A stretch of DNA of 33,217 bases from assembly GCA_025459245.1 (NCBI GenBank), contig JALOQZ010000011.1, positions 1 through 33,217 of the forward strand, written 5' to 3'. The notes below the pieces were generated by a model that saw only the letters and a program-made list of their open reading frames with translations, ran no database searches and was not told the origin of the DNA. The DNA comes from Pirellula sp. (GTDB lineage Bacteria > Planctomycetota > Planctomycetia > Pirellulales > Pirellulaceae). How positions within the stretch are numbered: the first letter of the stretch is position 1; each line of letters starts with the position of its first letter. The position numbers were made by a program, and so were the translations under genes. Positions 1 through 33,217 of the stretch are shown one piece after another.

Positions 1-1
1 G

Positions 2-940
2 GCGGCGAGCGTCGGGATTCTTTGCGTTTGGATGGACTCTGTTGGTAGCAGATCACTTCTGAATTCACGCGGTCGTTGGATCACAACTGTGTTGTTATCG
101 GGACCAACCGTCATTGGGCTCGCATCCTCCTTGCAACTTCACGGTGACGTAGGCTACCAGTGGTCCGAGGCGGTTTTGCGGCTGGCAGGTTTCTCATCCC
201 TCTACTCGCTCCCATGGGCAGCGACTTGTTTCTTCGGATGCCTCGTCGCATGCACCACGCAAAATGCATCTTGGCGATGGGTTTGCGGTTCGGCTTCGCT
301 GACGCTGTTGGCCTTCGCCATCCTCGGTGGGGGGCTTGCTCAGCCGGATCGCGTCTGGCTCCCGTTTGGTTCGCTTTTGGTCCTCTCGTTTGCATTCGGA
401 ATCGAGAGGATCCTGAAACTGCGCGGGGGATGGGGCTGGCTGTTTTTTTGGGGATTCGCAGGAGGTGTTAGCCTTCTCAATAACACCGCACAACCAGGTT
501 GGGACAATCGAATTTTCGGCGACTTGAAAGGATCCGTCTTTGCTCAGCCAACGAGTGAGGAGCAAGCGTTTGCGTTCGGTGCGTTTCCATATCGATTTGC
601 AGACGAGATTCAGGCCAAGACGATCGAGGGAGTGGTGCGGCTCGAAGACCGACTACTTTTGCTGGGGCATTGGGATTGCTTGGATATTCCTCAGCGAACT
701 TCTATTCATCGGGTGGGGGCGGATCGCATCGTCCAGCTATCGAAGGAAGCGATGCGCGATCAAGGAATCACGCATATCGCGCTGGTCGATTCTTCCGAAA
801 GAGGGTTCGTCGAATGGGATGATTCGCTGGAGCAAGACTACCGGATTCATCTTGCAAAGCTAGAAGAGCAAGGAGTCGTGACCAAGCTACCTGTTTCGGA
901 GCGTTCGCGCGACTTGACCCTTTTTCAAGTTAATCCCTAA
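2..940 (+). CDS. Membrane protein, C-terminal part (5' end outside window)
   Basis: The reading frame stays open from the window edge at base 2 up to the first ATG at 32, so this is probably the end of a longer gene. The first ~150 residues form several hydrophobic segments likely to cross the inner membrane. The last ~150 residues are soluble, with a mixed alpha/beta look (for example around residues 190-300 counted from the ATG). I do not recognise the family. A multi-spanning membrane portion followed by a soluble tail would suit the end of a PMT/ArnT-like glycosyltransferase, but no catalytic motif of that family is visible here. Coding is supported by its length and by the membrane pattern, and the competing frames look like shadows. 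Confidence 0.7.
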   Translation, partial: AASVGILCVWMDSVGSRSLLNSRGRWITTVLLSGPTVIGLASSLQLHGDVGYQWSEAVLRLAGFSSLYSLPWAATCFFGCLVACTTQNASWRWVCGSASLTLLAFAILGGGLAQPDRVWLPFGSLLVLSFAFGIERILKLRGGWGWLFFWGFAGGVSLLNNTAQPGWDNRIFGDLKGSVFAQPTSEEQAFAFGAFPYRFADEIQAKTIEGVVRLEDRLLLLGHWDCLDIPQRTSIHRVGADRIVQLSKEAMRDQGITHIALVDSSERGFVEWDDSLEQDYRIHLAKLEEQGVVTKLPVSERSRDLTLFQVNP

Positions 941-943
941 GGA

Positions 944-974
944 TTGATCCGAGTGAAACATCTCGCGATATAAT
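944..974 (+). promoter_or_regulatory. Possible sigma-70-type promoter
   Basis: A perfect -10 hexamer TATAAT lies at 969-974, with a -35-like TTGATC at 944-949. The spacer is 19 bases, longer than ideal. It sits just after the preceding stop codon and about 100 bases before the TolQ-like start at 1078, so it could drive the genes from 1078 on. This rests on motif match only. Confidence 0.35.
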
Positions 975-1077
975 GGGCCGCGACGTTACACCAGGGTGTT
1001 GAGCTCCAGTCCATGGTTGTTGACCATTGTCCATTGACCTCAGTTTTAAAAAGATCACGTATGGAGCCAATCGGCTT

Positions 1078-2037
1078 ATGATCAAGTGGGTGATCCATCC
1101 GCAAAACGTTCAAAGAGACGAAAGCGCCTCCCAACGCTATATCGCTGGCTGGACCTGGAGGGCCACGCTTCAGTTTGTTTTGGTTTTCGCGATTGGTTTG
1201 GGAGTTACCGAAACTCGCGGCTATGCTCAAGTGCCAGATCGCGAGCTGGCAGATTTGGCCGGTGCCGCGTCTGTGAAGCAATCAGCGGGGAGATCGGAGG
1301 CGAATCCAGTGCGAATCGATCTCCTATCGCTTTTGATCAGTGGTGGGTTCTTGATGATTCCCATCGGCTTGGTGAGTCTGGTTGTCGTGACATTCACCGT
1401 CGATCGCATGATTGGGTTGCGTCAGGGTCGGCTTTATCCGAGAAAGCTGCGGCGTTCGGTGCGTGCATGGGCGAAACAAGTCGACTTGGATCCACGCGTT
1501 GTGTACCAATCCATTGTCAACGATTCGACGTCAGCAGGGATTGCGGTCCGAACGCTCTTGAGTCATGTCGGTCGAAATGCGACGGAGATGAAAACGAGCG
1601 TTGCGGAAACGTTGCAGCGCGAAGCGGATCGAGCGTACGGCAATGTGCGGTGGCTCAATTTGTCGGCAGGCATTGCACCTCTCTTAGGTCTGTTAGGAAC
1701 GGTGTGGGGGTTGATTCGCGCTTTCCACGACACCACTCAGTTGAGCGCGGGAGAGAATCGAGCCGACTTCCTCGCGGTTGGCATCTACGAAGCTCTCGTC
1801 ACAACCCTGGCAGGCTTGGTCGTCGCTATTCCTGCCGCAGTGATTTCCCATTATTTCGAGGGGCGGATCACTCGCGTCTTTGGCACGATCGAAGAAGATG
1901 TGTTGGGGCTGATTCCTCGTTTCGAGTCGTTTGAAGGTCGCATACGATTTGAAACCATTGGCAAGGAGCTTGCACCTCGCGACATCCCCCCCCATCGCTC
2001 CGTTCCGGTGGCCGCCCCTCCTAGACATTCCACCTGA
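1078..2037 (+). CDS. MotA/TolQ/ExbB-family proton channel protein
   Basis: This is a 319-residue inner-membrane protein. Proteins of this family form the pentameric, proton-conducting part of ExbB-ExbD or TolQ-TolR motors. After a leader-like hydrophobic stretch ending near an Ala-Gln site (about residues 17-45) there is a short extracytoplasmic segment. Three membrane segments of the family follow: one with the GGFLMIPIGL stretch, one with AGIAPLLGLLGTVWGLI, and one with GIYEALVTTLAGLVVAIP. The last two are the diagnostic TolQ/ExbB core. The frame also opens at a TTG at 1027, but the ATG at 1078 gives a cleaner N-terminus and was preferred. No ExbD/TolR gene is adjacent; bioA follows after 20 bases. 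The exact partner and role cannot be read from this window. Confidence 0.85.
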   Translation: MIKWVIHPQNVQRDESASQRYIAGWTWRATLQFVLVFAIGLGVTETRGYAQVPDRELADLAGAASVKQSAGRSEANPVRIDLLSLLISGGFLMIPIGLVSLVVVTFTVDRMIGLRQGRLYPRKLRRSVRAWAKQVDLDPRVVYQSIVNDSTSAGIAVRTLLSHVGRNATEMKTSVAETLQREADRAYGNVRWLNLSAGIAPLLGLLGTVWGLIRAFHDTTQLSAGENRADFLAVGIYEALVTTLAGLVVAIPAAVISHYFEGRITRVFGTIEEDVLGLIPRFESFEGRIRFETIGKELAPRDIPPHRSVPVAAPPRHST

Positions 2038-2057
2038 TTCTACAACCGGATACGCTG

Positions 2058-3431
2058 ATGAATCCAACTCGCTACAGCGAGCAAGAAATCGCATGGCTCC
2101 AGTCGGTCGATCGGGATACCGTTTGGCATGCCTTCTCACAGATGTCGAACTACGCTGGCTTGATTATCGACCGCGGGGAGGGAAACTGGCTAATCGATAT
2201 TCATGGCAAGCGTTATCTCGATGCCGCTAGCTCCCTGTGGTGCAATGTGCACGGCCATTGCCATCCGGCCATCAACCGAGCAATTGCTGATCAGCTTGAA
2301 AAGGTAGCGCATGTCACCAATCTTGGGATGAGCCATCCGGAGACGATCCGATTGGCCGAAAGATTGATTCGGCTGGCTCCCGAGTCGCTCAAGCATGTTT
2401 TCTTTTGTTCCGACGGTGCGAGCGCTGTTGAAGTCGCGATGAAAATCGCGTTTCAATTCTGGAAGCAATCCGGTGCAGCTCCGCAGGAACGCAACAAGTT
2501 CCTTGTGTTGGGAAACGCTTATCATGGCGACACGATCGGAACAGTTGCCGTCGGGGGTGTTGAGCAGTTCCATCGCCTTTTTCAGCCTTTGCTGTTTCCC
2601 GTTTTGAGAGGTCCTTGCCCCTACGGTTCTCGCATGCACTCCGAGCGAAGTGAGGCTGTTGCTCAAAAGCACTTGGATGCTTACCGTTCTTTACTGGAAG
2701 AGCATGCAAGGGAGATCGCGGCCGTACTTCTCGAACCCTTGTTGCAATGCGCCGCCGGAATGGTCTACCATCCGCCCGGATTTTTAAAGGGGATGGCGGA
2801 GTTGTGTCGTGAATTTGACACGCTTTTGATTGTTGACGAAATCGCTGTCGGCATGGGACGGTGCGGTCGAATGTTTGCTTGTGAATATGAATCGGTGCAA
2901 CCGGATGTTCTTTGCATCGGAAAGGGCTTGACCGGTGGATATCTACCGATGAGTGCAACTCTTACATCGCGGCGTATCTTCGAAGCGTTTCTAGGAGATG
3001 CGTCGCAGACCCTTTACCACGGGCACACGTATGGCGGAAATCCGCTCGCTGCCGCGGCTGCAAATGCGACGTTGGAACTGACCCAATCGATGCTTGACTC
3101 CGGAACGATATCGGATCGTACAAATCAGATGAAAACCGAGCTCGAGGGGCTGCAATCGATGTCGATGGTTCGACGCGTCGATCAGCTCGGTATGCTTGGT
3201 GTTGTTGAGCTAGGGGGGCCGTCGAATGATCCCTTGCGTCGACTATCCAAACGCGTATGCGAAGAGTTGCTTTTAGAAGGCGTTTGGCTGCGCCCGCTAG
3301 GTAATGCGATTCCTATTGTCCCCCCTTTGTCCATATCCCATGCTGAATTAAAGCTGCTCTTTGATTCCCTTCGCCGCGTTATTCAACGTGTGGCTATGGA
3401 AGGGGATAACTCGGGCCGATTGGCCCATTAG
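2058..3431 (+). CDS. bioA: Adenosylmethionine-8-amino-7-oxononanoate aminotransferase
   Basis: A PLP enzyme of biotin synthesis that converts KAPA to DAPA using S-adenosylmethionine as amino donor, in the cytoplasm. At 457 residues it is slightly longer than usual for BioA. The early LWCNVHGHCHPAIN segment, YHGDT at 155-159, the PLP-pyridine Asp260 in VDEIAVGMGR and the Schiff-base Lys289 in GKGLTGGYLPM fit BioA rather than general class III aminotransferases. The HGHTYGGNPLA segment is also typical. The gene starts 20 bases after the TolQ-like gene and is followed after 14 bases by a phosphopantetheinyl transferase. That pairing is sensible, because biotin precursors are built on holo-ACP, though this link is inference. 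No other bio genes are in the window. Confidence 0.93.
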   Translation: MNPTRYSEQEIAWLQSVDRDTVWHAFSQMSNYAGLIIDRGEGNWLIDIHGKRYLDAASSLWCNVHGHCHPAINRAIADQLEKVAHVTNLGMSHPETIRLAERLIRLAPESLKHVFFCSDGASAVEVAMKIAFQFWKQSGAAPQERNKFLVLGNAYHGDTIGTVAVGGVEQFHRLFQPLLFPVLRGPCPYGSRMHSERSEAVAQKHLDAYRSLLEEHAREIAAVLLEPLLQCAAGMVYHPPGFLKGMAELCREFDTLLIVDEIAVGMGRCGRMFACEYESVQPDVLCIGKGLTGGYLPMSATLTSRRIFEAFLGDASQTLYHGHTYGGNPLAAAAANATLELTQSMLDSGTISDRTNQMKTELEGLQSMSMVRRVDQLGMLGVVELGGPSNDPLRRLSKRVCEELLLEGVWLRPLGNAIPIVPPLSISHAELKLLFDSLRRVIQRVAMEGDNSGRLAH

Positions 3432-3445
3432 GATCGGGAGCGTTT

Positions 3446-4114
3446 ATGTTTCGCGAATTATTGCCGGAATCGATCGAGCTGGTAGAGACCTATGACATCT
3501 CATCAGAGAGAGAGTTATTCGACGAAGAGAAGTGGGCTATCGGCAATGCGGTTGCAAATCGGAGAAGAGAGTTTTCTATCGGTCGCGATTGTGCGCGGCG
3601 CGCGTTAGCACGTTTTGGGGTTCAGCCAGCTCCCATACCAATAGGCCTAGACCGTGCCCCCGTTTGGCCCATTGGTTTTGTGGGAAGCATCACCCATTGC
3701 CCAGATTTCTGCAGTGCTGCTGTTGCTAAGGCTGAGCAATTTTCGTTTCTCGGTATCGATGCTGAGCGAGTGGCTTGGCCGCACGAGATAGTTCCTTCCG
3801 ATTTTTTGTCACCAAGCGAAATGGATTGGATCGCCTCCCGACAAGGGGATGAATCGCGTTGGGAGATCATCTTCTTTTCGTTGAAGGAGGCGTTATACAA
3901 GGCTTGGTATCCAGCGCATCGCTGCTACTTGGATTTTCATGATGTCGAATTGAGCTTGCTCTCGGGAGAGATTCCAGGTGTCGTGATGGGGAGACCAAGC
4001 CTGGTGGCAAGCAACAAAGTACTCTCGCAAGAAAACCTTGCCCGCTTTCTTGAAACCGTGCAGATTCGCTTCTCGGTCGAAAACGATTTGGTTTATTCCG
4101 CCGTATGGGGCTAG
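3446..4114 (+). CDS. 4'-phosphopantetheinyl transferase, EntD/Sfp type
   Basis: A 222-residue enzyme expected to transfer the phosphopantetheine arm of CoA to a serine on carrier proteins (ACP or peptidyl/aryl carrier proteins). The EntD-like GSITHC segment is at about 80-85. The magnesium-binding pair Asp105/Glu107 lies in LGIDAERV, and the family hallmark SLKEALYKAWYP at about 145-156 includes Glu148 and Lys152. A GGGAG-like ribosome site (GGGAG at about 3436) precedes the ATG. It is probably co-transcribed with bioA, 14 bases upstream. The stop codon abuts the stop of the convergent porin-like gene, with no intergenic space. Substrate is unknown; no NRPS or PKS gene is visible here, so a role in primary fatty-acid or biotin metabolism is possible. 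Confidence 0.88.
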   Translation: MFRELLPESIELVETYDISSERELFDEEKWAIGNAVANRRREFSIGRDCARRALARFGVQPAPIPIGLDRAPVWPIGFVGSITHCPDFCSAAVAKAEQFSFLGIDAERVAWPHEIVPSDFLSPSEMDWIASRQGDESRWEIIFFSLKEALYKAWYPAHRCYLDFHDVELSLLSGEIPGVVMGRPSLVASNKVLSQENLARFLETVQIRFSVENDLVYSAVWG

Positions 4115-5539
4115 TTATCGCGGTTTGAGAGTCTTGGCCATCGGGAAGGGGCCGTTGGAATGGGGGCCCCAGAAGGTCCGGAATGCAAAGCTCAAGGTCA
4201 ATGCGTCTTGACCGTTCATATCAGAGTATTCGACTCCGCTCATCCATTTGATTCGATGTTTGGCGATGTAGTAATTGAGTCCGACGTAGCCAGACTGGTA
4301 GCGATCACCGGTGCTCAATCCCACGTTTCGTTCGTACCTTCGTTGAGCTACCAAGCCGTTCGATTCATCGGCGTACGCGAGCTGATAACGTGTTGCCAAT
4401 TGAAGCTTCTCGGTGAAGAAATAGCCAGGCTGGATATTGATTCCTATGGCGTCTCCGTTTTCGCTTCGCAAGCCCGCTAACAACTCGCTTACTAGGGAAG
4501 CGGGCCCTTCGGTTAGGATCAGGGCTGTCGAGAAGCCATCGCGAAAGCGATTGAGATTGGTCGCGTTCTCATTCGCATCGCTGTACAAGTAGCAGACGTT
4601 CACAAAAGCTTCCTCGAGTTCGATTTTCTTTTTCACATCCCAAGTCCCCGAAGCGAGGAAAGAGACTCCCGAATCGAGTTCCGTGAATGAATCCCACATG
4701 TCGGAACTCGTCGCGTTGGAAAAGAAACCGGTGTAATACGCAAACGAATCGGTTTTCCCGGAGGCCGTGATGGCGGGCGTGTAGTCGGCATTGAACATGT
4801 TCGTGAGCATGCTTCGTTCAAGCGTCTGAAGGTAGCGACTGGAAACATTTCGGTCGTGCGTGAAGCGATGCTTCTGCTGCCCTACCGTAATCGCAAACGC
4901 ATCGTCAAAAGCCCATTGTGTCCAAAGCTCAGTGAATCCGTTGTAGAACGGATTCACGTCGAAGCCACTGACCATTTGCGCATGCAAAGTCATCTTTTCG
5001 AATAATTTCGCTTGTGACCCTATGCGAAATCGACGGTTTTCCCAGTCATCGAAGTGTGCGTTGTCACCATCTACATCGACCGCTTGACCATGGTACCGCC
5101 CGAGAAACCACCATTCCTGCAGGACTGGATTCTCGTCGTTCTTGTAAAGCCTTCCGAGGTTTTCGAGCTTCTCCCCCAACGAGGTTGGCCCCGAGTTTTT
5201 TGACTCGTCCTTCTTTTGAGCCGACTTTGCCGACTCTTCCGCATCCTCGCGAACCATCGCAGCGATATCTTCAGGCTCAGGCGTTCCGTCCTCGGTATTC
5301 TTCGAGCTGTCGGTTCCGAGGATGCTTTCGGGTGGTTCTGCAATGGATATGGATTGCCCCCAGGTGCTAGTCAGCGTCATGCTAGCGATAGCCCAGACAA
5401 CAGCAATGGCGCGCATCAGACAGGCCCGGCCCCTTGCAGTCCAGAATGGAAGCTGCCACTTTCCTGCCAGTATCCTTCGCTCGGTCGATTCCTTGTCAAC
5501 GTTTTTTAAAGTGTGCTGCGCCGCTGAAGCGAAAATCAT
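4115..5539 (-). CDS. Porin-like outer membrane beta-barrel protein (OprO/OprP-like)
   Basis: A 474-residue predicted exported protein. A signal peptide with the core AIAVVWAIASMTLTSTWG begins at the internal ATG at 5416 (residue 42). That ATG may be the true start, since the first 41 residues look unlike a leader and neither ATG has a clear ribosome site. A charged linker rich in Glu, Lys and Ser (about residues 75-125) is followed by roughly 340 residues of alternating aromatic and polar strands, such as RRFRIGSQAKLFEKMTLHAQ and GVEYSDMN, ending in a barrel-like terminus. The pattern resembles the phosphate-selective porin O/P family, but specificity for phosphate is not shown. It is convergent with the PPTase gene and lies downstream of the UPF0173 gene in the same direction. 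Confidence 0.75.
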   Translation of the reverse strand: MIFASAAQHTLKNVDKESTERRILAGKWQLPFWTARGRACLMRAIAVVWAIASMTLTSTWGQSISIAEPPESILGTDSSKNTEDGTPEPEDIAAMVREDAEESAKSAQKKDESKNSGPTSLGEKLENLGRLYKNDENPVLQEWWFLGRYHGQAVDVDGDNAHFDDWENRRFRIGSQAKLFEKMTLHAQMVSGFDVNPFYNGFTELWTQWAFDDAFAITVGQQKHRFTHDRNVSSRYLQTLERSMLTNMFNADYTPAITASGKTDSFAYYTGFFSNATSSDMWDSFTELDSGVSFLASGTWDVKKKIELEEAFVNVCYLYSDANENATNLNRFRDGFSTALILTEGPASLVSELLAGLRSENGDAIGINIQPGYFFTEKLQLATRYQLAYADESNGLVAQRRYERNVGLSTGDRYQSGYVGLNYYIAKHRIKWMSGVEYSDMNGQDALTLSFAFRTFWGPHSNGPFPMAKTLKPR

Positions 5540-5642
5540 GGTATGCAGTGGACGCAGAGGATTGGATGACGCTACCTCCTATATTCGACTTCATGTTAAG
5601 AAACCATTAATCTCTTCGAATAGACTCAAGCAAATAGAGAGG

Positions 5643-6344
5643 CTATTCGAGAGTGATGGGCACTCCGACCGTCGGGATGATAGCATTCGCAGTGGACGAT
5701 TGCTCTACTAGCTTGGCCCAATGCGCTGGATCTTGAGCGATGGGTGGCCAAGTGTTGAAGTGGGTTGGCAAAGCGTTCTTCGCTCCGATTAACTGAACCG
5801 CTAAGGCCGCGTCTTCTGGGCCCATAGTGAATAGATCGCCGATGGGAACAATCACACTATCCACATGATTCCGCTTCATGAGTTGTAGATCGCCGAACAA
5901 GGCGGTGTCCCCGAGGTAGTAGAGGTGATGGCTCAGCGCGCCCTCTTGAAATGCCATGAACACCCCTGCTGCAACACCACCATACGAGCCGTCCGGCAAG
6001 CCAGAAGAATGAATGGCCTGTGTAAGTTGTAGGAATCCAAAATCAGTCTTGATCTTGCCGCCGATGTTCATGCCAATCGTATTTTTGACACCATGTTTCT
6101 CGGAGAGCCAAGTTGCAATCTCATAGTTGGTGTAGACAGGACATCCAACACGGTTGGCGATCGATGCAGCGTCAGCGATGTGATCGAAATGGCCATGGGA
6201 GACGCAGATATGCGTCGGGTTCAGTTCAGTATCACGCACCTTGGCAGATGGATTGTCATTGACGAAAGGGTCGATTAAGACTCGGTGCTTCCCATGCGAA
6301 ATCAACCAAGTCGAATGCCCCAACCATGTTGCTTCGATTTTCAT
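5643..6344 (-). CDS. UPF0173 metal-dependent hydrolase (metallo-beta-lactamase fold)
   Basis: A 233-residue cytoplasmic protein of the UPF0173 group, about the usual length for that family. The metal-binding signature HGHFDH at residues 50-55 gives His50, His52, Asp54 and His55. Further ligand candidates are His112, Asp146 in YLGDTALF and His195 in PTHFNTWPP, all in the positions expected for this family. The protein opens with the typical strand pair IEATWLGHSTWLI and RVLIDPF. The physiological substrate of UPF0173 proteins is not established. It is the gene after dnaK on the same strand, separated from it by a perfect hairpin at 6475-6500, so it may be its own transcription unit. Confidence 0.9.
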   Translation of the reverse strand: MKIEATWLGHSTWLISHGKHRVLIDPFVNDNPSAKVRDTELNPTHICVSHGHFDHIADAASIANRVGCPVYTNYEIATWLSEKHGVKNTIGMNIGGKIKTDFGFLQLTQAIHSSGLPDGSYGGVAAGVFMAFQEGALSHHLYYLGDTALFGDLQLMKRNHVDSVIVPIGDLFTMGPEDAALAVQLIGAKNALPTHFNTWPPIAQDPAHWAKLVEQSSTANAIIPTVGVPITLE

Positions 6345-6474
6345 CCGTCGCTCTCTTTTGCGTTAAGTAAGGAGATTCCACTGAACGGTGCATTTCGTGG
6401 ATCGGCAATCCATGGGCTAACCGATCCCAAAAGACGTTTTGATGTAAATCATGATACCTCAGCCCCATCAATGC

Positions 6475-6500
6475 GAAACGGGGACTTGCGTCCCCGTTTC
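6475..6500. terminator. Perfect 11-bp hairpin downstream of dnaK
   Basis: GAAACGGGGAC and its exact reverse complement flank a 4-base loop (TTGC). The hairpin begins 26 bases past the dnaK stop, where a terminator is expected. Neither strand shows a strong T-run after the stem, so it may be a factor-dependent or mRNA-stabilising end rather than a classic intrinsic terminator. Confidence 0.65.
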
Positions 6501-6526
6501 TTGCTTCAACCTATTGAAAAGCTGAT

Positions 6527-8431
6527 TTAGTTTTTGACCTCGAACTCAGCGTCGATGGCGTCATCGTCCGAATTCTTCCCCTCGCTGGCAGGGGCTGCGC
6601 TAGCGGCTTGAGCTCCAACGGCAGAGCGGAACGCCTGGGCGGACTGCTCCAGTTCCGCTGTTGCCGACTTGATTGCTGCTGTCTCGTTGGTAGCGATTGC
6701 GTCGCGCACCTTCTTGATCGCTGCTTGCAACGGCTCGCGGTCGCTTGCGGAAAGCTTGTCACCTTGCTCGGTCATCATTTTTTCCAACGTGTGAATCATG
6801 TTTTCGGCGAGGTTCTTCGCTTCTGCCAGCTCGACAAACTTCTTGTCTTCATCGGCGTGAAGCTCTGCCTCTCGACGCATGCGTTCGATTTCGTCTTTGC
6901 TCAATCCGCTCGACTGTTCGATCTTCACGCTTGCTTGTTTGCTCGACTTGAGATCCTTTGCAGATACATTGAGGATCCCGTTTTGGTCGATATCAAACTT
7001 GACCTCGATTTGAGGTACACCGCGAGGCTGTGGTTCGATGCCTTCCAAGTTGAATTGGCCGAGCAAGCGGTTTTGTTGAGCCATCTTGCGTTCCCCTTGG
7101 AAAACGCTGACGGTCACCGCTGTTTGTCCATCAGCCGCCGTCGAAAAGACTTGCTTCTTCTCGACGGGTACGGTCGTGTTTCGTTCGATCAAGGCGGTGA
7201 GAACTCCCCCCTCGGTTTCGATACCCAATGTGAGCGGGGTGACGTCGAGCAACAGAACGTCGCGACGGTCACCGGCCAACACGCTACCTTGAATCGCAGC
7301 GCCGACTGCGACGACTTCGTCCGGGTTAACCCCTTGGTGAGGTTCTTTGCCGAAAATGTCTTTAACAAGCTGTCGCACCTTGGGAACGCGTGTTGAACCA
7401 CCGACCAAAACGACTTCATCGATATCCGACGGCTTCATCTTCGCATCGCGAAGAGCTTGCATGACAGGCTCTCGGCAGCGTTCGATCAAGGAATCGACCA
7501 AGGATTCGAACATGCTGCGGGTGATCGTCATCTGCAAGTGCTTTGGACCGGTCGCATCCGCCGTGATGAATGGCAGATTGATATCGGTTTGGGGCAACGA
7601 GCTCAGTTCTTTCTTGGCCTTCTCGCAAGCTTCTTGCAGACGCTGGAGCGACATGGGCTCTTTGCGCAAATCGATTCCATTGTCCTTCTGGAACTGATTC
7701 GCAACGTGATTCACGAGCGCTTGGTCAAAGTCATCACCACCGAGATGGGTGTCCCCGCTGGTGCTGATCACTTCAAAAACCTTGCTGGTGCTATCGTCGC
7801 CACTCATGGCCACTTCGAGAACCGACACGTCGAACGTACCACCGCCCAAGTCGAAGACAATGATCTTTTGATCCTTCTTCTTGTCCAATCCATAGGCAAG
7901 TGCCGCTGCGGTTGGCTCGTTGATGATTCGAGCTACTTCGAGACCCGCAATCTGCCCTGCGTCTTTGGTCGCTTGACGCTGAGCGTCGTTGAAGTACGCA
8001 GGAACCGTGATAACAGCCTTGGACACCCGGTGTCCGAGATAGGCCTCTGCAGCTTCCTTGAGTTTGCGCAAGACCTTGGCGGAGATTTCTTGCGGGGTGA
8101 ACTGCTGATCACCGATCTGAACCTTGACGTACTCGTTGGCTCCACCGACGACTTGGTAAGGGACGATCTTTTCCTCGGACTCCACTTCGGAGTGCCGGCG
8201 TCCCATGAATCGCTTCACAGAGTAGACGGTGCGACGAGGGTTGGTGACGGCTTGCCGACGGGCTGGCTCACCAACGATCGTTTCGCTTTTGTCGGTAAAC
8301 GCGACCACGCTTGGGGTCAGTCGATTTCCTTCAGCGTTCGGAATCACTTTTACTTCGGAGCCTTCCATGACCGAGACCACCGAGTTTGTGGTTCCCAAGT
8401 CGATTCCAATAATCTTTTCACCGGATGACAT
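6527..8431 (-). CDS. dnaK: Molecular chaperone DnaK (Hsp70)
   Basis: The ATP-driven chaperone that binds exposed hydrophobic segments of client proteins in the cytoplasm, normally with DnaJ and GrpE. At 634 residues it is full length. Visible are the phosphate-1 motif [10 protein letters not shown] at the N-terminus, [15 protein letters not shown], the phosphate-2 motif [14 protein letters not shown], the adenosine motif [13 protein letters not shown] and the interdomain linker [15 protein letters not shown] substrate-binding beta domain and a helical lid follow, ending in an acidic tail. An AAGGAA-type ribosome site precedes the ATG. No grpE or dnaJ is adjacent and no CIRCE (HrcA) element is visible upstream. 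Instead the upstream gap holds a sigma-54-type promoter at 8528-8542 and an inverted repeat at 8550-8574, which suggests unusual control. Confidence 0.97.
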
Positions 8432-8527
8432 AAGTGATTCCTTCTAGTTACGATAAGGACGCGGTTGGTTCGGACGAGCGCCGCAGCCACGAATCTGCAC
8501 GCTTCTTTTGTTGAGACCCCCTAAGAA

Positions 8528-8542
8528 GCAATCGTCGTGCCA
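8528..8542 (-). promoter_or_regulatory. Sigma-54 (RpoN)-type promoter upstream of dnaK
   Basis: On the minus strand the bases read TGGCACGACGATTGC, followed by T. This fits the RpoN consensus TGGCACG-N4-TTGC(A/T) at every defined position, with GG at -24 and GC at -12 in the required spacing. It points toward dnaK and would give a leader of roughly 85 bases. A sigma-54 promoter also needs an enhancer-binding activator, and no such gene is in the window. Confidence 0.6.
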
Positions 8543-8549
8543 AAAGGGT

Positions 8550-8574
8550 TTGCGACAGACGGTCTTGGTCGCAA
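8550..8574. promoter_or_regulatory. Inverted repeat, possible operator between dnaK and pheA
   Basis: TTGCGAC and GTCGCAA are exact 7-base arms separated by 11 bases. The repeat lies just upstream of the sigma-54-type element relative to dnaK and 116 bases before the pheA start. Its position and symmetry suggest a dimeric regulator site; the regulator is unknown. Confidence 0.4.
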
Positions 8575-8690
8575 GTCCTTTACTAGAAAGCACTTAAGAG
8601 GCCGCATTACCGGTGGGGAGCCGAGGAGTTTCTGGAATCCTTGGGCTCCAACCTCCTCGCGTACGCCAATTTGACAGAAAAGTTTGGAAC

Positions 8691-9752
8691 ATGGATTTGG
8701 ACAAAGACATTGGATCGATCGACTTAGCCATCCTCGACTTGGTGGCCAAACGAATCGACCTCTTGAAGCAAAAGATGGCGGGTAAGGCCGGTGCGAACCA
8801 AGATTGGAGTTTAGCGAGCCATTGTGGCAAATCGCTCAGGGACTCAATTGAGGCGAGCGATCGTGCGATGCATTCGTTAGCTGAACGTGTCGTGCCGTTT
8901 CTAGCCGGTGTGTCGCACCAGAGCGCTCACGAGCCAGTTCGTATCGCCTACCTGGGACCCGAGTTCTCCTACTCCTACTCTGCCGCTCGCAACTATTTTG
9001 GGTCGACCGACGGGTTCCAAGCAGTTCAAACGATCGGGGCCGTTTTTGAGGAAATTGAGAGAGGTCAGTCCACCTACGGTGTTGTGCCGATCGAGAACTC
9101 AACGGATGGAAGAATCGTCGATACGTTGACCATGTTTATCCGTCACCCGGTTCGTATTTGCGGCGAAGTTTTGTTGCCGATCCATCACAACCTCTTAGCC
9201 AAATGCGATCGCTCGGAGATCAAGGAGGTTTACAGCAAACCTCAAGCTCTTTCGCAATGCAGGGCATGGTTAGCCGAGCATTTGCCAGGTGCGCGCTGGG
9301 TCGAGGTGGCGAGCACGGCCGTTGCGGCCCAAATCGCAACCCACACTGTAGGAGCAGCAGCGGTAGCATCCCGCGATGCGGGCATCGCGCTGGGGCTCGA
9401 TTTGGTCGCCGAGTCGATCGAAGACAATAAAAACAACATCACTCGATTTGCAATCATCGGTGGAGACGAACCAAAGCCAACTTTAAACGATAAGACCTCG
9501 CTCATGTTCCAAGTTCCCCACAAACCGGGCGCTCTCGCGGATGTCATGCTGCTCTTTCGCGATAATGGGCTGAACTTGACCTGGATCGAATCCTTTCCCG
9601 TTCCTGGCGTCGCAAACGAATACTTCTTCTTTGTCGAATTGGATGGTCATCGCACCCAACCCAATGTGGACAAAGCAATTCGCTCTCTCGAGCAAAGCGC
9701 ATTGCGACTCAATTTTCTCGGATCCTATCCCAAGGGGCGTTTGGTCGGTTAA
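8691..9752 (+). CDS. pheA: Bifunctional chorismate mutase/prephenate dehydratase (P-protein)
   Basis: Makes phenylpyruvate from chorismate for phenylalanine synthesis. I take the ATG at 8691, giving 353 residues; the frame extends back to a GTG at 8613, but the extra residues match nothing in the family. Residues ~1-75 form an AroQ-type helical chorismate mutase domain with the IGSIDLAILDLVAKRIDLL helix, somewhat divergent. Residues ~80-260 form the prephenate dehydratase domain with IAYLGPEFSYSYSAA, VPIENSTDGRI and the catalytic Thr-Arg-Phe in NNITRFAIIG. Residues ~270-350 form the ACT regulatory domain, with KPGALADVM and an ESFP segment where ESRP is usual, so phenylalanine feedback may differ. 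It is divergent from dnaK. Confidence 0.93.
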   Translation: MDLDKDIGSIDLAILDLVAKRIDLLKQKMAGKAGANQDWSLASHCGKSLRDSIEASDRAMHSLAERVVPFLAGVSHQSAHEPVRIAYLGPEFSYSYSAARNYFGSTDGFQAVQTIGAVFEEIERGQSTYGVVPIENSTDGRIVDTLTMFIRHPVRICGEVLLPIHHNLLAKCDRSEIKEVYSKPQALSQCRAWLAEHLPGARWVEVASTAVAAQIATHTVGAAAVASRDAGIALGLDLVAESIEDNKNNITRFAIIGGDEPKPTLNDKTSLMFQVPHKPGALADVMLLFRDNGLNLTWIESFPVPGVANEYFFFVELDGHRTQPNVDKAIRSLEQSALRLNFLGSYPKGRLVG

Positions 9753-9830
9753 CCTTGTGCGGTCGATCGCCTCCGCTGGAACCAAGTCTCTTTCACTTTT
9801 CTCTGAACGCTCACTAAAGGATTAGCAAAC

Positions 9831-10580
9831 GTGGATCAAGAATCCCAACTACCTATCGAACCGTCCAACGAAACGCCCAGAGAGGAACGAGCATGGAAGC
9901 CTCTTTCCGCGAAACAACGCCGGGTCCTGGGGACGTTGATGGAGAAATCCAAAACGACACCGGATGCCTATCCGATGTCCTTTACCGGGCTGGCTACAGG
10001 TTGCAACCAAAAGAGCAACCGCGAGCCTGTGACAAATTACTCAGCGGAGCAAGTCGAGACGATCGTAGACGAATTGCGAGCTCTCGGGGCTGTCACCATC
10101 GTTCAAGGTTCGGGGCGCGTAACGAAGGTTCGGCACTACGCCTATAACTGGTTGGGCTTGAACAAAGTGGAAGCAGCCGTCATGACGGAGTTGCTATTGC
10201 GAGGCGAACAGACCATTGGCGAGCTGCGGAATCGCGCTTCACGCATGGAACCAATCGCAGACCTTGCTCAAATGCAGCAAATCTTTGACGAATTGAAACG
10301 CAGAGAGTTGGTACTGGAACTCACGCCCCCAGGCAGAGGACAGCTTGTTTCGCACAATCTTTACCCCGAGTGGGAGCGAGATCAGCTGCTTGAAAAGTCG
10401 ATTGGAAAAGGTGGAGAAGCGGAGGAGGACGACTCCGCGGGTACCGCCAATACGAGGATAGCCAAATCAGGATCGTCTTCTGATAATAGCAAACTCGCCG
10501 AAGAGATCGAGCAGCTCAAGGAACTTATAAGCAGTCTGACAGCTCGTCTGACGCACATCGAAAAAGAGCTTGGTATCTAA
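9831..10580 (+). CDS. yceH: YceH/DUF480 family protein
   Basis: A 249-residue protein of the DUF480 (YceH) family, which carries two winged-helix-like repeats; its molecular function is not established. The start is GTG, supported by an AAAGGA ribosome site 9 bases upstream. Family segments are LSAKQRRVLGTLMEKSKTTPD, the highly conserved YPMSFTGLATGCNQKSNREPV, LGLNKVEAAVMTELLLRGEQT and GELRNRASRM. Residues from about 190 are a charged, low-complexity linker followed by a short coiled coil (LAEEIEQLKELISSLTARL), which looks like an oligomerisation tail. It lies 78 bases after pheA and converges with the FHA-EAL gene, with no obvious terminator in the 39-base gap. Confidence 0.9.
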   Translation: MDQESQLPIEPSNETPREERAWKPLSAKQRRVLGTLMEKSKTTPDAYPMSFTGLATGCNQKSNREPVTNYSAEQVETIVDELRALGAVTIVQGSGRVTKVRHYAYNWLGLNKVEAAVMTELLLRGEQTIGELRNRASRMEPIADLAQMQQIFDELKRRELVLELTPPGRGQLVSHNLYPEWERDQLLEKSIGKGGEAEEDDSAGTANTRIAKSGSSSDNSKLAEEIEQLKELISSLTARLTHIEKELGI

Positions 10581-10619
10581 TCAGCGAACTGCCCTGAAAG
10601 AGTGCCGCTTGGGTTCGAT

Positions 10620-11702
10620 TTAGGTAAACGGAGCAGGCCTACCGTAGTAGTAACCTTGCCCAAGCTCAAATCCCATCGCCGCGCAAACTTGATGCTCTGC
10701 TTCAGTTTCCACTCCTTCGGCAAGTGGTGTTGTTCCTAGATCTCGCGCCAAACGCACGAGTGCTGCTAAAAGCTCTTGCCGAGACGACGGCGCCTTGTCG
10801 ATGTCCCGTATCAACTGCATATCAAACTTGAGAACATCCGGTGGCTGTTCCCCGAGCTCCAACAATCGACCTTGGCCAGCACCGAAATCGTCATACGAAA
10901 GTTGCATCGAAAGATCGGTAAGGGCTTCTCTCAATCGACCGATCGAACGAGGGTCCGTCACAGAGGCTTCGTGGATTTCTAAAGTAATGCGGCTTTCCGG
11001 AAACTGTTGACGCAATCGAACCAAAGACTCGAGAAGCCGATCATTGACAACTTCGCAAGGGTGAGTGTTTAAGAAAAAATTCGATGTGGAATGGTTAGAT
11101 CGCGATGCAACGAGCAGCCCTTCTTCGCGGATCATCTCGCTTAGTGTAGCGTTCTGTCCCAAACGATCGGCTGCGCCAAAGATATTGGCTGGAGTCGTCA
11201 GCCCTTCCAGTTTGCTGCGAACCAGTAACTCATGAGCGATTAACTTCCTTTCCTTCATGGTGATAATGGGCTGAAAGAAAGGGATGATGGCGCGCTCGGT
11301 AAGCAACTTGTCAAAATGCAAGAGTGTTTGAGCCCAAGGCAAAATTCCTTGCTCATGCGTCGCACCCGTATCTGCTCGCGCCTCTTTGCCAACACGAAAA
11401 AGCGCGTTGCCAAATTGGAGCAAGTCACCTTCTTTGACCAAGCTCCTGTGCACCGGAGTGCAATTCAAAAATGTACCGTTCGTACTGCGGAGATCTTCGA
11501 CCCACATCCCTTCGTCGTCAAAGGAGATTCGTGCATGCTTCTTGGAAACCGAGACCTCGGGGATACAAACATCCGTCTCGTTTGTTCGGCCGATGACCAG
11601 AGGCCTTTGCTGCAATGCAATGGTTCTCTTTTGTTGCTCGCCAGGTCCGAATTCAACCAATGTCCAACAGCTATTAGCGCAAGCGAGAGTTTCACAGCTC
11701 AT
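10620..11702 (-). CDS. FHA domain-EAL domain fusion, putative c-di-GMP phosphodiesterase
   Basis: A 360-residue cytoplasmic protein. Residues ~12-106 form an FHA phosphothreonine-binding domain, with Gly-Arg at 38-39, Ser-Lys-Lys-His at 53-56 and the STNGT motif at 73-77. Residues ~125-358 form an EAL domain. It has HELLVRS in place of the usual EALLR, keeping Glu158, and then Asn212, Glu242/Glu245 in LEIHE, Asp271-Asp272 in YDDFGAG, Lys292, Glu329 in AEGVE and Gln349 in GQGYYYG. These are the residues expected for metal and substrate binding, so c-di-GMP hydrolysis is plausible; no GGDEF domain is present. The gene starts 29 bases after the stop of the giant kinase and is almost surely in the same operon. 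FHA recognition of a phosphothreonine made by that kinase is the natural inference. Confidence 0.9.
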   Translation of the reverse strand: MSCETLACANSCWTLVEFGPGEQQKRTIALQQRPLVIGRTNETDVCIPEVSVSKKHARISFDDEGMWVEDLRSTNGTFLNCTPVHRSLVKEGDLLQFGNALFRVGKEARADTGATHEQGILPWAQTLLHFDKLLTERAIIPFFQPIITMKERKLIAHELLVRSKLEGLTTPANIFGAADRLGQNATLSEMIREEGLLVASRSNHSTSNFFLNTHPCEVVNDRLLESLVRLRQQFPESRITLEIHEASVTDPRSIGRLREALTDLSMQLSYDDFGAGQGRLLELGEQPPDVLKFDMQLIRDIDKAPSSRQELLAALVRLARDLGTTPLAEGVETEAEHQVCAAMGFELGQGYYYGRPAPFT

Positions 11703-11731
11703 AGTTTATGCTTTCTGGTTTCTTAAATGGA

Positions 11732-14700
11732 TCAAGTTCCACTGGCTATGGAAGCTTGCAATGTTGTTTTTGATTTGTCGGGGCTCCACTCCTGAAGCAG
11801 TATCGTTCGATCGCCCGATACCCTTCGTTCGCAGAGGGCTGTTTCCACCGCAGAATCCCTAAGGAGATGCTGGACCATCGGGTCGCTAAAAATCGATTCC
11901 GTCATCGTCACTCCCGATTGATGCGACGAAGCAAGCTGCATGACTAGACGAGCGTTGCTTCCGAAGTAGTCTAGTCGCCCGTTCTGACTCGAGATCAACA
12001 ACCGTCCTCGATGGATAGCGACACCTACCTCGAGCGACTCCAGCTGATCCCCGTTTGCCATCTCCGCTTGCAATCGAATCGCCAATCGAACGGCCGATGC
12101 GCAGTCTTGAAACGATGCTAACACCCCTTCGCTTACCGTTTTGACGATCGCGCCGCGGTACTGTGAAACGAGTGTCTCTACCGCAGAGAGAAAATTCAAA
12201 GCCTTTCGATAGGCCTCGGTGTCCCCGAGACGATCGTAGAGGGATTCGACATTGTTGATCTGGATGGCGACCAAAGTGAGATCTTCAGATGTCACAGGAA
12301 CATCGCTTTGGAAGACTTGGTCGGGAAAAAGTTTTCGGAATCTTGTCATCGCCGAAGCTGCCGCTGCGGTGACGATGTCATCTCGCCCAATGGTTCTTTC
12401 GATTCGGATTAGCTGCTGCTTTTCGAGGTCATTTTGGATGATCACGGACACCATTCCCTCTCGCAAATTAGGAATCGCACCTCCCTTTCCTAGTTTGCTG
12501 ATGGAGAACTCCAGTTGAGACGGCGCGTGTGAACTCCTTACGACGATCGATTGCGATTCGATCGATTGCGTTGAACGCAGCAAGTAATGACCCGTTTGCA
12601 TCGGCAAGTCGAGTTCGATCCGTTCTCCCGGTTGCAATCGTACTTGACCGATGACGTGTGGAGAATTGCCAGGTCCACCAATGCAGTACTTGCCCGAGTC
12701 GACATCGCGCAACTCTGGATGAACCGAAAAAACCATTTCGATGGTGTTTGCTAAGTTCGATTGAAAATCGGAGTCGCATGCCTCGCAGTTTGAATGGTTC
12801 GAGATTCGGGAGAGCAACGGCTCGGAGGATGCGGGTGCTTTGCAAGATGGGCAGAGGATATCCCAGTGCAACTGAAGCATTCCAACCGACGCGGCTACAA
12901 TGCACGCATCCACCATCTTGTCTGGATCGACCCCAAGTGTTTTCGCTAGCGAGATCGGTCGAATCTTTGAGGCTGCTTGTGGAGTCGCGAATCGAATGTA
13001 GTCGGACAACATCCGGCAAAGATCGAGGTCGATTCCCAATCGACGCATTTGTTCGGTTCGTTCCTCCAGTCTCTTGAGCCTAGCCCGAGAAAGCACAGGA
13101 GCCTCTTCGAAAGGATCAGCCGCGGACTCCGAATTCGATTGGGACTGAAGGTACTCGTCGATATGTTTGTAGACTCGATCGAGTGCCCGACCACCTTTCC
13201 AACCAGCCTCGATCGTCGAAACGATTTTGCCGAGCGTGTTGCGTGGCTCGATCTTCACCGTGTGAACCAAACGAGTCCCGCCTGAGGAGAGCGGAAACAA
13301 TTCGACAGAGCTCATAAACCACTTAAAGGGGCCGCTGGAAAACTCGCGCAGCACCCCCATTCGCTTTCCCTCGATCCACTCAAATGGATGCTCTTCCCAA
13401 GCGACTTGCAGGGCACCGAGTTGAAAGGAGCCGAACTTTCGAAGCCCTCGAACAGGATCTTTTTCGGTACGATACTTCACTGCCGGGAGACCTACCGCCC
13501 GATTGAGTCGATCGGTATCGCTCACCAAAGGCCATAAGTCGCGAGCCTTGCTCTGAAGGGTCCATTCGAAGGTACGGACCCAAAGCTTTTTCGAATCGTG
13601 TTCGGGCAATCGTGGGTGATCTTCAAGCTCCGAGGGCTCACCACTGAGCAATCGATTGATTTCAAGGAGCAATTGCGTCGCATCCGCAAACCGCTCCCTC
13701 GGATTCTTTGCAAGCATCCGCGTCACGAGTTGGCAAGTGCGATCGGAAATCTCGCGATTCTGTTTTTGCAGGTCAGGCACAGGATCAAAACACTGCATCG
13801 CTGCCGTTTTCATCGGATCATCCGATCGGAACGGCACGTCCCCTGTTAGCATTTCAAATAGCAAGATACCGACGGCATAAATATCGGTAGCTGGGCCTAT
13901 TTCCGATTGCCCTTTGCACTGCTCCGGTGCCATGTACATAGGAGTGCCGAGCATTGTACCTGCCCGAGTCACCTCCATCGAAGCCGACTGATGCATGTGC
14001 CTCGCGATTCCAAAATCGGAGAGTTTGATCTGCCAACCATCCATCGATCTGGTCGCCGGATCCTCAGAGTGAGATCGAGACGCCAAAAGAATATTGTCCG
14101 GTTTGATATCGCGATGAACGATTTGCTGCGCATGAGCTTGCGATAACGCTTTGCACAAGTCCGCAATGAATTGCAGGGATTCTCGTTCCGCGACAGGTTT
14201 TCGATCTCGAAGCCAAGTCTTCAACGTTGGCCCGTTGACGAATTCCATTGCTAAAAAGTGAAATCCATTCGCCTGGCCTACTTCGATTAACTCGGTGACA
14301 TACTCGTTCCTGACGCTAGCAAGTATCCGAGCCTCTTTCGTGAAGCGCCGAATGGCATGCGGATTATCACTATGCTGATTCAACAGAACTTTGATCGCAA
14401 CGGTCTGACCACTTCGCGTGTCTTTGGCTTGAAACACCATCCCCATCCCGCCTTGCCCGAGCAAGCGTTCAAGAAGGTAGTTTCCCAACATCTCCCCTGG
14501 TCGAAGTATTCGTTGGATCGTCGTTGTGCCGGATACAGGATGATCGATTGCCGAGATAAAGGTCTTCTCGTCGGTCTCTTCATCGCGATCGCCCGGGATT
14601 GGATGCTGTAGAGCGATCGCAACTTCACAGGTGGAATCGGATTTCTCTGCGTCTTCGGCCTGGATAAGTGACGAGTCAGGATGTTTACTGGGAGCATCGT

Positions 14701-15547
14701 CACGCACCGATACAGCCAGTGTTCGGTCGATGGGTGCGACCCATTCCGTTCGAAATGGATTCTTAGACTCCGGCAAGCATTCCCCGAGTGTTTTACACCA
14801 AGAATCAAAGCTGGATTCCAGCTCCGCCGTGTTGATTTCTTCGCGAGCCAATCTCTTCAGCGCCGCCCAAGGACGCGCAGGAATCTTGGAATTCTCGTCC
14901 TCGTTCTCCGAAGCTTGGAGAACAATTTGTTGCACCAAATGAATCGCGTCGCGCAAATCGGATTCGTAGAGTTCAGCAGCGTTCGGAAGAATTGAGTTCC
15001 GCTCGTGAAGGAACCGCTCCGTAAAGTCGCATTGGAGTCGCACGGGATCGCAGGAAACGACCTTTATTCCTTCAGCCTTCAAAGCACCGTGGTAGAGCCC
15101 TTGGGTACAAGCGGTATGAATGGTCCACAGAATGTGTAAGGCGACCTCGAGAAAAGACTCTCGGTCTGCATGGTTCAGAAAATCGGATAGCCGTTGGCAG
15201 GATTGCGATTCCAGGACGATTCGCGGAACCCCTTCCGAGCGACCGAACTCCACGACTGGAACGGCGATTGGATAGCGCAGCTTAACGATGCGGTCGCATT
15301 GAACGGCGCACGCGTCTTCCCACGTTGAATTGGTTTGGAGCCAAGGTAGGAATCGAATCTCTACATCGCTCTGCCGCAACTGGTCCCATGCGAGATAGGT
15401 TGGTGGTAGGGTACCTGATCGAATCCTCCAGTCCGTAAAGCGTTGATCTTTCTGGCTTAATTCAGGAGTCGTCACGATCGAGAGATCGCCGCCGATGCAG
15501 GGAACAGCTGTGTTAAAGAAACCCGCAGATGAAGTGAACGTGGACAT
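11732..15547 (-). CDS. Giant Ser/Thr kinase: pseudokinase, kinase, SRPBCC, DUF5939-like, degenerate cyclase
   Basis: A 1271-residue protein counted from the ATG at 15547; the frame also opens at a TTG at 15592. About residues 40-225 look like a degenerate kinase: an AIK-like VEIR and HGALKAEGIKV in place of HGDLKPENI. Residues 353-635 form a full Hanks-type kinase with GQGGMGMVF, Lys386, HRDIKPDN at 478-485, DFG at 511-513 and APE at 540-542, plus several threonines in the activation loop. Residues ~655-805 resemble an SRPBCC domain (LWPLVSDTDRLNRAVGLP, WEEHPFEWIEG). Next is a DUF5939-like region with Cys899, Cys902, Cys921 and Cys924. Residues ~1085-1255 resemble a class III nucleotide cyclase with key Asp residues missing. 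No membrane segment is apparent. It is followed after 29 bases by the FHA-EAL gene. Confidence 0.9.
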   Translation of the reverse strand: MSTFTSSAGFFNTAVPCIGGDLSIVTTPELSQKDQRFTDWRIRSGTLPPTYLAWDQLRQSDVEIRFLPWLQTNSTWEDACAVQCDRIVKLRYPIAVPVVEFGRSEGVPRIVLESQSCQRLSDFLNHADRESFLEVALHILWTIHTACTQGLYHGALKAEGIKVVSCDPVRLQCDFTERFLHERNSILPNAAELYESDLRDAIHLVQQIVLQASENEDENSKIPARPWAALKRLAREEINTAELESSFDSWCKTLGECLPESKNPFRTEWVAPIDRTLAVSVRDDAPSKHPDSSLIQAEDAEKSDSTCEVAIALQHPIPGDRDEETDEKTFISAIDHPVSGTTTIQRILRPGEMLGNYLLERLLGQGGMGMVFQAKDTRSGQTVAIKVLLNQHSDNPHAIRRFTKEARILASVRNEYVTELIEVGQANGFHFLAMEFVNGPTLKTWLRDRKPVAERESLQFIADLCKALSQAHAQQIVHRDIKPDNILLASRSHSEDPATRSMDGWQIKLSDFGIARHMHQSASMEVTRAGTMLGTPMYMAPEQCKGQSEIGPATDIYAVGILLFEMLTGDVPFRSDDPMKTAAMQCFDPVPDLQKQNREISDRTCQLVTRMLAKNPRERFADATQLLLEINRLLSGEPSELEDHPRLPEHDSKKLWVRTFEWTLQSKARDLWPLVSDTDRLNRAVGLPAVKYRTEKDPVRGLRKFGSFQLGALQVAWEEHPFEWIEGKRMGVLREFSSGPFKWFMSSVELFPLSSGGTRLVHTVKIEPRNTLGKIVSTIEAGWKGGRALDRVYKHIDEYLQSQSNSESAADPFEEAPVLSRARLKRLEERTEQMRRLGIDLDLCRMLSDYIRFATPQAASKIRPISLAKTLGVDPDKMVDACIVAASVGMLQLHWDILCPSCKAPASSEPLLSRISNHSNCEACDSDFQSNLANTIEMVFSVHPELRDVDSGKYCIGGPGNSPHVIGQVRLQPGERIELDLPMQTGHYLLRSTQSIESQSIVVRSSHAPSQLEFSISKLGKGGAIPNLREGMVSVIIQNDLEKQQLIRIERTIGRDDIVTAAAASAMTRFRKLFPDQVFQSDVPVTSEDLTLVAIQINNVESLYDRLGDTEAYRKALNFLSAVETLVSQYRGAIVKTVSEGVLASFQDCASAVRLAIRLQAEMANGDQLESLEVGVAIHRGRLLISSQNGRLDYFGSNARLVMQLASSHQSGVTMTESIFSDPMVQHLLRDSAVETALCERRVSGDRTILLQEWSPDKSKTTLQASIASGT

Positions 15548-15663
15548 GCTTGAAACGCGGTTCGCGCGATCGCTCTCGTATAGGAATACCAAAATGGGAA
15601 CTACCTACCGTAGGATTCCAATTGAGGCACAAGGCGACCTGAGGCGCGAAGCGACGGAACATT

Positions 15664-15686
15664 GCAGAACGAAACTTCGATTCTGC
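15664..15686. terminator. Hairpin between outer-membrane-like gene and kinase gene
   Basis: GCAGAACGAA pairs with TTCG-A-TTCTGC, giving a long stem with one bulged base and a 2-base apical turn (realistically a short loop). It lies 70 bases past the stop of the gene ending at 15756, on the minus strand. There is no T-run, so an intrinsic terminator is only possible, and it could instead be part of the kinase gene's leader region. Confidence 0.35.
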
Positions 15687-15755
15687 GGACATTAACGATT
15701 ATGCCGGCTGGATTGAGCTGATCGGGAGAACATGGGCCGATGCCAGTCCATTCGT

Positions 15756-16772
15756 CTATTGCAAGAGATCCACAGAGAAAGTCGTCGGAGAAGCCAGCGA
15801 CATCATAGGACTGTAGCGCCCACGGCGCGCTCTAAAGACATTTCCGCCCGGGTACCATTGAATACCTAAAAAAGCATCGACTGTGCCGGTATCACTTGGC
15901 ATGATGATGTTCGTTTCACCGTAGATTGCCAAGCTTGAGGTCAACGGCATCAGGACATCCGCACCGAACAAAAATGGATTGTTCTTCGATGCAGAAGGGC
16001 CTGTGACGGCGTTGTTTTCGCTGTGTTCGTCCGCGATACCAAACCATCCGGTCGTCTGAGCGCCCGTCTTCCAATAGTGACGAAGGTAAACGGAACCTTG
16101 ATCAATCGGTCGGAGCGTGACAGGTGTACTCGCGCCAAACACGCCTGTGTCGGAGTTCGAGCGAAAGGCGGCATTCACTCCGACTTCATTGCGAGGATTG
16201 AACAAATAGCTTCCTCGCACACGCCATTGCCCCAACTGGAAGGAATCAAAGGACTTCTCATACAGAAAGTCATGCACAAAGCCCCAACCGAATCCGCTAT
16301 CAGTTCGTTGAAAGACACCTAGGGTAGTAAAGCTTTGCGTGCGGCCAGTTTCCTCGCCGAGAAGCTCGTATACGCGAACGGCGTTGGACGAAGCGATAAT
16401 GCTTGAACCCGCTTGGACTCCAATCCCCCAAGCTTCGAAGACAGGAAAAGCTGTATTGATAGCCGCTTGCCCCCCAAGATTCGCATTAACACCGAAGTCT
16501 TGGGGCTGCTTCGAACCATCTAACGCAGCCAACAACGTAGTCTCTTCCCATCGCCAAAGACTGGGAAAGTAGCCGTTCCACTCCGACGCTTTGACCTCAG
16601 AGAAATCTTCGGGATCGACCTCTGTTATGGGGAGCCCGGGATCGTAGCTTTGATCCTGAAACATGACCTCAAAGTCAGCGGTCGCACTCTGAGCTTCGGG
16701 AAACATCGCTAACGCGAACGACAATCCGCTGCATACCAACCAGGTCGATAACTGACGAAATGAAACTCGCAT
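15756..16772 (-). CDS. Exported outer-membrane-like beta protein, unrecognised
   Basis: A 338-residue predicted exported protein. The chosen ATG at 16772 has a strong purine-rich ribosome site (GGGGGAGGGA) just upstream; an earlier start at 16811 would skip it. The N-terminus MRVSFRQLSTWLVCSGLSFA is a clear signal peptide. The rest is rich in alternating aromatic, Gly and polar strands (YFPSLWRWEETTLLAALDG, GWGFVHDFLYEKSF, VYLRHYWKTGAQTTGWFGIAD) and has a repeated barrel-like look, including a closing segment FLGIQWYPGG. Planctomycete genomes hold many such proteins with no assigned function; I do not assign a named family. It lies between the RNA methyltransferase and the kinase gene, all on the minus strand with separate gaps, so co-transcription is uncertain. 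Confidence 0.75.
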   Translation of the reverse strand: MRVSFRQLSTWLVCSGLSFALAMFPEAQSATADFEVMFQDQSYDPGLPITEVDPEDFSEVKASEWNGYFPSLWRWEETTLLAALDGSKQPQDFGVNANLGGQAAINTAFPVFEAWGIGVQAGSSIIASSNAVRVYELLGEETGRTQSFTTLGVFQRTDSGFGWGFVHDFLYEKSFDSFQLGQWRVRGSYLFNPRNEVGVNAAFRSNSDTGVFGASTPVTLRPIDQGSVYLRHYWKTGAQTTGWFGIADEHSENNAVTGPSASKNNPFLFGADVLMPLTSSLAIYGETNIIMPSDTGTVDAFLGIQWYPGGNVFRARRGRYSPMMSLASPTTFSVDLLQ

Positions 16773-16891
16773 GGGTCCCTCCCCCTTACGGTGAATCGAG
16801 AAGCACCGCAATTGATCAAGCTCGGAGATAAATCTTTAGAGCTGATCGGAACTGACTATTGCCTATCTTGCCATTTCTTTCTCCAGCTGCT

Positions 16892-16911
16892 GCATCTTAA
16901 CATGTTGATGC
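16892..16911. other. Imperfect hairpin downstream of the RNA methyltransferase
   Basis: GCATC and GATGC arms flank an AACATGTT palindrome, with a 2-base bulge. It lies about 10 bases beyond the methyltransferase stop, but no T-run follows on the minus strand. It could be a weak terminator or a regulator site for the gene starting at 16772. Confidence 0.25.
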
Positions 16912-16921
16912 ACCGAAATAG

Positions 16922-17779
16922 CTAGCAATTAACAGTGTTTTGCCGCTTCGACTCGTAGAGGAGAATCGCCGTACTCACCGAGGCGTTAAGAGAATCCACA
17001 GCGCCTGACATCGGGATCGCAATCGCTTGGACATCCGGAGCTATCCAGCGATGTTGTAAGCCGCTTGCTTCGTTGCCGATGACAATTGCATGGGATCGAC
17101 AGAAATTAGCCGAGGTATAGGGAACGGCACCTTCGACGCGCGCGGTGAATATCTGAATGCCAGCCTTGCGAAAATAGGCCTGGATCTCCTCTTCCGAGGA
17201 GACGGCGATTGGAACAGTAAACAGAGCGCCCAAACTGGATCGGACCGCATTCGGATTCCAAAGGTCACAAATCGGATCCGCTAAAACGACACCTGCGACT
17301 CCAGCACCATCGGCCGTTCGCAGTGCGGCTCCGAGATTGCCAGGCTTCTCCATGCGATCCAAGACTAGGTAGCAAGGGTTTGCATGCTTAAGTGCCGGAC
17401 GGCCGACCAATCTCGCTTGAACACGATCCGCAAACGTACTGAGCTGAGTATCTGCGATCTTGGCCACAGTGATGATGCCGAGATCCCGATCTCCGTATTG
17501 AAGCTTTTGCATGGCCTCGGGGGCAACTCGGTAGCATTCGCAGGAAACCAGACGGGAAGCAAACTTCTCGCGGAGTGAATGGAGCTCTCGGAGCGACTCC
17601 TCATCATCTTTGACGAATATTTGCGAAAGCTCTTGGCCTCCCAAGATCGCTCGTTCGGTCAGATCGCGACCATCGATGAGAAACAAGCCTTGTTGTTTTC
17701 TAGCCTTCGCATCGCGCAGCGCGGAAGCAGATCGGATCTTTGGATTCTGGGTACTGGAAAGAAACGAGTAGGAATCCAA
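16922..17779 (-). CDS. SpoU/TrmH-family RNA 2'-O-methyltransferase
   Basis: A 285-residue enzyme of the SPOUT class that transfers a methyl group from S-adenosylmethionine to a ribose 2'-OH in tRNA or rRNA. Residues ~1-110 are an RNA-binding (SpoU-sub-binding) type domain starting with NPKIRSASALRDAKARKQQG and the FLIDGRDLTERA segment. The catalytic domain shows motif 1 (EKPGNLGAALRTADG), motif 2 (AIVIGNEASGL) and motif 3 (IPMSGAVDSLNASVSTAI), which form the knotted cofactor site. The start is TTG: an in-frame TAA lies two codons upstream and the next Met is too far inside. The gene lies 120 bases downstream of tRNA-Leu on the same strand. Which RNA it modifies cannot be read from the sequence. 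Confidence 0.92.
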   Translation of the reverse strand: MDSYSFLSSTQNPKIRSASALRDAKARKQQGLFLIDGRDLTERAILGGQELSQIFVKDDEESLRELHSLREKFASRLVSCECYRVAPEAMQKLQYGDRDLGIITVAKIADTQLSTFADRVQARLVGRPALKHANPCYLVLDRMEKPGNLGAALRTADGAGVAGVVLADPICDLWNPNAVRSSLGALFTVPIAVSSEEEIQAYFRKAGIQIFTARVEGAVPYTSANFCRSHAIVIGNEASGLQHRWIAPDVQAIAIPMSGAVDSLNASVSTAILLYESKRQNTVNC

Positions 17780-17899
17780 GCCGCGTTACCACCGTAGGCG
17801 AGGCACACCTGCAAAAAAGCAGTTCGCCGGGAGAAAAAAATACTAGCCCATCCACGACTCTACGGGGCTGTCGCACATGGGCGATTGAAAATGATGGAG

Positions 17900-17981
17900 T
17901 GGTCGCTCGGGGAGTCGAACCCCGACGCCTTTCGGCACAAGATCCTAAGTCTTGCGTGTCTGCCAATTTCACCAAGCGACC
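17900..17981 (-). tRNA. tRNA-Leu (anticodon UAG)
   Basis: On the minus strand the acceptor arms GGTCGCT and AGCGACC pair fully. The anticodon stem is CAAGA/TCTTG with a 7-base loop CTTAGGA, so the anticodon TAG lies at 17945-17947 and reads CUA leucine codons. The T-stem is CGGGG/CCCCG with TTCGACT in the loop, and a long variable arm (TGCCGAAAGGCG) makes it class II, as expected for tRNA-Leu. The discriminator is A and the 3' CCA is not encoded. Confidence 0.95.
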
Positions 17982-18139
17982 TTAATCGTCGAGCGGACTA
18001 GTCTACTCGCTGCACAATTGCCCGCAAGTCCCGCGGTTTCGCCTTGGAGCCCCCCTTCCTAGTGAAGAGGACTTGATGGACACTGCTGTTCGCGTTGGCG
18101 TTCGGCACTCCCCCTCGCGACAGAAAGAATCTCGGCCCC

Positions 18140-18487
18140 ATGAAACTGCTCCTCGCCATCATTCAGCCCAACAAATTGCAAGCAGTGCGGGAAGCGCTGC
18201 AAAATGCAGGCATTCACCGGCTAACCGTTTTGGACGCTCAGGGATACGGGCGACAGAAGGGGCACTCTGCATTTTACTCTGGAGTGGAATACCAAATTCA
18301 CTTGCTCCGAAAAGTCAATTTGGAGATCTTCGTGAACGACGATTTCGTCGAGAAAGCGATCGAAACGATATGTCGGATCGCTAAAACAGGCTCTCAGGGG
18401 AGTATCGGAGACGGGAAGATTTTCATTCTCCCTGCCATTGAAGCCATCACGATCGATTCCGGGGCGCGGGGGCCGAGTTCGGTCTAA
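18140..18487 (+). CDS. glnB: P-II family nitrogen regulatory protein
   Basis: A 115-residue trimeric signal protein that senses ATP/ADP and 2-oxoglutarate and controls nitrogen metabolism by binding partner proteins. I take the ATG at 18140; the frame extends to a TTG-type start at 18095, but MKLLLAIIQP is the true family N-terminus. The T-loop segment GYGRQKGHSAFYSGVEY keeps Tyr51, the uridylylation site of GlnB/GlnK. The B-loop (nucleotide-binding) reads TGSQGSIGDGKIF, about three residues longer than the usual TGxIGDGKIF, but keeps GDGK with Lys. No amtB or glnA is adjacent; GlnB and GlnK cannot be told apart here, so the symbol is provisional. It lies 158 bases after the tRNA and 132 bases before lpxB. 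Confidence 0.9.
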   Translation: MKLLLAIIQPNKLQAVREALQNAGIHRLTVLDAQGYGRQKGHSAFYSGVEYQIHLLRKVNLEIFVNDDFVEKAIETICRIAKTGSQGSIGDGKIFILPAIEAITIDSGARGPSSV

Positions 18488-18619
18488 CCCCGCCCTCGTC
18501 CAGAAGGAGTAAGCAGAACATCTTCTCCAATCGTTAAATCAATCGCTTGATCTTGCCCCGGTTATCCAGTTTCACGTATATCGGCAGGTTGTACCGAATT
18601 ACCTGGCGAGCGATAACCG

Positions 18620-19951
18620 ATGAATCAAAACGAGTTCACTGAGTGCAGTCATGATGGTGACTGTAGTCAAATCTATATCGATGGATCGATGCTTGACTCG
18701 TTGGGTGACGAAACGTACATGGGACAGCGTTTTTTCTTCTCGGTTGGGGAGCCTAGCGGCGATCTCCATGCTGCGAACCTCATCCGCTCGCTGAAGCGAC
18801 TTTCACCGACCTCCAGTTTTCGAGGATTCGGCGGCTCCCGCATGATCCAAGCCGGACTGGAGCTCGATTTCGATCTGACCAGCATGGCGGTGATGGGCTT
18901 TGCTGAAGTGTTGCCAAAGCTGCGCGAGTTTTTTCGCATCGCCAAATTAGCCGAACAATCCTTCGCACGCGGCGAAGTCGATGGTGTGGTCCTCGTCGAT
19001 TTCCCCGGCTTCAACTGGCACATCGCCAAGCGTGCCAAAAAATATGGTATCCCCGTCTACTACTATCTGCCTCCGCAACTATGGGCTTGGGGCGGTTGGC
19101 GGATCTCGAAGATGCGCAGGTACGTTGATCACGTTCTGTGCAACCTCCCGTTTGAGACGACATGGTTCGAGAATAAAAACATGCCTGCGACCTACGTCGG
19201 CCATCCCTTCTTCGATCACATTGCCCAGCAGCCCCTTGACACCAAGTTCATCGATCGATGGCGTTGCAACCATAAGATCCAAGTCTCCGTCCTACCGGGT
19301 TCGCGAGATCATGAAGTCAAGCATATTTGGCCTTTGCAATTGGAAGCGATTCGTAAACTGTCGAGACAGTTTCCCGATGTTCAATTCATGGTCGCTGCCT
19401 TGAAAGACTCGCATGCGCTCTGGTGCAAGAATCTGTTAACCGCAAGCGATGCGAAACTCCCGATCCATATCTTCGCCGGTAAAACAAGCGAGATTATTGA
19501 GCTTTGTGATTGCTCAATCATGAAGAGTGGTTCGGTATCGCTCGAGATGATGGCGAGGGGCAAACCGGCTACGGTCATGTACCACGTGAGCACAACGACC
19601 TACACCATGGCCAAAGCACTGGTCCGAATACCGAGTATCTCGCTTCCCAATCTGATTGCCGAAGAGCCGATTCTCCCAGAGTGCATTTCGCACGGGGCAC
19701 TCGATTCGAAGTCATCCAAAGCGTCTGTCCAGTCGGTCGTCGAGCATATGGCAAGGCTGCTGAGTGACAGCTCCTTTCGACTTAACCAACGGCGAAGACT
19801 TATCGAACTCTCCAATCAATTCGCTCGCCCGGGTGCGAGCTACGCGACAGCCAAATTCTTGTTGCAAGAGCTAGCCTCCGCCAGCCACGGTACTCTTCCT
19901 ATCGACGAGGCCGAACATCAAGACTCTCACTCAACGCGCAAAGCGGCTTAA
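18620..19951 (+). CDS. lpxB: Lipid-A-disaccharide synthase
   Basis: A membrane-associated glycosyltransferase of the GT19 family that joins UDP-diacylglucosamine and lipid X to form the lipid A disaccharide. The family signature RFFFSVGEPSGDLHAANLIR begins about 36 residues in, followed by GFGGSRM, VDFPGFNWHIAKRAKKYGIPVYYYLPPQLWAW and a YVGHPFFD segment. The C-terminal half holds VSVLPGSRDHEVKHIWP and the SGSVSLEMMARGKPATVMYH segment. The ATG at 18620 gives 443 residues with a roughly 33-residue N-terminal extension not expected for LpxB; later ATGs at 18689 and 18719 are alternatives. The presence of lpxB supports a lipid A-bearing outer membrane. It ends 3 bases before the next gene, so the two are co-transcribed. 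Confidence 0.94.
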   Translation: MNQNEFTECSHDGDCSQIYIDGSMLDSLGDETYMGQRFFFSVGEPSGDLHAANLIRSLKRLSPTSSFRGFGGSRMIQAGLELDFDLTSMAVMGFAEVLPKLREFFRIAKLAEQSFARGEVDGVVLVDFPGFNWHIAKRAKKYGIPVYYYLPPQLWAWGGWRISKMRRYVDHVLCNLPFETTWFENKNMPATYVGHPFFDHIAQQPLDTKFIDRWRCNHKIQVSVLPGSRDHEVKHIWPLQLEAIRKLSRQFPDVQFMVAALKDSHALWCKNLLTASDAKLPIHIFAGKTSEIIELCDCSIMKSGSVSLEMMARGKPATVMYHVSTTTYTMAKALVRIPSISLPNLIAEEPILPECISHGALDSKSSKASVQSVVEHMARLLSDSSFRLNQRRRLIELSNQFARPGASYATAKFLLQELASASHGTLPIDEAEHQDSHSTRKAA

Positions 19952-19954
19952 TCG

Positions 19955-20629
19955 ATGTCCTCGCAAGCTGTTCTCTTCCTGATCCGTCACGCACAATCAG
20001 AGAACAATGCCAAGCCAGATTCCGAGCGTATCCCGGATCCTGGTATCACCGATACGGGAGTAAAGCAGTCGGACCACTTGGCGTCCCGTGTTGATCGCTA
20101 TGCTCCAACGCTCATCTATACGAGCCCGTTTCTGCGAACATTGCAAACGGTCGCCCCGCTCGCATCGAAGCTGGGACTGCACCCTGTCATCCGACAAGAT
20201 CTTTTTGAGCAAGGTGGCTGCTACAGCGGTCATGAAGTCGGGAAACGCACCCCCGAGCGCGGGATGTCTCGGTCGAAAATCGAGTCGCTTTACCCTCGAT
20301 GGCCGATCGACGAACGGATCGGAGAATCTGGGTGGAATGAGCTACCTCGCTACGAAACGATCGACATGGCGAGAGAACGAGCCAGGCGAGTGCGAAAGTG
20401 GTACGAATCGGAGATGCAGTTGCATGCCCAACACCGCGTGATGATGATGATTCACGCGGATTTCAAGGTTCGATTGCTGGAAGCGATGCTCGAGATTGAC
20501 GATCTGGATCCCGTCGTCGCCGAGCCGATCAACACCTCCGTCTCCTGCTTGCTCTATGAGAACAATCGCTGGAAGCTACACTATTGGAACGACTTTCATC
20601 ATCTCCCGAGCGAACTCGTGACACACTAG
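19955..20629 (+). CDS. Histidine phosphatase (phosphoglycerate mutase-like) family protein
   Basis: A 224-residue cytoplasmic protein of the RHG branch. The phospho-accepting histidine is His12 in FLIRHAQSENN, and the second catalytic histidine is in MMIHADFKVRL, where HG is more usual than HA. Arg in the YTSPFLRTLQT segment is a typical phosphate-binding residue. The family contains phosphoglycerate mutases, sugar phosphatases and nucleotide or protein phosphatases, so the substrate is not predictable. It lies 3 bases after lpxB, suggesting a shared transcript; a role in cell-envelope sugar phosphate metabolism would fit but is only inference. A hairpin-forming sequence about 130 bases downstream may end the transcript. 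Confidence 0.85.
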   Translation: MSSQAVLFLIRHAQSENNAKPDSERIPDPGITDTGVKQSDHLASRVDRYAPTLIYTSPFLRTLQTVAPLASKLGLHPVIRQDLFEQGGCYSGHEVGKRTPERGMSRSKIESLYPRWPIDERIGESGWNELPRYETIDMARERARRVRKWYESEMQLHAQHRVMMMIHADFKVRLLEAMLEIDDLDPVVAEPINTSVSCLLYENNRWKLHYWNDFHHLPSELVTH

Positions 20630-20756
20630 TTTTGACGAGTTGAGAGATGCGAAAAGTAATCGCTCGACATCGCCGGAGGCCTCGATGGTGTGGGCCATTC
20701 GAGAAGAGATCAGGCAGGCGATTGCAGATCGCTATGAACACTCTTGGTAAGCCAGT

Positions 20757-20776
20757 CCCAGCGTTGCAATGCTGGG
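20757..20776. terminator. Palindrome downstream of the lpxB unit
   Basis: CCCAGCGTTG and CAATGCTGGG are arms of a 20-base near-palindrome, with one G-T pairing; an actual stem would leave a central loop of about four bases. It lies 128 bases after the histidine phosphatase stop. The bases after it (CTATTCTCTGCCC) are only weakly T-rich, so termination is a guess. Confidence 0.3.
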
Positions 20777-21013
20777 CTATTCTCTGCCCTTCCTGTCGTG
20801 GCTTAGAGTAGCTCGTCGCCCGAGCAAGATTCGGAAGCATCTAAATCGCTCCATCAGCTGATCCGATTAGTGAATCGACTCGAGAGCCTTGCACCGAATC
20901 AAGGATTACTTGCTAAACGGGAGCAGGCACTGGTTGGAGCCGCAGCGGACGCCATCCTAATCCGTGGCGTTGGCAAGGGACCGAGTGCTACCAAGACGGA
21001 GCTCGCCAGCCGC

Positions 21014-21042
21014 TTGCCGGCTTTACCAAAATCCTGCATAAT
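21014..21042 (+). promoter_or_regulatory. Sigma-70-type promoter for the PstS-like gene
   Basis: TTGCCG at 21014-21019 and CATAAT at 21037-21042 are separated by exactly 17 bases, the optimal spacing. The -10 matches five of six and the -35 four of six consensus bases. The ATG at 21151 follows about 100 bases after the expected start of transcription. Experimental support is absent. Confidence 0.5.
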
Positions 21043-21150
21043 CCGATCGCTTGCTGGGTGTTTATAGCGGTTGCTAAAACCGGTACTCCATTGATTGCTC
21101 CATCCAGCTTGGCCCAATCGAAGAAATCATCAGGGACGGAGAATCGGGGC

Positions 21151-22212
21151 ATGAAGGTTTGTAGAATTTGGATCGTATTTAGCGCGGTGATCCTCTGCAG
21201 TAGTCCTAGGGCTTGTTTTGCACAGTCACAGGAAGAACCTGTTTCAATTAAGGAAGCGGTCGCAACCGAGACTCCGCACGAGATCCATTATCGCTGGATG
21301 CAAATACTTGATAGGTTGGAACCCTATCGCCCCACAAGAGATGTAAAAGCATCTTTGGACTTGAGTGGCTCCTCGACCATGTTGGATTTGGGTAAAACCT
21401 GGCTTAACGGTATCACCAAATTCCATCCGAACCTTAGCTTTACAGCCAAGCTACTGGAGTCAGAAGATGCCTTGATCGCTTTCGAAAAGAACCCGAAGTT
21501 GGTCGCCGGAATCACTCGTTTGCTTTCGGAATCAGATCTCCAACGACTGCAGAAAGCAGGTTGTAAAGAGCCAGCTGCCTTGATCATCGGATTTGAAGGA
21601 CTCGCGGTTTTCGTTCATGAATCGAACAAGTTAAGTTCTCTAACTCAGGACCAACTAAAGAGTCTTTATGTTGCTGGCGAAGGGGGACTGCCTCGCATTC
21701 GCGATTGGAGCGATTTGATTCCAGGAACGAGCGAAGGAGTTGTTGAGCCACGCTCCGAGATTCATCTTTACGAACGCGATACCAACTCAGGGACACAATC
21801 GTTTTTGAAGACAATCTTGTTCTCAGGCGCAGATCTTGCGAAGCCTTACGCTATTTGCGCAACGAATACCGAGATTGTAGACACGGTAGCCCGAGACCCT
21901 CAGGGGATTGGAATTGCCGATCTTAATTCTACTTTACCCGGAGTGAAAAAGGTCCCCTTGGTGGTGCATGGACATGCTGTCGATGCAAATGAAACCAATG
22001 TGGTGGAGGGAAGATATCCACTAGTACGACCATTGTTCCTGCTGTTTGATCGTTCTGAGACCAAATCCGATGACGGGGCTCGTGAAGCAATCTGTAGGTT
22101 TGTGTTAAGTAAGGAAGGTCAAAAGACACTCATGTCGTCCGGTTTCTTTCCTGTCGAACCCGCCGTTGCTGCCGATCAACTGCAGGTTGTTTTCGGTGGC
22201 CAAGTCCGCTAG
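21151..22212 (+). CDS. PstS-like extracytoplasmic substrate-binding protein
   Basis: A 353-residue exported protein. I take the ATG at 21151, which starts a standard signal peptide (core IWIVFSAVILCSS, likely cut near Ala-Gln) after a GGACGGAG-like ribosome site; the frame runs upstream to a GTG at 21058. The mature part has the periplasmic binding protein type 2 fold. Visible are DLSGSSTMLDL, like the phosphate-contacting loop of PstS, then LTQDQLKSLYVAGEGGLPRIRDW and YERDTNSGTQSFLKTI, which match the conserved tail motifs of the PstS/PBP-like family. The ligand may be phosphate or another anion, or it may be a signal or structural protein. No pstCAB genes are in the window. The following PDZ-containing gene lies 21 bases downstream. 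Confidence 0.82.
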   Translation: MKVCRIWIVFSAVILCSSPRACFAQSQEEPVSIKEAVATETPHEIHYRWMQILDRLEPYRPTRDVKASLDLSGSSTMLDLGKTWLNGITKFHPNLSFTAKLLESEDALIAFEKNPKLVAGITRLLSESDLQRLQKAGCKEPAALIIGFEGLAVFVHESNKLSSLTQDQLKSLYVAGEGGLPRIRDWSDLIPGTSEGVVEPRSEIHLYERDTNSGTQSFLKTILFSGADLAKPYAICATNTEIVDTVARDPQGIGIADLNSTLPGVKKVPLVVHGHAVDANETNVVEGRYPLVRPLFLLFDRSETKSDDGAREAICRFVLSKEGQKTLMSSGFFPVEPAVAADQLQVVFGGQVR

Positions 22213-22233
22213 GGGAAGAATGGAGAAAAAGCG

Positions 22234-23430
22234 ATGAGCGTCATTAGTGGTTGCAAATGGGCTAGGACTTTCGAATGGATCTGGATTGTCGCCTGGATTA
22301 TTGCGTCTATTTGGCAACGGAACGCAGAGGCTCAATATGGGTTTGGAACTCCCGCATACGCAACACAGACTGCGTATGCCTGGGGTAACCCTTACGTCTC
22401 CAGCGCTGCGCAGCTGCCAGCTTGGGGGCAAACGGCGGTTCCGCCATCGACATCATTTTGGCAGGGGTGGCAACTGGGGGCCATCATTCAGAACACCTCC
22501 AATGGAGTCTTGATACTCCAAGTGCAACCAAGTAGCGTCGCAGAGCGATCCGGACTGCGAGCAGGCGATGTCATTTTGTCGGTAGGTGGTACACAAGTCG
22601 GCTATGTCAACGGACGTATTAACGACGTGATACTCGAGGCGAATCGCCATGTGGGCGCTTATGGAAGAGTTCCCATGCTCGTATTGGATTCTTATTCTCG
22701 CCAACCGAAGACGCTCGAACTTGATTTGACCAATAGCCTCATCACATCCTCTGGAACGGTTAGCGGGCGAATCTTTATCGATGGCTTGTTTATGAATTAC
22801 GGGAATGGAGTGATCAAAGTTGAGATAACGAATCTCACCCGCCCCTATTTGTCTGCATCTGGTGGTGTTACTTATGTACCCGCTTTCGGAAACGGTCCAT
22901 TCAATTACCAAATCTTTTGTGATTCGAGATTCGCATCTCCTCAAGATCGATATCGGATAACTGCGACTCTTTATGATGTTTCGCAAAGAATACTAGCCAC
23001 GAGCTCGGCCGATATCAATTCGCCAGTTTTGGGAACGAAGAATATTGACCTGCGATTGCAATCATCGGCAGTCCAACCTGCGGCGTACACCACTTCGTAC
23101 GGCAATTACTTTTTGGGGCAAGACGTCGTTTACGAGGCCTTTAGGAAGTACGTCCATCGGAATCCCTCCGCATCCGAATCGCAAGCTTGGCAGCAGCAAT
23201 TGGCTGCCGGGGCAATGTCAATCGATGAGATGAAAGCCCAGATCATCTCAGGTCCTGCATTCTACGACCGAGCCGGAAACAATCCGGAGCGTTTTATCCA
23301 ACTAATGCTTGAATCGGCGGGCTCCGGACCCGCAGCCCCTGATCAACTGCTCTTTTGGAGGAATCGCTACTCGGAACTAAACGGCGACAGGCTTCAACTA
23401 GCGAGAGAGTTCGTTCCTGGTCGCGGGTAG
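22234..23430 (+). CDS. Secreted PDZ-YbaY-like-DUF4214-like protein
   Basis: A 398-residue exported protein with a GGAGAAAAA-type ribosome site. A hydrophobic leader ends near EAQYGFG at about residue 34, followed by a Gly/Ala/Tyr/Pro-rich segment. Residues ~78-175 form a PDZ-like domain (VLILQVQPSSVAERSGLRAGDVILSVGG). Residues ~185-285 resemble the YbaY/YscW pilotin-type fold (TVSGRIFIDG, KVEITNLTRPYL, YRITATLYDVSQRILATSS). Residues ~300-395 resemble the DUF4214 or linker-like repeat (VVYEAFRKYVHRNPSASESQAWQQQLAAGAMSI, then a second similar helix set). The combination suggests a cell-surface binding or scaffold protein. It is 21 bases after the PstS-like gene and probably co-transcribed. Domain calls 2 and 3 are by eye and moderate in confidence. 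Confidence 0.72.
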   Translation: MSVISGCKWARTFEWIWIVAWIIASIWQRNAEAQYGFGTPAYATQTAYAWGNPYVSSAAQLPAWGQTAVPPSTSFWQGWQLGAIIQNTSNGVLILQVQPSSVAERSGLRAGDVILSVGGTQVGYVNGRINDVILEANRHVGAYGRVPMLVLDSYSRQPKTLELDLTNSLITSSGTVSGRIFIDGLFMNYGNGVIKVEITNLTRPYLSASGGVTYVPAFGNGPFNYQIFCDSRFASPQDRYRITATLYDVSQRILATSSADINSPVLGTKNIDLRLQSSAVQPAAYTTSYGNYFLGQDVVYEAFRKYVHRNPSASESQAWQQQLAAGAMSIDEMKAQIISGPAFYDRAGNNPERFIQLMLESAGSGPAAPDQLLFWRNRYSELNGDRLQLAREFVPGRG

Positions 23431-23467
23431 TCTTCAAATCGGCTCTGACACTTGGCCGGTCGAGCTC

Positions 23468-24025
23468 CTAATCCATAAGAAAAATCAAATACGATCTGCC
23501 TCCCGACTGGAACTCCGCGGCCAAGATCAGTCCCGACATCGCTTCATTGTCGCCAACCTCAAAGGCCTCGAAGGAAGCGACCGATCGTGCGTTGAATGTG
23601 GTTTGAAGAGCTCTCAAAGCCTCCTCGGGGTTCTCATGCCCCTCGATCAATACGCCAAGAAGCCGACGAAGATTAGCGTATTCTGAAGACTTTATTTCAA
23701 GCAGAAAGTCGGTCGTCTCTGCGGCTTGACGATGGAAAGATTTCTTCCAACCTGCCAGCCAGTGGTTTGCACCAAAGCGATCCCAAGCATCTCCGAGAAA
23801 CCGTTGGTAGACAAGCTTTGCCTGGTCGCTGAGCGAAGTATGAGTCCCCTTGGCCTCTGGGGCCAAAAACATGAACGCAGCGGATCCGAACCCATTTTCG
23901 GAGGGACCGCCAAATATGGATTGAAGTTCCTCGCTCCCGGGACACTGCGTATCCATCTCCATGATCCATGTTATCTCCAAGGTGCTGTTTTTGTGGCTTT
24001 CAATAGTGTTTTCCACAGAGGTCAT
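23468..24025 (-). CDS. Conserved-looking hypothetical protein, 185 residues
   Basis: No family is recognised. The protein is soluble and predicted cytoplasmic, with no signal peptide or membrane segment. A stretch with mixed helices (LSDQAKLVYQRFLGDAWDRFGANHW, SSEYANLRRLLGVLIEGHENPEEALRALQ) is followed by a short strand-rich end (SGLILAAEFQSGGRSYLIF). The ATG at 24025 has no clear ribosome site; the Met at 21 codons in (MEMDTQCPG) is an alternative start. It stands alone on the minus strand between two plus-strand units, converging with the PDZ gene 37 bases away and divergent from the DUF1549 gene across a 146-base gap. Codon pattern and length support coding, but no function is proposed. 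Confidence 0.6.
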   Translation of the reverse strand: MTSVENTIESHKNSTLEITWIMEMDTQCPGSEELQSIFGGPSENGFGSAAFMFLAPEAKGTHTSLSDQAKLVYQRFLGDAWDRFGANHWLAGWKKSFHRQAAETTDFLLEIKSSEYANLRRLLGVLIEGHENPEEALRALQTTFNARSVASFEAFEVGDNEAMSGLILAAEFQSGGRSYLIFLMD

Positions 24026-24171
24026 TCTATCTCAGACGACGGGGCTAAAGTACTCGACGATGCTTTTTCCGGCGCCAATTGCTCTGAGTCGGTGCGACTT
24101 TGTGTAGACTTTAATTTCCTTCCCCTCCTGCATGCCTTCCCTCCCTTTGAATCCGTCTTGCTAGATTCTTC

Positions 24172-26988
24172 ATGCGATTCCTAACGACTAGTTGCATTGC
24201 TCTCGCCGGATGCCTTGGACTGCTTGCAAGCTTGCCAGCCCCATGTACCGCGGCACTACAAGATGGCCCCGATACAGCCACCGTCGATTCGGATGCAGCC
24301 CAGATTGAAGAACGCGTGCGCGATCTATTCACGCGGAAGTGCTTCGACTGCCATGGAATGGATACGCAAGAAAGTCACCTTCGTCTCGATCGGCGTCGAT
24401 CCATGTTGCAAGGTGGAGATTCGGGTGAACCTGCGATCGTGGTCGGCGATGGAACAAATAGCCATCTCGTCGCCCTCGTTCAAGGGAAAGAAGCTGGCAG
24501 GATCATGCCACCCGACGAATCCGGTCGCCTTTCCAACGAAGAAATCAATCTCCTCATCGCGTGGATCGATGCCGGCGCTCCATGGTCCTCCCCCAACTCC
24601 GAGGAACAAAACGATCCCACGAGTCCCACCCACTGGTCTTTCCAACCTCTCCCTAACCCAACGCCACCCTCAATCAACCATTCCTTTATCGCCAACCCAG
24701 TTGACTCGTTCATCCTAGAAAAACTGAACGAACAAGGGATTGCACCGAACCCAATTGCGTCAAAGCGAGTACTGATTCGAAGACTCTATCTGGACATGCT
24801 GGGGATTCCTCCCTTGCCCGAAGAAGTTCTCGCGTTCGAACAAGATCATTCGCCGGAGGCTTATACGAATCTTGTGGAAAGGGTTCTCCAAAGCCCCCAT
24901 TACGGTGAACGCTGGGGTCAGCATTGGCTCGATCTGGTTCGATTTGCGGAAACCAACGGCTTCGAGACCAATCGCGAACGCCCAAACGCTTGGCCCTATC
25001 GCGACTATGTCATCCGGTCGTTCAACGACGACAAGCCCTATCCGCAGTTTGTTCGAGAACAGCTCGCAGGGGATGCCTTAGGCGTACCCGAAGCTACCGG
25101 ATACTTGGTCGCAGGCCCCTACGATTTGGTGAAGAGCCCCGACCCTGCCCTCACTATGATGCAACGGCAAAATGAACTGGACGATATCGTGGGAACGACA
25201 AGCACCGTTTTTTTGGGGCTTACCGTAGGATGCGCTCGATGCCATAACCATAAATTCGATCCAATCCGCCAAACAGACTACTACGCACTTCAAGCCATCT
25301 TTGCAGGAGTGCAACACGGGGAAAGAAAGTTTCCGATCAGTGAATCTACACTTCTCGAGATCAACCGGATCGACGAGCAGATACTTTTGCTACGCGATCG
25401 ATTGAAACCTTATCTGAAGAATCCTCAAAGACACCGCCCTGCAGTGAATGCGAAACGGAACGTGGAAACGTTTGAGCCGATCAAAACAACAGCACTGCGT
25501 TTCGTTATCGAGGGGACCAATAGCGGCGAGCCTTGCCTGGACGAATTGGAGGTCTACTCGCAAGGCACGAATATCGCTCTTCAATCCCTAGGTACCGTCG
25601 CGACGGCGTCGAGCTCACTTCCCAACTACAAAATCCATCGCTTGGAACACATCAACGATGGACGTCCAGGGAATAACTTCAGCTGGATCTCCAACGAAAA
25701 CGGAAAGGGATGGATTCAACTGGACTTTCCACAAGCCTCGCTGATTGATCGCGTGGTTTGGGCTCGCGACCGCGAAGGTCGGTTCGCGGACCGGATCGCA
25801 ACTCGCTATCGAGTGGATGTCGTTTGCGATTCAGGCGAATGGCGAACGATCGCATCCTCGGAGGACCGCTTTCCGTTCCCGATGCCACCGAGCCACGAGC
25901 TATATGAGTGGAATCATTTGTCCGCAGAGGAAAGCTCGCTTCTGCGTACAAGCATCGATCATCTGCAGTCACTGGCAAGCGACCGCGAGCGATTATTGAA
26001 TTCCCAGACTGTCTACGCAGGAACCTTTGAGCAACCTGCCCCTACTCATCGATTGTTCCGCGGTGAGCCAACAGCGCGTCGCGAAACAGTTCCTCCAGGA
26101 ACCATCGCCATCTTGGGCAAACTGCATATTGATGAGAACACACCGGAAAGATCGCGGCGATTAGCCTTGGCGGAGTGGATCTCATCGCCGGAAAATCCCC
26201 TTATGGCCCGCGTCATCGCGAATCGAATCTGGCAGTTCCATTTTGGCAAAGGGCTCGTGGACACTCCCAATGACTTCGGAAAAGGGGGGAGTGAACCATC
26301 CCATCCCGAGCTTCTCGACTTCTTGGCAATGTATCTGCTTGAAAACAATGGTTCTCTCAAGCACCTTCATCGATTGATCCTTCATTCTTCTACATACCGA
26401 CAAAGCAGCGAAGTTCGGACGGATGCGATGAAACAGGACGCGGGCTCGCGTTGGTTGTGGCGTTTCCCTCCCCGACGGCTCGAGGCCGAGGCAATCCGGG
26501 ATAGCATTCTCGCCGTGACGTCGTCACTCGATCGTCGCATGTTCGGCCCCGGCTTCAGCGGCTTTGAAGTCGAATTGGAGAATGTCCGACATTACTTTCC
26601 TAAAACACAATACGCGTCGACAGACTGGAGACGCATGGTCTATATGACCAAAGTACGCATGGAAAAAGAATCAGTGTTTGGCGCATTTGATTGCCCCGAC
26701 TCCTCCATCTCCGTACCGAAAAGAAATCGGTCGACGACTCCGCTCCAAGCGCTCAATCTTTTCAATAGCCCATTCGTGCTTCAACAAGCCGAGCTTTTCT
26801 CGCAGCGGCTCGAACGAGAGTGCGGTAGTGACTCCTTGGTTCAAGTTCGTAGGGCCTATGGGTTGTGCATGGGACGCGAGCCTGACGCGAAGGAATTGCA
26901 GGACGCCTCTCAATTCATCGATACCGAAGGCTTGCCAGCCTTTTGTCGAGTTCTGCTGAACGCGAACGAGTTTGTATTTATTCCTTGA
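24172..26988 (+). CDS. PSCyt1/DUF1549/DUF1553 planctomycete protein with discoidin-like insert
   Basis: A 938-residue exported protein of a family abundant in Planctomycetota, generally paired with DUF1501. A signal peptide (core [18 protein letters not shown] might be a lipobox) precedes a cytochrome-c-like PSCyt1 domain, with CFDCH at 57-61 and the distal IMPPDE methionine. The DUF1549 domain follows ([41 protein letters not shown]). A second CxxCH site lies in [14 protein letters not shown]. Residues ~430-570 form an F5/8 type C (discoidin)-like insert: [43 protein letters not shown]. The DUF1553 domain (~650-930) ends with [20 protein letters not shown] and [16 protein letters not shown]. 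The biochemical role is unproven; polysaccharide breakdown with heme redox chemistry is a common suggestion. Confidence 0.92.
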
Positions 26989-27014
26989 GCCCCATTGCCC
27001 CGCAAGGGAACAGC

Positions 27015-28526
27015 ATGACCGATCCGAAGCTTCCTTGGAACGCGCATCTCCTTCAACGCCGCATGTTTCTTGAGCATTCTGCAACAGGGCTCAGCGGGAT
27101 TGCACTGACCGCTCTGCTTGCCGACCAAGGATTGCTGCGAGGTCAAGAGTCGAAGGATTCCACGGTCAGCGGAAAAAATCCTGTCCGGCCGGAGATCGAT
27201 CCATCGAGACCTTACGCGTCTCGCGCTCCGCACTTTCCGGCAGCAGCAAAGCGAGTGTTGGTGATCTTTTGCTCGGGCGCTTGCAGCCATTTGGATACAT
27301 TTGATTACAAGCCTGCCTTGATCCAAAGGAACGGCGAGCCTTTGCCGGGTGCGGACAAACTGATCACGTTTCAGGGAGAGCAAGGAGCGGTGACGCAAAG
27401 CCCTTGGAAATTTCGTCCTAGAGGGGAATGCGGGAAGATGATATCAGACTTGGTCCCCCATCTCGGCTCTTTGGCCGATGACATTTGTTTCCTTCACTCG
27501 GTACGTGGTAAAACGAACACCCATGGCCCGGGAGAGAATTTCATGTCGACGGGATTCACCTTGGACGGCTTTCCAAGCATGGGTGCTTGGACCACCTATG
27601 CTCTCGGAACCGAGAACGAGAACCTACCTGCCTACGTTGCGATTCCCGATCCTCGAGGGACTCCACAAAACTCCGTCAACAATTGGGGACCGGGCTTTCT
27701 ACCCGCGGCCTATCAGGGGACAGACTTTAACGCGACCAAGCCGATTCGCTATTTGACGAGGCCGGATTCGGTTTCCGCCCAATCGGATCAGCGTGCACGC
27801 GAGTACTTGAACAGGATCAACGAACGCATGCTGGAGCATTACCTAGGGGATAGCGAATTGGCTGCGCGCATCGCCAGTTACGAATTGGCAGCGAGCATGC
27901 AGTTGAGCATTCCCGAGGTTAGTGACCTTGCAACCGAGTCGGCGGCTACGTTCGCCGCATATGGTGCGGACGACACATCCAACCCATTGAAAGCTTCTTA
28001 CGCCAAGAACTGCATTTTAGCCAGACGACTGCTCGAGAAAGGGGTTCGATTTGTGCAGCTCTTCAACGGCGCCTATCAAACAGGTGGCGAAGGTGTCAGC
28101 AACTGGGACGGTCACAAAGCGCTTCGAGAACAATACAGTTTGCATGGCCCCGTTTTGGATCAACCGACAGCAGCCTTGATCAAAGACTTGAAACAACGAG
28201 GTTTGTTGGACGATACGTTGGTAGTATGGTGTACCGAATTCGGACGCATGCCGACCTTCCAAAAAGGAGCCAGCGGACGCGACCACAACCCAGAGGGATT
28301 CACATGCTGGCTAGCCGGAGCAGGAGTTAAAGCGCCGTTTAGCTTCGGCGCAACTGACGAGTTCGGTTACAAGGCGATTGAGAATATCGTCACTGTGTAT
28401 GATTTCCACGCGACCATCCTCCATCTGTTAGGATTGGACCACGAGCGACTCACATATTACTACAACGGCCTCGAGAGACGATTGACAGATGTTCATGGCC
28501 ATGTCATTCGAGATATCCTCGTATGA
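27015..28526 (+). CDS. DUF1501 protein (alkaline-phosphatase/sulfatase-like fold), Tat-exported
   Basis: A 503-residue protein. I take the ATG at 27015, which has an AAGGGAA ribosome site; the longer frame overlaps the previous gene. The N-terminus [23 protein letters not shown] is a twin-arginine signal. DUF1501 proteins share the alkaline-phosphatase-like fold and lie downstream of DUF1549/DUF1553 genes in planctomycetes. Typical segments are [43 protein letters not shown]-like [54 protein letters not shown] and [27 protein letters not shown], plus the closing [20 protein letters not shown]. The substrate is unknown. Gap to the partner gene is 26 bases, so they share a transcript, which ends before the terminator-like hairpin at 28593-28633. 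Confidence 0.92.
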
Positions 28527-28592
28527 CTGCTCAAATGTCTCGAGAAAGGTCAGACACCTTCGAACAAGGCAAAACGGTGAGCATGGTGCAAT

Positions 28593-28633
28593 AAAAAAAC
28601 CGTCGGTTGGAATCCAGCCGACGGCTTTGTTTT
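28593..28633. terminator. Strong bidirectional intrinsic terminator
   Basis: CCGTCGGTTGG pairs with CCAGCCGACGG (one G-T pair) around a 3-base turn. On the minus strand a run of seven T follows, ideal for ending the histone-like gene. On the plus strand the A-run precedes the stem and CTTTGTTTTG follows, so it may also stop the DUF1501 transcript that ends at 28526. Confidence 0.85.
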
Positions 28634-28691
28634 GTGTTGCTTGGAGCAGATTTCTGGCAGAAGCCAGATGCCCGAGCAGAGCAACGTTTGA

Positions 28692-28856
28692 TTACGAAGG
28701 AGACTTGGTGGTCGTCTTCTTAGCTGCCTTCTTCTTAGCAACCTTCTTCTTGGTTGCAGCCTTCTTTGGTGCAGCCTTCTTCTTAGCAGCCTTCTTCTTG
28801 GCTACCTTCTTCTTGGTTGCAGCCTTCTTCGTTGCTCCAGCTTTTTTCTTGGCCAC
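28692..28856 (-). CDS. Lysine-rich histone H1-like protein, 54 residues
   Basis: A small gene starting with GTG at 28856 and preceded by a strong GGAGG ribosome site 8 bases upstream. The product is almost only Lys, Ala, Thr and Val in KKAA/KKK-type repeats, for example AAKKKAAKKK and ATKKKVAKKK, ending TTTKSPS. About half the residues are lysine and there is no acidic residue. This composition matches the C-terminal tail type of eukaryotic histone H1 and the bacterial Hc1/HctB/AlgP-like nucleoid proteins, so a DNA-binding, condensing role is likely. The minus-strand terminator at 28593-28633 lies about 60 bases beyond its stop. The two KAATKKKVAKKKAAKK halves look like an internal duplication. 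Function is inferred from composition only. Confidence 0.85.
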   Translation of the reverse strand: MAKKKAGATKKAATKKKVAKKKAAKKKAAPKKAATKKKVAKKKAAKKTTTKSPS

Positions 28857-29673
28857 GGATATATCCTCCGAAAAGCGAAACTTAGTCGCTGCAGATTCGC
28901 CTTCCAGAAGCAGTTGGTTGGCGGTCTGGTCTCAGCAACCGATACTAAAAATCCTTCGTTGAACAAGCTCCGACTTTGACATCGTGTCCTCCTCGCAATA
29001 CGTCGCGAGGGAAGTCAGAAGCTATCCCGCAAAGGAACAACATCCAATGTCGTATTTGTATAAAAGTCGAAACTTAATGCAACATCTTTTCGACAATTTT
29101 TCCACATAAATGAAACCAATTTTCCACCATGTTTGGACCTCTCTTCGATCGCTCGAAACACTCTCGCACGTCGTCTCGTCTTGATCTACTTCGACTCTCT
29201 CGCGCATCGATTCGATGCGATCGCAACGTGCGTGTGCGCTCCTCTACGAGAGCTCCAAACTAGCCGCGCTCCGTCCCGCAAGGCGCTTCGGTGCACTGGA
29301 TTGTTCGCAACTCGAAATGTTCCGCAGCGATCCGACCAAGCAATTCATTGATGGATGCTTTGCATGCAACGATATCTCAAAAATGTTCCACGCCAAGCTC
29401 GCTGAGCAAACATCGATCGCAGCATCGCGCGCAACGCGTTTGCACGCCATCCTGCTTGAAGCCTTCTCTTCAAAATTGATCGCGATGAGTGACGCGGTAT
29501 CGTCACCGCAGAATGACTCCGAGAGGCCGCTCAAGAAGGTACAAATGACCCAAGCAAGCCTCAAAAAAATTTTCGAAAAATCTTGCTCTCAACAACCGCA
29601 AACAGGCTTCGTCGCTCGATCTCGATGCGCCAACGCGCGCCGCAATACATCGACAAGCGCGCGCAGATCGATG
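28857..29673. other. 817-base gap: AT-rich leader region, no convincing gene
   Basis: The region between the histone-like gene and the M50 gene is AT-rich at 29030-29120. It holds an inverted repeat at 29066-29094 and a CCTCGC/GCGAGG hairpin at 28991-29010, both upstream of the histone-like gene. Open frames here (for example plus 29215-30012, which runs antisense into the M50 gene, and minus 29244-29564 with a TTG start) lack family features and are not called. Confidence 0.5.
29066..29094. promoter_or_regulatory. Inverted repeat upstream of the histone-like gene
   Basis: GTCGAAA and TTTCGAC are exact 7-base arms separated by 15 bases, in an AT-rich stretch about 210 bases upstream of the GTG start. 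It may be a regulator site or a stem in a long leader; no clear -35/-10 pair could be fixed next to it. Confidence 0.3.
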
Positions 29674-30489
29674 CTACCAAACCGATCCACCCCGGCCTTG
29701 CTGCAGCATCTGCCAGTTGGAATAAGCCAAGGACGCGAAGAACAATGTTCCTATCGGTCCGCCTCCAGTTTGATAAAACCAAATCGCAACTGCCGCTCCG
29801 ACGACCACTCCGAGCATGCAAGCCTCGTAGAGTCCGTCGCGACGCATCACGATTCCGATCACATGCCTCGCAATCTGACCTCCGTCCAAGGGATAAACGG
29901 GAAGCAAATTGAAGATCGCCCACCAGAGGCTGCAGCTAACCAAGAAGTTGACGGCGCAGTAGAGGTAAGCGTTCGCCGGAAGGGGCATGCGCACCCACTC
30001 AACTCCGAGTAGCTCCGCGATGGAGCTAAACATCCAGACCGGAACGCCACATCCGATCGCAATGGCACCCACCAACAGCCCGAGCGCAATCTGAATCGCC
30101 GGTCCCGCTGCTGAAATGATAATCTGATTCCCGTGTGTCAATCGCGATCTTTTCCCTTGACGCGACCAGAGCAACCCTGCTCCAGGAATCGCCACCCCAC
30201 CCATCTGATAGAGAACAATCTCTGCGTCGATACCGTAGTAACGAAACGCGAGCGCGTGCCCAAGCTCGTGCACGAGAATGCTGACAAACGAGCAGAGGAC
30301 CCAAATGAGCAACAACACGGCGAAATTGGACCGCATATCCATTGCCGTAAACAAGTCGTGAAGCCCTCGGGCCTGCGCATACCCAAAGGCAGCGCTGAAA
30401 GCCCAAAACAACCATGTCACTCGGATCGGGAATCCGAACAGACTGAACCTCCAGTCATAGCTGCTTGATTGCGGTTCACTCAAAAACAT
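29674..30489 (-). CDS. M50-family (site-2 protease-like) membrane metalloprotease
   Basis: A 271-residue multi-spanning inner-membrane zinc protease of the kind that cuts substrates within the membrane. The zinc site HELGH is at residues 74-78 in a membrane segment, and the third ligand Asp202 lies in NLLPVYPLDGGQ. The domain AAGPAIQIALGLLVGAIAIG between them, and further segments at the N- and C-termini, give six or so membrane passes. No PDZ or CBS domain is present, so it resembles the compact M50 proteins. It is the last gene of the coaD-aminotransferase-M50 unit: its ATG overlaps the TGA of the aminotransferase by one base (TGATG), which suggests translational coupling. Substrate is unknown. 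Confidence 0.92.
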   Translation of the reverse strand: MFLSEPQSSSYDWRFSLFGFPIRVTWLFWAFSAAFGYAQARGLHDLFTAMDMRSNFAVLLLIWVLCSFVSILVHELGHALAFRYYGIDAEIVLYQMGGVAIPGAGLLWSRQGKRSRLTHGNQIIISAAGPAIQIALGLLVGAIAIGCGVPVWMFSSIAELLGVEWVRMPLPANAYLYCAVNFLVSCSLWWAIFNLLPVYPLDGGQIARHVIGIVMRRDGLYEACMLGVVVGAAVAIWFYQTGGGPIGTLFFASLAYSNWQMLQQGRGGSVW

Positions 30490-31847
30490 CAGTCACTTAC
30501 TCCTCGCTGAACGACTTCCCAAGCTTGTACCAACGCGGCGCGAACCTCGTTCATTTCCCATGGCTGTATCACCAAGGGAGGAATGATAGCGACTCGATCC
30601 CGCATCGGACCCGTCAAATGAAGCAATACCCCTAACTCACGAGCGGCAACGACCCATCTCCAAGCCAACTCTCTGGCATTTTGAGAACCAACTGCCACTG
30701 CAAAATCGATCGCCGTCGCACTGCCACAACCAACCACGCAGCTCGCCGGCATGACCTCCGACAACCCCGTTCGCAGCTCCGTATGCAAGTCGCGAGAACG
30801 ATCTGCGAGCTCTTCGGACTGAAGCAGCTCCAGCGATCGCATCGCAACGGCGCACGCCAAGGGCTGCGCGGCAAATGTTTCGGACTCCAATCCTGCCCCC
30901 AATTGATTCATAAGATTCGAGTCACCCACGACGGCCGACACTGGCAGCAAACCGCCGCCGAGCGACTTTCCATAGACAAACATGTCCGGTAGCCACCCCG
31001 CCCCGAGAGCACCCGACAATCCGGCTAGACGGCCAAGCCCCATTTGGATCTCATCGCTGACGACAAGCAACCCTGCAGCGCGAGCCATCCCCACCAACCG
31101 CTGATAGAATCGATTAGGTGCAAAGTAATAGCCACGAGCACCAATCGCGGGTTCCAGGATCAGCATCGACAGAGACGCAGAGTCCCTTTCAAGCATTCGC
31201 TGAAACTCTTTGAGACTGGATTCGCAAGCCTCTTCCATGGACACTTGTCCGCTCTCCCTCGGAAACGGAATCGTTCTCACGATGTTCGCGTTCCCCAGCC
31301 CCGCGTGTGGCCCTATGACACCACTTCTTGCGGTGTCGCTGAGCAAACTACTGGCTAACGATCTTCCGTGATAACCGAGGTCAAAGCACACGACAACTCC
31401 AGGCCTGCAAGCGTATGCAATCTTCCAAGCCACTTCGATGGCGCGAGCACCTGTAGTCGATAACCATACGGCATAATCAGGGGACTCGGCGAATGCCCCT
31501 AACTCCTTCCATGCTTCCCAACCCAGCGTCTTGAGAACCTCTTTCGACAAGAGACTCGCGAGGTGCTGCTCAAGCTCCCTTCGAATGTGGCTCTCTGCCC
31601 CGGGAACGTGAGCCCCCTTGCTCGCTTGTTCCTGCATTGTGCGAACAAGCTCCGGATGACCATGACCAAAGTTGTTGGCGGAGTATCCAGAGATGCAATC
31701 AAGATAGCGACGCCCCGAAGCATCCCAAAGAAAGGGACCAGCGCCCCGTGCCCAAACGATCCCCTCATGCGGATCATGAGCGCGACTCATTCCGCCTGGT
31801 CGCCACGAGGCCGGTGCAGGTGCCGCCGAAGAAGAACCTCTTCTCAT
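30489..31847 (-). CDS. Class III PLP-dependent aminotransferase, ornithine-aminotransferase-like
   Basis: A 452-residue PLP enzyme. The Schiff-base lysine is Lys294 in YGKSLGGGLLPVSAVVG and the PLP-pyridine Asp is Asp265 in VVSDEIQMGLGR. WLSTTGARAIEVAWKIA and the GYHGRSLASSL loop are typical. The N-terminal YLDCISGYSANNFGHGHPE segment is closest to ornithine/acetylornithine aminotransferases, but the GGNPLACA segment is AAQPLACA here, so the exact substrate is uncertain. Its ATG overlaps the stop of coaD by four bases (ATGA), and its stop overlaps the M50 start by one base. The first 20 residues are poorly conserved; Met20 (MSRAHDPHEG) is an alternative start. Confidence 0.88.
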   Translation of the reverse strand: MRRGSSSAAPAPASWRPGGMSRAHDPHEGIVWARGAGPFLWDASGRRYLDCISGYSANNFGHGHPELVRTMQEQASKGAHVPGAESHIRRELEQHLASLLSKEVLKTLGWEAWKELGAFAESPDYAVWLSTTGARAIEVAWKIAYACRPGVVVCFDLGYHGRSLASSLLSDTARSGVIGPHAGLGNANIVRTIPFPRESGQVSMEEACESSLKEFQRMLERDSASLSMLILEPAIGARGYYFAPNRFYQRLVGMARAAGLLVVSDEIQMGLGRLAGLSGALGAGWLPDMFVYGKSLGGGLLPVSAVVGDSNLMNQLGAGLESETFAAQPLACAVAMRSLELLQSEELADRSRDLHTELRTGLSEVMPASCVVGCGSATAIDFAVAVGSQNARELAWRWVVAARELGVLLHLTGPMRDRVAIIPPLVIQPWEMNEVRAALVQAWEVVQRGVSD

Positions 31848-32353
31848 CGAGAACTAGACGCTCGCATTTTCTCCATCAACGGCTCGATGATGGAAACAGG
31901 GACAAATCGTTCGAGCGACCTGCCATGACCGAGAGCCGCAATCTGTTTGATCAGCGAACTGGAGACGTGCGCGTACTCTTCATCAGCCATTAAAAACACC
32001 GTTTCGATTTCTGGATCCAGCTGGCGGTTTGCCATCATCATGGTGAACTCACCGGCGATGTCCGTCAAAGGCCGCACGCCTCGAACCATCACCTTGGCAC
32101 CGATGCTGCGAACGAAATCGACGGCCAACCCATCAAACGCTTCGACGCGCACATGGGGTAGATGCGAGGTTACTTTCCTCAACAACTCCAACCTTTCATC
32201 CGTATCGAACAGAGATTGCTTGGCCGAATTCATACCGATCCCGATGACGAGCGCTTCGTAAAGCTGTGCGCTTCTCTCAATAATGTGCAAATGCCCCAAT
32301 GTCACTGGATCGAAGGAACCGGTATAGACGGCGATTTGAGGGCGAAGGCTCAT
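31844..32353 (-). CDS. coaD: Phosphopantetheine adenylyltransferase
   Basis: Fourth step of CoA synthesis: adenylation of 4'-phosphopantetheine with ATP, giving dephospho-CoA, in the cytoplasm. At 169 residues it is of normal length. The nucleotidyltransferase signature TxGH appears as TLGH at 18-21 in YTGSFDPVTLGHLHII, and the second motif as EYAHVSSSLIKQIAALG. DGLAVDFVRSIGAKVMVRGVRPLTD and the DPEIETVFLM segment are also typical. A GTGAGA ribosome site precedes the ATG. It is first of three coupled genes, with the aminotransferase start overlapping its stop (ATGA). Its product feeds the CoA pool that the phosphopantetheinyl transferase at 3446 uses, but the two lie far apart. Confidence 0.95.
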   Translation of the reverse strand: MSLRPQIAVYTGSFDPVTLGHLHIIERSAQLYEALVIGIGMNSAKQSLFDTDERLELLRKVTSHLPHVRVEAFDGLAVDFVRSIGAKVMVRGVRPLTDIAGEFTMMMANRQLDPEIETVFLMADEEYAHVSSSLIKQIAALGHGRSLERFVPVSIIEPLMEKMRASSSR

Positions 32354-32394
32354 ACGGATCTCACTTTCTCATGGCGCTCGACGCCGTTGAGGAA

Positions 32395-33174
32395 TCACTC
32401 AAACTTCGATTTCACCGACGCTTTGCCCATGTGCAAGAATGCGATCAAGTAAAACAGGATAAGCATGAATCCCCAAATAACGATCCCAGCCAACGCAGCA
32501 ACGGCGATGATCTGGAAGAATGCAGCGGGATCAAAGTCGGGATTGGCCCCCCCACCTTGTCGGTTTAGTTCACGACCGAATTCATCCTTTCCAATTTCCA
32601 TCACCTTCCAAGTCACATAGCCACCGATAGCAGACTCGACGACCTTGAATGGAATCATGAACGCGGAGGTGCCTCGCACCAAACTCGCTCCAAGCTTTTT
32701 TCGCTGCAGGCCGAAAACGCCGCCGAGAAGCATCAGCACAGAGACAATCATGCTGACCAACTGAAGTGCAATCTGCACGGCCATGGCGCCTGGAAACGCA
32801 TTCTGTGCTGCATCGGTCATACGACGAACTCGAGCCTCGTCATCCATCTCACCGCCTGCAGCCGCATCGCCCCCCGCTGCATCATCGCTCGTAGCCGTTG
32901 GATCGGACGCTCCATCCCCTTCCTGGGCTGTTTCACCCACAGCTTCTCCATCCGCAGGTTCATCTACTGTACCGCTGACGGAAGTGGTGATAACCGCGGC
33001 GCCGATGGACTGGACCAAACCGAAACAGCCACCTGCTACCCCCAGCACTCCGAAGACGATGAACATGATCAACAGGAACTTGGTGAAGCCTCCCAATGTT
33101 GGATCCGTGGAGGTTCCCTCGACATTCGAAGCGACCGATGCGTTGTAGGGATTGGTTTGAGAAAATTGACTCAT
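32395..33174 (-). CDS. Membrane protein with acidic Ala/Asp/Gly-rich loop
   Basis: A 259-residue protein with about four hydrophobic segments: FLLIMFIVFGVLGVAGGCFGLV, then a ~60-residue loop rich in Ala, Asp, Gly and Glu (TVDEPADGEAVGETAQEGDG, SDDAAGGDAAAGGEM), then IALQLVSMIVSVLMLLGGVFGL, a short amphipathic region, and IIAVAALAGIVIWGFMLILFYLI near the C-terminus. No signal peptide is clear. The family is not recognised; the plan of a short N-tail, a low-complexity loop and three further segments recurs in planctomycete hypothetical proteins. It lies 41 bases upstream of coaD on the same strand and may share its transcript. Its ATG has no clear ribosome site. Confidence 0.8.
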   Translation of the reverse strand: MSQFSQTNPYNASVASNVEGTSTDPTLGGFTKFLLIMFIVFGVLGVAGGCFGLVQSIGAAVITTSVSGTVDEPADGEAVGETAQEGDGASDPTATSDDAAGGDAAAGGEMDDEARVRRMTDAAQNAFPGAMAVQIALQLVSMIVSVLMLLGGVFGLQRKKLGASLVRGTSAFMIPFKVVESAIGGYVTWKVMEIGKDEFGRELNRQGGGANPDFDPAAFFQIIAVAALAGIVIWGFMLILFYLIAFLHMGKASVKSKFE

Positions 33175-33217
33175 ATCGATTGCAACATGTAGAAAAGAGA
33201 AATCAGAACACAGAACA

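Follow-up and report, generated by a model that had tools for sequence, protein, structure and literature searches.

The locus under study lies in a window of 33,217 nucleotides from a Pirellula sp. contig, the window being the whole stretch of DNA that was analysed, and comprises three genes in the order DUF6666 gene, multi-domain Ser/Thr kinase gene and FHA-EAL gene. The preliminary description had placed the kinase and FHA-EAL genes 29 bases apart on the same strand, and the ORF calls confirm this, with the gap running from 11703 to 11731. The putative pseudokinase and the dead cyclase within the kinase, the third gene, and a wider family of FHA-EAL/kinase loci are additions to that description. 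The features of the locus are collected in Table 1.

Table 1. Features of the DUF6666/kinase/FHA-EAL locus, in window coordinates.
Feature	Position	Strand	Basis
DUF6666 gene, upstream partner	15756..16811	-	PF20371; apparently secreted, from reading of the N-terminus
Multi-domain Ser/Thr kinase gene	11732..15547	-	ATG at 15547; possible TTG start at 15592 (P0001 numbering is from 15592)
Putative N-terminal pseudokinase, P0001 residues about 54-233	14894..15433	-	Profile-profile comparison
Protein kinase domain, P0001 residues 374-641	13670..14473	-	Pfam E 9.3e-54; VAIK/HRDIKPDN/DFG retained
SRPBCC-like domain, bounds approximate	13142..13582	-	Weak: homologue L047 matches PF10604 below cut-off; secondary structure in the model
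DUF5939, matched part, P0001 residues 855-965	12698..13030	-	Pfam
Class III cyclase fold minus the catalytic set (pseudocyclase), bounds approximate	11786..12298	-	AF2; Foldseek to Ma1120, Rv1900c, CyaB and others
FHA-EAL gene, 360 aa	10620..11702	-	ORF; Pfam FHA and EAL; AF2 model, pLDDT 91.8
FHA domain, residues 36-98	11409..11597	-	Pfam E 1.7e-16; pThr-binding residues retained
Thr115, most conserved linker residue, candidate phosphosite	11358..11360	-	Column count; AF2 disorder
EAL domain, residues 134-356	10635..11303	-	Pfam PF00563, E 2.8e-38; catalytic residues retained

The EAL catalytic residues Glu158, Asn212, Asp271-Asp272, Lys292 and Glu329 each stand at the position originally given for them. 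All six are invariant in the 19 FHA-EALs of groups A and B (alignment A2), and among 76 aligned FHA-EALs Glu158 is kept in 75, Lys292 in 74, Asp271 in 73, and Asn212, Asp272 and Glu329 in 72 each. In the FHA domain, Gly38-Arg39, Ser53, His56 and Asn75-Gly76, which we take to be the residues that bind phosphothreonine, are invariant in 60 of 60 sequences. The 50 matches listed by Foldseek are EAL proteins. Together, these findings predict a c-di-GMP phosphodiesterase with a phosphothreonine-reading FHA domain.

The linker between the two domains varies in length and sequence among FHA-EALs, and since linkers of 22-38 residues often contain a threonine by chance, we did not use the presence of any linker Thr (76/76) as evidence. 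Thr115, however, occupies the same column in 63 of the 76 sequences, compared with 14 for the next Thr column, and none of the remaining linker columns (105-121) exceeds 30/76 in this alignment (A4, which omits L046, L067, L086, L107, L108, L109 and L110 as truncated, short or very divergent). By analogy with the DgcB tail (below), Thr115 is a candidate phosphosite that would be read by the FHA domain. Since it is also retained in FHA-EALs without a nearby kinase, it may be a site for other kinases or have a structural role. The T-x-x-E/D pattern around it could cap the following helix; in the AF2 model the EAL helix begins at 120, and residues 112-117 appear disordered, with pLDDT below 50.

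The neighboring kinase carries the VAIK Lys, HRD and DFG motifs of Hanks-type Ser/Thr kinases, embedded in a stack of further domains. Its N-terminal part matched the family's kinase domains with a profile-profile probability of 99.2%, compared to 0.0-0.3% for five column-shuffled controls, and reduced sets lacking the most kinase-like members still gave 98.7% and 98.5%, over shorter aligned stretches. By this measure, a second, degenerate kinase probably makes up the N-terminal part. In five homologues (L177, L178, L179, L193 and L195), only 53 to 94 residues precede the kinase domain, too few for a pseudokinase.

The C-terminal end of the kinase has a class III cyclase fold (AF2 pLDDT 86.4); of the 50 matches that Foldseek lists for it, almost every one is an adenylyl or guanylyl cyclase. 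Because the cyclase end of one stand-alone protein had no match when searched against the PDB, we assigned the fold from Foldseek and the catalytic set from homologues and from the class III cyclase motif, namely two metal-binding Asp residues, a Lys, an Asn and an Arg. At these positions the window's kinase reads QKERQ rather than the catalytic DKDNR. The set is complete in none of 20 kinase-fused cyclase copies, among them the distant and differently arranged L203 and L208, while all five residues are intact in 8/8 stand-alone homologues examined (further ORFs of about 600 aa exist in the genome sample); a dead cyclase therefore accompanies the kinase fusion. Total loss of the catalytic residues is ruled out, since Lys is kept in 18 of the 20 copies and the second Asp in 9, with the first Asp in 1, Arg in 3, and Asn or both Asp residues in 0. 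Stand-alone proteins with SRPBCC-like, DUF5939 and cyclase parts and intact cyclase residues (L200-L202, L204-L207 and L209) come from other planctomycete lineages.

The kinase/FHA-EAL pair recurs in nine genomes, one pair in each, all from the window's own taxonomic order (families f1, f7 and f16). In all nine, FHA-EAL lies directly downstream of the kinase on the same strand, the two ORFs being called as overlapping or no more than about 60 bases apart. Apart from the window's own genome, three pairs come from the 59 near relatives that complete a near sample of 60 (G006, G016 and G059), four from a phylum sample of 392 genomes (G263, G391, G397 and G438), and one from a wider sample of 99 relatives searched for the kinase only (G479). 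Identity of the paired FHA-EALs to the window's copy falls as low as 35%. The FHA residues, Thr115, Glu158 and Asn212 are kept in 9/9 pairs and the other EAL residues checked in 8/8 (L046 ends at a contig edge), and the paired kinases keep HRD, DFG and the ATP-site Lys in 9/9 (the Lys by pattern in six and by eye in three).

The pair is thus a conserved unit and not a chance neighborhood. The preliminary description had taken lack of conservation in relatives as grounds to refute its proposal, and the pair survives this check: nine pairs from a single kinase clade span three families. The distribution is patchy, though: adjacent pairs occur in only 3/59 near relatives, and none was seen outside the window's order among the 392 sampled genomes of the phylum. 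The homologous kinase also occurs in G003, G015, G022, G130 and G166, where no FHA-EAL was found (three of these genomes are only 77-86% complete), and G002, G196 and G365 hold FHA-EALs, none of which adjoins a homologous kinase. In a rapidly built kinase tree, in which SH-aLRT is the sole measure of support, all paired copies fall into one clade (starred), 9 of whose 10 members are paired; the tenth, from G450, has as its genome's only full FHA-EAL a tubulin-type one about 156 kb away. A clade of only the nine paired FHA-EALs was rejected (p-AU 0.000137), whereas one that also includes L066 and L104 was not (p-AU 0.118), both sets having been chosen after the tree was inspected. The contig of L066 ends 186 bases past the gene, so that its partner is not assessable, and L104 has no kinase near. 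Because the FHA-EAL tree rejects the paired-only clade, the case for a single origin rests on the kinase tree; the FHA-EAL tree is compatible with one origin of the pair and does not prove one.

A DUF6666 gene adjoins the kinase in every pair. When the ORFs of 156 loci (the window, L045-L179 and L193-L212) were searched with a DUF6666 profile, nine matched, one per pair, whereas the 11 unpaired kinase loci and the other FHA-EAL loci had no match, a count to be read with the profile's origin in 7 of the 9 members, which remote members may escape, and with the short flanks of some unpaired loci. The gene lies upstream of the kinase on the same strand in five pairs (window, L045, L046, L047 and L195) and is divergent in four (L177, L178, L179 and L193); in a comparison of flanks it was common to the window, L045, L046 and the distant L177-L193 set. 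Pfam confirms DUF6666 in all three members checked (window, L177 and L195). The proteins have signal-like N-terminal stretches and share an invariant GSKQPQDFGVNA, and the profile had no match among PDB sequences up to E 1. DUF6666 is likely an envelope-side partner of the kinase/FHA-EAL unit, and placing it at the outer membrane is our guess.

To place the pair in a wider context, we assembled at least 83 distinct FHA-EAL loci from a named-genome scan (best 80 of 521) and the genome samples. Excluded beforehand were the duplicates L138 and L172, L076 (cut by a contig end, with no FHA part), L094 (broken frame), and L113 and L122 (long proteins of different make-up); L210 and L211 (tubulin type) and L212 (no kinase across its 15.5 kb) stand outside the 83. 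Within 6 kb, 9 loci have a pseudocyclase-type kinase, 36 are tubulin-type loci (a kinase ORF is present in 35, and L110 shows only an AAA-like gene before the contig end), 4 have other kinases, 26 have none, and 8 lie on contigs too short to judge. A kinase thus occurs within 6 kb of 48/83 loci, compared with an expectation of about 11%, derived from the 421 PF00069 matches of 8 planctomycete genomes (about 8.1 per Mb), a few loci being from other phyla. Since the loci are related, we also clustered them at 50% identity, and 13 of 23 assessable clusters carry a kinase.

The tubulin type joins kinase and Tubulin_2 in one protein, tandem with or divergent from FHA-EAL, with an AAA-like ATPase gene in nearly all loci. 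Such kinase-FtsZl1 proteins of planctomycetes are already known (PMC2875224 and PMC9871819), and the term FHA has 0 occurrences in the main text of PMC2875224. They are the commonest neighbor of sister FHA-EALs, including one at a paralogous locus in the window's genome (L048, 8040-14529), whereas the window locus itself has neither a Tubulin_2 domain nor an AAA-like neighbor and falls outside this class. A third, dCache-like type lies beside FHA-EAL at L090, from an Acidobacteriota MAG, and at L164, from a distant planctomycete, with dCache matches below the Pfam cut-off. At L164 (11638-13734), a gene for an FHA and trypsin-like protease protein adjoins the kinase and FHA-EAL. Weaker links are a HEAT-kinase 3 kb away at L093 and a plain kinase 1.3 kb away at L108, and no kinase was found within 6 kb at the proteobacterial L100, L102, L103, L105 and L106 (L101 is too short to judge). 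FHA-EAL beside a multidomain kinase had earlier been called an unusual arrangement; the arrangement is as described, but it is found with three or more kinase architectures and so is less unusual than supposed.

In the window's genome (G000, 82% complete), we found six GGDEF and three EAL matches, two of the three EALs being FHA-EALs, and no PilZ receptor was matched there or in G006. A kinase ORF is followed by an FHA-GGDEF ORF in the window's genome (L213, 6202-8390; overlapping as called) and, in the same order, in G006 (L214, 6528-8761; Pfam was run there). FHA-GGDEF beside a kinase is predicted to have the opposite, c-di-GMP-making activity. Of 17 FHA-GGDEF loci from the 60 genomes, 6 lie no more than 1.5 kb from a kinase ORF. 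The motif TR(F/I/V)SN occurs in the N-terminal tails of L215-L219 and L221 (14 of the 17 FHA-GGDEFs were aligned) and is possibly a self-ligand like that of DgcB.

GarA and OdhI, structures of which were among the PDB matches, use a self-binding FHA logic and have metabolic enzymes as targets; this logic resembles the switch proposed below, although neither protein has an EAL domain. Self-binding of this kind is alluded to in PMC6733907, which describes Bdellovibrio DgcB, an FHA-GGDEF protein in which T14 of a flexible N-terminal tail is the FHA ligand. DgcB, whose structures (6hbz, 6hc0 and 6hc1) were matched by the window's P0002, is the closest system in logic, with FHA gating a c-di-GMP enzyme as proposed here. 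The likeness has limits: DgcB makes c-di-GMP, whereas the window's protein, whose output domain by Pfam is EAL and not GGDEF, should break it, and the Thr ligand shown for the DgcB tail has as its counterpart a candidate in the linker. No kinase acting on DgcB was identified in that work, while for the window's FHA-EAL one is encoded next door. A Sorangium kinase-tail-FHA-GGDEF fusion mentioned in the same text (PMC6733907) likewise ties a kinase and a Thr tail to an FHA-gated c-di-GMP enzyme, but in one polypeptide and with a cyclase, compared to two genes and an EAL domain here. FHA-gated c-di-GMP synthesis and kinase-FtsZl1 proteins are therefore known, while no description of an FHA-EAL with its own kinase, nor the terms 'FHA-EAL' and 'DUF5939', was found in the full-text literature searched, most subscription papers being beyond its reach.

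Since the pair is kept together with a third gene across families, a direct switch from kinase to c-di-GMP is likely, and we consider it just probable that the kinase and FHA-EAL form one pathway in which a threonine phosphorylated by the kinase is read by FHA, altering phosphodiesterase activity; we infer both the flow of the signal and the sign of the change. The pseudokinase, SRPBCC-like, DUF5939 and dead-cyclase parts would serve to tune the kinase, and DUF6666 would act from the envelope side, in a role that we infer. The likeliest phosphosite would be Thr115, so that the protein would switch by binding itself, in one subunit or across subunits, in the manner of the DgcB tail, and the autophosphorylated kinase is our second candidate for the FHA ligand. 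Counted against this pathway are the 26 kinase-less FHA-EALs, the patchy distribution, the unpaired homologous kinases, the lack of a PilZ match, the retention of Thr115 without a kinase, and the failure of the paired FHA-EALs to form a clade by themselves.

That second ligand would equally suit a scaffold, in which FHA docks on the autophosphorylated kinase and an always-active phosphodiesterase forms a local c-di-GMP sink at an unchanged catalytic rate. The invariant FHA residues, an activation-loop Thr at the same place in 9/9 paired kinases and the large multi-domain make-up of the partner kinases would all fit, but the conserved Thr115 is left unexplained, and we regard docking of this kind as unlikely, though with an appreciable chance. 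Information might also run the other way, with FHA-EAL as a regulatory subunit through which c-di-GMP status would reach the kinase. At four loci beside kinase-tubulin genes (L077, L078, L079 and L111), all six FHA residues are intact and the EAL domain is degraded (Asn212, Asp272 and Glu329 altered in 4/4, Asp271 in 3, Lys292 in 2 and Glu158 in 1), as such a subunit might be; the checked EAL residues are nevertheless intact in the window's pair and the other pairs, which leaves this direction improbable for the unit. We give the same slim chance to a shared operon only, in which the genes would be co-transcribed with DUF6666 for one envelope process, the kinase and FHA-EAL making no contact and FHA answering other kinases. 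Both the 39-74 kinase matches in each of eight genomes examined and the 26/83 loci without a kinase within 6 kb agree with this. However, shared transcription alone does not predict several kinase architectures beside FHA-EAL, and in many tubulin-type loci FHA-EAL is divergent from the kinase and not co-transcribed.

Beyond the single pathway from kinase to FHA-EAL, the wider family may reflect a kinase-to-c-di-GMP code in Planctomycetota, an idea that we hold to be doubtful. Dedicated Ser/Thr kinases with interchangeable inputs (pseudokinase/pseudocyclase, tubulin-like or dCache-like) would each have an FHA-EAL eraser as partner, and a further kinase an FHA-GGDEF writer; the linker Thr would be the phosphoswitch, and a secreted DUF6666 envelope sensor would complete the window's module. 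To our knowledge, threonine phosphorylation and c-di-GMP have mostly been treated as separate subjects. Because the genes for the kinase and its presumed target are neighbors within a conserved unit, a test of their link would take two purified proteins and a single point mutant. If true, the pathway would supply the kinase-tubulin-like proteins of Planctomycetota, as well as DUF5939 and DUF6666, with functional partners.
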